DNA of 64,000 nucleotides from Fibrobacter sp. UWB4 (GTDB lineage: Bacteria; Fibrobacterota; Fibrobacteria; Fibrobacterales; Fibrobacteraceae): the NCBI RefSeq assembly GCF_002210345.1, contig NZ_MWQI01000001.1, forward strand, positions 1,054,001-1,118,000, written 5' to 3'. The translations under genes were made by a program, and so were the position numbers. The stretch's first letter is position 1. The number at the start of each line of letters is the position of its first letter. Positions 1 through 64,000 of this stretch are shown in pieces. Under the pieces are notes generated by a model. The model worked only from the letters and a program-made list of their open reading frames with translations, did no database searches and had not been told where the DNA came from.

Positions 1-1
1 C

Positions 2-199
2 AACAAGAATGGTGAACCTGAACTATTCAGGCTAAAGCATTATCTTGCTATGGATTTCGAAGCCCGCATGCAGATTCTTACATTTGAACTCTACAACCGC
101 ATCGAGAATTTCAACCACAGCATTTACATGCCGGAATCAGGATACACCCCCGAAGGGTTGCGCTTTGCCTACGGCATCGTCTGGACATTCGGGAACTAA
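2..199 (+). CDS. C-terminal fragment, probable outer-membrane protein
   Basis: An open frame enters from the left edge and ends with TAA at 197-199, leaving 65 residues with no start codon in the window. The last residues (LRFAYGIVWTFGN) alternate hydrophobic and polar positions with aromatics, as in the closing strand of a beta-barrel. No family can be named from this piece. The stretch 200-386 after it holds no gene, only an interspersed repeat at 229-259. Confidence 0.5.
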   Translation, partial: NKNGEPELFRLKHYLAMDFEARMQILTFELYNRIENFNHSIYMPESGYTPEGLRFAYGIVWTFGN

Positions 200-228
200 T
201 CCGCACGTCACTGGACGCCAACACACTC

Positions 229-259
229 GTCATCCTGAACGAATGTGAAGGATCCAGTC
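229..259. repeat. Interspersed repeat copy (CGTCATCCTGA...GAAGGATCCAGT)
   Basis: The block CGTCATCCTGA, about nine variable bases, then GAAGGATCCAGT recurs at 38324-38354 and, inverted and rearranged, at 40640-40671. All copies are intergenic. Nearby AGAATGAC words (351-377) look like worn pieces of the same family. Confidence 0.6.
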
Positions 260-386
260 AAATCGAGCCTATGCAACTCAAGAAATGATTGGATTCTTCA
301 TTCCAAACGTATATACTAGAAATAATGGTTTCTATCGGCACTCAGTGCCTCCAGAATGACAGGTCGCTCAGAATGACGTTAAAAAA

Positions 387-1388
387 CTAAACAGCCTGGA
401 TTCCGAGCAGCACAAGATACGCAACATACAAGCTCAAAAAGAGAGCACCGCCGATTCTTCCAAAACCGCTCACCCGCTTGCCATTCTTTTTCTTGACTGG
501 AATGCAAATCAAGAAAAGCAAAAGCGTCAGTGCCGACATGATCGGCACATCACGGTTCATCACTGCTGGATCGGCAGCCTTGATCGGAGCAATGACAGAT
601 GCAAGCCCGACCACGACAAGCGTGTTAAAAATATTGGAACCAATTATGTTACCGACAGCGAGGTCATTCTCGCCACGGCGAGCCGCCGCAATAGAACTTG
701 CAAGTTCCGGAAGCGATGTCCCGACAGCAACAATCGTAAGGCCAATCAGCAAGTCACTAACACCAAGCGCATGCGCCATATAAACAGCGCCCCACACCAG
801 CATACGCGAACTTACAATCAAAAGAACGAGTCCCACAAGCAAACTCAAAACAGCCTTGCCAATGGACACGCCTTCAGCAGGAATTTCTTCAACTTCAGAA
901 ATATCGGAAGCTCCGCCAGACTTTCGACGCTTGCGCTTTGCCTTCAATTCACTTAAAATATTAAAGCCCATAATTGCCACAAAAGCAACGAGCAACACGG
1001 CTCCATCTATTAAAGAAACATTCCCGTCCACAAGCAACAGGACGGTCAACGCCGTCATGGCAATCAGAACGGGAATATCCCGCGACATAGCCTGCTTTTG
1101 GACGACAACAGGAGCAATAAGCGCCGTCACGCCAAGAATAAGCGCGATGTTTGCAATGTTTGAACCATAAGCATTGCCCAAGGCAAGCTGCGGTGTATCG
1201 TTCATTGCAGACAAAATGGAAACAACCATTTCAGGAGCGGAAGTTCCAAATCCCACGATCACCATCCCGATAAGGAAGGTGCTCATACCAAAAAATCGGG
1301 CTACGCCGACAGCCCCATCTACAAAACGGTCTGCACTCCAGACCAGGAGAAAAAGGCCAACGACGATAGCCACAATTGAAAGAATCAT
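387..1388 (-). CDS. Calcium/sodium antiporter, CaCA family (YrbG-like)
   Basis: A 333-residue inner-membrane exchanger that would move Ca2+ out in return for Na+ (or K+/Na+), as known for the CaCA family. The sequence shows two inverted halves of about five membrane helices each, and each half carries the family alpha repeat: GFGTSAPEM near residue 47 and AVGTSLPEL near residue 222, both followed by GN..GSNI. A charged cytoplasmic loop (about residues 150-175, rich in K/R then E) separates the halves. Length and layout are normal for the family. The gene starts six bases after the stop of the beta-barrel gene at 1395-2402 and is probably cotranscribed with it. The substrate ion is inferred from the family. 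Confidence 0.92.
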   Translation of the reverse strand: MILSIVAIVVGLFLLVWSADRFVDGAVGVARFFGMSTFLIGMVIVGFGTSAPEMVVSILSAMNDTPQLALGNAYGSNIANIALILGVTALIAPVVVQKQAMSRDIPVLIAMTALTVLLLVDGNVSLIDGAVLLVAFVAIMGFNILSELKAKRKRRKSGGASDISEVEEIPAEGVSIGKAVLSLLVGLVLLIVSSRMLVWGAVYMAHALGVSDLLIGLTIVAVGTSLPELASSIAAARRGENDLAVGNIIGSNIFNTLVVVGLASVIAPIKAADPAVMNRDVPIMSALTLLLFLICIPVKKKNGKRVSGFGRIGGALFLSLYVAYLVLLGIQAV

Positions 1389-1394
1389 GTTATA

Positions 1395-2402
1395 CTAGAA
1401 AGCGTAGAAGGAAGCACCGATGGAGAACGATTTATAGGACAGATTGTTGATTGCCCATTCGTTATAGTCATCATACTGATTGGTAAGGCCCCAATTGAAT
1501 CGGGCATCGAAACCAACATAACGGTTCGCACGGATGCCAAAGCCAAGAACAATCGACCAGTCCACAATCTGACGGCAGTCATTATCCATCATGTCATCCT
1601 TGCGATTGATTTTGTTGTTCTTCGGATCTCTCGAATACTTAAACTTAAACTTGTCCGCAACAGCAAAAGAAGGCTGGACACCCACATCAAAGAACAGATT
1701 TGACGTAGCACTCTTCAAAGAAAGAAGCATCGGAACAGCAATGCGATACTGACTGAAGGAGAATCGATATTCGCCAAAAGTTTCCTTATATGTTTCATTG
1801 AATGAATTGCTCACCTTGTCGTGTTCGAAGAGGACGCCTGTTTTGAACGCCATGTTGTATTCGTCCAACGGGACAAGTGCAAACGCGCCGACATTCCAAG
1901 CCAAGCCGGAATAACGGTCATAATCATAGCGGCCATTATCGCCCGAGAGGAATCCGGCTCCAATAAACGCCTGGACGCCAAACGTAAATTTCAACGGATG
2001 ACGCCCGCGAAGCTGATCCATGTCAATTGTATCCGCGCTCGGGACTTCGGAAACGTAAACGGTCTTTACAAAGCCACCGCTCGTTTCGACATCAGACGGA
2101 GAATAAACCGGCTGATAGACAAATTTCTTTGCGGTCTTCTGTGCAACAGGCTTTGCCGCATTTTCACCACGAACGGCAGTCGGTTCCGAAAAAAGATTTT
2201 CCGGAGCAAGTTCTTTTTCGACCTCCGCAAACTTATCTTGCGGAGCCGCTTGTGCAGCAGGAGCAACTTCTGCCACAGGAACATTCTGTTCAGGGGCCGC
2301 CACAGGAGCGGTAGGCACAGCCGTTTCTGCGGGAGCCACTTCCTGAGCCATCGCTGCGGAAACCGCAAGAGCTGTCAAAATTCCAGTGTACTTCAGATTC
2401 AT
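1395..2402 (-). CDS. Outer-membrane beta-barrel protein with Ala/Pro-rich N-terminal segment
   Basis: A 335-residue exported protein. The ATG at 2400-2402 is chosen because GGAGG lies six bases upstream and a signal peptide (MNLKYTGILTALAVSAAMAQ) follows directly; an in-frame upstream start would spoil the signal. Residues 20-75 are rich in Ala, Pro, Glu and Val and are probably unstructured. From about residue 110 the chain shows the amphipathic strands and glycine-aromatic pattern of a porin-like barrel, ending in SIGASFYAF with a terminal Phe. A TATAAT box lies at 2431-2436 on the minus strand. Function unknown; it shares an operon with the antiporter and is divergent from pepA. Confidence 0.75.
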   Translation of the reverse strand: MNLKYTGILTALAVSAAMAQEVAPAETAVPTAPVAAPEQNVPVAEVAPAAQAAPQDKFAEVEKELAPENLFSEPTAVRGENAAKPVAQKTAKKFVYQPVYSPSDVETSGGFVKTVYVSEVPSADTIDMDQLRGRHPLKFTFGVQAFIGAGFLSGDNGRYDYDRYSGLAWNVGAFALVPLDEYNMAFKTGVLFEHDKVSNSFNETYKETFGEYRFSFSQYRIAVPMLLSLKSATSNLFFDVGVQPSFAVADKFKFKYSRDPKNNKINRKDDMMDNDCRQIVDWSIVLGFGIRANRYVGFDARFNWGLTNQYDDYNEWAINNLSYKSFSIGASFYAF

Positions 2403-2505
2403 ATTAATCCTCCAATAGAAATCTTGTAATATTATAGTATTTTTGTATTCAAAAAACCAATACAAAATACAAGCGTCTCATCCATAAAATACTAGATTAC
2501 GCTAT

Positions 2506-4071
2506 ATGAAAACAAATATTGTCTCTACTGCTACGGGCAAAGCCAATGCATACGCCCTATTTTTCGTCAAAAAATCCATCCAATTTTCCAACATCCTTTC
2601 GGAAGAAGCCGAAAAGCAAGTCGAATCCGTATTAAACGGGATGAATGACGGACCGTTTGAGGATCTAGAGTTCCTGGAAATCGACAACCAGCCCACAATC
2701 TTTGTAGATGCGGCCAAGGAACGAGGTCTTTCGTCACTGGACCACCTGCGTATGGCAGCATACCGCCTCGCCAAGAAAGCAAGCAAGCGCCAGATTCCGG
2801 TCGTTTCCATCATGCTTGCCGATGCCGCTCCAGAACAGTTCAAGAGCTTTTTGCTTGGATTGCATTACGCAGACTACAAGTTCGACGCCTACAAGAGCAA
2901 GCATAAGGAAGCTTTCCAGGTCACGTTCGAAATTGTCGCTGGTGAACAGGTCGCTGAATTCAAGAAGATTGCAGAAGTTGCAGCTATTGAAAACAAGGCA
3001 ATCGTCCTCACCAAGAATTTGATCAACACAAGCGCATCCGACCTTACACCTGCTGAATTTGTCGAAAACGCAAACACGATTGCGAAGTTCACTCCGGGGC
3101 TTTCGATCAAAGTTCGCAACATGAAGCAGCTCGAAAAGGAAGGCTTCATGGGACATGTGACTGTCGGCAAGGGCAGCTCGCACGAGCCGTACATGATTAC
3201 GCTTAGCTACGACGGAAGCAAGGGTGCTCGTGGGACTAAAGCTGCTGGTAAAAACGCAAATAAAAATGTGCGCACATCCGCAGACCATTTGGTCTTTGTC
3301 GGCAAAGGCCTCACGTTTGATACGGGCGGTCTCTGCCTCAAGCCGCCTAAATCCATGCCCGAGATGATTAGCGATATGAGCGGAGCCGCTACCGTACTTG
3401 CCGCGATCCAGGCCATCGCAACTCTTGAACTACCGATCAAGGTGAGCGCCGTGTGCTGCCTCGCCGAAAACGCCATCGGCAACAAGTCCGTATTGCCAGG
3501 CGACATCTTTACCGCCAAGAACGGAAAGACGGTCATGGTCGATAACACCGATGCCGAAGGACGCCTCGTGCTCAGCGACGGCCTTGCCGAAGCAGGCCTC
3601 ATCGGAGCCACACACATTGTGGATCTCGCGACCCTCACAGGTGCCATGGTACGCGCTCTCGGATACGCCGTTGCCGGATTCTTCTGCAATGACGACGCCC
3701 TCGCCTTGAACGTCATCAACTGCGGCGAAGCCTGCTGCGAAAAGTTCTGGAGCATGCCGCTCGAAGAAGAATACGCCGACGCCTTGAAGGATCACTTTGC
3801 TGACCTCAAGAACACCGGAAGCGACGCGGGCGCCATTGCCGCCGCCCTCTTCTTGCAAGAGTTTGTTCCTGAAAACACCGCCTGGGCACACTGGGATATC
3901 GCAGGGACCGCATTTGTAAGCAAGGCCTGGAAGTACACCGACTTTGGCGCAACAGGCTTTGGTGTGCAAACGCTCATCGAACTTGCAAGACGTATGTCTA
4001 GCGCAAGCGACGAAAGCGAAGACGCAGCAAACGAAGATGCTGACGGAGAATACGCTACAGTAGAAGTGTAG
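2506..4071 (+). CDS. pepA: Leucyl aminopeptidase, M17 family
   Basis: A 521-residue cytosolic zinc/manganese aminopeptidase that removes N-terminal residues from peptides. The C-terminal catalytic half carries the family signature NTDAEGRL at 347-354. Metal and substrate ligands are visible: K267 and D272 in VGKGLTFDTGG, D290, D349 and E351. The N-terminal half (1-165) is the less conserved M17 N domain. The last 25 residues are acidic (Ser/Asp/Glu/Ala) beyond the usual end. No Shine-Dalgarno sequence precedes the ATG; TAGATTAC ends a few bases upstream and is a weak form of the -7 element seen at other genes here. Divergent from the beta-barrel gene across 103 bp. Confidence 0.95.
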   Translation: MKTNIVSTATGKANAYALFFVKKSIQFSNILSEEAEKQVESVLNGMNDGPFEDLEFLEIDNQPTIFVDAAKERGLSSLDHLRMAAYRLAKKASKRQIPVVSIMLADAAPEQFKSFLLGLHYADYKFDAYKSKHKEAFQVTFEIVAGEQVAEFKKIAEVAAIENKAIVLTKNLINTSASDLTPAEFVENANTIAKFTPGLSIKVRNMKQLEKEGFMGHVTVGKGSSHEPYMITLSYDGSKGARGTKAAGKNANKNVRTSADHLVFVGKGLTFDTGGLCLKPPKSMPEMISDMSGAATVLAAIQAIATLELPIKVSAVCCLAENAIGNKSVLPGDIFTAKNGKTVMVDNTDAEGRLVLSDGLAEAGLIGATHIVDLATLTGAMVRALGYAVAGFFCNDDALALNVINCGEACCEKFWSMPLEEEYADALKDHFADLKNTGSDAGAIAAALFLQEFVPENTAWAHWDIAGTAFVSKAWKYTDFGATGFGVQTLIELARRMSSASDESEDAANEDADGEYATVEV

Positions 4072-4087
4072 TTTTCGCTGGTAGTAC

Positions 4088-4756
4088 ATGATTTGCAAAA
4101 AATGCGGACAGGAATATCCGGACGACATGTTGAATTGTCTGTGGTGCGATGCACCCAACGACCAGCATGTCGCTCCAGAAGCGCCTGAAACAATCGACTT
4201 AGCAAGTGCGCTTGATGTTCAAAAAAATATCGACACTATCATCCTTCGCCGAATAGACAAAGACATTGCCGCCCCGGACTCCGAAGAGGTCCAGAAAAAA
4301 ATCGATAAGCACCCTGCCGGGAACTTTATGTGGTGCGCCGCCATTCTTGGAACAGGTGGTTTGTTTTCTGTATTGTTCGCGCCATTCTACATATACTTTT
4401 TCCACAAAATAGAAATCCGCAAGAATCACTCCATAGGGAAATTCACTTCAGCATGCTTGTCTTCGACTATAGCGCTGAAAGTTTTAGTCAACGGACTTGC
4501 GAAATTAGCGAGAAAAATATCGGAAATCCATTTCTTCCGGGAAGACATTGCAAGCCTAATCAATTTTTGCATAGACGCAGGACAAATCCTACTCCATTTT
4601 TTGGTTTGCGGTTATGTCGCAGCGTTTATCATCAAAAGAGTCACGCCGGATTATGATAAGTCCGAATACAAGGTTACATCAGCTTCTGCAACGATTTATT
4701 CCATCCCCATTATGATTGTATTATCGATGGCATCATTTTACCTTTTTAAACAATAA
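4088..4756 (+). CDS. Zinc-ribbon membrane protein, function unknown
   Basis: A 222-residue protein. Residues 3-20 form a short zinc ribbon, CxxC then CxxC (C3, C6, C17, C20), as in the zinc-ribbon caps of many small membrane proteins. A soluble stretch follows to about residue 75, then three or more hydrophobic segments (about 78-105, 150-180, 195-220). No catalytic motif is visible. It begins 16 bases after pepA and could be cotranscribed with it. I cannot assign a function. Confidence 0.7.
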   Translation: MICKKCGQEYPDDMLNCLWCDAPNDQHVAPEAPETIDLASALDVQKNIDTIILRRIDKDIAAPDSEEVQKKIDKHPAGNFMWCAAILGTGGLFSVLFAPFYIYFFHKIEIRKNHSIGKFTSACLSSTIALKVLVNGLAKLARKISEIHFFREDIASLINFCIDAGQILLHFLVCGYVAAFIIKRVTPDYDKSEYKVTSASATIYSIPIMIVLSMASFYLFKQ

Positions 4757-4757
4757 A

Positions 4758-4772
4758 CTAGGAAAAGCCTAG
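4758..4772 (+). terminator. Short hairpin between the zinc-ribbon gene and guaA
   Basis: CTAGG-AAAAG-CCTAG forms a five-base-pair stem just after the stop codon of the preceding gene. There is no T run, so a terminator role is weak. It separates that gene from the guaA promoter element. Confidence 0.3.
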
Positions 4773-4781
4773 CAAAATTTC

Positions 4782-4789
4782 TATCTTTG
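4782..4789 (+). promoter_or_regulatory. TAnnTTTG promoter element, leaderless guaA
   Basis: TATCTTTG lies six bases before the guaA ATG, and no Shine-Dalgarno sequence fits in between. It matches the -7 element (TAnnTTTG) known from Bacteroidetes promoters. That would put the transcript start at or next to the start codon. Confidence 0.5.
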
Positions 4790-4795
4790 CAATGT

Positions 4796-6631
4796 ATGAA
4801 AAACGTTGATACTATTGCCGTTTTGGACTTTGGTGGGCAGTACGCTCACTTGATTGCCAACCGTGTACGCCGTCTTGGCGTGTTTACCGAAATCCACTCC
4901 CCCGCCGCCCCGGTTTCTGAACTCGAAGGCGTGAAGGGCATCATTTACAGTGGCGGTCCGTCTAGCGTTTATGCGGCTGACGCTCCGGAATACAATCCTG
5001 AAATTTTGAACCTCCCGGTGCCGAAGCTCGGCATCTGCTACGGTCACCAGCTCATCGCCCAGCAGTTGGGCGGTCACGTTGAACCGGGCAAGGTCAAGGA
5101 ATACGGCATTGCAGACCTCATCGTCGGCGACGAAAAGTGCCCGATTTTGAAGGATCTCCCGAAGGCCTCCCCCATGTGGATGAGCCACGGCGACCAGGTC
5201 ACCAAGCTCCCCAAAGGCTACAAGATTGTGGCCAGCACCAAGGACTGCGAAATCGCCGCCGTCGCTTTTGACAGCGACAAGCCCGAACGCCAGATTTTCG
5301 GCATCCAGTTCCATCCGGAAGTCACGCACAGTAAGTTCGGCATGAAGCTTCTCGAAAACTTCGTCGACTTTACGGGTGCCAAGAAGACTTGGAACATGAA
5401 GAGCTACTTGCCACTTATCACGCAGCGCATCAAGGACCAGGTCAAGGACCGCAAGGTGTTCTTGCTCGTGTCTGGTGGTGTGGACTCTACTGTGGCCTTC
5501 GTGCTTTTGAACCGCGTACTCGGACCGGAAAAGGTTCTCGGCTTGCACGTGGATAACGGCATGATGCGCCTCGGCGAATCCCAGAAGATTATGGACTTCC
5601 TCACGAAGGAAGGAATGAACAACCTCAAGATCCGCGACGCAAGCGAACACTTCCTTGCAAAGCTCAAGGGCGTGACTGCGCCGGAAACCAAACGCGGTAT
5701 CATCGGTAAGGAATTCTTGACGGTCAAGGACGAGGAAATGGCTAAGCTCAACCTCGATCCGAACGAATGGATGATGGCTCAGGGCACCATCTACCCCGAC
5801 ACCATTGAAAGCGGCGGCACCAAGAACGCCGACAAGATCAAGACGCACCACAACCGCGTGCAAGAAGTCTTGGACCTCATGGAAAAGGGTCTCGTCTTGG
5901 AACCGCTCGCCGACTTGTACAAGGACGAAGTCCGTGCTCTCGGCGAAGAACTCGGCATTCCGCACAACCTCGTGTGGCGCCACCCGTTCCCGGGTCCGGG
6001 TCTCGGCGTTCGTTTGCTCTGCAGCGAAGGCAAGCTCACAAGCGACATGGTGAAGTTCGAAGACGTGAAGGACACTGCAGGCCAGTCCCTCGCCGATTAC
6101 CTCAAGGCGAACAACATTGCAGGCCGCATGCTCCCGATCAAGAGCGTTGGCGTTCAGGGTGACGGCCGTACTTACGCACAGCCGTTCCTCATCACGACTC
6201 CGGGCCTAAGCTGGAAGGACTGCGAAAAGTTCTCTACGGAACTTGCCAACCGCTTCAAGGCCATCAATCGCGTGATTTACCAGATTGGCAGCATTGCTGA
6301 TGAAGATCCGAAGCTTGTCGAACAGTACGCCACCCGCGAAAACTTCGATACACTCCGCAAGTTCGACAACATCTGTACCGAATTCTTGCAGGCAAACGAC
6401 CTGTACGAAAAGATTTGGCAGATGCCGGTCGTGCTCGTTCCGCTCCGCACGGCTAACAAGCCCTGCATCGTGATGCGCCCGGTGAACTCCACCGAAGCTA
6501 TGACGGCAAACTTCGCCGAAATCGATCAAGGCATGCTCGCCGGTCTCTGGCGCAAGTTCGAAGCCGAAGGCGCAGGCTCGCTGTGGTACGACGTGACCCA
6601 CAAGCCGCCCGGAACTATTGAATGGGAATAA
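4796..6631 (+). CDS. guaA: GMP synthase (glutamine-hydrolysing), long form
   Basis: A 611-residue cytosolic enzyme that aminates XMP to GMP using glutamine and ATP. The glutaminase domain has its nucleophile C81 (GICYGHQ) and the H173/E175 pair (FHPEV). The ATP pyrophosphatase P loop SGGVDS is at 226-231. The C-terminal dimerisation domain ends in the typical PPGTIEWE. At 611 residues it is 80-100 longer than the usual bacterial enzyme (about 510-525), and the extra length lies in the C-terminal half. The ATG at 4796 is preferred over an in-frame TTG at 4787 because it gives the usual N-terminus (MKNVDTIAVLDFG). The gene stands alone with its own promoter element and is followed by a hairpin-rich 3' region. 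Confidence 0.95.
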   Translation: MKNVDTIAVLDFGGQYAHLIANRVRRLGVFTEIHSPAAPVSELEGVKGIIYSGGPSSVYAADAPEYNPEILNLPVPKLGICYGHQLIAQQLGGHVEPGKVKEYGIADLIVGDEKCPILKDLPKASPMWMSHGDQVTKLPKGYKIVASTKDCEIAAVAFDSDKPERQIFGIQFHPEVTHSKFGMKLLENFVDFTGAKKTWNMKSYLPLITQRIKDQVKDRKVFLLVSGGVDSTVAFVLLNRVLGPEKVLGLHVDNGMMRLGESQKIMDFLTKEGMNNLKIRDASEHFLAKLKGVTAPETKRGIIGKEFLTVKDEEMAKLNLDPNEWMMAQGTIYPDTIESGGTKNADKIKTHHNRVQEVLDLMEKGLVLEPLADLYKDEVRALGEELGIPHNLVWRHPFPGPGLGVRLLCSEGKLTSDMVKFEDVKDTAGQSLADYLKANNIAGRMLPIKSVGVQGDGRTYAQPFLITTPGLSWKDCEKFSTELANRFKAINRVIYQIGSIADEDPKLVEQYATRENFDTLRKFDNICTEFLQANDLYEKIWQMPVVLVPLRTANKPCIVMRPVNSTEAMTANFAEIDQGMLAGLWRKFEAEGAGSLWYDVTHKPPGTIEWE

Positions 6632-6634
6632 GGC

Positions 6635-6860
6635 GAGAGTCGCGACAAAAAGCTGGCTTTTTGTCATGACCGAGCCGCGTGAACACGCGCTTGAACAAAG
6701 TGAAAGCGCCGTGGGAGTAGTGCGGAGCCGAGTGTCGCAAAAATGAGCTTGCTCATTTTTATGACCGAGGCGAACAAGCAGACGCTGAAGCCGTAAGCGT
6801 AAGCGTCAGTAAGCCGAGTGCTGCGAAAACATGCTCGCATGTTTTCATAGCCGAGCCGCG
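6635..6860. repeat. Three hairpin repeat units downstream of guaA
   Basis: Three units, spaced 95 and 86 bases apart, each hold a perfect 10-bp palindrome with a two-base loop: 6644-6665 (GACAAAAAGC arm), 6739-6760 (AAAAATGAGC arm) and 6825-6846 (GAAAACATGC arm). Each is preceded by GAGTCGC, GAGTGTCGC or GAGTGCTGC and followed by ATGACCGAG or ATAGCCGAG. The stem sequences differ completely while pairing stays perfect. No gene fits in this 338-bp gap. Confidence 0.75.
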
Positions 6861-6927
6861 CGAACATGCGACAAGCGTAGCGCAGTCGCAATGGGAACAA
6901 ACTAAGCGTTTAGAGCTAAAAAAAAAT

Positions 6928-6957
6928 CCGAATGAGTTTACTCATTCGGCTTTTTTT
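6928..6957. terminator. Bidirectional intrinsic terminator
   Basis: CCGAATGAG-TTTA-CTCATTCGG (6928-6949) is a perfect 9-bp stem with seven T after it and a run of A before it, so it can stop transcription from both sides. It serves guaA on the plus strand and the converging minus-strand operon that ends at 6970. Confidence 0.9.
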
Positions 6958-6969
6958 ATCTAGAAAATC

Positions 6970-7584
6970 TTACTCGCAATCCAAGCAGGTCCATTCCACC
7001 ACACCATCGCCATTGCCGTCAAAGCGTTCGCGGGTGTATTTTTCGATGTCGATGAGGAATCCAATTTCGCCAGCATTTTCAGTGCAGCATCCATCGCAAT
7101 CACTGTCGGAACACATATCGTAAACCACGGCGTCAATCGTGGAGCCGTTCATGCGGAGCCTAAAAGTCTTAAGCTTATACTGGTTCCAGTCCTTTTCGTG
7201 AACAGCAATGATGTTGTGCTGGCTCACCCACTCTTCAGTCATTTGGCCTTCAACGCCAGCAAAGTAGCCGGCCCAGGTGCAGCCGTTGTATTCGATGCAT
7301 TCTTCGCTACCCGGTTCCGGCCAGGAGGTATACCAGGTAAGATTCGCCTGATGCCAGACCGTGTCAGCTGCAGATTCGCTTGAAGATGATGGTGCGCTTG
7401 CGGAAGACGAGGATTCCGCGATATTTTCTGAGCTACTAGAAGGTGATTCCGCCCCGGACGAAGACTCCGCAACAGTCACGCTAGACGAAGATTCCGCGAC
7501 ATTCCACACAATGGGAGCATTTTCATCGCTACAAGCAACGATTGAAAAGACTCCCGCAATCGCGAAAAGAGCTATACGATTCAT
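6970..7584 (-). CDS. Ser-linker lipoprotein with a possible double-psi beta-barrel domain
   Basis: A 204-residue lipoprotein: hydrophobic leader ending in the lipobox SIVAC (Cys18), then about 55 residues of SSSS blocks separated by A, E and P, then a compact Cys-rich domain. That domain has paired cysteines (EECIEYNGC; CSDSDCDGCC) and a stretch VVYDMCSDSDC then GFLIDIEKYT, which resembles the RlpA/expansin double-psi barrel (V..D.C.DC...DLS). The fold is inferred, and the catalytic Asp cannot be confirmed by eye. Its ATG overlaps the stop of the SMR gene by one base (TGATG), so translation is probably coupled. It is the last gene of the 6970-11812 operon. Confidence 0.6.
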   Translation of the reverse strand: MNRIALFAIAGVFSIVACSDENAPIVWNVAESSSSVTVAESSSGAESPSSSSENIAESSSSASAPSSSSESAADTVWHQANLTWYTSWPEPGSEECIEYNGCTWAGYFAGVEGQMTEEWVSQHNIIAVHEKDWNQYKLKTFRLRMNGSTIDAVVYDMCSDSDCDGCCTENAGEIGFLIDIEKYTRERFDGNGDGVVEWTCLDCE

Positions 7585-7913
7585 CAGTGCACATCCATTT
7601 TAGAGAACAGGTTCAGTACTACGACTCCCGACACAATCAGGATCAAGCCAATATAAGCTCCAATATCCGGCACCTGCTTAAACGCTACAATTCCGATTAC
7701 AGTAATAAAAGCGACCCCGAGTGCAGACCAAATCGCATAAGCAACAGCTATCGGGATAGCTTTTAAACACACGCTCAAGAAATATAGCGCAGCGATATAG
7801 CAAATGAGCGAAGCTACCGTCGGGACAAGGCGCGTGAACTGTTCCGAGAATTTCAGAAGCGTCGTTCCTGCAGTTTCACAGACTATCGCAAGCAAGAGCA
7901 TCAGGTAGTACAT
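7584..7913 (-). CDS. Small multidrug resistance (SMR) efflux protein, EmrE-like
   Basis: A 109-residue inner-membrane protein with four helices that exports cationic drugs in exchange for protons. The essential membrane glutamate is present as E13 (CETAGTT), followed by LLKFSEQFTRL, AYAIWSALG and a C-terminal NLFSKMDVH, all close to EmrE. The length is exactly that of the family. It lies 13 bases after a beta-barrel gene and overlaps the next gene by one base, so it belongs to the six-gene envelope operon. An SMR pump inside an operon of envelope proteins may have a specialised substrate; that is inference. Confidence 0.93.
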   Translation of the reverse strand: MYYLMLLLAIVCETAGTTLLKFSEQFTRLVPTVASLICYIAALYFLSVCLKAIPIAVAYAIWSALGVAFITVIGIVAFKQVPDIGAYIGLILIVSGVVVLNLFSKMDVH

Positions 7914-7926
7914 AGCTTAACCCCAT

Positions 7927-9204
7927 TTACCACAAGTTAAAGCCAAGTGAAAGGCCAAATTCCTGATGAACGGCTCCATATTTAGGAGAATATTCGCCAC
8001 CATTGCTTACCGTGCTGCTTTCGGCCGTACCAAACATAATCTTGTACTTAAAGCGCAAAATCCATGCCGTTGATATAGCCCCTATACGCGAGGGATTCGT
8101 GGAAAAGAATCGGAAATCAACATTCGATCCAATAATCCAATCTGGTCCAATAGAATATTCGCCAAATCTCTCATTTTCCATTGAAGGCATGTAAGTTGCG
8201 CCGACACCCACAAACGGTTCCACGCGCAAATAATGAGAATCGTAAGCCGTAAAGCCAACGGTTACACCAAACGTCTCATCAACGGTATCATTATCATCAT
8301 CATCATAAAAACGATCCAGCTTGCTGTTCGTCTCTTTATATCTAACAATCATGCCCAATTGCAAGAACGCCGAAAGCGAAATCCGTTTCACCCGGAATTC
8401 AACTTCAGCCTGGAACGGAGTGCCCATTTCCGTTTCAGTAACATCAGAAATTTCACCACACAAAAATCCAAGCCAAGAACCCAGATATATTCCAAATCCG
8501 CTAGTATAGTACTTGTGCGCAATAGGATCTCTGCGGAACTCTCTCTGTTTATCCATGTAATTCTGTACAAAAGGAACGACCTGATCTTTCAAATACTGAG
8601 CATGAACAGTATGCGAATATTTGCGGATATAGCTCTTTGCATGATTCAGGAAGTCTTCTGCGGCCATCGTATCGGCGATAACCCTATATGCAAACCCGCT
8701 ACCGTCATTGAACCTGTAAGTACGCAAGCCAACAATGAGTTCTGCGTAAATAAGCGTTGTAAAAAGCTCCTTGTTTTCCTCTTTGGCATTGGAGTTTTGA
8801 ACAACATTCACCATAGAATCGACAACAGTCTTGTTGAACGGACTGAACGCACGATAAAGATAGAGATGAAGAGGGTCGTCTTCAGGATTGACGCGAACTT
8901 TCTGCTTTGGATGATAAGAGGTATCAAGCACAATGCGGCGGGTATTGGCGTAAATATCGATACCTTCATCATATTCGCCCATTTCCATAAGCGCAAGGTA
9001 CTCTTCAAAATCCCATAAGGGCGCCCCCTCGTCAAGATTCGCCTTAAGGTATTCAATAGCCTGCCTAGATCGTTCATAATCCTGCTGTTCAAGCGACGTC
9101 TTTAACGCATCACGAGCACGGGAGAAGAGTTCTTTTTTAGATGGATTTGCAAACGCTCCACCAAAAGCAAGCAACAGGGAAATTGCAACTAGAATTTTTT
9201 TCAT
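7927..9204 (-). CDS. Exported protein with helical N-terminus and C-terminal beta-barrel
   Basis: A 425-residue protein with a signal peptide (MKKILVAISLLLAFGGAFA). Residues 20-210 are mainly helical (KKELFSRARDALK, tetratricopeptide-like spacing) and may sit in the periplasm. Residues from about 225 to the end are barrel-like strands closing in LSLGFNLW. It shares this plan and clear segments (YYTSGFGIYLG / LYTGGFGLNLYLS, YDSHYLRVEPFVGVG / YDSRYLKVRPYLGFS) with the gene just upstream (9211-10563), so the two are paralogues from a tandem duplication. Six bases separate them. Function unknown. Confidence 0.75.
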   Translation of the reverse strand: MKKILVAISLLLAFGGAFANPSKKELFSRARDALKTSLEQQDYERSRQAIEYLKANLDEGAPLWDFEEYLALMEMGEYDEGIDIYANTRRIVLDTSYHPKQKVRVNPEDDPLHLYLYRAFSPFNKTVVDSMVNVVQNSNAKEENKELFTTLIYAELIVGLRTYRFNDGSGFAYRVIADTMAAEDFLNHAKSYIRKYSHTVHAQYLKDQVVPFVQNYMDKQREFRRDPIAHKYYTSGFGIYLGSWLGFLCGEISDVTETEMGTPFQAEVEFRVKRISLSAFLQLGMIVRYKETNSKLDRFYDDDDNDTVDETFGVTVGFTAYDSHYLRVEPFVGVGATYMPSMENERFGEYSIGPDWIIGSNVDFRFFSTNPSRIGAISTAWILRFKYKIMFGTAESSTVSNGGEYSPKYGAVHQEFGLSLGFNLW

Positions 9205-9210
9205 AATGAT

Positions 9211-10563
9211 TTACCAGAAATAAACGCCTAAGCCAATGGCAAAAAATGCGTCCAAGCCAGAGCCTCGCACAAGAGGTTCTCCATCACTCAAATCGAGATA
9301 GGACAGCCCGATCTTGCCAACGATCGAGAACGACACAAGTTTTGAATTTGAAAGAAACAGATACGCCGTGCCAAACTTAAAATCGACATTCGCCCCGATC
9401 GTAATCGCAGAACCCATATCCCAATGTTCAAACGATTCATTAGGGGAAAGGCCATAGTCACTATCCTTGGGGAAATAATACGGATTTACAACCGTACCAT
9501 TAAACATGCTGCCCGAAAAACCTAAATACGGGCGAACTTTCAGATACCGGCTATCATAAGCGACAAAGCCAAAAGAAAAACCAAAGTTTATAAGACCTTC
9601 ATGACCTGAATTGATCATTTCAAAAGAAACGGAAACACGACGAATCTGTAGGTAAAGTTCAAAGTTAATCGGATAGCTTTCGGGTTTTACAAGATCCTCA
9701 CGATAGTAGTTTCCAAAGCCAAAGCCCAATCCAGGACTTAAATAAAGATTTAAGCCAAAGCCGCCCGTGTATAATTTATTTTCAATGACGGATTCCTTTT
9801 TCTCAGCACGATCCGTATAATACAAATCGCTCACGTCCATTCTATTCAGGGGATCAAGAATACTCTTTTTCACCCATGAAGCATCAGGATGGTCCGGGAA
9901 ATTATCAACAAAGTCTTTTGCATAATTTCTGACAGAAGCATTGTCAGAGTCATCCTTATATGCAAAATGAAGATTCATCAAAAGCTTCAATTCGCTTTTT
10001 TCAGCTTCGCTCAAATCAGACCTGTTTACATTGGATTCAATGTCCTGATAATCATGGTTTGATATCTTGTGCTTTTCAAGATAATCTTTTGTATAAACCA
10101 TGAGGCCATCATTTTCAGCACGTTGGGCATTTACGGTTTTATCGAATTCATATGCAGACTTATAATGATGGACGAGCATTTTAAGCAAAGCCCGGTACAT
10201 TTTAAGATCTTTGTAAAAACATAATTTTTCGGTATCGTGCAAAGGTATTATCGAATGAGTTTGCATACCTTCGAGTTGCGCGACCTTCAAGGAAACCGTA
10301 GCAGTATCCTTATTCCTGATTGCATCAAGCAAGTCTTCACGGGCCCTATAAACAGGCTCCATTTCAGAACTACTTTGCCCCATGAGGGATTGTTCAAAAT
10401 CACTAGAAGACGACGCTTCTACTTTAGACGAGTCAATACTTGCATCAGATTTATTTTCACCCATCAACGAGCGTTCAAAATCACTCATTCCAAAGGATTT
10501 GTTGCTTGTGGCATACGCTGATACCGAAAGAACAAGAGAGGCAGCCAAAATCAATTTTTTCAT
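9211..10563 (-). CDS. Paralogue of the adjacent helical plus beta-barrel envelope protein
   Basis: A 450-residue exported protein. The ATG at 10561-10563 is chosen because it gives a clean signal peptide (MKKLILAASLVLSVSAYA) and overlaps the previous stop as ATGA. Two copies of a DFERSLMG/DFEQSLMG motif lie at about residues 28 and 57, separated by Ser-rich sequence. A helical region (about 75-260) is followed by barrel strands ending in GLGVYFW. The helical-plus-barrel plan matches the neighbour at 7927-9204. The repeated DFE.SLMG motif is absent from the paralogue and may be a docking segment. Function unknown. Confidence 0.75.
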   Translation of the reverse strand: MKKLILAASLVLSVSAYATSNKSFGMSDFERSLMGENKSDASIDSSKVEASSSSDFEQSLMGQSSSEMEPVYRAREDLLDAIRNKDTATVSLKVAQLEGMQTHSIIPLHDTEKLCFYKDLKMYRALLKMLVHHYKSAYEFDKTVNAQRAENDGLMVYTKDYLEKHKISNHDYQDIESNVNRSDLSEAEKSELKLLMNLHFAYKDDSDNASVRNYAKDFVDNFPDHPDASWVKKSILDPLNRMDVSDLYYTDRAEKKESVIENKLYTGGFGLNLYLSPGLGFGFGNYYREDLVKPESYPINFELYLQIRRVSVSFEMINSGHEGLINFGFSFGFVAYDSRYLKVRPYLGFSGSMFNGTVVNPYYFPKDSDYGLSPNESFEHWDMGSAITIGANVDFKFGTAYLFLSNSKLVSFSIVGKIGLSYLDLSDGEPLVRGSGLDAFFAIGLGVYFW

Positions 10564-10955
10564 TTTGCACCCCATTCTTCGACATTAAAGTAATCCACCA
10601 ATGCAACTTTGCAAATTCTTGACATTGTCATCATACCATTCGAATAAATAAAATTAATAGTCTTTACATTTTTAATGTAAACCATATTAGCCCCCAGCGA
10701 GCGCGCTTTTTCAACCAGCAGCTCTGCGGTATTTTCAACAGAACAATCTGCAGAAGGTTCTGTCTGCATCGTTCCCAAATAGGTGCTATTTTCGGGAACC
10801 ACGGGGATTTCAGTGGCATCGACAATGCGAACCAAATCGTCTTTAGAAAGCGGTTTCGGATTTACCGGGTTTCCAACAAGAGTGTGCGGAGTAGAGCTGC
10901 AAGCCGAGAAAACAAGCAAGGCAGCAATAGCAAATAAACTTTCAACAAATTTCAT
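10560..10955 (-). CDS. Small lipoprotein (DUF4156-like)
   Basis: A 131-residue lipoprotein with lipobox VFSAC (Cys19). The mature part has the pattern VPENSTYLGTM...C...ELLVEKARSLGANMVYI followed by a second Cys (RICKVALV), which resembles the small DUF4156/RcsF-like lipoproteins where two cysteines frame an alpha/beta core. The assignment is by pattern only. It starts two bases after the FISUMP gene and its stop overlaps the next ATG by four bases, so it is firmly inside the operon. Confidence 0.6.
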   Translation of the reverse strand: MKFVESLFAIAALLVFSACSSTPHTLVGNPVNPKPLSKDDLVRIVDATEIPVVPENSTYLGTMQTEPSADCSVENTAELLVEKARSLGANMVYIKNVKTINFIYSNGMMTMSRICKVALVDYFNVEEWGAK

Positions 10956-10957
10956 AA

Positions 10958-11812
10958 TTAGTCCTTTAGGCAGCGGATGGCGTAACCATCGGAGATATGT
11001 TCTCTTTGTATTCTGACTTGAGGATCATCTTGATTGAACAAAACGGCATAAGCATTTGAAGAACTGGTAAATGTCGATGTCCAAAACGGAGCAAAACTGT
11101 CCGCTAACGAATACCGATCCCTAGAATAAGAGGCGTCAGAATCATAGTAGCCCGATGGATAAATGGAAAAACTATAGGAGTCTTTCGATATACCGTCATT
11201 TGCCTGAAGCGCTAGACCCGCATTTTCATAGCCGCCAACTTTTTTAATCAAAATGTCCCAATCATCTTTAGAGGGTACATGGAAGCCATTCGGACAAAGA
11301 TCATCTGGAGACAAGTCCGCATTCATTACATTTCTCCAAGTATACAAGCAGCCTCTGCTCCCAGACGTCATAAAGCAAATACCGTTGTAATCTTCATAAC
11401 TAGAATACCCGTATTCCAAGTTCTCGGCAAACCATTCCTGATTTCCGATTTTCACTGTACGATATGTAATCCCGTCACGGTGATCTACAACATAGCCTTT
11501 TTCCACTAGGATATCAGATCCCTTTTCGGCTACCGGAGTATACTTAGGAACAGCATCAGTCTCCTCCTTGGAGGCATCCCTAAGGTATATCCACATTTTA
11601 TCGGAGCAAACGAAAAGCTTATCTGAACTAAACGCCCGTACGACAAAAACAATCCCTTCCATTTTTTCATCACAATCAGGCAAGTCGCCCCTATAATCGC
11701 ATTTATAAGAGGGAATACGATTCGTAGAGTATGGAGGAGGATTGACGCCACTATCAGTATGGCACCCAACCAACACGGAACAAACGATAGGAATAAGATG
11801 TTGTACTTTCAT
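10958..11812 (-). CDS. FISUMP-domain lipoprotein
   Basis: A 284-residue lipoprotein (lipobox VLVGC, Cys17). Residues from about 115 to the end form the Fibrobacter succinogenes major paralogous domain (TIGR02145): DGITYRTVKIGNQEWFAENL, then CLYTWRNV, LCPNGFHVPSKDDWDIL, FWTST and the closing DGYAIRCLKD. The first 100 residues are a Cys-containing region unique to this protein. FISUMP proteins are abundant in Fibrobacter and thought to be surface-exposed, but their biochemical role is unknown. It is the first gene of the six-gene operon; no Shine-Dalgarno sequence is visible. This is the strongest taxonomic marker in the window. Confidence 0.93.
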   Translation of the reverse strand: MKVQHLIPIVCSVLVGCHTDSGVNPPPYSTNRIPSYKCDYRGDLPDCDEKMEGIVFVVRAFSSDKLFVCSDKMWIYLRDASKEETDAVPKYTPVAEKGSDILVEKGYVVDHRDGITYRTVKIGNQEWFAENLEYGYSSYEDYNGICFMTSGSRGCLYTWRNVMNADLSPDDLCPNGFHVPSKDDWDILIKKVGGYENAGLALQANDGISKDSYSFSIYPSGYYDSDASYSRDRYSLADSFAPFWTSTFTSSSNAYAVLFNQDDPQVRIQREHISDGYAIRCLKD

Positions 11813-11889
11813 AATTTTATCTTATATCAATTTTAATAAAATATAGCATATCCCCAAAAACATCCAATACAAGCTTATTCTATATATAC

Positions 11890-11919
11890 AAAAAAAGAAC
11901 CCGCGAACGGATTCTTTTT
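11890..11919. terminator. Bidirectional intrinsic terminator after glyS
   Basis: AAAAAGAA-C-CCG-CGAA-CGG-A-TTCTTTTT forms a long stem with one C-A mismatch and a CGAA loop. Runs of A and T on both sides allow termination in either direction; the glyS transcript (minus strand) is the likely client. Confidence 0.8.
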
Positions 11920-12037
11920 AGACAAGAGACGAGAGACGAAAGACGAGGGATAAATCAATTATACAATGCGCGAAGCGCCATTATAATTCTTTCGTCTCTA
12001 GTCTGTAGGTCCACAGGACCGTCCTTTCGTCTAACCT
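11920..12037. repeat. Heptamer tandem repeats, two blocks
   Basis: Block one is AGACAAG-AGACGAG-AGACGAA-AGACGAG at 11920-11947. Block two, running into the glyS stop, is CTTTCGT-CTCTAGT-CTGTAGG-TCCACAG-GACCGTC-CTTTCGT-CTAACCT at 11989-12037; its first and sixth units are identical and exactly five periods apart. Between the blocks is an imperfect inverted repeat (about 11958-11987). Confidence 0.75.
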
Positions 12038-13449
12038 TAGCAGCCGAGCTTTTCGAAGAGGTAAGCTTCGAGCTTGTCGATAGCGACGAGTTCCTGCTTC
12101 ATGGAGTCGCGTTCACGAACAGTCACGTAGCCGAGCTTTGCCGGATCGGATTCACCCTCGCCCACCGTGTCGAAGTCAACAGTCACGCAGAACGGCGTAC
12201 CGAGTTCGTCCTGACGGCGGTAGCGCTTACCGATGGACTGCGTTTCGTCGTATTCGACGTTCCAGCGGTTGAGGAGCTTCTGGTAGAGTTCTTCGGCCTT
12301 TTCCTTGACCTTGCCCTTCTTCACGAGCGGGAGAACAGCAACCTTGACCGGAGCAACCTTCGGATCGAAGTGCAAGACGGTACGTTCGTCGTTTTCGAGC
12401 TTTTCGACTTCGTAAGCGTTGCAGAGAAGCACGAGGAGCAAACGTTCCACACCGAGAGACGGTTCGACAACGTACGGGATGTAGCGCTTGTTCTGGACCG
12501 GGTCGATGTATTCCTGCTTGACCTTGGATTCGTTCTGGTGCTGCGTGAGGTCGTAGTTCGTACGAGAAGCGATACCCCAGAGTTCGCCCCAGCCGAACGG
12601 GAATTCGTATTCGACGTCGGTAGTGCCGTTACTGTAGTGAGAAAGTTCTTCCTTGGCATGTTCGCGGAGGCGGAGCTTTTCCTTCTTCACGCCGAGATCG
12701 TTCACGAGCCATTCGAAGCAGTACTTACGCCAGAAGTCGTACCATTCGAGTTCGGTACCCGGTTCGCAGAAGTATTCGAGTTCCATCTGTTCGAATTCGC
12801 GAGTACGGAAGATGAAGTTACCCGGAGTAATTTCGTTACGGAAAGACTTACCGATCTGGCCGACACCGAACGGGATGCGTGGGCGGACGTTGTCAACGAT
12901 GTTGCGGAAGTCCACGAAGATACCCTGAGCGGTTTCCGGACGGAGATAAACCTTGTTGCCTTCGCCTTCAATCACACCGATTTCAGTCTGGAACATGAGG
13001 TTGAAAGCACGCGGTTTTGTCCAATCGGTCTTACCGCAAGTCGGGCATTCGATCTTGTTGTCCACCATCATCTGGTGAACTTCGTCAAAATTCTTGCCAG
13101 CGCAGCAGCCTTCGCCGAGCTTTTCTTCGAGGAGCTGGTCAGCGCGGAAACGTTCGTGGCAAGCGAGGCAGTCCACGAGCGGGTCAGAGAAGTTACCCAC
13201 GTGGCCAGAAGCCTTCCAAACGCGCGGGTTCAAAAGAATAGAGCTATCGAGACCAAGCACATCGTGGCGGGAAGTCACGAACTTCTTCCACCAGAGATTC
13301 TTGATGTTGCGCTTGAGTTCCACGCCATACGGACCGTAGTCCCAAGTGTTGGCGAGGCCATCGTAAATTTCGGAGCCGGGGAAAATGAAGCCGCGGCGTT
13401 TGCAGAGGGAGATGATGTCCTTAAGGGCATCCTGAACTTTCTTTGCCAT
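12037..13449 (-). CDS. glyS: Glycyl-tRNA synthetase, single-chain class II type
   Basis: A 470-residue cytosolic enzyme that charges tRNA-Gly. It is the alpha-2 (GlyQS-like) form. Class II signs are visible: RPETAQGIFVDF, IGKSFRNEITPGNFIFRTREFEQMELEYF (motif 2) and PYVVEPSLGVERLLLVLL (motif 3 Arg). Four cysteines (CLACHE..; CPTCGKT) form the family zinc site, and the C-terminal anticodon-binding domain starts near residue 365. The ATG at 13447-13449 follows AAAGGA at good spacing and beats an upstream in-frame start. A TAAATTTG element lies 82 bases upstream at 13532-13539. Confidence 0.96.
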   Translation of the reverse strand: MAKKVQDALKDIISLCKRRGFIFPGSEIYDGLANTWDYGPYGVELKRNIKNLWWKKFVTSRHDVLGLDSSILLNPRVWKASGHVGNFSDPLVDCLACHERFRADQLLEEKLGEGCCAGKNFDEVHQMMVDNKIECPTCGKTDWTKPRAFNLMFQTEIGVIEGEGNKVYLRPETAQGIFVDFRNIVDNVRPRIPFGVGQIGKSFRNEITPGNFIFRTREFEQMELEYFCEPGTELEWYDFWRKYCFEWLVNDLGVKKEKLRLREHAKEELSHYSNGTTDVEYEFPFGWGELWGIASRTNYDLTQHQNESKVKQEYIDPVQNKRYIPYVVEPSLGVERLLLVLLCNAYEVEKLENDERTVLHFDPKVAPVKVAVLPLVKKGKVKEKAEELYQKLLNRWNVEYDETQSIGKRYRRQDELGTPFCVTVDFDTVGEGESDPAKLGYVTVRERDSMKQELVAIDKLEAYLFEKLGC

Positions 13450-13531
13450 TATATATCCTTTATCGGCCGTGCCCATGAGGCGTGTTTTGGCCGGACTAGG
13501 AACCTACCTGGATGATAGGCCCTGACGGGTG

Positions 13532-13539
13532 CAAATTTA
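13532..13539 (-). promoter_or_regulatory. TAnnTTTG promoter element for glyS
   Basis: TAAATTTG on the minus strand lies 82 bases before the glyS ATG, giving a normal leader with a Shine-Dalgarno sequence (AAAGGA). Heptamer repeats (13546-13573) occupy the place where an upstream -33 box would be, and no TTTG is seen there. Confidence 0.45.
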
Positions 13540-13545
13540 GAAAAA

Positions 13546-13573
13546 AGACGAGAGACGAGAGACGAGAGATAGA
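13546..13573. repeat. Heptamer tandem repeat
   Basis: AGACGAG-AGACGAG-AGACGAG-AGATAGA, four units in strict 7-bp phase, sits between glyS and the terminator of the next gene. The unit is the same as in the block at 11920-11947 on the other side of glyS. Confidence 0.8.
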
Positions 13574-13586
13574 AAAATTTTATTGC

Positions 13587-13613
13587 AAAAAAGACCCCGC
13601 TTGCGCAGGGTCT
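13587..13613 (-). terminator. Intrinsic terminator of the Ser-linker surface protein
   Basis: On the minus strand AGACCC pairs with GGGTCT around an inner CGC/GCG helix, followed by six T. It lies about 30 bases after the stop codon at 13645. Confidence 0.8.
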
Positions 13614-13644
13614 CATTCACTCAGGGAGTCCTAAAACAATTCAC

Positions 13645-15654
13645 TTATCGAGCATTCACGATTCTCTGTTGTGCCCCAACGCGAAGCACATAGGATCCGC
13701 TACGAGGAACATTCATCGAGAAGCTCATCGTATTGACGCGACCGTTGTAAATCACTCGACCTTGCATATCGAGTAAATTAACATTTGCGCCAATCCTTGC
13801 GCCAGAGACCTGTAGACTGCGACCATTCACAAACGCAGAGAACTTAGGCACCAAAACAACATCGGCAAGCTTCAGACTCGGGTCAAACTTTGTCCACATT
13901 CTGCTCTTGCAAACAAAGACAGTCTTCAAGGTGGTTACATAGAACGTCATATTTTCGCGCTTTGCAGTGCAGCTAGGCATATCTTCTTCGGTGCCCACAG
14001 CTTCAACAACAATTTCGCTTGAACTAGACGACGGCTTTGCACTCGATGAAGAAGCTTTTTTGCTGCTAGACGATGAAGGCTTTGCGCTAGAGCTAGACGA
14101 AGCTTTTTGACTGCTAGACGAAACGGGCTTTGCACTTGAGCTGGACGAGGCTTTTTGACTGCTAGAAGACGACGGCTTCGCACTAGAGCTAGACGATTTA
14201 ACAGCGCTGCTTGATGCCGGCTTGGCGCTCGACGAAGAAGCCTTTTCGGAAGAACTGGAAGAAGGTTTAGCACTGGAACTAGAAGCGACAGCACTGCTAG
14301 ACTTAGGCGTTTCGCTGCTCGAAGAAACCTGTACCGCACTTGAGCTAGAAGCGACATCTACGCTACTGCTTGCAGGAACCGGAGCAGCGCTTGAGCTGGA
14401 CGAAACCGCCACACTGCTTGATACAGGAGCAACACTGGAGCTAGAAGCAAGAACACTGCTGGAAGAAGCCGCATCAACACTAGAAGAGTAGAGTTCTACA
14501 GCCTCTTCGTCCTTGGAGCTGCTGGATGCAACAGCAACATCGCTCGAAGAGAACAGTTCTACAGCATCTTCATCTTCAGAGCTGCTAGACAAGGTCACCG
14601 CACTGGAACTAGAAACGCTAGCCACGTAAGCAACCCACATGACCCCATTGCAGACAGAATCCTGATTTGCTGAATTGCTATGGAACAGGGCACAATTCAG
14701 ACTCGAAGTACACTGAGGCAATTTTCCATCAACGGCAATCGCCTTCTGTTCCGGGCAAACGCCCTTTTCAGTCCAGATGGCATAGACGCGTTTATCGACA
14801 CAAGAAGAGCCATCCAGACGATCCAGGGCATAATAGACATTATCAAGCTTATTTTCCAGAGACCAGCCAATAAAATCATAACCGTTCTTCGTCGGAACAG
14901 GGAGTTTTGCAGTCGAATCGCAAGAGAAGGACTGCGTAAACGCATCCGGAAGAGCACCGCCATTCAATTCATAGAACACGTTAAAACGATTGTTTCCGTT
15001 TTTCTGTTCCGGAGCACTTTCAGCGGTAAACACAGCCGACACTTCAACATCAAAATTCGGCATTTCAAACGTGCAACGGCCATCAACAGCGTTTTCATCC
15101 ACGCCCGGCATTCCAGCACGAGCTGTATCAACCTTCGTACATGTTACCGTCGTTTTTGCATCAAGGTACTTGCTCACGATGACTGATGCAACTTTAAAGC
15201 CGTCTGCCGCATTCGGGTTTACCGTAACCTTCACCCCAGGTTTTGTACGATCCCTATAGCGATCACTGAAAGACAGCGAAACACTTCCGTTATCCGTATT
15301 CTTTACAGTAAGATAATAGCGTAGGGATTCGTAAGAAGCCGTCACATAAACATCATGATCTGGCATCAGGAACTGCAAGTCTTTTGTTTCGGTATTCGAG
15401 ACTTTACGTTCACTTTGAGATGTTCCATATTGGTCATAAACGGTAAATCCCTTAAAGACTTTTCCGCTGGGAACAATTGGATTAACATAAAGCCAGGAAC
15501 CAGCAGAAGCTTCTGATACCGTTTTTTGATTCAGCAAGACATCAAACGATTTCTGTTCATCGCTCCCGACTTTATTGATTTTGTATTCTTGTGCATGAAC
15601 GCCCACTGAGAAAGCAAGCGTCATTCCCAGCCCCAATATGATTTTTTTTCTCAT
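13645..15654 (-). CDS. Secreted surface protein: InlB-type repeat, ~200-residue Ser linker, T9SS-like C-terminal domain
   Basis: A 669-residue exported protein with a signal peptide (about 1-22) and AGGG before the ATG. Residues 25-230 hold beta-rich repeats of the bacterial-repeat type (VTASYESLRYYLTV; VSAVFTAE). About 235-300 is a Listeria-Bacteroides/InlB-type repeat (FYELNGGALP..., GYDFIGWS, RVYAIWTE). About 350-555 is a linker of SSSS/SSSSS blocks spaced by AKP, QKA and EKA. The last 70 residues have LLDMQGRVIYNG...GSYVLRVG, which resembles the type A C-terminal sorting domain of the type IX secretion system. Suggested fate: export through T9SS and display at the surface. The ligand is unknown. 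Confidence 0.75.
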   Translation of the reverse strand: MRKKIILGLGMTLAFSVGVHAQEYKINKVGSDEQKSFDVLLNQKTVSEASAGSWLYVNPIVPSGKVFKGFTVYDQYGTSQSERKVSNTETKDLQFLMPDHDVYVTASYESLRYYLTVKNTDNGSVSLSFSDRYRDRTKPGVKVTVNPNAADGFKVASVIVSKYLDAKTTVTCTKVDTARAGMPGVDENAVDGRCTFEMPNFDVEVSAVFTAESAPEQKNGNNRFNVFYELNGGALPDAFTQSFSCDSTAKLPVPTKNGYDFIGWSLENKLDNVYYALDRLDGSSCVDKRVYAIWTEKGVCPEQKAIAVDGKLPQCTSSLNCALFHSNSANQDSVCNGVMWVAYVASVSSSSAVTLSSSSEDEDAVELFSSSDVAVASSSSKDEEAVELYSSSVDAASSSSVLASSSSVAPVSSSVAVSSSSSAAPVPASSSVDVASSSSAVQVSSSSETPKSSSAVASSSSAKPSSSSSEKASSSSAKPASSSAVKSSSSSAKPSSSSSQKASSSSSAKPVSSSSQKASSSSSAKPSSSSSKKASSSSAKPSSSSSEIVVEAVGTEEDMPSCTAKRENMTFYVTTLKTVFVCKSRMWTKFDPSLKLADVVLVPKFSAFVNGRSLQVSGARIGANVNLLDMQGRVIYNGRVNTMSFSMNVPRSGSYVLRVGAQQRIVNAR

Positions 15655-15939
15655 ACTCTACCCTATTTTTGTACCCTAAAATTTAGTATAAATTTTTATT
15701 TTCATCATGTCTAACAATAAATGAAATATTACAAATAAGCAAATTATATACAAATAAACAATGTAAATCATTCAAAATAGCGCATTTTTAAGGCATTGAG
15801 ATTGCCTCAACGAATTTCGTAAAGTAAAAAATCTATTACAACCTTTTACAGCTGAAAAAAAGATTTTCCAAGCATTGGCAAGCTTAACGAATTGTCATTT
15901 TTTGATATATTTCTACCGGGTCTTTATCAGAAAGAAAAC
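15655..15939. other. AT-rich divergent intergenic region
   Basis: This 285-bp AT-rich gap lies between the minus-strand surface-protein gene and hflX. It must hold both promoters. TATATTTC at 15905-15912 is a one-base variant of the -7 element seen elsewhere. I see no RNA gene or convincing open frame. Confidence 0.4.
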
Positions 15940-17136
15940 ATGGAACAACCAAGAAACAAAGGCATCAAGCCAGTCGAGCACAAGAAAGAACAGGAACGAT
16001 GCATTCTAGTGGGCATCGCAACACCCAAAATTCGCCCATGGCTTGCAGGCGAGCAGCTCGCTGAACTAGGACGCCTCGCCGAAACCGCAGGAGCGTTTGT
16101 CACACGCAGCTTTTTGCAGCGAGTGCAAAACTTCAGCCCGGCAACGCTCATTGGCGAAGGCAAAGTGAACGAAGTCAAACGCGCTCTCGAAGAAGACAAC
16201 GCCAAGATGGTCGTGTTTGACGACGACCTCTCGGGTTCACAAGTGCGCAACCTCGAAGAACGCATGCCCGGCATCAAGGTTCTCGACCGCACAGGACTTA
16301 TTCTTGACATCTTTGCAAAACACGCCGTCACTGCAGAAAGCCGCCTGATGGTCGAAGTGGCACAGCTCCAGTACATGATGCCGCGCCTCACCGGTGCGTG
16401 GACGCACCTTTGCCGCCAGCACAACGGCGGCATCGGCACCAAGGGGCCGGGTGAGACGCAGCTCGAAACGGACCGCCGCATGATCCGCAAGCGCATCCAG
16501 GAACTCAAGAAAAAGCTCGAGAAAATCGAAGACGCCCGCGAGCAGCAAGCAGACAAGCGAAACGATATTTTCCAGGTCGGCATCGTCGGTTACACGAACG
16601 CCGGCAAGTCTACACTCACGAACCGCTTGACAGGTGCCGACGTCTATGTTGAAGACAAGCTCTTTGCTACGCTTGACAGCACCACGCGAAAGCTATTCCT
16701 CGACGGCGAAAACATCATCTTAAGCGATACGGTCGGATTCATCCGCAAGCTCCCCCACAACTTGATCGAAACGTTCAAGAGTACGCTCGGCGTGGCCGCC
16801 CACGCGGACTGCATCCTGGAAGTCGTTGACGGGAGCGCCCCGGACTACCGCGATCATTTGGAAGTCACGCACAAGACGCTCGAAAGCATTATTGCCAAGG
16901 ACACGCCGAGACTCCGCGTCTTCAACAAGGTCGAAGTAGCAAGCGAAGCGCGCCGCACAGAACTCTTGCAGAACTATCCTGACGCCATCCAAATCAGTGC
17001 AAAAGAAAACATCGGCATGGAACGCTTACGCGCAGCCTTCAAGGAACAGCTCGAACGCTGGCACGAGAAGCGCGCCGTCGCAGAAGCCAAAGAAAAAGAA
17101 ATTGCAGAAGCGCCATGGCCGGAGGTAGGGGGATGA
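15940..17136 (+). CDS. hflX: GTPase HflX
   Basis: A 398-residue ribosome-associated GTPase that splits stalled or stressed ribosomes in well-studied relatives. The N-terminal HflX domain is followed by a glycine-rich linker (GGIGTKGPGETQLETDRR) and a coiled coil (KKKLEKIEDAREQQADKR). The G domain has the P loop GYTNAGKST, the G3 motif DTVGFIRKLP and the G4-like FNKVE. The ATG at 15940 is chosen over an in-frame TTG at 15892 because the extra 16 residues are not part of the family. It is followed after about 100 bases by pgpA. Confidence 0.95.
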   Translation: MEQPRNKGIKPVEHKKEQERCILVGIATPKIRPWLAGEQLAELGRLAETAGAFVTRSFLQRVQNFSPATLIGEGKVNEVKRALEEDNAKMVVFDDDLSGSQVRNLEERMPGIKVLDRTGLILDIFAKHAVTAESRLMVEVAQLQYMMPRLTGAWTHLCRQHNGGIGTKGPGETQLETDRRMIRKRIQELKKKLEKIEDAREQQADKRNDIFQVGIVGYTNAGKSTLTNRLTGADVYVEDKLFATLDSTTRKLFLDGENIILSDTVGFIRKLPHNLIETFKSTLGVAAHADCILEVVDGSAPDYRDHLEVTHKTLESIIAKDTPRLRVFNKVEVASEARRTELLQNYPDAIQISAKENIGMERLRAAFKEQLERWHEKRAVAEAKEKEIAEAPWPEVGG

Positions 17137-17196
17137 GGTATGAGCACGGAGCTGAAGCTCCTCTGAGTACGCTTCGCTTTGAGCAAACGACCATTC

Positions 17197-17231
17197 CCCC
17201 TAACCCCTAACCACTGTTTACCAACCACTTC
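17197..17231. repeat. Heptamer tandem repeat between hflX and pgpA
   Basis: CCCCTAA-CCCCTAA-CCACTGT-TTACCAA-CCACTTC: the first two units are identical and the rest keep the 7-bp phase loosely. It ends four bases before the pgpA start codon, so it occupies the place of the ribosome-binding site. A GGAGC-TGAA-GCTCC hairpin lies just upstream (about 17150-17163). Confidence 0.55.
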
Positions 17232-17234
17232 ATC

Positions 17235-17837
17235 ATGAACAAACAAGAACTTAAAGAAAAGTATGGCAAGAAGCGTGTTCCGCACGAATGGCGAAAGACG
17301 GACAAATTGACCGCCCTCATTGTAACATTTTTCGGCTCGGGAATGAGCCCGAAAGCACCCGGCACCATGGGAAGCCTCGCCGCAGCAATTGTCGCCTACC
17401 CCATGGCATGGCTCGCATTGCGCCTATTTGGATACTACTACGAATGGAAGATTCCCATCATAGGGTACGTAAACCAAGTTTTTCTTGCTGCCGCCCTAAT
17501 CGTATTTTTTGTCGCCATCCCCTTTGTGAAAAAAGCGATGAAAGATACCGGCTCCGAAGACCCAGGCTGGATCGTGATTGACGAAGTCTGCGGGATTTTC
17601 ATGAGCCTCGCATTCTATCCTACAGAAACCATCGTCGTCCACCCTTGGATTTTAGCCATCGCATTCGGGCTGTTCCGCTTTTTCGATATTCTCAAGCCAC
17701 TCGGCATCCATAAAATGGAAAAACTCCCCGGAGCCTGGGGAGTCATGGCCGATGATTTACTCGGCGGAATTTACGCCGGCATCCTGCTCTGGCTCAGTAC
17801 AGCCGGAATCTACGCTTTATTTCTGAAATATATTTAG
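17235..17837 (+). CDS. pgpA: Phosphatidylglycerophosphatase A
   Basis: A 200-residue inner-membrane phosphatase that makes phosphatidylglycerol from its phosphate. The family motifs are present: GSGMSPKAPGTMGS (about 33-46), DPGWIVIDEVCG with the acidic active-site residues (about 112-123), and FRFFDILKPLGI...LPGAWGVMADDLLGGIYAG (about 149-183). Three or four membrane helices are visible. No Shine-Dalgarno sequence precedes the ATG. Its stop codon overlaps the remnant of a beta-barrel gene on the other strand (17834-17870). Confidence 0.93.
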   Translation: MNKQELKEKYGKKRVPHEWRKTDKLTALIVTFFGSGMSPKAPGTMGSLAAAIVAYPMAWLALRLFGYYYEWKIPIIGYVNQVFLAAALIVFFVAIPFVKKAMKDTGSEDPGWIVIDEVCGIFMSLAFYPTETIVVHPWILAIAFGLFRFFDILKPLGIHKMEKLPGAWGVMADDLLGGIYAGILLWLSTAGIYALFLKYI

Positions 17838-17865
17838 AACGGATTAAACGTCACTCCTGCCTTGA
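17828..17865. repeat. Left copy of a 38-bp direct repeat
   Basis: This block matches 18940-18977 at 35 of 38 positions by eye. The right copy is the 3' end of the beta-barrel gene at 18946-19684. The two copies bracket the AT-rich gene at 17934-18884. Confidence 0.8.
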
Positions 17866-17870
17866 CCGAT
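17834..17870 (-). pseudogene. Remnant 3' end of a beta-barrel gene
   Basis: Read on the minus strand the bases encode SVKAGVTFNPF then stop, nearly the same as the end of the gene at 18946-19684 (AIKAGVTFNPL then stop). The similarity fades after about 12 codons, so only the tail of a former copy survives. It touches the pgpA stop codon. Confidence 0.7.
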
Positions 17871-17933
17871 TTTCTTATATCCATTTTTGTATTTTGAGGC
17901 TGAGGATCATCACTTTATTCGCAGAGTATTGGA

Positions 17934-18884
17934 ATGAAAATAAAATTGTTGTTTTTCGGGCTGGTTTGCATTGCAATCTTGTTTTCATACACTAGCTACA
18001 AAGTCATCAGCCAAACAAACGTTACTGACACTACTAACGAAAATTCGGCTATTCAAACCGATAACTCGGCAAGTAAACTCGAACTCATTTCTCTAAATGA
18101 TACAATCCTCGAGCAAATAATACACAAACCTTTAACACGATATCGAGCTCTTAATTTTAACAAAGATACGACAGTTTGGGATACGTCAGACTGTAAGATT
18201 GGTAAATCGACTTTTTCCTGCAATCATATCGAACGGCATAACTACTCATTTGGCGTAAGGGATGATATTCGTCTTGAAATATTTGGGGATAAGTTTAAAA
18301 AACGCTCCAGTCACAAAAAAATCATTTACGATACAACTTATATAGATATAAACTTTGGAAAAAATGCACTAGTCCACTACACTCCAATTGCAGAAATCCC
18401 TAAACTCAATAGAGATGCCGTAGCAAAAGCACTTTCCAAGCTATCCGGCAAGCGGTGCTCTCAAATTTTTGAATTTAGATCCAATTACAATCTTGAGGTT
18501 ATTGGTCTTTCGGGATTTTCATGGAAAAATCGAAAAGATGAGATATTAGGGTATGATGCATACATTGATAGGAATGATTCCGATCAAGAGATGTGCTCTG
18601 TTCAAGGTTCTCGTGATCAGTACACTATGAGTTCACATTATTCTCTTATCTATAGAAAGTCTCTTCCCGAACAACTTGACGACAAGAGACTCCAATTTTT
18701 CAATGGCACTCTTAAATCATTCCAAGATACGACTATTTCTTGGAAGTTAGTGTACACAGACCAATACCATCGTACGGATACGTTGAACATAACCACTAAA
18801 TTTGAATACGATGACTCCGATTCTTTATCTAGTTTTCGCAATAGAGCCTGCTACGACGCAATCAAGCCATCTAATTGTAAATAA
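17934..18884 (+). CDS. Hypothetical exported or membrane-anchored protein
   Basis: A 316-residue protein with an N-terminal hydrophobic segment (MKIKLLFFGLVCIAILF) that could be an uncleaved anchor or a signal peptide. The rest is hydrophilic and rich in Asp, Ser, Thr and Lys, with five scattered cysteines, and shows no motif I recognise. Its DNA is visibly richer in A and T than pgpA or hflX. It is bracketed by the 38-bp direct repeats at 17828 and 18940, which suggests that it arrived as a cassette at the 3' end of the beta-barrel gene. Function unknown. Confidence 0.6.
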   Translation: MKIKLLFFGLVCIAILFSYTSYKVISQTNVTDTTNENSAIQTDNSASKLELISLNDTILEQIIHKPLTRYRALNFNKDTTVWDTSDCKIGKSTFSCNHIERHNYSFGVRDDIRLEIFGDKFKKRSSHKKIIYDTTYIDINFGKNALVHYTPIAEIPKLNRDAVAKALSKLSGKRCSQIFEFRSNYNLEVIGLSGFSWKNRKDEILGYDAYIDRNDSDQEMCSVQGSRDQYTMSSHYSLIYRKSLPEQLDDKRLQFFNGTLKSFQDTTISWKLVYTDQYHRTDTLNITTKFEYDDSDSLSSFRNRACYDAIKPSNCK

Positions 18885-18939
18885 CATTTACACACAAGAC
18901 ATACTCAAACCGCTCCGCCACAGATTTAAAAATCTTGTG

Positions 18940-18977
18940 ATATATTTAGAGCGGATTAAACGTCACGCCAGCCTTGA
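18940..18977. repeat. Right copy of the 38-bp direct repeat
   Basis: It contains the last ten codons and the stop codon of the beta-barrel gene at 18946. Its partner is at 17828-17865. Confidence 0.8.
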
Positions 18978-19684
18978 TAGCAACCGAAGACCAATCGGCC
19001 AAACCGTCTGCAAATTTTTCATTGAACTTGTGATAGAACTTGGCATCCAAAAGCAAGTCTAAAAAGATTCGTTCATTGACACGGAAGCCCACGCCCAAAA
19101 GCATGCTAAATTCCATAGACGAGTCCAGTTCCTTATCGTGTGCACCATCTAACTCCAGCTTATCAAAAAGCGGTATGGAGATCTGGGAACCAAATTCGAA
19201 CGACACAAAGCTAGACCGCGGCTTGACCGCAAAAAGAATCGGGAACGCAATCCGCCCCTGCGACAAGCCACCATCAGAGACACGCTTGTATTCCCCATTA
19301 CCATCTTCAATGTATAATGGCTCCGACAAATACAGCGGTGCATATTCAAACAGCACGCCAAGCCTTACCGCCAAATGATATTTCAGCAAGGGCCATTGAA
19401 CAGACGCTCCAGCTTGAAAAAAAAGCACCCTCAAAAAAGACAATCCGTTCCACCTTTTCGTAACGGTTCAACTGCGTTTCGTTATTGATAACTTTAAAGC
19501 CCAAATTCATCGTCATCCCGACTAAGAAATCGAACGGGACCGAATTTTTCTGAATCATTTCCGCTTGCTTGATGCTATCGCGGTGCGCTTTCGCCTGCAT
19601 CCAACGATCATATTCGTTAACACTTTCGTCTTGAGCGAAAGCAAAAGCAGCAAGCAACAGAACTAGTCCAAAAACGCGAAACAT
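18946..19684 (-). pseudogene. Outer-membrane beta-barrel gene with a frameshift in an eight-base homopolymer
   Basis: Two overlapping frames together make one barrel of about 245 residues. The first (19684 inward) gives a signal peptide (MFRVFGLVLLLAAFAFA), a helical stretch and the first strand (FDFLVGMTMNLGFKV). The second continues with FFQAGASVQWPLLKYHLAVRLG and ends KAGVTFNPL at 18946. They join at A8 in 19417-19424 (T8 in the gene). Removing one base there restores EGAFFQAGASVQW as one frame. It may be a true frameshift mutation, phase variation by slippage, or a sequencing error. Confidence 0.7.
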
Positions 19685-19805
19685 ATCACAGCCCTTGATA
19701 AACGCAATTCAACAACGAACCGTCTTTAATCTATACAAAACTTTGTACAAAAAGTGATGTTCTTATAAACATCCCGACCAAAAGCAATATGACAAGATGA
19801 ACTGT

Positions 19806-19838
19806 AAAAAAAAGTAAAGCCGGCACAGAGACCGGCAT
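19806..19838 (-). terminator. Probable terminator of the SNF transporter gene
   Basis: GCCGG-CACAGAGA-CCGGC (19819-19836) with a run of eight A at 19806-19813, read as T on the minus strand. A short spacer interrupts stem and T run, so it is weaker than the others. Confidence 0.55.
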
Positions 19839-19876
19839 AACAATGGACACGAGAATAGCTTTTTCCTAACCACTAA

Positions 19877-21283
19877 TTATTCAAATATCTTGTTGTACAA
19901 GCTCGGGGCGAATTTCTGCATATAACCGAGCACGAAAATCACGGAAATGATAATCGGCAGGCCCCACTTAAAGTAGAGGTGCAAAATCTTCAACTTCGGG
20001 AACTTCATGCCAACGCCCAAATTTGCTTCGGCAATGAACTTGAACTGTCCCCAACCATAGCGGGAGTTGCAGAACAACACAAAAATAAGCGAACCCAGCG
20101 GCAAAAGTGTATTCGAAACGAGGAAGTCTTCCAAATCCAAAACGCAGCTGCCAGGGCCAAACGGTTCAAAGCCCGAAAGCACATTAAAGCCAAGCGCACA
20201 CGGGAGCGACAAAATCGTAATTGCGACAAAGTTCCACTTCACCGCCTTCTTGCGTTCCACATTGCGCACATCCATCCAGTAAGCGACAATGTTTTCGAAC
20301 ACGGCAACAAGCGTCGAAAGAGCCGCAAAAGACATAAAGAGGAAGAACGCCGCACCGCAAATACGGCCTGCTGGCATCTGCGCAAACACGTTCGGAAGCG
20401 TTGCAAAAATAAGCCCCGGACCAGCATCCGGCTTGAGTCCAAAAGCAAAGCAAGACGGAATGATGATAAGCCCTGCAATCAAGGCGACACCCGTATCGAG
20501 CACACAAATATGGGCAGCTTCGGTCAAGAGCGAATGCTTTTTCTTGATATAGCTACCGAAAATGCTCATGGAACCAATGCCAAGGCTCAGCGTAAAGAAC
20601 GACTGGCCAAGAGCCGCAAAAACAACTTCGCCAATTCCCGCTTCCTTGAGTTTTGCGAAATCCGGCAGCAAATAGAACCTGAGGCCTTCGCCTGCTCCCG
20701 GGAGCGTGAGCACACGAACCATCAAGATGAGCATAATGATAAGGAGCGCAGACATCATCGTCTTCGTGATGCGTTCCACGCCGCGCTGGAGTCCAAGCGC
20801 CACAATCGAAAGCCCCGCAAAAGTCGCGACCACCATCCAGAACGAGAGCAGCGGGCCATTCCCAAGCATATTCGTAAATTCCGCACCAACTTCAGCAGGC
20901 GACATGTTCATAAGATCGCCCATAGTCACCATGCGATAGAAGTAGTAGAGCATCCACCCCGTCACCGTCGTATAAAACATCATGAGGAGGTAGTTACCGG
21001 CAATCATCGGGATACCCGCATAATGCCACTTGTGCCCAGGCTTTTCAAGGATGGCAAAGGAACGACCCACGCCACGCTTGGACGAGCGCCCGACCGCAAA
21101 TTCCATCACGAGAATCGGGAAACCGAAAATCAAGAGAAAGAAGAGATAAATCAGAACAAAAGCGGCACCGCCATATTGCCCCGTGATAAACGGGAAACGC
21201 CAAACGTTTCCAAGCCCAATCGCGCAACCGGCAGCAATCAGAATAAAGCCTAAGCGAGATTTAAAATTCTCTCTTTCTGTCAT
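19877..21283 (-). CDS. Sodium-dependent transporter, SNF/NSS family (LeuT-like)
   Basis: A 468-residue inner-membrane symporter that takes up an amino acid or amine together with Na+. The first helix carries the signature LGFILIAAGCAIGLGNVWRFPFITGQYGGAAFVLIY, with the GLGNVWRFP sodium and substrate site. About eleven to twelve hydrophobic segments follow. The substrate cannot be read from sequence. TAAATTTG at 21299-21306 (minus) is placed as a promoter 15 bases before the ATG and overlaps the stop codon of the previous gene; GAGG lies in the leader. It may therefore be transcribed alone as well as with fabF. Confidence 0.92.
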   Translation of the reverse strand: MTERENFKSRLGFILIAAGCAIGLGNVWRFPFITGQYGGAAFVLIYLFFLLIFGFPILVMEFAVGRSSKRGVGRSFAILEKPGHKWHYAGIPMIAGNYLLMMFYTTVTGWMLYYFYRMVTMGDLMNMSPAEVGAEFTNMLGNGPLLSFWMVVATFAGLSIVALGLQRGVERITKTMMSALLIIMLILMVRVLTLPGAGEGLRFYLLPDFAKLKEAGIGEVVFAALGQSFFTLSLGIGSMSIFGSYIKKKHSLLTEAAHICVLDTGVALIAGLIIIPSCFAFGLKPDAGPGLIFATLPNVFAQMPAGRICGAAFFLFMSFAALSTLVAVFENIVAYWMDVRNVERKKAVKWNFVAITILSLPCALGFNVLSGFEPFGPGSCVLDLEDFLVSNTLLPLGSLIFVLFCNSRYGWGQFKFIAEANLGVGMKFPKLKILHLYFKWGLPIIISVIFVLGYMQKFAPSLYNKIFE

Positions 21284-21298
21284 CTTTTACCTCATACA

Positions 21299-21306
21299 CA
21301 AATTTA
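21299..21306 (-). promoter_or_regulatory. TAnnTTTG promoter element for the SNF transporter
   Basis: TAAATTTG on the minus strand overlaps the stop codon (21304-21306) of the upstream gene and leaves a 15-base leader with GAGG before the ATG at 21283. Confidence 0.4.
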
Positions 21307-22287
21307 AAACTTGATCGGGTACAGCAAGTACCAATGGAACTCCGGATACACCTGAATCGTCGGCGCCGGGAGCTTAAAGTAGTTCAACGCCTTGATAATC
21401 GTACGGGCGAGCCTGCTCTGCGGACGGAACGCTTCCAGGTCATAATCAAGGGCGATATAAACTTCACGATGCGGATGAGGTTCATTTTTAAACACCCGGT
21501 CATCGATGCTCAACCCAACCGCAATCGCAAGCCAGCTCGGATAATACTTACGGGCCGCTTCAGGCAACATCCTGTACGGCTTCAACGAGAGCCAGTACGT
21601 GTGATTCACATAGTCATCGGTAAAAATACCGCCAGACGCCTGATGAGGCTGATTGTAATAAGCGTCGGAATTAATCCAATAGCTCCATTTTAAATCAATA
21701 TACTTGAATACAGGGACATAGCGCTCCGCCATCGGCAGAAAGCCGCCAAGACCGCCCGAAAGCACATCAAAAATACTAAAGCCCCAATAGGGAGCAAAGC
21801 CATCTTTGATGTCAATCGCTATATGGGTCGCAAGAGCGGTCAAACCTCCATACAAGTAAGACTGAAACTCACTAGCCCCCGCCCAGCGGTATCCCTCGTA
21901 AAAGAGTTCGCCAATGGCAACACCTGCGGCAAAATGCCCAATCTTGTCCAGATTCAAGGCATAGTCAAAATCATTCTGGAAATGAAAGCCGCGTTCTTCG
22001 CTATCCCACCAGCCTTTCTTTAAAACGAAACCATAGGCAGCGCCATAAGCAAGCAACGTCAAAGAGGCGACCCCCGCAAGACGCAAAGGCTTGATTTCGG
22101 GATCGATATTTGTGGGATCTTCACTTCGGTAATCCCAGGTAGAATCACGCCACGTGAGCGGATCCCCCGGAGACGACAAAGCTGCCGCCGGGAACACCAG
22201 CGACAGCAAAAGCAAAAACGCACAGATTTTAGCGTTTATTTTACGAGAAGCGAAAGAGCCAATAGCAGAACTGTTGGCCTTACGCAT
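21304..22287 (-). CDS. DUF2279-like exported protein
   Basis: A 327-residue protein with a hydrophobic leader (about residues 18-38, ending AAALSS). The core has features of the DUF2279/YfiM group: FALNLDK-like DYALNLDKIGHFAAGVAIGELFYEGY (about 110-135), a YGGLTALATHIAIDIKDGF segment with His and Asp in a membrane-like helix, and WGFSIFDVLSGGLGG. A conserved DK.GH in a helix suggests a membrane-embedded role, but none is known. Its ATG overlaps the fabF stop by one base (TAATG), so the two are translationally coupled; a lipid-related function is a guess from context. Confidence 0.65.
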   Translation of the reverse strand: MRKANSSAIGSFASRKINAKICAFLLLLSLVFPAAALSSPGDPLTWRDSTWDYRSEDPTNIDPEIKPLRLAGVASLTLLAYGAAYGFVLKKGWWDSEERGFHFQNDFDYALNLDKIGHFAAGVAIGELFYEGYRWAGASEFQSYLYGGLTALATHIAIDIKDGFAPYWGFSIFDVLSGGLGGFLPMAERYVPVFKYIDLKWSYWINSDAYYNQPHQASGGIFTDDYVNHTYWLSLKPYRMLPEAARKYYPSWLAIAVGLSIDDRVFKNEPHPHREVYIALDYDLEAFRPQSRLARTIIKALNYFKLPAPTIQVYPEFHWYLLYPIKF

Positions 22288-23531
22288 TAATTCCTCGCAA
22301 AAATGATAACTCCATTTTGGCCTCCGAAGCCAAAGCCGTTGCTCATAGCGTAGTCAATCTTCTGGTTGACAGCGCCATTTGCGCAGACATCAAGGTGAAT
22401 AGCTGGATCCTGTTCGAACACGTTGAGTGTACCATGAATCTTCTGGTTCATAACAGACATGATGGTCACGACGGATTCGAGAGCACCAGCGGCACCCAAG
22501 CAGTGACCAAGCATGGACTTCGTCGAGTTGACCTTGAGGTTGTCGAGAGCCGATGCAGAAGACTGCTTGAAGAGCGTTTCGATGGCAGAGCATTCAGCAA
22601 TGTCACCGAGCGGTGTGGATGTACCGTGAGTGTTAATATAGCTAATATCCTTAGCTTCGATGCCAGCTTCCTTGATGGCGTTAGCCATTGCGAGCATCAC
22701 ACCCTTGCCATCCGGACGCGGAGCGGAGATGTGGTGAGCGTCAGAGCTTGCACCGACACCGGCGATACGGGCGAGAATCTTTGCACCACGAGCCTTAGCG
22801 TGAGATTCGCTTTCGAGCACGAGGACAGCAGCACCTTCACCGATCACGAAACCATCGCGGTCCTTGTCGAACGGGCGGGAAGCCTGTTCCGGAGCGTCGT
22901 TGCGCTTGCTGACGGCCTTCATGCTGGTAAAGCCAGCGAGGCTGAGCGGGTTCACCGTTTCGTCGGCACCACCAGCGAGCATCACATCGCAGCGGCCGAG
23001 ACGAATCATGTCATAGGCATTGGCGATGGAGTGGTTGGAAGTTGCGCAAGCGGAAGTGACCGTGTAGGACGGACCCATCCAGCCAGTCTTGTTGCAAACT
23101 TCACCAGCCGGCATATTCACGATGGCCATCGGAATATAGAACGGGGAAACGCGGGACGGGCCACGATTGCTGAGAGCAACAGCGGCATCATAGCAATACT
23201 GCAAACCACCGATACTGCTACCAATGATAGCACCGCAGCGTTCCGGATTTTCGTTTTCCGGAGCAATGCCAGCCATCTTCAAGGCCTGGAATGCCGAGTA
23301 AACGGCATACTGGATGCAGCGGGAGAACCTAGACTGGTCTCTGGTGCTGTAAATCTCCGAAGCGTCAAACTCACGGATTTCGCTAGCCATGCGAGAAGTG
23401 TAAGCAGAAGCGTCGAAGCGCTGAATGGGAGCGATGCCAGACTTGCCCTGGAGCAAGTTCTGCCACAATAATTCGGGGGAGTTTCCAAGAGAGGAAACGC
23501 AGCCCATACCTGTAATAACAACATTTTCCAT
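22287..23531 (-). CDS. fabF: Beta-ketoacyl-ACP synthase II
   Basis: A 414-residue condensing enzyme for fatty-acid elongation in the cytosol. The catalytic triad is present: Cys in TVTSACATSNHSI (about 163), His in INTHGTSTPLGD (about 305) and His in MLGHCLGAAGALE (about 342). The glycine-rich end SNGFGFGGQNGVIIF is typical. The ATG at 23529-23531 gives the standard N-terminus MENVVITGMG; longer in-frame starts would add 30 unrelated residues. TATATTTG lies seven bases upstream with no Shine-Dalgarno sequence. There is no acpP or fabH neighbour; the downstream partner is a DUF2279-like gene. Confidence 0.95.
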   Translation of the reverse strand: MENVVITGMGCVSSLGNSPELLWQNLLQGKSGIAPIQRFDASAYTSRMASEIREFDASEIYSTRDQSRFSRCIQYAVYSAFQALKMAGIAPENENPERCGAIIGSSIGGLQYCYDAAVALSNRGPSRVSPFYIPMAIVNMPAGEVCNKTGWMGPSYTVTSACATSNHSIANAYDMIRLGRCDVMLAGGADETVNPLSLAGFTSMKAVSKRNDAPEQASRPFDKDRDGFVIGEGAAVLVLESESHAKARGAKILARIAGVGASSDAHHISAPRPDGKGVMLAMANAIKEAGIEAKDISYINTHGTSTPLGDIAECSAIETLFKQSSASALDNLKVNSTKSMLGHCLGAAGALESVVTIMSVMNQKIHGTLNVFEQDPAIHLDVCANGAVNQKIDYAMSNGFGFGGQNGVIIFARN

Positions 23532-23538
23532 AATGCGC

Positions 23539-23546
23539 CAAATATA
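23539..23546 (-). promoter_or_regulatory. TAnnTTTG promoter element, leaderless fabF
   Basis: TATATTTG on the minus strand, followed by GCGCATT and the fabF ATG. The seven-base gap leaves no room for a ribosome-binding site. Confidence 0.5.
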
Positions 23547-23702
23547 ACAAAAAAAACGGTAATATTTTCGTAAGTGCGGTAAGAAAAAGACAATTTGTAA
23601 CAAAAAATTACATTTTAGCAAAGTTTTTTATAGTTTTGGAAGAATTTATCCATATATATAGCATTTTCTTTTATTTTAGATACATAATACTTACACAAGA
23701 TT

Positions 23703-23730
23703 AGTAGGAAGTAGGCAGTAGACAGTAGGA
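23703..23730. repeat. Heptamer tandem repeat
   Basis: AGTAGGA-AGTAGGC-AGTAGAC-AGTAGGA, four units in strict phase, then AGAGAAT. The same unit family appears at 47663, 51222 and 62793. Confidence 0.85.
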
Positions 23731-23747
23731 AGAGAATGCTTGGTGTG

Positions 23748-23810
23748 GGCTATGAGCAATCGCTCAAAACGGAGTGAGCCCAGAGCGAGTTTACGAGCGA
23801 CCCCATAGCC
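23748..23810. repeat. Interspersed element with GGCTATG inverted ends
   Basis: A 63-bp element bounded by GGCTATG and CATAGCC. Its right end, read on the minus strand, is GGCTATGGGGTCGCT, found exactly at 36846-36860. Inside are further short inverted repeats (GAGCAATCGCTC; GCTC/GAGC pairs). Confidence 0.55.
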
Positions 23811-23845
23811 GATTTACCTAAATTACTATTTACTATTTTTTTCAC

Positions 23846-24385
23846 ATGCCAAAGAGTTCTCGAAATTTAGTTTGGATGGACCTGGAAATGTCTGGTCTAC
23901 ATCCAGAAAAAGATGTCATTCTCGAAATTGCGACCATTGTTACCGACGCCAACTTGAACATTCTCGCCGAAGGACCCGTTATCGCCATCCACCAGCCCGA
24001 AAACGTTTTCGAAAGCATGGACGAGTGGAATACAAGGCACCACAACCAGAGCGGTCTCGTAGACCGTTGCCGACGTTCGCAATATTCCCTCAAGGACGCC
24101 GAACAGGAAACGCTCCGATTCATCAAGCCTTTTACCGAAAAAACAAAGAACCTCCTCTGCGGAAACTCCATCACGCAGGACAGGCGTTTTTTGTACAAGT
24201 ACATGCCCGAAATTTCGGAATGGCTCTGCTACAGGAATATCGACGTGAGTTCCATCAAGGAACTCTCTTACCGCTGGTATCCGAACCTCGAAGATTTTCA
24301 AAAAGAAAAGCGACACGAAGCTTTAAACGATATCCGCGAAAGCATCGCAGAACTTGCCTACTATAGAAAGACCATCTTCAAGTAA
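23846..24385 (+). CDS. orn: Oligoribonuclease
   Basis: A 179-residue 3'-5' exonuclease that degrades 2-5 nucleotide RNAs left by other RNases and linear pGpG. DEDDh residues are visible: D12 and E14 in LVWMDLEMSGL, an Asp in NSITQDRRFLYKYMP, and the His/Asp pair in KRHEALNDIRESI. The length is normal. No Shine-Dalgarno sequence is present. The penicillin-binding protein gene starts four bases after its stop. Confidence 0.95.
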   Translation: MPKSSRNLVWMDLEMSGLHPEKDVILEIATIVTDANLNILAEGPVIAIHQPENVFESMDEWNTRHHNQSGLVDRCRRSQYSLKDAEQETLRFIKPFTEKTKNLLCGNSITQDRRFLYKYMPEISEWLCYRNIDVSSIKELSYRWYPNLEDFQKEKRHEALNDIRESIAELAYYRKTIFK

Positions 24386-24389
24386 TCTC

Positions 24390-25727
24390 ATGGAAAGACT
24401 CCCCTACGCCCAGAGAATGCGCAACCGCTGCATTGCGATTACCGTCCTCGTTTCGATTATTGTAGCCATTGTCCACTGTTCCTCAAATGACGATCCCGAA
24501 TCTGCGAATGCAACTACCGAGCATTCTGTAGCAACCGCTGTAGATTCGATCGCCGAAGCCGCCGCATTTGCAGACACGAATGCCTTTGATTCAGTCGTTA
24601 CCGAAAACCCGAACGGACTTGCCGCCCTGAAAGGCATCGAAGATGAAGACTTCGACAACGCCCCCGCTGTAAATGCAGCCAATGCCACAAGCGAAAGCAC
24701 GGAGAGCGTCCGCGACACGGCCCACATTAAATCGCAAAAGGATCCATTCCTCGCCGACAAAATCGACATTCTTCTGCGCCGCTATCACCCGGACCTGGGC
24801 GTCATCCTCGTCGTAAACACAAGGACAAACGAAATCATCGCCTGGGGCGAGCGCCGTGACGGAAAGGTACAGAATAAACCCGACTACATCGGACGCGCCA
24901 CCTTCCCCGCCGCATCGCTTGCAAAGCTCGTGACGATTGCCGCCGCCATGGAAAGCAACCGCTATTCGCTTAACACGCCAATCCCGATGATCGGGCGCCA
25001 CCACACGCTTTACCTAAACCAACTTCGCGTCCCTGAAAAATACAACGGACCCACGATGGAACTTTCCGAAGCATTCGCCCGCTCCGCAAACCCGCCAATG
25101 GCCATCGTCGGTAAAAACGTCGGTGCCAGAAGGCTCAATGCCGCAGCCGCAAAGCTTGGCTACAACAAGCGCTTCCCCGGAAACGCCCCCAATGCATCAA
25201 GCTACACAGCCCCGGACACGGGCTACGGTCTTGCCGAAGTCGCTTGCGGCTTTACGACCTCGACCACGCTCACGCCGCTTCTCGCCGCAGCGCAAGTCCG
25301 TGCAGTCCTCACCAAGAAACCTCTTGAAATTCCGTGGGCACGGGACATGTCGCCATTCGCCCCGCAAAAGCCACTTGCACTCGATATCGGAAAGTTCAGC
25401 GAAAACACGTATTACGGACTTCGCGAATCGATGCTCCGCTCCGTGACGCAAGGGACAGCCCACAAGCACATGTCCACAAAGAACATGGCGCGCAAGAACT
25501 TCGAAGCGCTCCGCCTCGGCGGAAAAACCGGCTCTCTCGATGGCACAGACCCCGTAGGCCGTTACGACTGGTTCATGGGTTTTGCCGAATCCAAAGCCGA
25601 TCCGAGCAAGTCCATCGTCGTTATCGTGATGCAGATGCACAAGGAAATCCGTTCACAACCGGCAACTCAGGTAGCCGCAACAGTCATCAATTACTGGGCG
25701 CACCAGAACATCAATCCCAAAAAATAA
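24390..25727 (+). CDS. Penicillin-binding protein, transpeptidase domain only
   Basis: A 445-residue membrane-anchored D,D-transpeptidase or carboxypeptidase of peptidoglycan. One helix at about 13-29 anchors it; residues 30-120 are an acidic Ala/Thr/Glu-rich spacer; the penicillin-binding domain follows. The three catalytic motifs are present: S176-L-A-K179 (active-site Ser), S232-A-N234 and K379-T-G381. There is no transglycosylase domain and no PBP dimerisation domain, so the protein is shorter than class A or B PBPs. The ATG at 24390 directly after orn is preferred. Cotranscribed with orn and probably lgt. Confidence 0.85.
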   Translation: MERLPYAQRMRNRCIAITVLVSIIVAIVHCSSNDDPESANATTEHSVATAVDSIAEAAAFADTNAFDSVVTENPNGLAALKGIEDEDFDNAPAVNAANATSESTESVRDTAHIKSQKDPFLADKIDILLRRYHPDLGVILVVNTRTNEIIAWGERRDGKVQNKPDYIGRATFPAASLAKLVTIAAAMESNRYSLNTPIPMIGRHHTLYLNQLRVPEKYNGPTMELSEAFARSANPPMAIVGKNVGARRLNAAAAKLGYNKRFPGNAPNASSYTAPDTGYGLAEVACGFTTSTTLTPLLAAAQVRAVLTKKPLEIPWARDMSPFAPQKPLALDIGKFSENTYYGLRESMLRSVTQGTAHKHMSTKNMARKNFEALRLGGKTGSLDGTDPVGRYDWFMGFAESKADPSKSIVVIVMQMHKEIRSQPATQVAATVINYWAHQNINPKK

Positions 25728-25729
25728 TT

Positions 25730-25737
25730 TAGATTTA
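25730..25737 (+). promoter_or_regulatory. TAnnTTTA element before lgt
   Basis: TAGATTTA lies 23 bases before the lgt ATG, with AAAAGG as ribosome-binding site in between. Confidence 0.3.
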
Positions 25738-25760
25738 AACACAAAAGAAAAAGGCTTATT

Positions 25761-26627
25761 ATGGAATTATCTTGGTGGAACTTAATACCGACTTATTTTG
25801 ATGGAACCGCATTCCAACTTGGGAACTTCCCAGTGCGCTGGTACGGCATCATGTACATTTTTGCGTTCGTGACCGCCTACATCACCATGTGGAAAATCAA
25901 CCAGAAAGAAAAAATGGGGATCACCAAGGACCAGCTCGACAATCTGTTTACTTGGGTCATCGCAGGCATCCTCCTCGGAGCACGCTTTGGCTACGTCTTC
26001 TTTTACAAGGCTAGCTACTACCTTTCGAACCCATCCGAAATCCTGTTCCCCATGATCCACGACGACCTCGGCTACCATTTTGTCGGTATTTCAGGAATGT
26101 CTTACCACGGAGGTCTCGTACTGGGACTCCTGTTCATGTACATCGGAGCAAAGCGAAACAACCTCGACATCTGGAAGACATTCAACCTCGCCTTCCTGGC
26201 TGCACCGCTTGCATATACCTGGGGACGTTATGGCAATTTCATCAACGGTGAACTTTTTGGCGAAGCAACTACGAGTTCCATCGGCATGTGGTTCCCGCTA
26301 GCTCACGACAGCACTCTTGCAAACCCGATCCTTCACCATCCAAGCCAGCTTTACGAAATGCTTTTCGAAGGCATCATCCTCTTTGCGCTCATGTACAATC
26401 TGCGCAAGATTCCAAAGCTTCACGACAAGATGCCATGCCTCTATTTGATGGGATACGGCCTATTCCGCTTTTTCATCGAATTCTTCCGCAAGCCAGACGC
26501 CCACCTCGGACGCGTAGACCTCTTTGGCATGAGCCGCGGCCAGACGCTTTGCTCGATAATGATCATCGCAGGTCTTGCATGGATGATCTATTTGTTCTAT
26601 CGAGAGAAAAAAGCTAATAACCCTTAA
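25761..26627 (+). CDS. lgt: Prolipoprotein diacylglyceryl transferase
   Basis: A 288-residue inner-membrane enzyme that attaches diacylglycerol to the lipobox cysteine of prolipoproteins. Family motifs: RWYGIMYIFAF near the N-terminus, SYHGGLVLG with the essential His (about 115), and the signature GRYGNFINGELFG (about 156-168). About seven membrane helices. It matters here because the window encodes many lipoproteins. The end overlaps the converging gene at 26614-28305 by 14 bases. Confidence 0.96.
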   Translation: MELSWWNLIPTYFDGTAFQLGNFPVRWYGIMYIFAFVTAYITMWKINQKEKMGITKDQLDNLFTWVIAGILLGARFGYVFFYKASYYLSNPSEILFPMIHDDLGYHFVGISGMSYHGGLVLGLLFMYIGAKRNNLDIWKTFNLAFLAAPLAYTWGRYGNFINGELFGEATTSSIGMWFPLAHDSTLANPILHHPSQLYEMLFEGIILFALMYNLRKIPKLHDKMPCLYLMGYGLFRFFIEFFRKPDAHLGRVDLFGMSRGQTLCSIMIIAGLAWMIYLFYREKKANNP

Positions 26628-28305
26628 ACAGATTTTCCCAGAGGTTTCGTTCTTCCTCGAACTTCTGGGCAAACAGCTTGCAGACTTTCTTATAAACGGC
26701 CTTGATATGAGCCGCCAGTTCGTCGGTCACATACTTTTCGGCCTTGCCATCGTCGGCAGCAGCTTCATTCATGAGTTTCATCCACTGGCTTTCCTGATTC
26801 TTGCTGCCAAGCGTTGCCGAAAGTGAAGAATCTTCGAAGCACTTCTTGCTCATGTAGGATTTCCAGACCGACAGAGGAATCGCCTCAAGGAAATTTTTGA
26901 GGAACGGTTCCGCATTCGTCGAATAACCGTAGGAGTTTCCAATCAGGCAAATCAGCGGCACGTTGACCACGCGACCCACATTTACTTCACTCCAGGATTT
27001 ATCCGTCATTTCTTGCGTTGCATTAAACAGGTCTTCAGCAGGCTTCGGTTCATTGTAGAAGTTGTCAATTCCCAGATGCGCATCGCGTAAGCGATTCAGA
27101 TAATCCGACAACGGCGAAGAATCTTCCACAGCAGAAGATTCTTGAACCCCGGCATTCACCGCAGACGCAAGCGAAGCCGTCCGACCATCAACATGCTCTG
27201 CATTTTTCGATGCAATTTCACTGACTTCAGCGGCATCGCACTTATCCATCACCGTCGAATCAAACATCGGAGAGACGCGGAACTTATAATAGAAACGGAC
27301 ATTGCCTTCTTGCGACTGGAAGTAAAGCGCCTTGTAGCATTCGTTGTCCTTGAACAAATTAGCAAGGGCCCTATAGGCACGGTGCCTTGCGCCACCCGAC
27401 GTAAACTTACCGCGATGGATGGAGACAAAGCAATGGAACGCACGCACACAACCGTTCGTGTCAATCACCGTAATGCCATCGTAATTGAGCATCGAAATGA
27501 ACATCTTACGGATAAAATTCTGCTCATACAGATCACGGAACGTCTGCGAATCTAGCATGGAATCCGGCTTAATCTGCATCTCCTTATAGTCGTCAAAGAC
27601 GATCTTACCGGCATCAAAATTTTCGTCGTCATTACCATTCCAGGACGGATCGACAAACAGGCAAATCGTACCGTGGACATCCCTCTTGATTTGCGAGAAA
27701 AGCCCGGCCCAGAATCCATTCGGGTAAGACTCGAAATCCCGATCTTCCAAATTATCGGAGAACTCGTTTTCATCCAGGTCGAAGCGGATAAGCAAATGAT
27801 CGCTAACGCCCGACGACGTATGTGAATTTATACAAATCTTGGAACGGTTGACACATTCAATCAGCAAAAAACCTTTTTCAAGAAGCGCTCGTTCCGTTTC
27901 CCCGGCATTTCCAATGTCCGACTGGAAAACCCCAACCTGAATGGAAGCCTCCGCTTTTTCACGGGCAGGCATTTGCTGGATAATCAAATCACAGCCACTT
28001 TTGCAAAAATGAATGACGTCTTTCAGACACGCTTTGACGCGTTCCTTAAAAAGATTTTCAAGAGCATCACCAGAAAATTCATAGATACGCCGGTTCCAGC
28101 CCATTGGCGGATTACCGTTACCCATGATGATTCTAAATGTGAAATGGTCGTTTTCCTCTTGATAGTGCGGAACACTTGGCAATATCTCAATAATAGCATC
28201 AATAACAGCTTCCTTCATCTCAGGAAGCTTGCGCAAAAAGAATTCCTTAATTCTCTTTCGGTCGAGTCCAATAACGCTCGAAGAATTGTCTGTTTCGCCG
28301 CTCAT
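26614..28305 (-). CDS. Large protein with a divergent DisA/DAC-like nucleotide-binding core
   Basis: A 563-residue soluble protein. Residues 255-342 resemble the diadenylate cyclase (DisA_N/DAC) core: NYDGITVIDTNG (275-286, compare the DGA motif), GGARHRAY at 304-311 (compare GTRHRA) and SQEGN at 331-335 (compare SEE.G). The N-terminal 240 residues (with a GWNRRIYEF segment and a predicted mixed alpha/beta region) and the C-terminal 150 residues match nothing I know. It could be a true cyclase or a sensor domain that binds a nucleotide. It converges on lgt with a 14-base overlap and is divergent from the next gene. No motif for an effector is visible. Confidence 0.5.
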   Translation of the reverse strand: MSGETDNSSSVIGLDRKRIKEFFLRKLPEMKEAVIDAIIEILPSVPHYQEENDHFTFRIIMGNGNPPMGWNRRIYEFSGDALENLFKERVKACLKDVIHFCKSGCDLIIQQMPAREKAEASIQVGVFQSDIGNAGETERALLEKGFLLIECVNRSKICINSHTSSGVSDHLLIRFDLDENEFSDNLEDRDFESYPNGFWAGLFSQIKRDVHGTICLFVDPSWNGNDDENFDAGKIVFDDYKEMQIKPDSMLDSQTFRDLYEQNFIRKMFISMLNYDGITVIDTNGCVRAFHCFVSIHRGKFTSGGARHRAYRALANLFKDNECYKALYFQSQEGNVRFYYKFRVSPMFDSTVMDKCDAAEVSEIASKNAEHVDGRTASLASAVNAGVQESSAVEDSSPLSDYLNRLRDAHLGIDNFYNEPKPAEDLFNATQEMTDKSWSEVNVGRVVNVPLICLIGNSYGYSTNAEPFLKNFLEAIPLSVWKSYMSKKCFEDSSLSATLGSKNQESQWMKLMNEAAADDGKAEKYVTDELAAHIKAVYKKVCKLFAQKFEEERNLWENLFKGY

Positions 28306-28420
28306 AAAAACCCAATATGATTCTTATTTATAATATACATTGCTATCGTGATTTTTGGAAAAATTTTCCCATTTTTTTCCTCCAAATTACGTTATTTCTG
28401 CACAAAAACTCAAAAAAAAT

Positions 28421-28428
28421 TATCTTTA
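28421..28428 (+). promoter_or_regulatory. TAnnTTTA element before the TIGR01440 gene
   Basis: TATCTTTA lies 26 bases before the ATG at 28455; AGGAG in the leader supports that start. Confidence 0.35.
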
Positions 28429-28454
28429 GACAAGCTTTTAGCAGGAGTTTTACA

Positions 28455-29054
28455 ATGGCAGGAATCACTTACGAAATTGACGACAAAAATCTTGTTGAGC
28501 AAATCAAGTCTGATGCCATGAAAGTTGCAGCAGAACTTGTTGAAGCGGCACACCTCACAAAAGGCGACATCGTCGTTGTCGGCTGTAGCACAAGCGAAAC
28601 CTTAGGCAACCAAGTCGGCAGCCACTCCGTACCGGAAGTCGGCAAGGCCATTTACGACGGACTCCAAAGCGTCTTCGGTGCAAACGGCATCTACATCGCA
28701 GCCCAGTGCTGTGAGCACTTGAACCGCGCAATCATCATCGAACATGAAGCAGTCCCGAATGCAGAAATCGTGAATGTCGTGCCACAGCCCAAAGCCGGCG
28801 GTTCCTTCGCTACAGCTTGCTACGCAAGCTTCAAGGCTCCCGTAGCACTTGAACACATCAAGGCAAACGCAGGTATCGATATCGGCGGGACCCTTATCGG
28901 TATGCACCTCCGCGAAGTCGCTGTCCCCGTGCGCTTAAAGCAGAACCACATCGGCAAGGCGATTATCATTGCCGCCCGCACCCGCCCCAAGTTCATCGGC
29001 GGCGAACGCGCCCACTACAATGAAGCGCTCAAGGACGGGTATCCGGAGTTTTAG
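28455..29054 (+). CDS. TIGR01440/DUF436 family protein (YwlG-like)
   Basis: A 199-residue cytosolic protein of a widespread family of unknown function. The family pattern is clear: GDIVVVGCSTSETLGNQVGSHS near residue 40, then AAQCCEHLNRAIIIE, and GIDIGGTLIGMHLREVAVPVR near the C-terminus. The ATG at 28455 has AGGAG eight bases upstream; a longer frame exists but adds 46 residues unlike the family. It is transcribed alone from an AT-rich promoter region shared divergently with the DAC-like gene. Confidence 0.9.
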   Translation: MAGITYEIDDKNLVEQIKSDAMKVAAELVEAAHLTKGDIVVVGCSTSETLGNQVGSHSVPEVGKAIYDGLQSVFGANGIYIAAQCCEHLNRAIIIEHEAVPNAEIVNVVPQPKAGGSFATACYASFKAPVALEHIKANAGIDIGGTLIGMHLREVAVPVRLKQNHIGKAIIIAARTRPKFIGGERAHYNEALKDGYPEF

Positions 29055-29086
29055 CAATTTTTTTTTGCTTTTTCATTTTAATTTCT

Positions 29087-29094
29087 TACATTTA
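29087..29094 (+). promoter_or_regulatory. TAnnTTTA element, leaderless solute-binding gene
   Basis: TACATTTA followed by CCGTAT and the ATG at 29101. No Shine-Dalgarno sequence is present. Confidence 0.4.
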
Positions 29095-29100
29095 CCGTAT

Positions 29101-30738
29101 ATGGATAGACGATTTGCAATACTCTTCGTTGTTTTTGGTGTATTCTTAGCAATTTGTACCGGCTGTAAAGGTTTCTCACAAGAACCGCTTACATTAGCCT
29201 CGAAAGGCAATTCCTCAAAGTACACGATCGGTGTCGAAGAAAATTCAAGCACACAAGAGGCTGTAATCAATCAATTTCCAAACGCCCAAATCAAGCAGTA
29301 TCCTGACCTGATCACAGCATACTTTGCACTCCAGGTCGGCGATATAGATGTTTTAGCCTACAACGACATTATCATCACCCACACATTTAACGACAGCATG
29401 AGTGGGCTAACCTTTATCGAAAACGACGTCGGCATGTCCGAGGAAATCGTCATCGGCATGAACAAGCACAGCACCATCCCTGATTTAAAAGGGATTATCA
29501 ACAGACTCATCGACAGCTTAAACGCAGCAGGCACATTAAGCGAACTCAACGAGCACTGGCATGAAAAATTAAAGACAAACCCGCTCATCAGCACCAAGGA
29601 AAGCAATTCCGATCAGGTTTTAAGGATTGCGACATCAGCCGATGTTCCTCCATTTTCCTTTACAAGCGAAAACCAAATTATCGGCCTCGACATCGATATC
29701 GTGAAGCTTCTCGAAGAAAAACTGAACGTCAAGACCTCTCTTATCAAGACTGACCGAAACAAGCTTGTATCCAAGCTCAAGAACAACGAAGCCGATCTCA
29801 TCATTTCGGCATTCACACCGACAAAGAAGCTTCAAAACGAAATCGACTTTTCAAAGCCCTATTACATCGGGAAAACGGCTTTTGCCATCCGCCAAAACGA
29901 CTTCACCAAAGAAGCGACATTAAGCAAGGTTCCGCAGATGACCTATCTCGAACCCAAGAAACCTGACGAAATCTACAAGCTTGCAGACTTGTCCGGTAAA
30001 TTTGTCGGCGTCCAGACAGGAACGACTCTCGACGAACAAGTTCAGCAGCTCATCAAGCTTCCACGCATCCAGTACTTTACGAACATTCCCGAAATGACCA
30101 AGGCTCTGGAGCAGAGGAACCTAGACGGCATCGCCGTGGATTATTCCGTTGCAGAAATCATACTCAAGCATCATTCCGATTTTTCCATTCTAAAGGATCG
30201 ACTGAACAAGGATGAATTTGGCATCGCCATGAGCAAGAACAGTCCGCTTAAGGCAAGCATTGATTCATGCATTAAGGTCTTGCAGAAAAAAGGCGAAATA
30301 CAGAAAATCAAGGATAAATGGTCAAAGAACAAATCTGCTGTTCGAGTAATCCAGCAAGACTGGATTGGAAGCGACACGCTTGTTGTCGGTACGGAAGCGC
30401 TTTACGCGCCTTACGAATTTTACCAGTGGGGCGAGCTTTCCGGCATTGACATTGACATCATGTACACGATCGGCAAGATGCTGAACAAGAACATCAAATT
30501 TGCAGATATGAATTTCGATGTACTTATCCCTTCCCTTGTCAACGAAAAGACGGACCTTTGCATCGCGGCTATAAGCATTACCGAAGAGCGCAGCAATTCT
30601 ATCGACTTTTCGATTCCCTACGACAAGAACGAATCCGTAATTGTCGTCCATACGCCGCAACATGCCATAGAACGAATCGGCGACTCCACAGGTGCATTGA
30701 GCCGATTCTTCCAGAAGATTCAGGACATTTTTAATTAA
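29101..30738 (+). CDS. Lipoprotein with three tandem solute-binding (SBP_bac_3) modules
   Basis: A 545-residue lipoprotein (lipobox TGC, Cys22). Three modules of the amino-acid-type periplasmic binding family follow one another. The first (about 40-165) is shortened. The second (about 178-395) starts LRIATSADVPPFSFTSENQIIGLDIDIVKLLEEK. The third (about 425-545) starts VVGTEALYAPYEFYQWGELSGIDIDIMYTIGKML and has the usual SIDFSIPY. Such binding modules normally feed an ABC importer, but no permease or ATPase gene is near. The module arrangement and the missing kinase or cyclase partner make a sensing or scavenging role possible. Confidence 0.8.
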   Translation: MDRRFAILFVVFGVFLAICTGCKGFSQEPLTLASKGNSSKYTIGVEENSSTQEAVINQFPNAQIKQYPDLITAYFALQVGDIDVLAYNDIIITHTFNDSMSGLTFIENDVGMSEEIVIGMNKHSTIPDLKGIINRLIDSLNAAGTLSELNEHWHEKLKTNPLISTKESNSDQVLRIATSADVPPFSFTSENQIIGLDIDIVKLLEEKLNVKTSLIKTDRNKLVSKLKNNEADLIISAFTPTKKLQNEIDFSKPYYIGKTAFAIRQNDFTKEATLSKVPQMTYLEPKKPDEIYKLADLSGKFVGVQTGTTLDEQVQQLIKLPRIQYFTNIPEMTKALEQRNLDGIAVDYSVAEIILKHHSDFSILKDRLNKDEFGIAMSKNSPLKASIDSCIKVLQKKGEIQKIKDKWSKNKSAVRVIQQDWIGSDTLVVGTEALYAPYEFYQWGELSGIDIDIMYTIGKMLNKNIKFADMNFDVLIPSLVNEKTDLCIAAISITEERSNSIDFSIPYDKNESVIVVHTPQHAIERIGDSTGALSRFFQKIQDIFN

Positions 30739-30743
30739 TTCAG

Positions 30744-30828
30744 AGTTAGGAAGTAGGAATTATTTAATTTGGCGGCTTCGCCGCGATTATTTAAACTCCG
30801 AATTTCACATTCCGCATTCCGAATTGCT
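30744..30828. repeat. Heptamer repeats at the 3' end of the SprT-like gene
   Basis: GTTAGGA-AGTAGGA near 30745-30758, then after 35 bases AACTCCG-AATTTCA-CATTCCG-CATTCCG-AATTGCT at 30794-30828, in strict phase and ending two bases past the stop codon of the converging gene. The block between contains a GGCGGCTTCGCCGC hairpin. Confidence 0.65.
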
Positions 30829-31651
30829 ACAAAGCCTTGTGGAGCCTCATGGCGCGGATATTTCGTGGCAGGACTTCCTTGTGCCACTTGATCCATTCAT
30901 CATAATAGATATAGCGTTTTTCGCGCTGGCGGAACTCTCGGCCATGTACAATGCGGCGTCCTCCCCGTTCTTCGACAGGAATGACGATATGCAGGCACTC
31001 GTGGTAGACGACACCTGCAATGGCGTACAATGGGCAATTAGCAGCATCGTAACCACGGCTAATGCTGATCAGATGGAAACTTTCGCCTGTCACCGGGTCC
31101 TTGCGAATAGAATGGAAACTGAGTCCTCCCACGCGATTGCTCCAGGTAATGCGGCAAGTAAGCGAACCATCAAAATACGTGTTATTGATAGCCGCAAGCA
31201 CATCCGTCAAGTTATGATGCACCCCCTGCGGGCGAATCGGCGGCAACCGGCCCTTACTTGCAAGAGGGGTTTCACCTTTATCTGTAAAAATCTGGTCCAC
31301 CGTTTGCCAAAAGCGGTTTACCAAATCCTTTATAACGGCCTTGTTCTTTTGCGTTTTTCGGCGTACGGCATGCTCGGCCCATTCCGCAGCAAGTTCACGG
31401 GCCGCAGCAAATTCGGGTGCTTTCATGTACGCAGGCAGTAAGACTTCCGGGTGCCCAAAGAGGAACCCGCCCTTGCAACGGATGCTCTTTTTCATCAGCG
31501 GATTGTACTTGAAATGCACGAGTCCGTTTTGGGAGCAGTCCGGCGATGGGGCCTTCGTTTCAGGCTCCTTATTACTCGCAACAAAACCGAACAAGTCAAG
31601 CTGTCCGTCAAATGCTAGCGGTTCTTTCTCGTTTTCAGCAAACGGATTCAC
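30827..31651 (-). CDS. SprT-like zinc metallopeptidase
   Basis: A 274-residue protein with a SprT-like domain at about 145-250. INNTYFDGSL...ITWSN matches the domain start, the zincin motif is H217-E-C-L-H221, and RRIVHGREFRQRE supplies the third ligand (H236). The first 110 residues are less conserved and contain a basic stretch. Relatives (SprT, Spartan) cut proteins or bind DNA; the bacterial forms are poorly characterised. The ATG overlaps the stop of the upstream cysteine-cluster gene (ATGA), so the pair is coupled. Confidence 0.8.
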   Translation of the reverse strand: MNPFAENEKEPLAFDGQLDLFGFVASNKEPETKAPSPDCSQNGLVHFKYNPLMKKSIRCKGGFLFGHPEVLLPAYMKAPEFAAARELAAEWAEHAVRRKTQKNKAVIKDLVNRFWQTVDQIFTDKGETPLASKGRLPPIRPQGVHHNLTDVLAAINNTYFDGSLTCRITWSNRVGGLSFHSIRKDPVTGESFHLISISRGYDAANCPLYAIAGVVYHECLHIVIPVEERGGRRIVHGREFRQREKRYIYYDEWIKWHKEVLPRNIRAMRLHKAL

Positions 31652-32403
31652 GCGCCAAGCACTCCTTCATAGCCGTTCAGCGCCAAAAGACCGCCAAAAA
31701 AACTCTCAGGCAAATCCAACGCTGCATAATGCTCCGAGATTCCATAGACGGCATCTTCAACAACATCTGGCATATAAACTATATAGCTATCGTTCTTTTC
31801 CGTCTGAAGCATGTCTGGAGTGCAGTACTTCGGGTCTGTCTCGCTAAAGTACATACGGCAGGAGACCGTTCGAAGCGGATAGACCGTACAGTCCCCCACC
31901 CCGTTCGAGAACGGACAAGAACGCCACCAGGCAAAGTAATCGTGCAAAGCCCTGTCTTCGGCATCGTCTTCAGAAAGGCCCTCATCCTTGCGCATTTCGA
32001 ACAAAGATTCAAACTTGTCCGAGCGCATCTGGCAGGCTTCCATCAACGACAGGAGGTCGTCCCGCTTGCGCAGTTCGCTGTACATGAAAATCAATTCGAA
32101 CGGCTCCACCGACATCGGGTAATGGTGGCAGCAGTTTCCGCAGGCGGGTCTGCATTGAATAGGGCGCGGCTGTTGCACAAGGACCGCTTTAAGATACTGA
32201 TCGTATGCCGTATGATAGGCTTCTGTAAACTTGAGTATTTCAGGCAACTGTTCCCGCAAGTTATCAGGACCAATAGCAGATTCACGCCCCAAAGCAGCGG
32301 CAATTTCATCAAGACGATCCCGTTCTGTCCGAAGCAAGGCAGACAGACGCATCTCCGCAATGCGGTAGGCTTTCGTCGGAAAATACTCTTTATAAGCATT
32401 CAT
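31648..32403 (-). CDS. YkgJ-type cysteine-cluster protein
   Basis: A 251-residue protein with the metal-binding pattern of the YkgJ/zinc-iron chelating family: CRPACGNCCHHYP (about 80-92), then CPFSNGVGDCTVYPLRTVSCRMYF. The cysteines would hold an Fe-S cluster or a zinc ion. The ATG at 32401-32403 is chosen because TATATTTG sits six bases upstream; an in-frame TTG lies inside that element. It is translationally coupled to the SprT-like gene. The cellular role is unknown. Confidence 0.8.
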   Translation of the reverse strand: MNAYKEYFPTKAYRIAEMRLSALLRTERDRLDEIAAALGRESAIGPDNLREQLPEILKFTEAYHTAYDQYLKAVLVQQPRPIQCRPACGNCCHHYPMSVEPFELIFMYSELRKRDDLLSLMEACQMRSDKFESLFEMRKDEGLSEDDAEDRALHDYFAWWRSCPFSNGVGDCTVYPLRTVSCRMYFSETDPKYCTPDMLQTEKNDSYIVYMPDVVEDAVYGISEHYAALDLPESFFGGLLALNGYEGVLGA

Positions 32404-32409
32404 CGAGCG

Positions 32410-32417
32410 CAAATATA
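32410..32417 (-). promoter_or_regulatory. TAnnTTTG promoter element, leaderless YkgJ-type gene
   Basis: TATATTTG on the minus strand, then CGCTCG and the ATG at 32403. No Shine-Dalgarno sequence is present. Confidence 0.5.
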
Positions 32418-32532
32418 TTTTTTTACGAGATTACCGTAAAAAAAGCTCTTAAAAAAAAGCAAAATATTCATTTTGGTTAGAATGATGTTATTTTATAACC
32501 TAGAGTATGAAATAGTTTTCAGGATCGGCAAC

Positions 32533-33951
32533 ATGAGAAAAATTTCGCAAAGTAAATGGATGTGGTCTGTAGCAATCGCATTGTCTTTGGGAGTCGCAGG
32601 ATGCAACCTGTTCCACCCCACGGGAAGCCGTGACGCTGATAACGACGACGCAGCAGCCCTGACTCACGACGGCTACATAGAATTTCAAAAATCAAACTTC
32701 GATGCGGCCCGCAAATTTTTCAACAAAGCCATACAGGCTGACTCCGGCTATTCGGAAGCCTGGATCGGTCTTAGCAAAACCGTTCTTAAAATGCAGGAAG
32801 GCATAGACGTATTCGAACTCGCCTCCTACGCCCAAAAGACCGAAAAAGACGGCAAGAGTTCCAACGGCTTTCTCGACATGTCTAACGAAAAGGCGGATTC
32901 AATTTCAAGAGGGATCGATTCCGTCCTGATCTTCGTCAACAAGTTCATCGACCGAGATACAACCGACAAGACCGACAAGAAGATTCGGTTTAGCGACATT
33001 GCCGACAGCTATACAATCCTCCAGCTTACCAAAGCGGCCCTTCGTATAAGGTCCGTACAGACTCAGCTTTCATCAATTGTCTCTGCCGACAATGCAGGCA
33101 TGATGATGAACCTGGACGCATTGAACGATCTCGGCGACAGCCTCAAGCCGTTCCTTAACGACATGGCATCAGCAGCTGAAGCGATCAAGTCCTCCCCAGA
33201 AAGTGCAGCAGAAATCATCAAGGCATATCTGCCAGACTCCACACGCCAGTTCTTTGACGAAGAAGACTATGCAGACGTAACCGTCGGACTTGCAAACTCA
33301 GTCATCCAGATGAATGACCGAGCACAGACAATTGAAAAAGACCGCAACGATGTTTTCTTTAAGTTCGGAAACGCAATAGACGATGACGGCGATGGCTGCG
33401 TTGACGAAGAAGTCATTGACAATTACGACAACGATGGCGATGGAGAAATCGACGAAGACGCCCGCGACAGCCGTTCAATTGTCCTCGTCAAGAAGAGACC
33501 GACCAACATCGAAGAGGTCAAGTCTATCGGCCAGGACCCGACAACCTACGACCTGACAAAGGCACAGATCGATTCCCTCAGCGTCCTTGAAAAGTACAAC
33601 ACCATCGATATTGATATGGATGGAAAGACGACTCAAGATGATTTAGACGAATGGCAATTCATTTATCGAGACCCCAATGATCGCGATGAGAAAAAGAATC
33701 ACCGTTTGAAATTCACAAATAAAATAAGCTTCAATTTTACTTCAGACGGAAGATTCCCTGAAAACATGAAAGAAGACGAGCAGGCCAAACGAGATTCCTT
33801 AATTGCCAAAAAAGAACTGATTCGCAAAGACACTGACATAAACAATATCAAATATAAGTTGAAAGACAGACAGGAAATGGTTGGTGGATGCTGGGATAAC
33901 TATACGGAAGAGCAATTCATCAAGTGGTTCGAAGGGAGAAGCGCAAAATGA
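32533..33951 (+). CDS. TPR lipoprotein with EF-hand-like calcium loops
   Basis: A 472-residue lipoprotein (lipobox GVAGC, Cys22). Residues about 35-85 form a tetratricopeptide pair (GYIEFQKSNFDAARKFFNKAIQADSGYSEAWIGLSK). A helical middle follows. At about 275-305 two acidic loops, DDDGDGCVDEE and DNDGDGEIDEDA, match the calcium-binding loop of EF-hand/thrombospondin type 3 repeats; another DIDMDGKTTQDDLDEW lies near 360. The ATG at 32533 gives a lipoprotein signal; longer starts do not. Its stop overlaps the next ATG (ATGA), so it is made with the beta-barrel at 33948. A periplasmic scaffold for that barrel is an inference. Confidence 0.75.
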   Translation: MRKISQSKWMWSVAIALSLGVAGCNLFHPTGSRDADNDDAAALTHDGYIEFQKSNFDAARKFFNKAIQADSGYSEAWIGLSKTVLKMQEGIDVFELASYAQKTEKDGKSSNGFLDMSNEKADSISRGIDSVLIFVNKFIDRDTTDKTDKKIRFSDIADSYTILQLTKAALRIRSVQTQLSSIVSADNAGMMMNLDALNDLGDSLKPFLNDMASAAEAIKSSPESAAEIIKAYLPDSTRQFFDEEDYADVTVGLANSVIQMNDRAQTIEKDRNDVFFKFGNAIDDDGDGCVDEEVIDNYDNDGDGEIDEDARDSRSIVLVKKRPTNIEEVKSIGQDPTTYDLTKAQIDSLSVLEKYNTIDIDMDGKTTQDDLDEWQFIYRDPNDRDEKKNHRLKFTNKISFNFTSDGRFPENMKEDEQAKRDSLIAKKELIRKDTDINNIKYKLKDRQEMVGGCWDNYTEEQFIKWFEGRSAK

Positions 33952-35219
33952 ATAAATTAACCTTATTTGCAGTTCTCGCTCTTACTTGGTCAGTCGCTTT
34001 AGCAAAATCACCGACACACTTTTCTCTCCGTGCAGAATCTATGGGCGGAGCCCATGTTGCCGTCGTAGATGACAAGGAAGCTATTCATTACAACTATGCC
34101 GGATTGAGCCAAATCAACAGGCTCGGTAATTACGACAAGCGCCCAGAACAAGGGTACTATCCACGTAACTGGATTGGCGATATGCGCCTGACCTTCGGCG
34201 GTGCCGGCGATATTTTCAAGTTCCTTTCGACATACAACGATGTGAAAGAAGTCCAGGACTTGTTCCGTGACGCCCAAAACGAAGCTAACGCCATAACCAA
34301 GGACCACCCTCAAATAACCAGCAAAACAAGCGCAATCCTCGATTCCCTTGTCAAGAATCCCAAATACGTCAAGACCATCAGCTCTTACGACCATAAAACA
34401 ATGGAAGCAAGGGTCAAGTTCGATGCAGAACTGGCGTTCCATAACTTCGGTGCGGCATTCTGGATGAACGGAAGCGTAGCGCCTTACATTGATGCAGGAC
34501 TTATCCTCCCCTACGTGGTTGTAGATACATTCGTGATCGATGCCGTTGCGCAAATGGGCGGCGCCTATGAAATCATTCCGAACGCACTATCCGTAGGTGC
34601 AGGCGCAAAGATTGTCAAACGCCATAAGACAAACATGGTAACTGTAGGTCTTGCAAATTACAGTTCCATCGTCGATACACTTAAGGACCAGCTTGGTGAC
34701 GCGACAGACGACTTCTTCGATTCCAAGACATTCTCAATAGGCCTGGATTTGGGCGTACTCTACCAGTTCAATCGTGAAGTGCGATTCGGCGCATCGCTAC
34801 GCGACATCTATTTAAAATCTCTCGCTGGAGAAACCCTAATCCCGAATTTCACGATGGGCGTCAACTACAGCCCCCGATTCATGAACAGCAATACGGGATA
34901 TGGCCGTAAATTCAATGTAGCTCTAGATTTTGCCGACATGTTCAACAATGACCGAAACTACAAGTTCTTTACCCACTTGAATTTTGGTTTTGAGTTCGAA
35001 CAGACACTAGCCGCAATTCCAGGACTCAACAACGAATTCCGCTTTATCGTGCTGCGACTCGCAGGTGGCTTTAGAGGCGGTTACCCTTCTGCGGGTGTCG
35101 GGCTTGAGGTGTTACGATTCTTCTCGATCGAAGCGGCCACCTGGGGCGAAGAACGCGGCTACTACACCGGCCAGGACGAGAACCGAATTTACATGGTTCA
35201 AGCAAGCATCGGCTTTTAG
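33948..35219 (+). CDS. Outer-membrane beta-barrel, PorV/FadL-like
   Basis: A 423-residue exported barrel with signal peptide MNKLTLFAVLALTWSVALA. The N-terminus SLRAESMGGAHVAVVDDKEAIHYNYAGLSQI has the GMGG.....D....NPAGL plan shared by FadL, PorV and related barrels. Later strands (LSVGAGAKIVKRHKTNM; VRFGASLRDIYLKSL; VALDFADMF) fit a barrel, and the end is QASIGF. PorV is a core part of type IX secretion, so a link to the T9SS-like domains in this window is possible but unproven. Coupled to the TPR/EF-hand lipoprotein and followed by a strong terminator. Confidence 0.72.
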   Translation: MNKLTLFAVLALTWSVALAKSPTHFSLRAESMGGAHVAVVDDKEAIHYNYAGLSQINRLGNYDKRPEQGYYPRNWIGDMRLTFGGAGDIFKFLSTYNDVKEVQDLFRDAQNEANAITKDHPQITSKTSAILDSLVKNPKYVKTISSYDHKTMEARVKFDAELAFHNFGAAFWMNGSVAPYIDAGLILPYVVVDTFVIDAVAQMGGAYEIIPNALSVGAGAKIVKRHKTNMVTVGLANYSSIVDTLKDQLGDATDDFFDSKTFSIGLDLGVLYQFNREVRFGASLRDIYLKSLAGETLIPNFTMGVNYSPRFMNSNTGYGRKFNVALDFADMFNNDRNYKFFTHLNFGFEFEQTLAAIPGLNNEFRFIVLRLAGGFRGGYPSAGVGLEVLRFFSIEAATWGEERGYYTGQDENRIYMVQASIGF

Positions 35220-35228
35220 TTTAGACGA

Positions 35229-35257
35229 GCAAAGGCGGAGTTGAACTCCGCCTTTGC
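35229..35257. terminator. Perfect 14-bp inverted repeat between convergent genes
   Basis: GCAAAGGCGGAGTT-G-AACTCCGCCTTTGC. It has no T run, but the position between convergent genes (barrel on +, cellulase on -) fits a shared terminator. Confidence 0.75.
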
Positions 35258-35276
35258 GTATGAAGTTAGGGATGAC

Positions 35277-36704
35277 TTATTTCTTGACTTTCACGACTCT
35301 CGCCTGCGGGTTCTGCTTGCCAAGCAAATCGTAAGTGCGGGAGGTGCGTAGGCTGCGGGACTGTGCCGGGCGATTGCGCTTGAAAATGGAAATCGTTCCA
35401 TCATCGGTCTTGAAGTTTTCCACATGCGTAATGCCGTTGTTCACGTAATCCGCAAGGCCATAAGCGTGACGCATAATGTTCAAGATTTCCATATCGAACA
35501 CGGAGCCATCCGGTTCTGTCTGGCGACGGATAATAGTCATGTTGTTTTCGCCTTCGTGACCGGTATCCCAAGCAATCGGCACCACCTTGTTTTGTTTTGC
35601 TAGTTTCATAACAGCATCGTAATAAGCGAGGCGGCCCTTGCGGTGTTTCGCATAATTGTCGCCGGTCAACACCCCCACGCGGTCATTCGCACCGAACTCG
35701 CCGATAATCACAGGCACACCCTTATCGACAAAATTTGTCTTCATCTTGCCGAACTGGTCCTGAATCTGGGCACTGGTACACTTGTCGCCCATGGCACCTG
35801 CCCAGGCATTGTAGCCGCAGTTATGCACAATATCCGCACCAGTCGCGAGGTCGTCGCCCCAGTAGTACTGCGGGTAAACCTGCGCGCCCCAATCAACAAC
35901 GTCATTCAACAGCGTGTAGGTATAAGGGTCATAGAAATGCACTTCGACCATCAGGCGGTCGGCAATAACATCTTTCGGGAGCTTACTCACAGGCATCACT
36001 TCGCAACTGCGGTCCACACTCGTCGAAGGTCCCTGAATCACCAGCGTACGGCTAGCATTATTGCCACCCGTCGCACGCACCGCATCCACAAACGTCTGGT
36101 GGTACGTCATCAAGATTTCGGTTTCGTGCTTGTAATTTGCGTCAGTTGTGGCAGGCTCGTTTGCGCTTGCGAAAAGCAAGTTTTCGTTGTAGTTCTTGAA
36201 GCGGTTTGCGATTTGCGTCCAGAAATCCTTCTGGCGGGCGTTCACCTTGTCCTTTTCTGAATCGTTCAAATTCCCTTCGAGCCAGCCATTGTCCCAATGG
36301 ATGTTCAGAATCGTCACGAGGCCTGCGCGCATGCACATGTCCACGACCGTCTGCACCGAATCCATCCAACTAGACGCAATTTCGTTCGGGCCACCGCCCG
36401 GAACAATGTCTGCCCTGCTAGAATCGCGAGACAAGGCATTCGAATGGCTGTACCACGCGCACGGAATGCGAATCGTGCTAAAGCCCGCCGCCTTGACCGA
36501 ATCAATGTACGCCTCGGTCGGGAACTTATTGCCCCACCACGTCGGATTCTGAGGAACTTCCATCGTGTTCCCGATGTTTATGCCAAAGCCCATCTTGGCA
36601 AACATTTCGTTTGCCGTCGGCAAATCAGCCGCGAAGGAATTTGACGCCAATGCAAAAGAGAACGCGCTGCAAAGAGCAGCAACGCGAATGTGCTGTTTCA
36701 ACAT
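35277..36704 (-). CDS. Endoglucanase, glycoside hydrolase family 5
   Basis: A 475-residue secreted cellulase that cuts internal beta-1,4-glucan bonds. The ATG at 36702-36704 with AAAGGA upstream gives a clear signal peptide (about 1-24). The catalytic domain shows FGINIGNTMEVP, the acid/base E183 in ASANEPAT, H256 in VEVHFYDPY and the nucleophile E336 in VIIGEFGAN. The C-terminal 40 residues are basic and end RTYDLLGKQNPQARVVKVKK, which resembles a short surface-attachment tail rather than a binding module. There is no carbohydrate-binding module. TATATTTA at 36772-36779 may be the promoter. Substrate is inferred from the family. Confidence 0.92.
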   Translation of the reverse strand: MLKQHIRVAALCSAFSFALASNSFAADLPTANEMFAKMGFGINIGNTMEVPQNPTWWGNKFPTEAYIDSVKAAGFSTIRIPCAWYSHSNALSRDSSRADIVPGGGPNEIASSWMDSVQTVVDMCMRAGLVTILNIHWDNGWLEGNLNDSEKDKVNARQKDFWTQIANRFKNYNENLLFASANEPATTDANYKHETEILMTYHQTFVDAVRATGGNNASRTLVIQGPSTSVDRSCEVMPVSKLPKDVIADRLMVEVHFYDPYTYTLLNDVVDWGAQVYPQYYWGDDLATGADIVHNCGYNAWAGAMGDKCTSAQIQDQFGKMKTNFVDKGVPVIIGEFGANDRVGVLTGDNYAKHRKGRLAYYDAVMKLAKQNKVVPIAWDTGHEGENNMTIIRRQTEPDGSVFDMEILNIMRHAYGLADYVNNGITHVENFKTDDGTISIFKRNRPAQSRSLRTSRTYDLLGKQNPQARVVKVKK

Positions 36705-36771
36705 AGTTAATCCTTTGGTTCTATGCCATTCGCGTTTTATCCCCAAACAACGAAAGACCATACACCAAACC

Positions 36772-36779
36772 TAAATATA
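36772..36779 (-). promoter_or_regulatory. TAnnTTTA element for the GH5 gene
   Basis: TATATTTA on the minus strand, 67 bases before the ATG; the leader contains AAAGGA as ribosome-binding site. Confidence 0.3.
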
Positions 36780-36844
36780 CATCTATGCTCAGCAAAAGCC
36801 CAAGTTTTGCCGTTAAAAGTGTTGACGATTTGTCAAACAGGTAT

Positions 36845-36880
36845 GGGCTATGGGGTCGCTACGCTCTGAGCTATGGGGCA
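36845..36880. repeat. Interspersed element sharing GGCTATGGGGTCGCT
   Basis: The 15 bases at 36846-36860 are identical to the minus strand of 23796-23810. A second GCTATGGGG follows at about 36870. Intergenic, upstream of the GH5 gene. Confidence 0.55.
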
Positions 36881-36921
36881 ACACCTGTTTAAGTGGGAAT
36901 TTCTATCCCATTTTAAGAGAA

Positions 36922-38190
36922 TTATTCTTTCACAAAGCAGGCCGGAATTTTAAGCTTCACGACTTGATTTAAAGAAAGGTCTTCTTTGACGTACATAGCA
37001 TGATATCGATCAAACAGCTCAAATGATTGCGCTGGTTTAACAGGCATTTTAGGGAACTGCGGATCTCTTTTAGCCACCCCTTTTATACATTCCAAATAAT
37101 TAATTCCACCCGTAGCCAAGTCCTTCGTAAATCGGATTTCATCACAATGTTCTTTGATAATGCCAGAATAACCGGCAATCTCAACAGAATCTTTTTCACT
37201 TCCCTCTCCCTTACATTCCAATCGGAAATATTCTCTAGAAAACGAAAGATGGACCTTTTCTGACTTGACAATTTCTTGTGCAGCGACATAACTCCAAATA
37301 TTCCGTGATTGTAATTCCGGAGGCAAATTATCAGAGAAATACATACAAGGAAGCGGATCCATAAGACGAGTTTGCACCGTTGGCGGCATCCAAGCACAAT
37401 ACAAAATAGACTTGACTTCTTCCAAGAAATCTTTATACTCAGAATGTTCCGTATCCATCGAAACATTCGTAACGCGACCGCTATCGCCAAATGTAATCGT
37501 AGCATCAACAGAAAGATTAAAGCCCTCTTTATAATATCGTTTGAGAGCTCGTTCAAGCCGCCAGCCACAAGGTTTCTTTACACTTTGAATAAGGCCCGTT
37601 TCAAATTCCCTTGGCGGCATCGTATCACCAAGAAATTTCTCTTCTTTAAGTTCGAATGTATCAACGTATATATCCACATTCAACACGGGTAGATTCGGGC
37701 GGGTATTGAATTCCGCCGTTTCACCCTCTGTAGAAATTTTTCGTTCCTTGAAAAACGCATAAATAGGATCCATTTTTTTCATTCTGCCGCTACCTTGTAA
37801 CGAATATACAACGCCATCAAACACAGTATCCCCAGAATAAGGATTTTCATAGTAGAACAAATAATCAATCAGTTTCCCTTTTTGAAATAAGCTAACAGAT
37901 AAATTCGCTTCATCTTCAGAAACATATCTGAGACTTCTATCATATTCAACATATTCTTCATCAAGCACTGCAGCCTTGGCAAATTTTTTGATTTCCTTCA
38001 AGCTATTCGTTGTGTAGGCCAAGCCCTGCGCGTTATAAACAACCATAGAATCCGCAAGCGCTAAAGATTCTTGCATAGGTCGCGGTTTTCCAGGAATAAA
38101 ATCTGCAGAAACATTATCACGTTCCTGTTCGCAAGAGAGCAAAATACATGCGGTAAGGACGAAGAAAAGGAATTTACAAAGGCTATGCAT
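36922..38190 (-). CDS. Hypothetical lipoprotein with a possible TonB-C-like region
   Basis: A 422-residue lipoprotein (lipobox LLSC, Cys20). Much of it is charged and without known motif. Residues 215-275 (LERALKRYYKEGFNLSVDATITFGDSGRVTNVSMDT... ILYCAWMPP) resemble the AgmX/TonB C-terminal fold, where a small beta domain reads F.I...G.V..V and ends in W..P. This is a pattern judgment. The gene is AT-richer than its neighbours and stands alone; upstream is a repeat-filled gap. Function unknown. Confidence 0.5.
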   Translation of the reverse strand: MHSLCKFLFFVLTACILLSCEQERDNVSADFIPGKPRPMQESLALADSMVVYNAQGLAYTTNSLKEIKKFAKAAVLDEEYVEYDRSLRYVSEDEANLSVSLFQKGKLIDYLFYYENPYSGDTVFDGVVYSLQGSGRMKKMDPIYAFFKERKISTEGETAEFNTRPNLPVLNVDIYVDTFELKEEKFLGDTMPPREFETGLIQSVKKPCGWRLERALKRYYKEGFNLSVDATITFGDSGRVTNVSMDTEHSEYKDFLEEVKSILYCAWMPPTVQTRLMDPLPCMYFSDNLPPELQSRNIWSYVAAQEIVKSEKVHLSFSREYFRLECKGEGSEKDSVEIAGYSGIIKEHCDEIRFTKDLATGGINYLECIKGVAKRDPQFPKMPVKPAQSFELFDRYHAMYVKEDLSLNQVVKLKIPACFVKE

Positions 38191-38260
38191 AATAACAATA
38201 TAAAAACATAGCCTTATGGAAATTTTATAACAATAAGTAAATTAATGTACAAAAAGGAGA

Positions 38261-38420
38261 TTCCCGATCAAGTCGGGAATGACAGCTCCGAGGATGACAA
38301 ATTGGGAATGACATACTGCATTTCGTCATCCTGAGCAACAGCGAAGGATCCAGTAAATTCTTGTAATGCGATTGCAGAAATTAACTGGATGTTTCGCGGC
38401 TATTCGCCACTCAACATGAC
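38261..38420. repeat. Cluster of interspersed repeats
   Basis: It contains the palindrome TTCCCGA-TCAAG-TCGGGAA (38261-38279) followed by AATGACA, the GGATCCAGT family copy at 38324-38354, and an inverted relative (AACTGGATGTTTCGCGGCTATTCG...) at 38382-38420. No gene lies in 38191-38444. Confidence 0.6.
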
Positions 38421-38444
38421 GTATAGCACTTCGTCATTATGACA

Positions 38445-38939
38445 TTACTTATTACCATTCATTATGGTGGCGAGGTCGGCACCACTCAAATTCGTCTTTT
38501 CGTTGAGGGCGGCGGCGATTGCGGTAAGCGACTTTTGGCATGCCATCATAAGGTTGTAAACTTGTTCGACAACGCTTGTTTCGGCAAGTTGGTAGTAATA
38601 GCAGGCCGCCTGAAAGCTTTGGTAATCGGGATCGCTCCTGTAAAGTTCCATCGGAAGTTTCTTCATGACGGTATCGAGGTCGCAAGCGAAATTTTTTCGG
38701 ATTAAAAAGTCCGACATGTGTCCCGCAATGGCAATGTGGGCAGCACCATCGAGCGAGCTCCCGGGCATGCGCGTCGCGCTCGGTTTTTCCTTGGAATTGT
38801 TGATTCTGACGTAATCAATCTGGCGCTTGAACAGGAATGCGATTAGAGCGTGGCCCGCCTCGTGGCGGCAAAGTTTTTCAAATTCTTGTTCACCGAAAAA
38901 TTCAATTAAGGTTTCGCGAGTTAATGTTTGTTCTGACAT
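38445..38939 (-). CDS. Small M41 (FtsH-type) peptidase-like protein without AAA domain
   Basis: A 164-residue protein with the zincin motif H26-E-A-G-H30 in CRHEAGHALIAFLF, as in the FtsH protease. Further on are AHIAIAGHMSDFL (compare the AG..AE helix of M41) and an acidic DPDYQSFQAACYYY. It has no ATPase domain and no membrane helix, so it cannot unfold proteins by itself. Proteolytic activity is not certain, since a third ligand (Asp) is only suggested. It overlaps the upstream alpha/beta hydrolase gene by 19 bases and is probably translated after it. Confidence 0.6.
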   Translation of the reverse strand: MSEQTLTRETLIEFFGEQEFEKLCRHEAGHALIAFLFKRQIDYVRINNSKEKPSATRMPGSSLDGAAHIAIAGHMSDFLIRKNFACDLDTVMKKLPMELYRSDPDYQSFQAACYYYQLAETSVVEQVYNLMMACQKSLTAIAAALNEKTNLSGADLATIMNGNK

Positions 38940-39529
38940 TTTTCAATCCACCTGTCTAAAAATTGCATCTGATCGTCGGTATGGAACCAATGTTCGCCGC
39001 CTTGCATAATCGTAAGCGATGCACCCACTTTTTGAGCAAAGTCTTGCATCGTTTCGAGGTCGGTCAAATTGTCATTGGAGCCGTACAAAATATGCGTCGG
39101 GATATTCCATTGGATGGGATTATCTCGCACGTAGCAAAGGTATTTCCAAGAAAGCGTCTCGCCAAAGTTCGTCGCGATTTCACCTTTTTCGCGGAGTTCA
39201 TCTTCGGAGACGTTAGCCCATTGCATCATATTGCAAATGAGCTTTTCCAAGTTCACCATCGGCGAAATGAAGAGCGCCTGCTTGATGCGTTTTTCACCAA
39301 AAGCGTTCATTGAAAAGAACGCACCAATGCTATTCGCGATAAGCACGACTTCGTCGTAATTTGCAGCAACCGAATCAAAATAGGCAGAGAATTCCTGCTT
39401 GGCAACCCATGGGGTTTCCGACTTGTAATCAAAACCGATGACATCATAATCCGGGAAAAGGAGCTTGTAATGATTGGCCTCGTCGGCATTGCCGCCTTTC
39501 CCATGAATGTAAATAACGAGCTTTTCCAT
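38921..39529 (-). CDS. Alpha/beta hydrolase
   Basis: A 202-residue protein of the alpha/beta hydrolase fold. The start at 39529 gives MEKLVIYIHGKGGNADEANHY, which sets the first strand and oxyanion loop; an upstream in-frame start adds only 11 polar residues. The nucleophile elbow is ANSIG (Ser near residue 76), the acid is the Asp in LYGSNDNLTD and the His is in GGEHWFHTD. It resembles small cytosolic esterases; the substrate is unknown. It lies between the RhuM-PLD gene and the M41-like gene. Confidence 0.8.
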   Translation of the reverse strand: MEKLVIYIHGKGGNADEANHYKLLFPDYDVIGFDYKSETPWVAKQEFSAYFDSVAANYDEVVLIANSIGAFFSMNAFGEKRIKQALFISPMVNLEKLICNMMQWANVSEDELREKGEIATNFGETLSWKYLCYVRDNPIQWNIPTHILYGSNDNLTDLETMQDFAQKVGASLTIMQGGEHWFHTDDQMQFLDRWIEKCQNKH

Positions 39530-39566
39530 TTCTTTTTCGCTTTTTTCGCCTAGAAAATACAAAAAT

Positions 39567-40487
39567 CTACACCAAACGGCTAGAGATAGGGATTGACTTT
39601 ACCAAACCTAGCAACTGTTCCTTGGTCACAAGGTTCAGTACCGAAAACGCCGTCATTTTACAGCCTAAATCCATAATTGACGCCCCAACATGATATACAG
39701 TTTCGTCTACAATGATAAATCTGTCATGAACTTCACGCATTGTCCGCAATTCAACAGTTGGAAACTGGCGATTTATACGGTCAACTTCATCCTTCATCAT
39801 ACGCGTAATTCGAGCGGAGTAAATGACGGCATTGACACCAGCAACTCGTTTTGCAACAAGCGAAAGCGATGTATCATTAGCAAACGGATCGATAATTATA
39901 ATTTCTTTTTTCGCGGAGCGAACTAACTGCACCGCAAATTCATAACCACTCCAACGTGCATTAGCAGGTATAACGCCTTCACTAGGAGGAATATTTGCTT
40001 TGACAAAGAAGTCCACCTGTTTTTCAAGGTTAACGACACGAGAGTCTAGATTCTCAATTTTATTTTCTTGAGAAATCAATCGTTGATTAACGCTATATCC
40101 CTTGAGCAAATGCTCTTTAAGAACTTGGTTCGCCCATCGACGGAAATTGATTCCATTAGCAGATTTGACTCGATACCCCACTGACAATATGACATCTAAA
40201 TCATAATGCTCAACTTGGTAAATTTTCCCATCATCCGCAGTTGTCGCAAATTTTGCGACAACTGCGTTTTGACATTCTTCCTTCAATGCATTTCCGATGT
40301 GTTTGCCAATCGTCTTGACATCTCGTTCAAAAAGAATTGACATTTGTTGGCGATTTAACCATACGGTTTCGTTTTCTACGCGAACTTCAATGTGAAATTC
40401 ACCGCCCTCCGGCTGATAAACAATAATTTCGTCTTTCTCACCGTTATTATTTTTCTTGTCAATTAACGAAAAATTGTTCTTATTCAT
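39567..40487 (-). CDS. RhuM-family protein fused to a phospholipase D-like domain
   Basis: A 306-residue protein. The ATG at 40485-40487 follows GGAGG. Residues 15-115 are the RhuM/virulence domain (RVENETVWLNRQQMSILFERDVKTIGKHI, then DLDVILSVGYRVKSANGINFRRWA). Residues 123-150 form a coiled coil (ENKIENLDSRVVNLEKQVDFF). Residues 165-285 look like a PLD/HKD-type nuclease fold, with H-D-R-F-I-I-V-D in place of HxK(x)4D and VGASIMDLG after it. Many RhuM proteins lie in mobile or defence-linked regions, but no partner gene is adjacent. An inverted repeat at 40558-40574 lies upstream. Confidence 0.72.
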   Translation of the reverse strand: MNKNNFSLIDKKNNNGEKDEIIVYQPEGGEFHIEVRVENETVWLNRQQMSILFERDVKTIGKHIGNALKEECQNAVVAKFATTADDGKIYQVEHYDLDVILSVGYRVKSANGINFRRWANQVLKEHLLKGYSVNQRLISQENKIENLDSRVVNLEKQVDFFVKANIPPSEGVIPANARWSGYEFAVQLVRSAKKEIIIIDPFANDTSLSLVAKRVAGVNAVIYSARITRMMKDEVDRINRQFPTVELRTMREVHDRFIIVDETVYHVGASIMDLGCKMTAFSVLNLVTKEQLLGLVKSIPISSRLV

Positions 40488-40557
40488 AAAACCTCCAGCC
40501 ACCTACAAGCAAAAAAGGCGGCATAAATTTATTCAAGAATTAATATAGACATTTACA

Positions 40558-40574
40558 ATGTCATATTATGACAT
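40558..40574. promoter_or_regulatory. Palindrome upstream of the RhuM-PLD gene
   Basis: ATGTCATA-T-TATGACAT, two perfect 8-bp arms, about 70 bases before the ATG at 40487. The symmetry suits a dimeric DNA-binding protein. The regulator is unknown; the gene's own N-terminal domain is a candidate. Confidence 0.45.
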
Positions 40575-40588
40575 ATTGTAATTCTCGC

Positions 40589-40628
40589 AAAAAAAATCCG
40601 CCCCTGCGGTAAAGCAAGAAGCGGATTT
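40589..40628 (-). terminator. purL terminator
   Basis: On the minus strand AAATCCGC pairs with GCGGATTT across a 19-base loop, followed by eight T. It lies about 60 bases past the purL stop codon. Confidence 0.75.
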
Positions 40629-40639
40629 GTCTAGACTTA

Positions 40640-40671
40640 ACTGGATCCTTCGAGGCTATTCGCTGCTCAGG
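40640..40671. repeat. Interspersed repeat copy (inverted)
   Basis: ACTGGATCCTTCG followed by AGGCTATTCGCTGCTCAGG, an inverted relative of the copies at 229-259 and 38324-38354. It sits between the purL stop and its terminator, so it is in the purL mRNA tail. Confidence 0.55.
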
Positions 40672-40689
40672 AAGACACAGCTAAGGCAA

Positions 40690-43600
40690 TTACCCTACGA
40701 AGATACGGCCGTTGCGGAACAGCTGCATCCACGGACCATCTTCGCCCCATTCAGCCGGGTGCCAGGAGTACTGGCAGGTACGGAACACGCGTTCGGGGTG
40801 CGGCATCATCACGAGAGCGCGACCGTCTTCAGAGCAGAGGCCGTTGATGCCAAACGGAGAACCGTTCGGGTTGAGCGGATAGCGTTCGGTGTATTCGTGC
40901 TTGCCATCGACATAGCGGAGAGCCACGAGACCTGTCTTGAGGCAGGCTTCGGCAGCTTCGCGGCTTGCGAATTCGGCACGACCTTCGCCGTGAGCAACTG
41001 CAATCGGAAGCACAGAACCAGCCATGCCCTTGAGGAGCACAGCCGGCGTATCTTCAACCTTCAAAGAGCAGTAGCGAGCTTCGAAACGTTCGGAGATGTT
41101 CTGCACAAAGCGCGGCCAGTGCTTAGCGCCCGGAATCAAATCCTTGAGGTTCGAGACCATCTGGCAGCCGTTGCAAACGCCGAGCGTGAAGGTATCCTTG
41201 CGATTGAAGTAAGCTTCGAATTCGCTACGAGCCTTCGGGTTGAACAAGATGCTCTTGGCCCAGCCTTCGCCTGCACCGAGAACGTCACCGTAGCTAAAGC
41301 CACCGCAAGCGACGAGACCGTTGAAATCCTTGAGGCTTACGCGACCGGAGAGAATATCCGTCATGTGAACGTCGATAGATTCGAAGCCAGCCTTTGCAAA
41401 TGCAGCAGCCATTTCGAGTTCGCCGTTGACGCCCTGTTCACGGAGAATAGCCATCTTCGGGCGGCTTGCGTAATCCTTGATGACCTTGGCGCTAGCAGCG
41501 AGATCGAAGGTGACCTTCGGCGTGATACCCGGATCGTCCTGTTCGAGCTTGAGCTTGTATTCGCTTTCGGCACATTCCGGATTGTCACGGAGAGCGGCAA
41601 TGCGGCGAGTCGTATCACTCCAGATGGCGCGGAGGTCAGAGAGGCCTTCGGCGTAGTCGCCAATCACAATGTTGTACGTATCGTTGAGCTTACCGATTTC
41701 AGAAACGGTATCGCCGAGACCGACAGCTTCAAATGCGGCCTTCACAGCAGCGAGGTCTGCGTTTGCAACCTGGAGAACGGCACCGAGTTCTTCGTTGAAC
41801 AAAGCGTCAATCACATTGCCCTTGAGAGCAGTAGCGTCGAGCGTCACGCCCACGTGACCGGCAAATGCCATTTCGACAACCGTCGTGAAGAGGCCGCCAT
41901 CGCTCTTGTCGTGGTAAGCCATAATCTTGCCATCGGCGTTGAGCTTCTGGATGGTTTCGAAGAAGGCGCGGAGTTCCTTAGCGGAATCGACATCCGGAGC
42001 CTTGTCACCGAGGAGGTTGTAAACCTGAGCGGCAATGGATGCGCCCATGCGATTCTTGCCACGAGCGAGGTCCACGAGCACAAGCGTCGTATCCTTCTTC
42101 TGCAAAAGCTGCGGCGTGAGAGTCTTGCGAACGTCAGCGCACGGAGCAAAGGCACTAATCACAAGAGAAATCGGAGCGGTCACGCGGTGGCTACCCTTTT
42201 CGTCCTGCCACACGGTGCTCATGCTCATGGAGTCCTTACCGACCGGAATCGTAATGCCAAGTTCCGGGCAGAGTTCCATACCGATGGACTTCACAGCTTC
42301 GTAAAGGTCAGCGCCATCGCCTTCGTAATTCGGCGTAGCCATCCAGTTTGCGGACAAGTTTACGCGGCCCATATCCGGGACGCAAGCGGCAGCCATGTTC
42401 GTGAGGGATTCAGCAACCGTCATGCGGGCTGCAGCGGCCGGAGAAATGAGAGCGATCGGAGCGCGTTCGCCCATACTCATGACTTCGCCTTCGTAAGTGT
42501 CGAGCGTTGCACTCGTCACGGCGCAGTCAGCAACCGGCACCTGCCACGGACCAACCATCTGGTCACGGCAAATCATACCCGTCACGGAACGGTCACCGAT
42601 AGAAATCAAGAACGTCTTATCAGCAACGGTCGGGTTAGCAAGCACGCGATGTGCAAGGTCCTTCACCGTCACACCAGCCGGCACCACCTGAGAAGAGAGC
42701 GGGCGCTTCTGGGACTTTTCATTGCGGATCATGCGAGGCGGCTTACCGAGGAGCACGCCGAGCGGCATGTCAATCGGAGTCGTGCCGAAGTGCTTGTCAG
42801 TGAGCGTGAGGTGCTTTTCAGGGATGGCCTCGCCCACCACTGCGTACGGGCAGCGTTCACGCTTACAGATAGCGTCGAACACGTCGAGTTTGTCACCAGC
42901 AATAGCGATAACATAACGTTCCTGGGATTCGTTACTCCAGATTTCGAACGGGCTCATGCCCGGTTCGTCGTTCGGCACATTGCGGAGTTCAAACTTACCG
43001 CCGAGGCCGCCATCGTTCACGAGTTCCGGGAAGGCGTTCGAAAGTCCACCTGCACCCACGTCATGAATAAACGTAATCGGGTTTTCTTCGTTCATCGCCC
43101 AGCAGCGGTCGATGACTTCCTGGCAGCGGCGTTCCATTTCCGGGTTTTCACGCTGCACAGAAGCAAAGTCGAGAGATTCGTTACCGGCACCGTTAGCAAC
43201 AGAGCTAGCTGCACCGCCACCAAGACCAATGAGCATAGCCGGACCACCGAGAACGATCAAGTGGTCACCCGGGTCGATGTGACCCTTTTCGATGTGCTGG
43301 TGCTTGATGTTGCCAAGACCGCCAGCAAGCATAATCGGCTTGTGGTAACCGCGAACTTCGGTACCCTTTTCAGAAGAAACTTCCTGTTCGAACGTACGGA
43401 AGTAACCGAGGATGTTCGGACGGCCGTATTCGTTGTTAAATGCGGCACCACCGAGCGGGCCATCAATCATGATGTCGAGAGCGGAAGCAATGCGAGACGG
43501 GCTACCAAAGTCCTTTTCCCACGGCTGAACTGCACCCGGAAGCTTGAGGTTCGAAACGCTGAAGCCCGTAAGGCCAGCCTTCGGCTTGGAACCCTTACCC

Positions 43601-44565
43601 GTTGCACCTTCGTCACGGATTTCACCACCACTACCCGTAGCGGCACCCGGGAACGGAGAAATAGCCGTCGGATGGTTGTGGGTTTCGACCTTCATGAGGA
43701 TGTCGACTTCTTCGTTGTGGAAGTCATACTTGTTGTTGCGCGGGTCAGCGTAGAAGCGGCCAGCTGTTGCACCCTTCATCACAGCAGCGTTATCCTTGTA
43801 AGCGCTGAAGATGTTGGAATTGTGGAGCTGGTAAGTGTTCTTGATCATCTGGAACAAGGACTTGTCCTGCTTCACGCCGTCGATGGTCCATTCGGCACCG
43901 AACACCTTGTGGCGGCAGTGTTCCGAGTTGGCCTGAGCGAACATGTAAAGTTCAACATCGGTCGGGTTGCGCTTGAGTTCAGTGAAATTCTTGACGAGAT
44001 AATCGATTTCGTCGGCGGAAAGGGCAAGGCCCATTTCCTTGTCAGCCTTCACGAGAGCGTCGCGGCCTTCAGTGAGCACCGGAATCACATTGAGCGGACG
44101 CGGTTCTTCCTTGCTGAAGAGAACTTCGAGAGCGGCAGTATCAGCAAACACGGCCTGAGTCATGCGGTCGTGAATCTTGGCAGAAATCTTTTCACGTGCG
44201 CCAGCTGGAGCTGCACCTTCAAACTTCACGTAGTAAGCAATAGCGCGTTCGATGCGCTTGATCGCCGGGAGGCCGCAAATGTGAGCGATATCGGTAGCCT
44301 TCGAGCTCCACGGGCTGATCGTACCCGGACGCGGGCAGACCACAAAGAGTTCACCTTCGAGCGCCTTGACTTCGCGCATCGGGCCGTAATGAAGGACCTT
44401 TTCGAGCGTTTCCTTTTCGGAAGCGGTCAGGTCGGCGGACAAATCCACCACATGGAGGAATTCCGCATACACAGATGCAACCGGAATCCCAGCGGCCTTA
44501 AAATCAGATGAAAGCTTTTGCAGACGGAAATCCGACAGAGCCGGAGTACCACGAAGAATGAGCAT
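40690..44565 (-). CDS. purL: Phosphoribosylformylglycinamidine synthase, single-chain form
   Basis: A 1291-residue cytosolic enzyme that converts FGAR to FGAM with glutamine and ATP in purine synthesis. It is the large form: N-terminal PurS-like domain, linker, two PurM-like synthase halves, and a C-terminal glutaminase with nucleophile C1131 (LGVCNGCQM) and H1256 (MPHPERVF). Length and order match E. coli PurL. GAGG precedes the ATG. A promoter with both boxes lies upstream: TATATTTG at 44599-44606 and TTTG 18 bases further out. No other pur gene is adjacent. Confidence 0.97.
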
Positions 44566-44598
44566 TTTGACCTCTTTTAGCCTAAATATTTACCGCCC

Positions 44599-44628
44599 CA
44601 AATATAGCAATTTGAGGATATTTTCAAA
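44599..44628 (-). promoter_or_regulatory. Two-box promoter of purL (TTTG-N18-TATATTTG)
   Basis: On the minus strand TTTG (44625-44628) is followed after 18 bases by TATATTTG (44599-44606), 33 bases before the purL ATG. This is very near the Bacteroidetes pattern of TTTG at -33 and TAnnTTTG at -7, and is the best full match in the window. Confidence 0.6.
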
Positions 44629-44631
44629 CGG

Positions 44632-44658
44632 AAAAAGCTCCGCAAAATGCGGAGCCTT
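44632..44658 (-). terminator. hisD terminator
   Basis: GCTCCGC-AAAAT-GCGGAGC (44637-44655), with five T after it on the minus strand, about 20 bases past the hisD stop. It also lies just upstream of the purL promoter. Confidence 0.8.
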
Positions 44659-44677
44659 TCACAAATGCGTCTTTTAA

Positions 44678-45967
44678 TTACAGTCTCTTGAGAACTGCGG
44701 CGGCGTGGTGGATAAAGCCTTCTTCGTTCGCCACGACAGCGATGGCCTTCGCATTCTTCTTGATCGCCTTTTCGGAGTACTTGATGATGCTCATGCGCTT
44801 GAGGAAATCATAGACGCCAAGCGGGCTGAAGAAGCGCCCCGTGCCGTTCGTGGGGAGAACGTGGTTGGGGCCTGCAAAGTAGTCGCCCACCGGTTCAGAA
44901 GACCACGGGCCAATAAACACGGCACCCGCATTTTCAATCTGGGCTGCCATCGATTCGGCTTCGTCCGTCATGATTTCCATGTGTTCCGGAGCAATGGCAT
45001 TAGCAATGGCCACACCGTCGAACCAATCCTTCACCACGAGGATGCGACCGAAGTTGTCGAGCACCTTTTGGAGCAATTCGCGTTTCGGGGAATTTTCCAC
45101 CTGGATATCGACGCATTCGCTAATCATCTGTGCGGTTTCCATGTTGTCCGTAATGCAAATAGCGGCTTCAAAGCCAGAACCGTGTTCTGCCTGGCTCAAG
45201 AGGTCAGCAGCGACAAAGTCCGGATCGCAGGTGTTGTCTGCAAGCACGAGCACTTCGGACGGGCCTGCCACCATGTCGATATCGACAATGCCAAAAACTT
45301 CCTTCTTGGCGACAGCGGCAAAGACGTTACCCGGCCCCACAATCTTGTCGACGCGTTCCACGACAACCTTGCCCTTGCCATCCTTGGCACCGTAAGCAAG
45401 GAGGCCGATAGCCTGAGCGCCACCGATGTGGTAAACTTCGGTAATGCCGAGTTCGCAAAGCACAAAAGCTACAGCGCGATTGATTTCGCCCTTGATCGGA
45501 GTCACGACAACGATGTCCTTGACACCAGCGACAATAGCCGGAACCGCATTCATAATGACGGTACTCGGATAAATGCCAGCACCACCCGGAACATAGAGAC
45601 CCACGCGCTTCATCGGGCGGATACGCTGGCCGAGAACCACGCCGTCCTTCCCTTCCATGAGCCAAGAATCTTCCATCTGGTTCACGTGGAAATCGCGAAC
45701 ATTCTTGATAGCCTGCTTGAGCGCACGCTGCATTTCGGGCGGGCACTTGGCGGCAGACTTCTTGATTTCGGCTTCGGACACGCGGAGGTTCTTGCCTTTG
45801 AGACCATCGAACTTCTGGGCGTATTCAACAGCCTTGGCATAACCGCCGTTCTTGATGTCGGCGAGAATGTCCATGACCTTGTCGTGAATTTCCTTGCTCG
45901 GAGCTACTTCACGACCACAAATTCTTTCGATTTCTTGAGACTTCGGAGTGACTTTTACGATTTTCAT
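44678..45967 (-). CDS. hisD: Histidinol dehydrogenase
   Basis: A 429-residue zinc enzyme that oxidises histidinol to histidine in two NAD+-dependent steps. Conserved blocks: YVPGGAGIYPSTVIMNAVPA, IGGAQAIGLLAYGA, DMVAGPSEVLVLADNTCDPDFVAADLLSQAEHGSG with the zinc-site Gln/His, and IAPEHMEIMTDE. AGAAGG precedes the ATG. The gene starts 53 bases after cimA and is probably cotranscribed with it. No other his gene is in the window, so the histidine genes are scattered in this genome. Confidence 0.96.
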   Translation of the reverse strand: MKIVKVTPKSQEIERICGREVAPSKEIHDKVMDILADIKNGGYAKAVEYAQKFDGLKGKNLRVSEAEIKKSAAKCPPEMQRALKQAIKNVRDFHVNQMEDSWLMEGKDGVVLGQRIRPMKRVGLYVPGGAGIYPSTVIMNAVPAIVAGVKDIVVVTPIKGEINRAVAFVLCELGITEVYHIGGAQAIGLLAYGAKDGKGKVVVERVDKIVGPGNVFAAVAKKEVFGIVDIDMVAGPSEVLVLADNTCDPDFVAADLLSQAEHGSGFEAAICITDNMETAQMISECVDIQVENSPKRELLQKVLDNFGRILVVKDWFDGVAIANAIAPEHMEIMTDEAESMAAQIENAGAVFIGPWSSEPVGDYFAGPNHVLPTNGTGRFFSPLGVYDFLKRMSIIKYSEKAIKKNAKAIAVVANEEGFIHHAAAVLKRL

Positions 45968-46020
45968 TTTAACAGACCTTCTATTTTTAAAACTCTTAAA
46001 CCCGGCGCAGTTCAGCGAAT

Positions 46021-47640
46021 TTAGACGGACGCCACATCCAAATGCTTGTATGCATTCGGGATAACGTTGTCTTCAAGTAAAATCTTGTACGTAAGGCCAT
46101 CGACAAAAGCAGTCCAGCAGGCCTCAATGATGTTACTCGAAACGCCGACCATGTTCCAGTAGCCGTGTTCATCGCCAAACGTCGTCCACACACGAACCGT
46201 AGCATCGGATGCCACATTGGAACCGAGCACGCGAACCTTGAAGTCGTCCAGACGCACACTTCCCATGCACGGGAAGAACGGCAAAAGCGCCTTGCGGAGT
46301 GCGGCATCGAGTGCGTTCACCGGGCCATCGCCTTCGCTCACCTGATGGCTAATCTGGTCGCCCACCTGGAGCTTGACCGTAGCCTGCGACACAGAAACGC
46401 CCTGCGGAGTCTTATCTTCGATCACGCGGTAGTTGAGCACCTTGAACGGTTCCTTGACCATTCCCAAATGGCGATACACGAGCAACTTGAAGCTTGCTTC
46501 GGCACTGTCAAAATGCCAGCCAGCGTTTTCGCGTTCCTTGATTTCTTTGAGGAGGCTTGCAACCAACGGATCCTTCTTGTCGATACCCGGTTTGATGGCC
46601 TTGAGCTTTTCGACAACGAGAGATCCACCCGCCTGGTCGCTCGTCACGAACACGCGGTCGTTGCCCACGGTATGCGGGTCGATATGTTCAAAGCTGCGGC
46701 TAACCTTCATGACGCCATCGATGTGGGCACCACCCTTATGGGCAAAGGCAGCATCACCCACATACGGAGCATGCACGTCACTCGGCAAGTTCACAATCTG
46801 GTCGATATTGCTGCTCAGCTGGCGCAAGTGCGAGAGCTTCTTTGCGGCAGTAAAATCGCAGTCCATCTTGAACTTCAAATCGGCGGCAATCGTCGTGAGG
46901 TTTGCGTTACCGCAGCGTTCGCCGTAGCCATTCACCACGCCCTGCACCATCACGCAGCCCGCCTTCACAGCGTAAATCGAGTTTGCCACGGCAAGGCCAC
47001 TGTCGTTATGCACATGGATGCCAAGCGGCGTCGAAATACGCTTTTGCACTTCCGCAATAATCTGTTCAATCTCCCAGGGCATCGTTCCGCCGTTCGTATC
47101 GCAAAGCACGATGCAATCGGCATGGCCAAGTTCGGCCGCCTTGAGCGTTTCGAGCGCATATTCCGGATTCGCCTTGTAGCCATCGAAAAAATGTTCCGCA
47201 TCGTAAATCACCTCTTCGGAATGTTCCTTGAGGTATGCGACAGAAGACTCGATCATGTCGAGGTTTTCTTCGAGAGTCGTGCGGATAACGTCCGTCACAT
47301 GCAAATCCCAGCTCTTACCAAAAATCGTCTTGACCGGAGCTTCGGACTTGATGAGCGCCTGCAAAAGCGGGTCGTTCTCGGGCAAAATTCCCGGACGACG
47401 CGTAGAACCAAATGCGGCAATCTTCGCGTGCTTGAGCTTTACATCTTTAATAAGCTTAAAAAATTCTTCGTCAGTCGGATTACTCGGGTTCGGCCAACCG
47501 CCCTCGATATAATCAAATCCAAAATGGTCCAAAATTCGTGCAATCTGCACCTTGTCGGCTAGAGAGAGACTTATTTTACGGTCTTGGTTACCGTCACGGA
47601 GAGTTGTATCGTATAAAAGGACTTTTTTAGAAGAATTCAT
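46021..47640 (-). CDS. cimA: Citramalate synthase
   Basis: A 539-residue enzyme that condenses pyruvate and acetyl-CoA to citramalate, the entry into threonine-independent isoleucine synthesis. It has the HMGL-like TIM barrel: LLYDTTLRDGNQDRKISLSLADK, YIEGGWPNPSNPTD, the HxH-type metal site in LGIHVHNDSGLAVANS, and the GE-CGNANL motif (NGYGERCGNANL). The C-terminal LeuA-like regulatory domain (from about 405) implies feedback inhibition. It is of the longer TIGR00977 type, distinct from LeuA. TATCTTTA lies five bases before the ATG with no Shine-Dalgarno sequence. Confidence 0.92.
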   Translation of the reverse strand: MNSSKKVLLYDTTLRDGNQDRKISLSLADKVQIARILDHFGFDYIEGGWPNPSNPTDEEFFKLIKDVKLKHAKIAAFGSTRRPGILPENDPLLQALIKSEAPVKTIFGKSWDLHVTDVIRTTLEENLDMIESSVAYLKEHSEEVIYDAEHFFDGYKANPEYALETLKAAELGHADCIVLCDTNGGTMPWEIEQIIAEVQKRISTPLGIHVHNDSGLAVANSIYAVKAGCVMVQGVVNGYGERCGNANLTTIAADLKFKMDCDFTAAKKLSHLRQLSSNIDQIVNLPSDVHAPYVGDAAFAHKGGAHIDGVMKVSRSFEHIDPHTVGNDRVFVTSDQAGGSLVVEKLKAIKPGIDKKDPLVASLLKEIKERENAGWHFDSAEASFKLLVYRHLGMVKEPFKVLNYRVIEDKTPQGVSVSQATVKLQVGDQISHQVSEGDGPVNALDAALRKALLPFFPCMGSVRLDDFKVRVLGSNVASDATVRVWTTFGDEHGYWNMVGVSSNIIEACWTAFVDGLTYKILLEDNVIPNAYKHLDVASV

Positions 47641-47645
47641 GATTG

Positions 47646-47653
47646 TAAAGATA
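47646..47653 (-). promoter_or_regulatory. TAnnTTTA element, leaderless cimA
   Basis: TATCTTTA on the minus strand, then CAATC and the ATG at 47640. The same TATCTTT core lies before guaA. Confidence 0.4.
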
Positions 47654-47662
47654 GAAAAAAAG

Positions 47663-47690
47663 AGTAGACAGTAGGAAGTAGACGGTAGGA
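47663..47690. repeat. Heptamer tandem repeat
   Basis: AGTAGAC-AGTAGGA-AGTAGAC-GGTAGGA in strict phase, directly upstream of the cimA promoter element. A GGGGGA-AGTC-TCCCCC hairpin (47702-47717) follows it. The rest of 47641-47838 holds no gene. Confidence 0.8.
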
Positions 47691-47838
47691 AGTTGTTAGG
47701 TGGGGGAAGTCTCCCCCTGATTTCTGTTTCGTCAGGCTAATGACATAGAAAAGGTTGGTGAGCCTGCCGAACCATCCATCACCCTCTCTAGCGGGCTTCA
47801 GACGCCAGCCCGCAACGCCCGGCTTATCGCAGTAATCG

Positions 47839-48954
47839 CTATTCCTTGTCGTCAAAGGCTTCGGCGTCTTCGGGTTCTTCGACGGTCCATTCGCGGATGT
47901 GCTTAGCAAGTTCAGTTGCTCCAGCGCGTTCCACCTCATCCGAAATCGCATTCAGCTCAGACGCTTCAAGGCCCGGCAAATCGCGTTCGTAATGATTCAC
48001 GTAGCTTTCGAGCAATTCGAACTTCTTGAGATTTGCAAGGAGCATCATCAAGCTCGTGTCGCACTTGCCGCTATCGCGGTACTTGATGTGATCGAATAAA
48101 AGCTTATCGACGCCAGCATCGTCCTTGAGCATGCAGAGTCTCGAAAGGTTCATGACCTTCGGATAGCATTCGTACAAACGCGTGGCGTACTTGAGGCAAT
48201 CCGTCTTGCGGCCTTCGCGGTCAGCAATGGCTGCCTGCAAATCGAGGAACGCCTCTTCGTCTTCGGCACCCGGATCTTTCACGTCACCGAGCCACTGCTT
48301 TGCCATAGAAATGTTGCCTGCGACAAAGTAAGAGTTTGCAATGTCGATGAGCGTTGCATTGCTCTTGTCCGGATCCTTGTAAAGCGAAGCCTTCGCAAAG
48401 TTTTCAGTATCCTTGATGGCATCGGCCATATCGCAAATGGCATCGAGAACGTCTTCACGATTTTCAAGTTCCGTCGCATCAATCACGCCCAGGAGTTCTT
48501 CAATCAAAGCCTTTGCGCGTTCAACCGGCATCACATCTTCAATCGAGAGGAACACGACTTCGCGACCTTCCCCGCCCACGTGGCGCACCGCCAAATCGTG
48601 AATCAAGTCCGCAATGTAATCCTTGTCGTCATAAGTCTTCGCGACTTCGATAAAGAACGTTCCGGCATCGTAGAACAAGTCGTTCCACGTATCCATTTCT
48701 TCGTCGTCAGCCTTGAACGCCAAGAAGTCGCAGCGAAGCGTCCAAGCCAAAAGTTCAAGCTGGAGCTTCGCATCCTTGATTTTTTCAATATCGTCAAGAC
48801 CGTTCGCAATCGCCTCGTACAGTTCGTCCGGGCGGTGCAACAAACGGCTTTGTCCGTTCACAATTTCGCAAAGAGTCTTGCGAAGACGGTCTTCTTTACC
48901 ACGAAAAGCCGCCTCGGCAGAAGGCGACTTCCAAAATTTTTTCTTTTTAGCCAT
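47839..48954 (-). CDS. Helical-repeat protein, function unknown
   Basis: A 371-residue soluble protein that looks wholly alpha-helical with TPR-like spacing (IDIANSYFVAGNISMAKQWL; EEAFLDLQAAIADREGRKTDCLKYATRLYECYP). The N-terminus is basic (MAKKKKFWKSPSAEAAF) and the C-terminus acidic (EEPEDAEAFDDKE). It may belong to the DUF6880-like helical group, but this is weak. TACATTTA lies four bases before the ATG. It starts 16 bases after the GLUG lipoprotein gene. No catalytic motif is visible. Confidence 0.65.
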   Translation of the reverse strand: MAKKKKFWKSPSAEAAFRGKEDRLRKTLCEIVNGQSRLLHRPDELYEAIANGLDDIEKIKDAKLQLELLAWTLRCDFLAFKADDEEMDTWNDLFYDAGTFFIEVAKTYDDKDYIADLIHDLAVRHVGGEGREVVFLSIEDVMPVERAKALIEELLGVIDATELENREDVLDAICDMADAIKDTENFAKASLYKDPDKSNATLIDIANSYFVAGNISMAKQWLGDVKDPGAEDEEAFLDLQAAIADREGRKTDCLKYATRLYECYPKVMNLSRLCMLKDDAGVDKLLFDHIKYRDSGKCDTSLMMLLANLKKFELLESYVNHYERDLPGLEASELNAISDEVERAGATELAKHIREWTVEEPEDAEAFDDKE

Positions 48955-48958
48955 GTTC

Positions 48959-48966
48959 TAAATGTA
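48959..48966 (-). promoter_or_regulatory. TAnnTTTA element, leaderless helical-repeat gene
   Basis: TACATTTA on the minus strand, then GAAC and the ATG at 48954. The same GAAC spacer is used before the gene at 57145-57624. Confidence 0.45.
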
Positions 48967-48970
48967 GAAA

Positions 48971-50449
48971 TTACTCAAGCCAAGCAAAGACAGGATAGCC
49001 GCCAAACGCAGCCGAACCCGCTTTCCAGACATTTCCAGAACCATTCAGTGTCGCAATAAACGTAGCTGCCTTCATATCTTCGGTAGAAAGGCCACTCGGA
49101 ACATTTACCAGCATGTGATCGGCAATTTCAAGGCAACCTGCACCAACCGTTTTGTCAAAATAAGCATCTTTGATGTCTTCCGTTGCAGAAACTCTACCAA
49201 TAACAGCTCCAGAATAATTTTCATTAGGAATTTTACCCGCGTTATAACTAGAACTCAACTTGGAATCACTACCGTCAACAATCCCAACAATGCCACCCAT
49301 TGTTTTTCCATAGACGCTACCCGCAACCTCGCCAATATTGAACATATTTGTAGCGGTCGAATATTTCAAGCTGCCAACAACGCCACCAGCGGCCATAGCC
49401 TTCTTTGCAGTAACCGTAGCAACATTGAAGATTTCATTCAAGACGGACTTGTTAGAAGCGACAGCAACAACACCGCCGACATTGCTCATCTTATTATCAT
49501 CTGCGGTTACAGTGCCGTAGTTTCCAGATTTTTCCAATTTGCTGCCAGAAAGCGAGGCGATAACACCGCCAACATCTTTCGATCCAACGACAGCGCCATG
49601 GTTGAATGCAGAACTAATCACGCCTTCGCTGCTCACACTTGCAAAAGAACCAACAACACCGCCAACGGTAGATGTTCCCGTTACGCTAGAATTATTCGAA
49701 GCATCCGTAATCGAGCCATCCTGAGCAAAGCCCACAAGACCACCAACAATACTTGAGCCTTGAACGGTTCCTGCGCCAGAAACGCCAACAATCTTAGTAT
49801 GGGCTGCAGCACCGACAAGCCCTCCGACGCGGTCAGCTCCAGAAATTTCAACATTTTCAAACGTACAATTTTCAATCGTTGTCGAATCTACTTTACCAGC
49901 AACGGAACCCGCATAGGCTCCCACGCTCATATAGACATTCTTTAAAACAACATTGCTGATATGCGCACCAAGAGTATAGCCGAACAAGCCACTATAGCTT
50001 GCCGTATCAGAGATGCTCAAGCCTGTAATTGTCTTGGAACCACCATCAAAGGAGCCGCTAAAGGGACGTTTAGAAAGACCTTCAAGATTCTTGCCCCAAA
50101 GGCCAATCGGTTTCCAGGCTTTTTTAAGAACGATATCCGCCGTCTGCTTAAAGAACTTGTCCCTAAAGCTCATCGAAGAATCATCCACATAGAATGAAAG
50201 ATTCGAAAGGTCTTCTTCGCTTGCAATCTGGTAAGGATTTTCAGCCGTGCCTTCGCCATTCCAAACTTTAGAAAAGTCTCTCGTGATGGGACTCAGCAAG
50301 CTATCGGGAATATTTGGAGGAATAGAATCTTTGGGCTGATCCTGTGGATTATCGTCACCAGGAGGTGGTGTAATGTGCATACAGTCACCGCCACAGGCAT
50401 AGAAAAACATTGGCAAAGTAGCCACTGATAAAATTTTTGCAAAGCGCAT
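48971..50449 (-). CDS. GLUG-repeat lipoprotein
   Basis: A 492-residue lipoprotein (lipobox YAC near Cys19) with a Pro/Asp-rich spacer. From about residue 70 on, WNGEGTAENPYQIASEEDLSNLS opens a right-handed beta-helix-like region made of GLUG-type repeats: SGLFGYTLG, VGGLVGAAA, VGGLVGFAQ, VGGVVGSFA, VGGVIASLS, VGGVVAVAS, AGGVVGSLK and MGGIVGIVD, each 30-40 residues apart. Such repeats occur in adhesins and surface proteins. The ATG at 50447-50449, with GAGG six bases upstream, is preferred over a TTG two codons earlier. Role unknown; surface binding is plausible. Confidence 0.82.
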   Translation of the reverse strand: MRFAKILSVATLPMFFYACGGDCMHITPPPGDDNPQDQPKDSIPPNIPDSLLSPITRDFSKVWNGEGTAENPYQIASEEDLSNLSFYVDDSSMSFRDKFFKQTADIVLKKAWKPIGLWGKNLEGLSKRPFSGSFDGGSKTITGLSISDTASYSGLFGYTLGAHISNVVLKNVYMSVGAYAGSVAGKVDSTTIENCTFENVEISGADRVGGLVGAAAHTKIVGVSGAGTVQGSSIVGGLVGFAQDGSITDASNNSSVTGTSTVGGVVGSFASVSSEGVISSAFNHGAVVGSKDVGGVIASLSGSKLEKSGNYGTVTADDNKMSNVGGVVAVASNKSVLNEIFNVATVTAKKAMAAGGVVGSLKYSTATNMFNIGEVAGSVYGKTMGGIVGIVDGSDSKLSSSYNAGKIPNENYSGAVIGRVSATEDIKDAYFDKTVGAGCLEIADHMLVNVPSGLSTEDMKAATFIATLNGSGNVWKAGSAAFGGYPVFAWLE

Positions 50450-50496
50450 ATCCAACCTCTAGTGAAAATTCCACAACTCCTTACTTTAAATTAAAT

Positions 50497-50538
50497 AAAA
50501 AAAGACCGGAACGTACGTCCGGTTCCAGTCTTTTTTTT
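50497..50538. terminator. Bidirectional terminator after slyD
   Basis: AAAAAAAGAC and GTCTTTTTTTT flank an inner CCGGAAC/GTCCGG hairpin. It lies 40 bases after the slyD stop and upstream of the GLUG gene. Confidence 0.85.
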
Positions 50539-50578
50539 CAATTTTTTTGAAGGAGGGCTGTAGACCCAAAGCAAGGCG

Positions 50579-51157
50579 TTACTTGCCGTGGTGTTCGGCA
50601 TGGTGTTCGCAGCCGCAACCGCCATTGCCATCGCAGTTTTCCTTGTGACCGCCGCATTCGCATTCATGGTCTTCGCCATCGTGACCACCACAGCAGCAGT
50701 GGTGTTCGAACGGCTTGAGGTCTTCTTCGGAAGCTTCACGGACAGAGACAACTTCAATCGCAAAGTTGAGGTTCTTGCCTGCAAGTTCGTGGTTGGCATC
50801 GATGACAGCAGTCTTTTCGCCAACAGACTTGATGCGAATCGGCATCGGGCCATTCGGAGTCTGGGCATAGAACATCATGCCAGCTTCAACATGATCGACA
50901 CCCTGGAAAACGTTCAGCGGAACTTCCTGAGTCATGCGTTCATCGTATTCGCCGTAACCTTCGGCCGGGATGACGACAACGTCAAACTTGTCGCCCACGT
51001 CGTGACCGACCATGGCCTTTTCGAGGCCCGGAACGATCATGTGCATGCCCTGGATGTACTGAAGCGGTTCGCGACCTGCGGAGGAATCGACGACAGCACC
51101 TTCGTCAGACTTGAGGGTGTAATGCATCTGGACGACTGTTTTTTCTGCAATTTTCAT
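50579..51157 (-). CDS. slyD: FKBP-type peptidyl-prolyl isomerase, SlyD type
   Basis: A 192-residue cytosolic isomerase and chaperone that also binds nickel. The FKBP half is split by the insert-in-flap domain as in SlyD: YTLKSDEGAVVDSSAGREPLQYIQG..., VPGLEKAMVGHDVGDKFDVVV, EGYGEYDERMTQEVP, then the chaperone insert. The C-terminal tail (about 150-192) is rich in His and Cys (HHCCCGGHDG, CECGGH, CGCEHHAEHHG), fitting metal binding. TACATTTG at 51206-51213 and AAAGGA before the ATG support the start. No hydrogenase gene lies nearby. Confidence 0.95.
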   Translation of the reverse strand: MKIAEKTVVQMHYTLKSDEGAVVDSSAGREPLQYIQGMHMIVPGLEKAMVGHDVGDKFDVVVIPAEGYGEYDERMTQEVPLNVFQGVDHVEAGMMFYAQTPNGPMPIRIKSVGEKTAVIDANHELAGKNLNFAIEVVSVREASEEDLKPFEHHCCCGGHDGEDHECECGGHKENCDGNGGCGCEHHAEHHGK

Positions 51158-51205
51158 AAATATCCTTTAGAATCGCGAGCGCACCCGCGGTTGAATCTTG
51201 AAGCC

Positions 51206-51213
51206 CAAATGTA
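51206..51213 (-). promoter_or_regulatory. TAnnTTTG promoter element of slyD
   Basis: TACATTTG on the minus strand, 48 bases before the slyD ATG; a normal leader with AAAGGA. Confidence 0.45.
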
Positions 51214-51221
51214 GAAAAATT

Positions 51222-51249
51222 AGTAGGCAGTAGGAAGTAGGCAGTAGAC
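51222..51249. repeat. Heptamer tandem repeat
   Basis: AGTAGGC-AGTAGGA-AGTAGGC-AGTAGAC, four units in strict phase, then AGACTAA-CCACTCA running into the nadE stop codon at 51253. It lies between nadE and the slyD promoter. Confidence 0.85.
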
Positions 51250-51252
51250 AGA

Positions 51253-52728
51253 CTAACCACTCACCTGGCTTTCGCGGTATTCGCCGCCAAAGGCGTGTCC
51301 GCTCACCGAAAGAATCGGCGGGAACTGGATGCGCTTTGCCAAGGCAAGTCCCTTGAATCTACGGTACCAGAACCGCATGTCCTCAAGAGCGGCTTCGACC
51401 GACGGGAGATGAGCCTTGAAGTAGGCGGCATCCACACCAAGCGTTTCGCAGAGAGTCCCTTCCATCGCAAGCCTTTCGGTATGCGCAAGGCTTACACCCT
51501 TCTCGACCCACATCGCAAAGAGCTTGTCGTGGTACGGGTAAAGAATCGGGTCGCCCTTACCTTCATCGACATTCATCGCTTCAGATAGTTCCGCACTCGC
51601 CGGAATATCGATCGACGCCTTCGGGATGATTTCGGAATCTCGATTGATGTAACGGGCAAGCGCATAGACCTGCGTTTTCCACAAGTCGCCAAGTGCGCAC
51701 ATCACACCGCAAGTGTCGCCGTACAAAGTGCAGTAGCCGACCATCGCTTCGCTCTTGTTGCCATTGCAAGTCACGCCAGCGCCCACCACGGATGCCACCG
51801 TCGAAAGGATCGAAGCCGAGCGCGTCCTCGCCTGCAAGTTCTCGTGGTTGATCCCTGCAATTTTCATCACAGTGTCGTTGCGGACAAAGGAGCAACGTTC
51901 AAGCGTATGGCAGACAGATTCAATAATGTCAGAAATCGGGGCGACCATGTACGGCGTTCCGAGGTTCTCGGCCAAGTCACGAGCCGCATTCTTCGTCGTA
52001 TCCGAATTGAAGCGCGTCGGCATGTTCACGAGATACACATTCTGCGGTCCAATCGCTTCGGCATAAAGTGCTGCAGATACAGCGCTATCGATACCGCCAC
52101 TTGCGCCAATGACCATGCGCGAGATATGGAACATCTTCAAGTTCTCTCGGATCATGAAAACGAGCGCATCGTGAATCTCGGCGATTTCACTCGTGTACGG
52201 CTTTGATGATTCCGCATAAACTTGCACATTGCCATCGACAAATTCAACGACCGCCTCGGCCTCGCTAAAGAGAGGCATTTCAAAGACGATTCTTCCATCG
52301 CAGTCAAACACACGGCTGCCGCCAGCAAGCGCATAGATGTTCTTACCAGTATTGTCAGTCCCGACACCGTTCAGGCAAATGACCGGCATAGCGCAGTCCT
52401 TCGCCAAGTGCGACAGTTCCTTGTTTTCGGCTTCACGACGACCGATCACATAAAAGTCGCTGCCATGGGTCACATGAGCCACGTTCAAAAGCGGCGTATC
52501 GTCAAGCACGTCACCGCACAAGAAGAACGGCATGTTGCCCGCATACTTGCGGATCTCGGCCCAGTCTACAGGGAGAGCCTTATTCGAAGGCCCCGTCAAA
52601 GCATTTCGTGGAAACACAACGCAATCTACATCGGCAGCCTTAGCGCGGTCAAAAGCGGCCTTCATCGTTTGCATATTCGCCGAGACATTGCCCGGCAAAA
52701 TTTTCATCTGTACCACATAAAGTTTCAT
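51253..52728 (-). CDS. nadE: NAD+ synthetase with a degenerate glutaminase domain
   Basis: A 491-residue enzyme that amidates nicotinic acid adenine dinucleotide. The C-terminal synthetase has the P loop SGGIDS at 210-215 and the later VVGAGVTCNGNKSEAMVGYCTLYGD region. The N-terminal 175 residues resemble the nitrilase-type glutaminase of long NadE enzymes, but the catalytic Glu position reads FPRNALTG (R41 instead of Glu), and about 60 residues that should carry the catalytic Lys and Cys are missing between about residues 85 and 110. It therefore probably uses free ammonia. GAGG precedes the ATG. Confidence 0.88.
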   Translation of the reverse strand: MKLYVVQMKILPGNVSANMQTMKAAFDRAKAADVDCVVFPRNALTGPSNKALPVDWAEIRKYAGNMPFFLCGDVLDDTPLLNVAHVTHGSDFYVIGRREAENKELSHLAKDCAMPVICLNGVGTDNTGKNIYALAGGSRVFDCDGRIVFEMPLFSEAEAVVEFVDGNVQVYAESSKPYTSEIAEIHDALVFMIRENLKMFHISRMVIGASGGIDSAVSAALYAEAIGPQNVYLVNMPTRFNSDTTKNAARDLAENLGTPYMVAPISDIIESVCHTLERCSFVRNDTVMKIAGINHENLQARTRSASILSTVASVVGAGVTCNGNKSEAMVGYCTLYGDTCGVMCALGDLWKTQVYALARYINRDSEIIPKASIDIPASAELSEAMNVDEGKGDPILYPYHDKLFAMWVEKGVSLAHTERLAMEGTLCETLGVDAAYFKAHLPSVEAALEDMRFWYRRFKGLALAKRIQFPPILSVSGHAFGGEYRESQVSG

Positions 52729-52753
52729 TTTAATATCCTCTGCACTAGAAAAT

Positions 52754-52789
52754 AAAAAAATGCACCGCCCATGAGCGATGCAATTTTTT
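52754..52789. terminator. Bidirectional terminator of the Ser-linker lipoprotein
   Basis: A-run, TGCA-C-CGC-CCATGA-GCG-A-TGCA, T-run. It separates the lipoprotein gene (minus strand, ending at 52808) from the start of nadE. Confidence 0.75.
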
Positions 52790-52807
52790 AAACGCGCGTC
52801 CTAAACC

Positions 52808-54154
52808 CTACTCGTACTGCGGAGCATCGAAAGAGGTCGGGATCTTTGGCGTATCCGTGCCATTATGGATAAACGAGAAGCCACTGATCTTGCCGGTTTC
52901 ACGATCGACAGGCCCCGTCTGGAGCTGGCCATGAACACTTGTGCATTTTTCAGGATGCAAGCAACCGCTGTTACGCAATATCATATGGTAGCCATAAATA
53001 TCCCAGAAGCCCGCCTTGGCCTCGACATTCTTGTTACCTTCAAAAGCGGCTAAGTCAAATGTACCATCAGCATTTAAGGTGAATTCCCAATCTATACCAT
53101 CTTTCGATGCCTGCCATTCACCCACAAAATCGCTTGCCTTTTCGTATTCATATTCGCTGGATTCGGCATTGCAGCTCATAGCCGCGCCATCCGACGGAGC
53201 AATCGAGTTATCCGTTCCCACAGAATAAGTATACATGGAGTAAGCGGACTTGCTAAAATAATCCGGGCGCATCAAGAGCGTACTGCGCTGGATATCATAG
53301 TGCCCAGCAACCCAGTATGCAAGTTTTTTGCCAGCAGAGACATCAACGATAAACGAATTGTCAAAGAACGTGAACGTCCTTGTCGTATCGCCATCGGAGC
53401 ATTCGAAAATTTTGTTCTGAATGTCAGCAGCCTTGGAAACCTTGCCCTTCTGAACGGCAACGCTAGCCTTTACAGCTTCGCTATATTCCTTCGAGCCGCC
53501 GACAGCGTACTTGACCGTACCATCCTCATCGACAATGAACGAAATATCGAAACCATCCTTGAGTTTTCCCAAGATCTTTTTTGTAGCGTCTGTTTCAGAA
53601 TATTGCTTGCCTGTATTGTCATCGTTAAACGACACAATGCCATTTGCAAAATCCGTATAGGTCACCACCCACAGTTCATCCGGGATGCGCAAAGCCACAA
53701 AGCCCTGCTTGCTACCGGTCGAAAGGTAGACGGTCTGATCGAACAGCTTGAGTTCATAGTTCTTTTCGAGGTCCGCAAGCTTTGCCGTACGGGTTCCTTT
53801 AGGAACTTCAACTGAAGACGAAGACTTCGGCGCATCAGCACTAGAAGAGGACTTCGCGTCATTCTTTACAGAAGAGGAAGAGTTTTTATCATCCTTAGCG
53901 GAGCTTGAAGAACTCTTTTTGTCCTTGGAGTCAGAAGACTTCTTTTGATTGTCCTTGGAATCAGAGGACTTCTTGTCGCCGGATTTCGAGGAAGAGGACT
54001 TTGCGTCGCATTCATCGGAATCGCAATCATCTTCTTCGGAAGAAGATGACGAAATTTCTTTATCGTTGTTGGGTGAAACCGGATCATCCTCATTGCAAGC
54101 TGCAAAAAGGAATGCGGAGGCGACCAAAAGGGCAAGCAATTTTTTCTTATTCAT
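52808..54154 (-). CDS. Ser-linker lipoprotein, function unknown
   Basis: A 448-residue lipoprotein (lipobox FAAC, Cys20). Residues about 30-125 are a low-complexity linker of SSSS blocks with Lys, Asp and Glu (KSSDSKD repeats). The remaining 320 residues are mostly beta with two visible halves: about 135-290 and a C-terminal lipocalin-like region from about 345 (FVGEWQASKDGIDWEFTLNADGTFDL...GFWDIYGYHMIL), which resembles the small barrels of lipocalin-like exported proteins. The closing domain assignment is weak. It stands alone between a terminator and an AT-rich gap. Confidence 0.65.
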   Translation of the reverse strand: MNKKKLLALLVASAFLFAACNEDDPVSPNNDKEISSSSSEEDDCDSDECDAKSSSSKSGDKKSSDSKDNQKKSSDSKDKKSSSSSAKDDKNSSSSVKNDAKSSSSADAPKSSSSVEVPKGTRTAKLADLEKNYELKLFDQTVYLSTGSKQGFVALRIPDELWVVTYTDFANGIVSFNDDNTGKQYSETDATKKILGKLKDGFDISFIVDEDGTVKYAVGGSKEYSEAVKASVAVQKGKVSKAADIQNKIFECSDGDTTRTFTFFDNSFIVDVSAGKKLAYWVAGHYDIQRSTLLMRPDYFSKSAYSMYTYSVGTDNSIAPSDGAAMSCNAESSEYEYEKASDFVGEWQASKDGIDWEFTLNADGTFDLAAFEGNKNVEAKAGFWDIYGYHMILRNSGCLHPEKCTSVHGQLQTGPVDRETGKISGFSFIHNGTDTPKIPTSFDAPQYE

Positions 54155-54294
54155 GCTTAGTAATATAATTTATTTAGTCCAATTTAGACCAATAAAAGTT
54201 TACAATTTACACTCGTAAAAAGTCCCCAAACGCCAAATTTTTGAGGAAATGTATTATATAGACCTGGAAAATGCAAAAACAAGAAACAAGTTGA

Positions 54295-54375
54295 TAGTTA
54301 CTAGTTATTAGTTAATAGAATATCTTAATAAGAAATTCTCTAGTAACTAGTAACTCAGAACTCTTAACTCAGAAA
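54295..54375. repeat. Heptamer tandem repeats, two blocks
   Basis: TAGTTAC-TAGTTAT-TAGTTAA-TAGAATA at 54295-54322, then TAGTAAC-TAGTAAC-TCAGAAC-TCTTAAC-TCAGAAA at 54341-54375. The second block runs over the stop codon of the SDR gene (54369). The unit differs from the AGTAGGA family. Confidence 0.8.
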
Positions 54376-55235
54376 GGGCAGCCCGGATGGTAGTCGAGGT
54401 CATGTTCGGCATCTTCGATAGACGGGGCGGCATCGTACAAAAATCCAGCCAAAGCCTGCTCGGCAGACACGCGCTTGCCTCCAATCCAGTTTTTCAGGAC
54501 AGCAAGGCGCTTCGAAATCCACCACGGGAGAGGAAACATCAGGTGGTGCATCCCGGCATCCGTCAATACGTGCTTCGCCATCTCCGCCATCGTCATGACC
54601 GTCGAGCCCGCAAGGGCGTAAGTCTTCCCCACCGCACATGGCATAAGCCCTGCCACGGCAATTCCCTTGACCAAATCCACACTGCGAACCGGGCGTTTCA
54701 AGCACTTGCCGCCACCCGGCATAAAATAGACCGGGAAACGCTTCACGTAATCGCGGAACATGTTGAACTCGACACCGCCCCCATCGCCAATCACAAGCGT
54801 CGGGCGCACAATCGTCCAGTCAAGTCCGGAGGCATGCACCAAAGCCTCGCCCTTCTTTTTGCTTTCGCCATACGGCGTGAGTATCGGGTACGTCACCGAG
54901 ATGCTTGAAACATAGAGGAAACGGCGAACGCCTGCAAGCTTGCTTACTTCGAGCACATTTCGTGTGCCGTCCGTATTCACGTGTTCAAAAGCACCGCGTT
55001 TTGTCGATAAAAGAATTGCCGCCAAGTGATAGACGACATCGACGTTCTCGAACGCCCCCCGGATAGAATCAAAATCAGTCACATCGCCATAACGGACGTC
55101 CACCTCGCTCGGTAAGGACTTCGCCAAAGAATCGCCCGGAAGCGTCAAGACGCGGACACACACTCCCCGTGCTATTAGTTCCCGGCACAACGCCTTCCCT
55201 ACGACGCCGGCGCCACCCGTTAAAAGAGCAATCAT
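54369..55235 (-). CDS. NAD-dependent epimerase/dehydratase family protein (extended SDR)
   Basis: A 288-residue Rossmann enzyme. The nucleotide motif is TGGAGVVGKALCREL (GxxGxxG, residues 5-19); the catalytic Tyr-Lys pair is YGESKKKGEALV (about 125-137). It resembles the atypical or extended SDRs that reduce or epimerise sugar nucleotides or lipids; substrate unknown. The start at 55235 is chosen because it places the Rossmann strand (MIALLTGG) at the N-terminus. It begins one base after the dnaA stop, so it is cotranscribed. Confidence 0.82.
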   Translation of the reverse strand: MIALLTGGAGVVGKALCRELIARGVCVRVLTLPGDSLAKSLPSEVDVRYGDVTDFDSIRGAFENVDVVYHLAAILLSTKRGAFEHVNTDGTRNVLEVSKLAGVRRFLYVSSISVTYPILTPYGESKKKGEALVHASGLDWTIVRPTLVIGDGGGVEFNMFRDYVKRFPVYFMPGGGKCLKRPVRSVDLVKGIAVAGLMPCAVGKTYALAGSTVMTMAEMAKHVLTDAGMHHLMFPLPWWISKRLAVLKNWIGGKRVSAEQALAGFLYDAAPSIEDAEHDLDYHPGCPF

Positions 55236-55236
55236 G

Positions 55237-56700
55237 CTAGGCTTCCAGCATATAACGGATATCTTGAACGCGCCTTGCGAGGGACGCATCCGTTTCCATC
55301 TGCTTTTTGAGGGAATTTATGGCGGCGATTACAGTGGCATAGTCCCTGCAGAACATCGCACCGATATTCTGGAGCGAATCGGTCGTGAGTTCGCGGCAAA
55401 GGAACATCGCCACCTTGCGGGGCATAGAAATCGCGGCAGACTGGCGCTTGGACGAAAGTTCACAGACTTCGACACGGTAATCCAGCGCAACTGCTTCAAT
55501 AATATTCTTGGCCGTGAGTTCCACATGGCCGCCGTGTTCCGACGGAGCCACGAGGCGCTTCACGCCATTCAAGTTCAAATCAGCCTTGCAGAACATGTTC
55601 ATCGCGCCGAGGAAATTCAGGAGACCTTCAATCAGGCGAACGTTCTTACGCGGCTGCATCGAAAGGTAACGGCAAATTTCTTCACGGTCAGCCTTTGCAA
55701 ACGGCAAGTCCTCGGACTTCTTGCTGATCAAGTTCATGCGGGTTGCAAGGTCCGGTTCGTCAATGCCCACAGCCACACAGGAGGCCAGCGGAGCAAGGAG
55801 CTTCTTGGAAATGCTCGGGATCGAAGACCTCGAAGAACCGCGGGATTCATTATCCGTATCGACCACCCTAAACAGGTTCGGATGGCGGTCGCAAGAAATC
55901 ACGACCTGCTTGCCTTCGGCGCGCAAATGCTTAATCAGGATAGCAAGGCGGTCCTGCGTCCAGAGGCCCTTTTCCAAGAGCTGCACATCGTCGAGCAAAA
56001 GCACATCGCAAAGCTCATAGCGTTCACGGAACTTTTCAGCAAGTTCGCGCACATTGCCCGTTTTGTTGTGGAGAGCCGACGCCATAGCCGTCGCATCACG
56101 CAAAAAGTCATAAGCATGGCAATAGACAATGGATGCTTCAGGGCGGCTCTTCTGGATTTTAGCGGCAATGGACTGCAACAAGTGCGTCTTGCCAAGACCG
56201 CTCTCGCCATAGACAAAAAGCGGATTCAAAGCCGGGTCGCCCGGATTTTCAGCAACCGCCTGGCAGGCGCGGAAAGCCGTGGAATTGCACTCCCCTTCAA
56301 CAAAGTTTTCAAAAGTGTAGCGGGCATAAAGAGCCAACGGCTGCTTCGGGCGCTTGACTTCGGCCTTCTTCTTCTCGGGACGCGGAATAACAGGCATCGT
56401 GAGCTTGATTTCGGGAATCGGGTCCGAAGGAGCAATTTGACGGATGCGGTAATCGACAAATTCACTACCAAATACAGCCGTAAAGGACTTGCGCAGCAAA
56501 TCGCCATAGTGGGAATTCACCCAGTTCTCGCGAAGCTCGTCGGGAACAGTGAGCAAGGCATAGCCATTGCACATTCCCTCATAACCAAGAGCGTCGAGAA
56601 TGACGGCACCAAAAAAGTCCTTACATTCCGAACGCACACGGTCGAGCACCTGTTGCCAGGGCGACGACGCAATATCCAACAAAGAAACAGTATTATCCAC
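55237..56700 (-). CDS. dnaA: Chromosomal replication initiator DnaA, divergent
   Basis: A 487-residue AAA+ initiator. Domain I (about 1-90) is weakly conserved; the AAA+ core has Walker A GESGLGKT (165-172) and Walker B LLLDD (234-238). The arginine-finger region, normally RLKSRF, reads KKLLAPLAS (299-307), so the finger Arg is missing, and a Ser-rich insert (DTDNESRGSSRSSIPS) precedes it. In domain IV, ISMPRKVAMFLCRELT is typical, but the base-reading motif RDHTT is RDYAT (452-456). It could be the replication initiator with altered DNA specificity, or a second DnaA-like regulator. The upstream 444-bp gap is AT-rich. Confidence 0.88.
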   Translation of the reverse strand: MDNTVSLLDIASSPWQQVLDRVRSECKDFFGAVILDALGYEGMCNGYALLTVPDELRENWVNSHYGDLLRKSFTAVFGSEFVDYRIRQIAPSDPIPEIKLTMPVIPRPEKKKAEVKRPKQPLALYARYTFENFVEGECNSTAFRACQAVAENPGDPALNPLFVYGESGLGKTHLLQSIAAKIQKSRPEASIVYCHAYDFLRDATAMASALHNKTGNVRELAEKFRERYELCDVLLLDDVQLLEKGLWTQDRLAILIKHLRAEGKQVVISCDRHPNLFRVVDTDNESRGSSRSSIPSISKKLLAPLASCVAVGIDEPDLATRMNLISKKSEDLPFAKADREEICRYLSMQPRKNVRLIEGLLNFLGAMNMFCKADLNLNGVKRLVAPSEHGGHVELTAKNIIEAVALDYRVEVCELSSKRQSAAISMPRKVAMFLCRELTTDSLQNIGAMFCRDYATVIAAINSLKKQMETDASLARRVQDIRYMLEA

Positions 56701-57034
56701 GATCTAAAAAACCAGTCAAGAGTATAAAAGAGCAAGCAAAAAATAAGAAAGGATATTTGAAGAAAAAGCACCCCAATAGAAAAAAAATATAAATGTCCAT
56801 TTTTGGCTCAAAAAAGGCAGAAATCGTGAAAAAATATTTTTTGTCAATATTTTTCCAATTTACACCACCCTTACGAACGCATGTGTAACAAAACTATCAC
56901 TTATCATCAGCACAAGTTATCAACAGGTATTTTTTCAAACATCCCTTGACAAGATTTTTCTTACATTAAACATACAAAATCTCACACAAATGGCGAAATT
57001 CGCTCAAAAACGCCATTTTTTTGTCATAAGAAAA

Positions 57035-57065
57035 ATGTAACTTGATGAAAATCAACAAGTTACAT
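57035..57065. repeat. Perfect 10-bp inverted repeat in the dnaA gap
   Basis: ATGTAACTTG, an 11-base spacer, then CAAGTTACAT. It may be a protein-binding site or a terminator without T run. Confidence 0.6.
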
Positions 57066-57092
57066 GCGGTGATTAGTTATTGAATTTTGGTT

Positions 57093-57120
57093 ATTAGTCA
57101 ATAGTCATTAGTCAGTAGTT
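57093..57120. repeat. Heptamer tandem repeat
   Basis: ATTAGTC-AATAGTC-ATTAGTC-AGTAGTT in phase, about 25 bases past the stop codon of the gene at 57145. Confidence 0.75.
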
Positions 57121-57144
57121 TTTTTGCTAATGACCTAATTAATT

Positions 57145-57624
57145 CTAGACGTTTTGCGACTCGTTGCTTGGAGTGGACTGAGACTCAGCCTTATTCTCAC
57201 CAAGCTTTTCTTGCAGATGGTCGATCCGGTTTTCGAGCAACTTTTCGATTTCTGGGAGCAAGCGGTCCTTCACGCGATCGAGATACAAGCACTGCAGCTG
57301 GATCATGCGGTTGCGATGGCGACCAGCAAATTCCTGAATCCAGTGGCTCACGGCCTGCTGGCGGTCCTGAATCTTGTCGTGCAACGAACGCTGGATGAAT
57401 GTCCTCTGGACTTCCATATAGCGCTGCATGTTGAACGGCATGCGGTAAGTACGAATAAACTGCTTTAGCAATACCAGCAAGCAAAGATGATCATTGCACT
57501 GATGATCGTGAATGAACTGCTGCAACTCTTCAAGATGTTTCTGGAAGAATGGCACAATCGCTTTATCATCAATCTGATAAAGTTCAAGTTCATCCTGTTC
57601 TTTAGTCGCTTTATCGACAGCCAT
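57145..57624 (-). CDS. Hypothetical coiled-coil protein
   Basis: A 159-residue soluble protein, nearly all helical. Residues 75-140 are rich in Gln, Arg and Glu with a heptad-like pattern (RYMEVQRTFIQRSLHDKIQDRQQAVSHWIQEF; LLPEIEKLLENRIDHLQEKLGE), suggesting a coiled coil. The tail is Ser/Gln/Asn-rich. No family is recognised. TAGATTTG lies four bases before the ATG, and the U32 gene ends 27 bases upstream. Confidence 0.6.
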   Translation of the reverse strand: MAVDKATKEQDELELYQIDDKAIVPFFQKHLEELQQFIHDHQCNDHLCLLVLLKQFIRTYRMPFNMQRYMEVQRTFIQRSLHDKIQDRQQAVSHWIQEFAGRHRNRMIQLQCLYLDRVKDRLLPEIEKLLENRIDHLQEKLGENKAESQSTPSNESQNV

Positions 57625-57628
57625 GTTC

Positions 57629-57636
57629 CAAATCTA
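57629..57636 (-). promoter_or_regulatory. TAnnTTTG promoter element, leaderless coiled-coil gene
   Basis: TAGATTTG on the minus strand, then GAAC and the ATG at 57624. Confidence 0.5.
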
Positions 57637-57651
57637 TTTTTTTACCGAATC

Positions 57652-58941
57652 TTATGCTTTTGCCCGCTTCACAAGGAAGCTGAATTTGGCGTTTTTTTCG
57701 TTATTTAAGGTACTTTTTCCCAGAAAAACGCGTCCTTCCGTTCCCGGATTCAACCGATCCGCAGCGGCGCCGCGGAAATCTAGCATTTCCTCGACTTCGC
57801 ACTTCTGCATGCCATCAGGAGTCATCAGCTCCAAGGAATCGTCCATGGAAAACGGATTTTTCACGTTCACGAGGCAGGCTCCCGTTGTTTCATCGAAATC
57901 CTTAATCTGGGCAGCAACGCAGCCACCAGCGGCATCCACATGCGTCGCTTCATAGTTCTGCGGCAACGGTCCGCGCAAGAATCCCGGCATAAAACCTCGC
58001 CCATCGACAAACGTAATCGCACGGCGGCTTTCTTCGGGTACGGGATTTCCTTCTGCCACGGCGTCAATCGCCATGCGGTATGCGCGCACGACCTGGCTCA
58101 AGTAGTACACCGAACGCGTACGGCCTTCAATCTTGAAGGAATCGAGTCCGCCAGCTACGAGTTCCGGAATCACGTCCAAGGCGCAAAGGTCTCGGCTACT
58201 CATAAAGTACGTGCCCCACGTATCTTCGTCGAGCGCAATCGGGTCAAGTTCCGGGCGGTCGGTGCGCTGGAGCGCAAAAGAGCCTTCATGTTCACGATAG
58301 TCCTCGACCTGCGGACCGGAGTTCGCATACAAGCGATAAGGCATACGGCAGCTGTTGTCGCAGGCGCCCTGGTTTGCATCGCGGTGCGTCACCCAGTTCG
58401 AAAGCATGCAGCGACCGGACATGGCCATACAAACTGCACCATGGACGAACACTTCAAGTTCAAGGTCCGGGACCTGTTTCTTTATCTCCAAAACTTCAGA
58501 CAAGCGAAGTTCTCGGCTCAAGATGATACGGCGTACACCCAAGTTCTTCCAGAACGAGGCTGCAAGATAGTTTGTCGTATTCGCCTGCACGGACAGGTGA
58601 ACTTCCGTTTCCGGGTGTTCCTTCAAAAGCCAGCCCACAAAGCCCGGATCCGCAACAATCAAGGCGTCTGGCTTGAGTTCAAGCGCCGCATTCAAAGCTC
58701 TCTGGAACGATTCGACCTTCACGTTACGCGGAATCACGTTACTCGTGAGGTAAAACTTCTTGCCATGTTCATGCGCATACGCAATGCCTTCGGCAAGGTC
58801 ATCGAGGTTCTTGAATCCGTTTTCGCGAGCGCGCAGCGAGAACGCCGGCTGCCCAGCATAGACAGCATCAGCCCCGTAGGCAAATGCATACTTCATTCGT
58901 ACAAGGTCACCCGCAGGTGCTAAAAGTTCAGGCTTTTTCAT
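57652..58941 (-). CDS. Peptidase U32 family protein (probable tRNA/rRNA-modifying type)
   Basis: A 429-residue protein of the U32 family. The start KPELLAPAGDLVRMKYAFAYGADAVYAG is standard, and the signature HGAVCMAMSGRCMLSNWVTHRDANQGACDNSCR (about 170-202) supplies the cysteines. The C-terminal domain is the usual beta barrel. Well-studied members (TrhP/YegQ, RlhA) hydroxylate RNA bases using prephenate rather than cut proteins, so an RNA-modifying role is likely. The substrate cannot be fixed. It follows the Wzi-like gene by 30 bases. Confidence 0.88.
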   Translation of the reverse strand: MKKPELLAPAGDLVRMKYAFAYGADAVYAGQPAFSLRARENGFKNLDDLAEGIAYAHEHGKKFYLTSNVIPRNVKVESFQRALNAALELKPDALIVADPGFVGWLLKEHPETEVHLSVQANTTNYLAASFWKNLGVRRIILSRELRLSEVLEIKKQVPDLELEVFVHGAVCMAMSGRCMLSNWVTHRDANQGACDNSCRMPYRLYANSGPQVEDYREHEGSFALQRTDRPELDPIALDEDTWGTYFMSSRDLCALDVIPELVAGGLDSFKIEGRTRSVYYLSQVVRAYRMAIDAVAEGNPVPEESRRAITFVDGRGFMPGFLRGPLPQNYEATHVDAAGGCVAAQIKDFDETTGACLVNVKNPFSMDDSLELMTPDGMQKCEVEEMLDFRGAAADRLNPGTEGRVFLGKSTLNNEKNAKFSFLVKRAKA

Positions 58942-58944
58942 TTT

Positions 58945-58979
58945 TAGGCGTTAGGTATTAGGTTTTAGGTCTTAGAATT
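58945..58979. repeat. Heptamer tandem repeat over the stop of the Wzi-like gene
   Basis: TAGGCGT-TAGGTAT-TAGGTTT-TAGGTCT-TAGAATT in strict phase, running into the last codons of the gene ending at 58972. Confidence 0.8.
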
Positions 58980-60591
58980 TAAATCCCGCGCGTATATACG
59001 CTTTTTTATCATCAATCAAAGTCAGTTCACCCAGGAACGAGAAACGCCTACCTTCGTAGCTAACCGCAGGCGTAAGCATGTACTGGAGTTTTGCTCCGCC
59101 AAGGAACTTCTTGGGGAGTTTCATATGGTTCGATCCCGGAGTCGTATCGTTCACAGCGCTACCGTAATCCGTTCCCTTCCAGAACCACGTCTGGCGAACA
59201 GAAGCAAAGATACAGCCATCCAGACGGGCAAAGACATTCCAGTCAATCGTACGGCTGTTCGGGCCGCCCTGGTTGCCTAGCGGGAATCCGAGATGCGCCA
59301 CCTGTGCCGTATTTTTCTTGAAATGCGAATACACATAAGGTTCTACACGGGCGTATTCAAAAATCGTACCCGTCTCGATCTTGTGCCCCTTATAGTAAAA
59401 GTTGTGACCCGCCTGGAAACCGGCCATCCAAGCCCACTTGGCTTCAATGTTGTCGTTTCGGATGAGGCTAATCGGGGATTCCATATCGTCCAGAAAAAAT
59501 TCCGTATAAAGGCGCACCGCGTTAAACAGGCGGTAGTTGAAATCAAATGAAATAGAGCCGTTATTGCTGGGTTCCGAATAATTCCCTTTTTCCATGAACA
59601 ACGGGGCCGTCGGGACAAACAGCCAAGGTTTCATGTCGTCATAAAGGACCGTCAGTTCGCTGATACCGAACGTCGCATTCCCCACGGCAAGTTCATAACG
59701 GTGGCCAAACAGGTTTCGCGTATTATCCTTGTTCGACGAACTCATGCTGTTATAGATACGCAAGTCCCCATAAAAGCTCATCACGCGGAGAGGCCCAATC
59801 ATCATGTCAAGACTCAGCATATTGTACGGAAGCGAGAACTGGTTCAAGGACAAGTTATTGTAGTAACCCGGCCCCCAGTGCATCACGTCACGGCCAAAGT
59901 CAAGACGCAGCCAGTCGTAGTTAAAAGCGAAATGCGTACGGTAGCGCGCATAGCTTGTATATTCCACGCCGGAATTGTTTTCCTCTCTCTGGACTTCCAG
60001 AAATTCACCATCATAGGATTTCGGACACGATATCGAACTTCCATTGCGCAAGCATCTAGCCGAGTGCCCTTCATTGTAAATGCGGGCATCCAACACGAAG
60101 TCTACGGAATCTATGTAGCCTCGCAAATAAAGACCTCCATCAATCCCCGGCCAGATCGTATCGCCCATTGATTTTTTTTCGACGCGGTAATCACGTCCCG
60201 ACCAAACCTGATCGCCAAGCGATTCTCCACCTCGATAATCAATACCGCCGACAATACTTGCGGCAATGCCAAAACGAGGAATCACGGTATCAGGAGAACC
60301 AAGTCCATTCCCTAAAATGCCGGCACCGCGCTCGCTATCGTAATAAAGCAGTGCATCACTTTCCGTTTTCGTGAAGTTCTTGCGAAAAGTCGTGTCCCTG
60401 CGCGGATACGTAAAGTACTGGCGTTCATTGCCCGTCGTCTGGCGATGGTATTCAAACAGCATCGGTGCCATTTCCAGAGTTCGCAAGTTGCGGGAATGTT
60501 CAGGTTCAATGACCGGAGAGGCCGCAAAAGATCCACTTGCAGCAACAAGGAATGCGCATGATACAAAAAGGAAAGCCTTCTTCAAAATCAT
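58972..60591 (-). CDS. Wzi-like outer-membrane protein (capsule-assembly family)
   Basis: A 539-residue exported barrel with signal peptide MILKKAFLFVSCAFLVAASGSFA. The central region has the family sequence DFGRDVMHWGPGYYNNLSLNQFSLPYNML (about 225-255), close to the RD..WGPG.....LS...P pattern of Wzi-type barrels, which bind capsule or surface glycan in relatives. Other strands alternate aromatic and polar residues and the chain ends YIRAGFKF. TAAATTTG is four bases before the ATG with no Shine-Dalgarno sequence. No capsule genes are nearby. Confidence 0.75.
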   Translation of the reverse strand: MILKKAFLFVSCAFLVAASGSFAASPVIEPEHSRNLRTLEMAPMLFEYHRQTTGNERQYFTYPRRDTTFRKNFTKTESDALLYYDSERGAGILGNGLGSPDTVIPRFGIAASIVGGIDYRGGESLGDQVWSGRDYRVEKKSMGDTIWPGIDGGLYLRGYIDSVDFVLDARIYNEGHSARCLRNGSSISCPKSYDGEFLEVQREENNSGVEYTSYARYRTHFAFNYDWLRLDFGRDVMHWGPGYYNNLSLNQFSLPYNMLSLDMMIGPLRVMSFYGDLRIYNSMSSSNKDNTRNLFGHRYELAVGNATFGISELTVLYDDMKPWLFVPTAPLFMEKGNYSEPSNNGSISFDFNYRLFNAVRLYTEFFLDDMESPISLIRNDNIEAKWAWMAGFQAGHNFYYKGHKIETGTIFEYARVEPYVYSHFKKNTAQVAHLGFPLGNQGGPNSRTIDWNVFARLDGCIFASVRQTWFWKGTDYGSAVNDTTPGSNHMKLPKKFLGGAKLQYMLTPAVSYEGRRFSFLGELTLIDDKKAYIRAGFKF

Positions 60592-60595
60592 TTTG

Positions 60596-60603
60596 CAAAT
60601 TTA
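60596..60603 (-). promoter_or_regulatory. TAnnTTTG promoter element, leaderless Wzi-like gene
   Basis: TAAATTTG on the minus strand, then CAAA and the ATG at 60591. Confidence 0.5.
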
Positions 60604-60775
60604 GCATTTTCGATAGCAAGATTCGCTAAATTGCAGAAATTTGAGCCATTTCGTTCCGTATGGAACTTTTCGTTCCGATTAGACATGTGATAAAAATCTT
60701 AAACCGCATTTTGAACATTCAAATATGATCCATCAAATAATAGGTTTTAAGAAAATGTTGAATGGGAGAATTTCT

Positions 60776-62797
60776 ATGAATAAAAAACTTCTGACAATAA
60801 GCTGCATTTCAAGCCTTTCATTAACAATGTATACAGGCTGTTCGGATTCAACTTCAGCAGCGGACTTTTACAACGCAGGTGAAGAAATCGACGCCAGCTC
60901 CAGTAGCGCAAGCGATAACCAGACAACGCCAACATTAGATAGCAGCGATTCAAGTATATCAAGCTCCAGCGAATTACCTCCTGACGATTCAACTCCAGGC
61001 AGTTCCGCAAATGTTCCTGCGAGCAGCTCGGAAGCATCCCCCGCAAGCAGCAACAGCAACGGCACAAGCAGTGCGACCATAGCCTACTCGAGCACTCCGG
61101 CCGCGCAAAGCTCTTCCAGCGCACAGCCCGAACAAGTTAACGAAAACCCAGGAGATCGCCCCGTCATCGCCTACGCTGCAAGTGGCGCCACAGTCACAAA
61201 CGCAGGCAACTGCGTCACCGTTACAGGCGGTACAGTCACCATCAAGTGCGGTGGCGAATACGACTTCAGCGGCTCCTACAGCGGTAGCGACGCCCAGATT
61301 CTCGTGAACACCGCTAAGACGGACTCCTCCGTTTACCTGAACATGAAGGGCCTCACGCTGACAAACACGGCAGACGCCCCAATCTACATTCAAAAGGCAA
61401 GCAAGGCATTCGTTGTCGCCAAGAACGGCACGACCAACACGTTCACGGACGCATCTTCGAGAGCAAAGACTTACTCCTACACCAACGACGCCGGCGAAGC
61501 CAAGACCGATACGACTGGCGCATGCATTTACTCCAAGGACGACCTCACCATCAAAGGCGAAGGAACGCTTATCGTCAAGGCGAACTACAACAACGGTATC
61601 CATACCAGCAACGACTTGAAGGTGAAAAACGGCCTCATCACCGTGAACGCCAAGAACAACGGCCTCAAGGGTAAAGGCTCCGTCGAAATCAGCGGCGGTA
61701 CAATCAACATCACCACAACCGAAGGAGACGGCATCAAGAGCGATACCGAAGACGCAACAGATTTGGCATCCGGCAAGGGTTCCATAGAAATCACGGGCGG
61801 CACAATCACCGTAACGTCCGCATTTGACGGCATCACGGCAGCAAACGCCGTTGTCGTCGCGAATGGCGAATCCGAAAAACCGACGATTAAGATCATAACT
61901 GGCGGCGGACATAGCTGCCTTAGTGACCCCACCACAGCCAGCAGCAGCACTGGTCGCGGCGGGTTCGGCGGCGGTGGATTCCCAGGCGGCATGGGCGGAA
62001 GCTCCTGCTCCACAACCGAAAGCATGAAGGGCATCAAGGGCGATTCGAGCATCGCCGTTAGCGGTGGCGTCATCGACATCAACAGCCGCGATGACGGTCT
62101 CCATAGTGGCGGCACCATCACACTCAGCGGCGGCACAATGACCATCGCTACAGACGACGACGGTGTTCACGCCGAAAAAGCACTCTATGTCAAGGACAAC
62201 GCCAACGTGAGCGTGACCATCGCATACGAAGGCATGGAATCCCCGGACATGAACTTTGAAGGCGGCATCACGAGCGTCATCACCACAGACGACGGCTGGA
62301 ATGCGGCTGGCGGCACAAGCACCACAACCGGCGGCAACACTGGTCGCGGCGGCTGGGGCGGAGCAGGCGGAGGCATGGGCGGTAGCACCGGGAATCTCAA
62401 GGTCTCTGGCGGTTACCACTACGTTTACGTGGGCACAGGCGACACGGACGGCATAGACAGCAATGGCGGCATCAGCATCACCGGCGGCGTCATCATCGTG
62501 GAATGCCGCATGAACGGTGGCATGGGCGGCATGGTCGATTCCGACGGAACAACCACCATTTCGAGCAATGCAAAGCTTCTCGGATTCGGGACGAACAATT
62601 CCGAAGAAGGTACGCAGTACAGTGTCAGTTTCAACACCAACAGCTACTACGGAACTTCGGATATCGCATTCAAGCCAAGCTTCTCGGGAAGCAAGATGGT
62701 CTCTAGCGTAGGCCAGCCGGGCGTCGTGAACAGCGTGAGCGGCATGACCAAGACCTGCTTCGGGAACAGCACCGATCGCTGCGTTTATACGAAGTAG
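60776..62797 (+). CDS. Cthe_2159-type carbohydrate-binding lipoprotein with Ser linker
   Basis: A 673-residue lipoprotein (lipobox YTGC, Cys22; GGGAG before the ATG). Residues 35-125 are a Ser-rich linker. From about 140 the chain matches the Cthe_2159-type beta-helix family (PF14262), which in Clostridium thermocellum binds acidic polysaccharide: repeated rungs such as ILVNTAK, NMKGLTLTN, IYIQKASK, GIHTSNDLKV, GIKSDTED, SIEITGGTI, GLHSGGTITL and GVHAEKALYV. Two glycine-rich inserts (RGGFGGGGFPGGMGG; RGGWGGAGGGMGG) interrupt the helix. A plant cell-wall binding role is inferred. The stop codon starts a heptamer array. Confidence 0.82.
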   Translation: MNKKLLTISCISSLSLTMYTGCSDSTSAADFYNAGEEIDASSSSASDNQTTPTLDSSDSSISSSSELPPDDSTPGSSANVPASSSEASPASSNSNGTSSATIAYSSTPAAQSSSSAQPEQVNENPGDRPVIAYAASGATVTNAGNCVTVTGGTVTIKCGGEYDFSGSYSGSDAQILVNTAKTDSSVYLNMKGLTLTNTADAPIYIQKASKAFVVAKNGTTNTFTDASSRAKTYSYTNDAGEAKTDTTGACIYSKDDLTIKGEGTLIVKANYNNGIHTSNDLKVKNGLITVNAKNNGLKGKGSVEISGGTINITTTEGDGIKSDTEDATDLASGKGSIEITGGTITVTSAFDGITAANAVVVANGESEKPTIKIITGGGHSCLSDPTTASSSTGRGGFGGGGFPGGMGGSSCSTTESMKGIKGDSSIAVSGGVIDINSRDDGLHSGGTITLSGGTMTIATDDDGVHAEKALYVKDNANVSVTIAYEGMESPDMNFEGGITSVITTDDGWNAAGGTSTTTGGNTGRGGWGGAGGGMGGSTGNLKVSGGYHYVYVGTGDTDGIDSNGGISITGGVIIVECRMNGGMGGMVDSDGTTTISSNAKLLGFGTNNSEEGTQYSVSFNTNSYYGTSDIAFKPSFSGSKMVSSVGQPGVVNSVSGMTKTCFGNSTDRCVYTK

Positions 62798-62834
62798 GGA
62801 GTAGGAAGTTAGAAGTAGGAAGTAGACAGTAAAA
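62793..62834. repeat. Heptamer tandem repeat starting at a stop codon
   Basis: AGTAGGG-AGTAGGA-AGTTAGA-AGTAGGA-AGTAGAC-AGTAAAA, six units in strict phase. The stop codon TAG (62795-62797) is part of the first unit. Confidence 0.85.
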
Positions 62835-62839
62835 AGCAT

Positions 62840-62866
62840 AAAGGCGAGCACATTTGCTCGCCTTTT
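62840..62866. terminator. Bidirectional terminator
   Basis: AAAGGCGAGCA-CATT-TGCTCGCCTTT, a perfect 11-bp stem with T run on one side and A run on the other, between the convergent lipoprotein gene and pilT. Confidence 0.9.
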
Positions 62867-62903
62867 TCAAATTCAGAAATCGTGAATTTATTGCTGCAAC
62901 TTT

Positions 62904-62938
62904 CTGCCTACTGTCTACTAACCACTGTCTACTAATTA
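62904..62938. repeat. Heptamer tandem repeat at the pilT stop
   Basis: CTGCCTA-CTGTCTA-CTAACCA-CTGTCTA-CTAATTA in strict phase. It is the complement of the AGTAGRC-type unit and runs over the pilT stop codon (62936). Confidence 0.8.
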
Positions 62939-64000
62939 CATCCAGCCGCGATCAGATGTGCCAGAAATACCACGAATCTTAAGATCGAAGTCATCGCGGT
63001 TCGTCGCAGCGTTCATAGCCGTTTCGAGCGAAATCTGCTCATTCTGGTAAAGCTCCAGGAGCGCCTGGTCGAACGTCTGGCTATGGTATTGAATGTGACC
63101 TTCAGCAACAGCCTGTTCCACCATGTCAATCTTGTTCTTATCCTGGATATATTCCTTGATGGCGCCCGTATTCACGAGAATCTCGGCTGCCGGGACTCGC
63201 CCCTTGCCATCCTTCGTCGGCAAAAGGCGCAGCGAAATGATGCCAGCCAAGACTTCTGCAAGCAACAAACGCACTTCGTCATGCTGATGCGGCGGATACA
63301 TCGAAAGCACACGGTGAATCGTTTCAACAGCATTCGTCGTATGGATGGTCGCAAAGACCATGTGGCCCGTATCGGCAGCCGTAAGCGCAATCTGCATCGT
63401 CTCAAGGTCACGAATTTCGCCCACGAGGAGCACATCCGGGTCCTGACGGAGAGCTGCTCGAAGCGCGTTCGCATAAGAAAGCGTATCCACGCCGATTTCA
63501 CGCTGCGAGATAATCGCCACGTTATCTTTATAAAGATATTCAATCGGGTCTTCGACGGTAATGACGTTTACGGATTCCTTGTGGTTGATGTAGTCAATCA
63601 TCGAGGCAAGCGTCGTCGACTTACCAGAACCCGTCGTACCCGTCACAAGCACAAGGCCACGCTTGGTCAAGGCCAAATCGCGAATGACTTCGGGCAAATG
63701 CAATTCTTCGAACGGCGGAATCACAGCCTTGATATGACGAATGACAACAGCGATCGAACCACGCTGACGGAACACGTTCACACGGAAACGCCCCATGTCG
63801 CGGGCGCCCACGGCAAAGTCACATTCCTTGTTCGCTTCAAAACGCTGCTTCTGATCGCGATTCATGATATCATCCAAGAATGAATCCATCATGGCGCTAT
63901 CGATGCGCACGTCAAAAAGCCTCTGTAAAGCACCATTGATACGATAAACAGGCGGAACGCCAACTCGCAAATGCAAGTCAGACGCCTTGCGGTTTACCAT
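62936..64000 (-). CDS. pilT: Type IV pilus retraction ATPase PilT (N-terminus cut by window edge)
   Basis: 354 residues of a hexameric cytoplasmic ATPase that retracts type IV pili. It starts within the usual N-terminus (MVNRKASDLHLRVGVPPVYRI), so about 10-15 residues lie beyond the window. Walker A is GTTGSGKST (about 119-127), the Asp box is TVEDPIEY, Walker B is LLVGEIRD and the His box is ATIHTTNAVET. PilT normally carries AIRNLIRE near the C-terminus; here the region reads AIKEYIQDKN, so a PilU-type paralogue is possible. No other pilus gene is in view. Confidence 0.93.
   Translation of the reverse strand: MVNRKASDLHLRVGVPPVYRINGALQRLFDVRIDSAMMDSFLDDIMNRDQKQRFEANKECDFAVGARDMGRFRVNVFRQRGSIAVVIRHIKAVIPPFEELHLPEVIRDLALTKRGLVLVTGTTGSGKSTTLASMIDYINHKESVNVITVEDPIEYLYKDNVAIISQREIGVDTLSYANALRAALRQDPDVLLVGEIRDLETMQIALTAADTGHMVFATIHTTNAVETIHRVLSMYPPHQHDEVRLLLAEVLAGIISLRLLPTKDGKGRVPAAEILVNTGAIKEYIQDKNKIDMVEQAVAEGHIQYHSQTFDQALLELYQNEQISLETAMNAATNRDDFDLKIRGISGTSDRGWM

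Follow-up and report, generated by a model that had tools for sequence, protein, structure and literature searches.

A Fibrobacter NAD synthetase that probably uses free ammonia and keeps a catalytically dead remnant of its glutaminase domain

Results

A nadE-like gene with an eroded N-terminal glutaminase domain occupies positions 51253..52728 on the minus strand of the window, the whole 64,000-nucleotide stretch of Fibrobacter sp. UWB4 DNA analysed here, and was identified from its open reading frame and from Pfam, NCBIfam and PDB sequence and fold matches. The reading frame opens with an ATG start codon, with GAGG about 9 nt upstream, and specifies 491 amino acids. Residues 1–165 (52234..52728, minus strand) form a nitrilase-like glutaminase remnant, delimited by a VIA-align fold match and including a CN_hydrolase stretch at residues 5–64. 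Residues 181–491 (51256..52188, minus strand) comprise the synthetase (amidotransferase) domain and C-terminal tail, with the P-loop SGGIDS at 210–215, GNKSE at 323–327, the C-terminal KRxQxPP motif, and an NAD_synthase (PF02540) match at 188–413 (E 5.9e-41). Between nadE and the upstream lipoprotein gene, a GC-rich hairpin followed by a T run (window 52740–52785, minus strand) looks like an intrinsic terminator, so that nadE may have its own promoter. An ORF for a DnaA-like ATPase of 487 amino acids lies at window 55237–56700 on the minus strand, and the Fibrobacter genomes examined keep it in its place beside an SDR gene.

Profile scores place the protein securely among NAD synthases (PF02540, 140.6 bits, cut-off 21; TIGR00552, 121.3 bits, cut-off 63.65). 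The PF00795 score of 31.6 bits (cut-off 23.2) indicates a fused nitrilase-like N-terminal domain that is present only in part, the CN_hydrolase match being partial and weak with its best stretch confined to residues 5–64 (E 1.4e-7). The protein scores below the cut-offs of both PRK13981, the equivalog for the glutamine-dependent type F enzyme (NF010588; 216.8 bits versus 479), and PRK13980, that for the single-domain type N enzyme (NF010587; 139.3 bits versus 255), which is compatible with something between the fused and single-domain forms; the N-terminal remnant sets it apart from the latter. In an alignment of 33 sequences that includes dead and intact forms, the SGGxDS P-loop, GNKSE and DLWK motifs are invariant or nearly so, and the C-terminal KRxQxPP tail is invariant. 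These motifs and the PF02540 score agree with the original prediction, made from the sequence of this stretch, that the synthetase half is intact, and the motifs that it quoted are all present in the 491-residue protein.

The extent of the glutaminase lesion was defined against an intact orthologue of 607 amino acids from F. intestinalis ATCC 43854 (L095), whose catalytic triad is E41/K125/C173. Residues 1–85 of the window protein align with L095 residues 1–102, with small gaps, and residues 86–170 align with L095 residues 200–284. The segment missing at this junction (residues 85/86; 52471..52476, minus strand) is thus L095 103–199, which carries both Lys125 and Cys173, and the equivalent of E41 is Arg41, in FPRNALTG (codon 41; 52606..52608, minus strand; FPE to FPR). 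The Glu-Lys-Cys triad of type F enzymes is therefore absent at all three positions, just as was predicted when the domain was described as dead and shortened, with Arg for the Glu of FPE and with the region of the Lys and Cys deleted. About a dozen orthologues with 88–97% identity to the window protein likewise have Arg and lack the Lys and Cys. An assembly or sequencing artefact, which would make the lesion an error of the data, is refuted by these orthologues and by the recurrence of the missing segment, the Arg and the triad-less state in many separately assembled genomes; we reject it as having a negligible chance of being correct. The loss of the glutaminase catalytic segment is real and old.

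What is left of the domain is predicted still to fold. The AlphaFold2 model of the window protein has a mean pLDDT of 85.7 and a pTM of 0.88, with the remnant mostly at 84–95 and one weak spot at 71–80. By VIA-align, the whole chain matches the Streptomyces NadE 3n05 (Z 29.8, 427 residues, 2.9 Å) and residues 1–165 match amidases of the nitrilase superfamily (Z ~14, 157–158 residues, rmsd 2.2–2.3 Å). In the model of the intact control, residues 103–199 supply the helices between 136 and 150 and most of the strand (161–172) that runs up to the catalytic Cys. The main-text sections of De Ingeniis et al. (PMC3376133) describe an extended C-terminal loop as an interface with the glutaminase domain in fused NadE; together with the invariant KRxQxPP tail, this interface makes docking of the remnant on the synthetase plausible.

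The remnant is under purifying selection: its constraint is below that of an active glutaminase domain, yet it is clearly not drifting freely. In the window clade, dN/dS was 0.032 for the synthetase, 0.079 for the remnant and 0.123 for the linker, values obtained by the Nei-Gojobori method that are approximate, as dS is near 1. Divergence of the remnant relative to that of the synthetase was 2.6–3.7-fold in the dead Fibrobacter and Selenomonas clades, compared with 1.3–1.7-fold in intact ones; the Bacteroidales set gave 3.3 (median 1.9, four sequences). Selection of this strength, together with the fact that separate lineages have repeatedly kept an eroded domain and not shed it altogether, could mean that the remnant has acquired a new role such as allosteric control or partner docking, comparable to the glutaminase-like domain of carbamoyl-phosphate synthetase I, rather than being a structural leftover. 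We consider such a role unlikely, because divergence in the remnant is about threefold that in the synthetase and no new conserved site is evident, most of its conserved residues (P40, G46, K129, G136 and G145) being conserved in intact enzymes too. The suggestion that the old domain is kept as structure finds support in the purifying selection and in the confident predicted fold; conservation and a single-chain model are the evidence for this probable structural role.

Comparison among relatives places this lesion in a graded series. Short orthologues with the missing segment occur throughout the Fibrobacter-like genus of the window and in a sister family of its order (L032 and L033), so that the proposed search for the same deletion in other Fibrobacter found it across the genus. 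Every short orthologue of the genus has lost the Lys and Cys, and the Glu position is free to vary, with E, D, A, K, Q, S or R occurring there. Family f3 and other members of the phylum have full-length proteins that carry E, K and C. Within the Fibrobacteraceae, a scan of named genomes found intact E/K/C in F. intestinalis and three further loci (L092, L093 and L097); intact forms in F. intestinalis and a few others are 605–607 amino acids long. Intermediate triad states (EKS, EKG, D-G and E-A) were found as well: the Cys is replaced by Gly with the Lys kept in L098 and by Ser in L096, the Lys is gone in L099 and L101, and both Lys and Cys are gone with the Glu kept in L082 and L090, the window clade having Arg at that position. 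The L091 locus contains an in-frame stop.

Decayed forms also occur in several other anaerobic bacteria, the triad having been scored in Fibrobacterota, Selenomonadaceae and the nearest hits only. Selenomonas artemidis, S. flueggei, S. felix and two further Selenomonas have Ala for Glu and lack the segment with Lys and Cys, more decayed forms were found in Selenomonadaceae (L131, L174 and L192), and in rumen Bacteroidales the Cys is replaced. A NadE from a metagenome-assembled Clostridia genome (L121 4001–5839) has Lys for Glu and retains the Lys and Cys; this could reflect incipient decay or an error in the draft. Parsimony on a maximum-likelihood tree built from only the synthetase domain required seven changes between intact and dead states, at least five of them forced by well-supported branches, a count that gives no direction by itself and in which L121 was scored dead, an uncertain assignment for a draft metagenome-assembled genome. 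Because E/K/C is common to distant relatives and regain of deleted segments is unlikely, the direction is most simply loss, and the comparisons point to separate decay in Selenomonas, in rumen Bacteroidales and in a sister family.

Five of these Selenomonas genomes (S. artemidis, S. flueggei, S. felix, Selenomonas sp. F0473 and FOBRC6) yielded no convincing PF02540 NAD synthetase apart from the decayed protein, all other PF02540 matches being marginal. The Selenomonas loci L102, L116, L123, L127 and L128 come from genomes in which the sole NAD synthetase has, by an independent loss, none of the three glutaminase residues. Of 80 genomes of the window's genus, 46 encode both NadE types, 24 only the long type, 8 only the short type and 2 neither; one of the short-only genomes (G096) is a Fibrobacter genome that is 99% complete. 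Each type can thus be the sole NadE, as expected if both make NAD. In eight long-only genomes examined (L205–L212), the DnaA-like, SDR, lipoprotein and SlyD-like flanks are conserved and nadE is absent among them, which suggests loss of the gene from a fixed locus, or its later gain in others, and shows that the gene can be dispensed with where the long enzyme is available. These eight loci, and the 24 long-only genomes among the 78 with a NadE match, are what would be expected if the short gene were an inactive, decaying pseudogene tolerated as long as the long NadE does the work. This we reject as very improbable on the basis of the orthologue states and dN/dS: the frame is intact, the synthetase half has a dN/dS of 0.032 at dS ~1, the active-site motifs are invariant or nearly so, and genomes exist in which the short protein is the sole copy.

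The window's genome also encodes a glutamine-type NadE of 686 amino acids with intact FPE, K.HLP and CEDLW motifs. Its neighbourhood lies outside the window (L049 7260–12939; G000 contig C1, ~947–953 kb), where the long nadE comes one base after the gene for a NifA-like sigma54 activator and faces an amtB-glnK pair, as named by reading of the sequences; the NifA-like neighbour is kept in G024, and amtB-glnK is nearby in G013. Clustering of PII genes with nadE, and PII control of glutamine-type NadE, have been published (PMC7196632). The arrangement suggests that the second NadE may be under nitrogen-status control, and we infer a possible division of labour in which the long enzyme would serve at low ammonium and the short one at high ammonium. 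Because the long NadE has an intact triad, and because the genome also contains two stand-alone CN_hydrolase ORFs of ~300 amino acids, the short enzyme might still use glutamine in trans, by way of ammonia from the long NadE or from a free nitrilase-type subunit. This is quite improbable, as S. flueggei, F0473 and FOBRC6, in which the decayed NadE is the sole one, gave no CN_hydrolase (PF00795) match in a genome-wide search; among the neighbouring ORFs inspected for a partner glutaminase subunit, no CN_hydrolase gene adjoins the short nadE. Ammonia dependence of the short enzyme, by contrast, agrees with the loss of the triad and the existence of sole-copy genomes.

Comparison with intact relatives and with the sole-copy genomes argues for the proposed reversion to ammonia use in the case of the 491-residue enzyme, but the genome as a whole is not confined to ammonia, since the intact 686-residue NadE is present. 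The accompanying idea that abundant rumen ammonia fits or explains the loss is weak. Decay of this kind is found in Selenomonas species whose known habitat is the human mouth, while the glutaminase domain is intact in the ruminal S. ruminantium and S. bovis, and rumen ammonia is for this reason not favoured as a sufficient cause.

Discussion

The best account of the gene at this locus is that it encodes an ammonia-dependent NAD synthetase that retains a catalytically dead glutaminase remnant, a reading to which we assign a probability of roughly 0.85. The ancestor would have been a fused, glutamine-dependent NAD synthetase, of which the gene would encode a working descendant. A deletion took out the part of the glutaminase fold that bears the catalytic Lys and Cys, leaving the catalytic Glu free to change, as to Arg in the window protein. 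The enzyme very probably uses free ammonia, on the evidence of the lost triad and the sole-copy genomes, and would amidate deamido-NAD with dissolved ammonia. What is left of the glutaminase domain is predicted to fold and is retained, probably because it packs on the synthetase and supports stability or oligomerisation.

The family literature describes the gain of glutamine use by glutaminase fusion, whereas the forms seen here and in relatives can be arranged in a graded series that runs the other way, from the intact triad to point mutation of the Cys, deletion of the Lys/Cys segment and loss of the Glu, the tree requiring no fewer than five changes. With this natural series, the order of loss and the remaining use of a dead glutaminase domain become directly testable with natural proteins. 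The series also cautions annotation: genes called glutamine-dependent NadE by homology can lack a glutaminase active site. The main-text sections of De Ingeniis et al. (PMC3376133) treat the fused enzymes as glutamine-using, and no triad-less form is mentioned there. In the searchable open literature, outside of which most subscription journals lie, we found no description of an inactive or truncated glutaminase domain in an NAD synthetase, nor of a Fibrobacter NAD synthetase of this form.

Of the known systems, the nearest is the fused type F NadE (as described in the main-text sections of De Ingeniis et al. 2012, PMC3376133; PRK13981-like), which shares with the window enzyme its domain order, ancestry, synthetase domain and extended C-terminal tail. 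The window enzyme differs from it in lacking the Glu, Lys and Cys and in having a glutaminase domain shorter by about 100 residues. Like the single-domain type N NadE, it has no glutaminase active site and probably uses free ammonia, but type N has no N-terminal domain, while the window enzyme keeps the folded remnant and the C-terminal tail. Mammalian carbamoyl-phosphate synthetase I, a former glutamine amidotransferase that now uses ammonia, likewise still carries a glutaminase-like domain without activity. It is an unrelated enzyme with an unrelated class of glutaminase, and mainly the Cys is replaced there, whereas the catalytic segment is deleted in the window NadE; its allosteric role is, for the window remnant, at most a rival reading. 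We nevertheless tentatively raise the possibility, rather doubtful at present, that fused NAD synthetases have switched several times from glutamine to ammonia by glutaminase erosion and that the leftover domain has taken on a regulatory or assembly function, a bacterial parallel to how carbamoyl-phosphate synthetase I arose.
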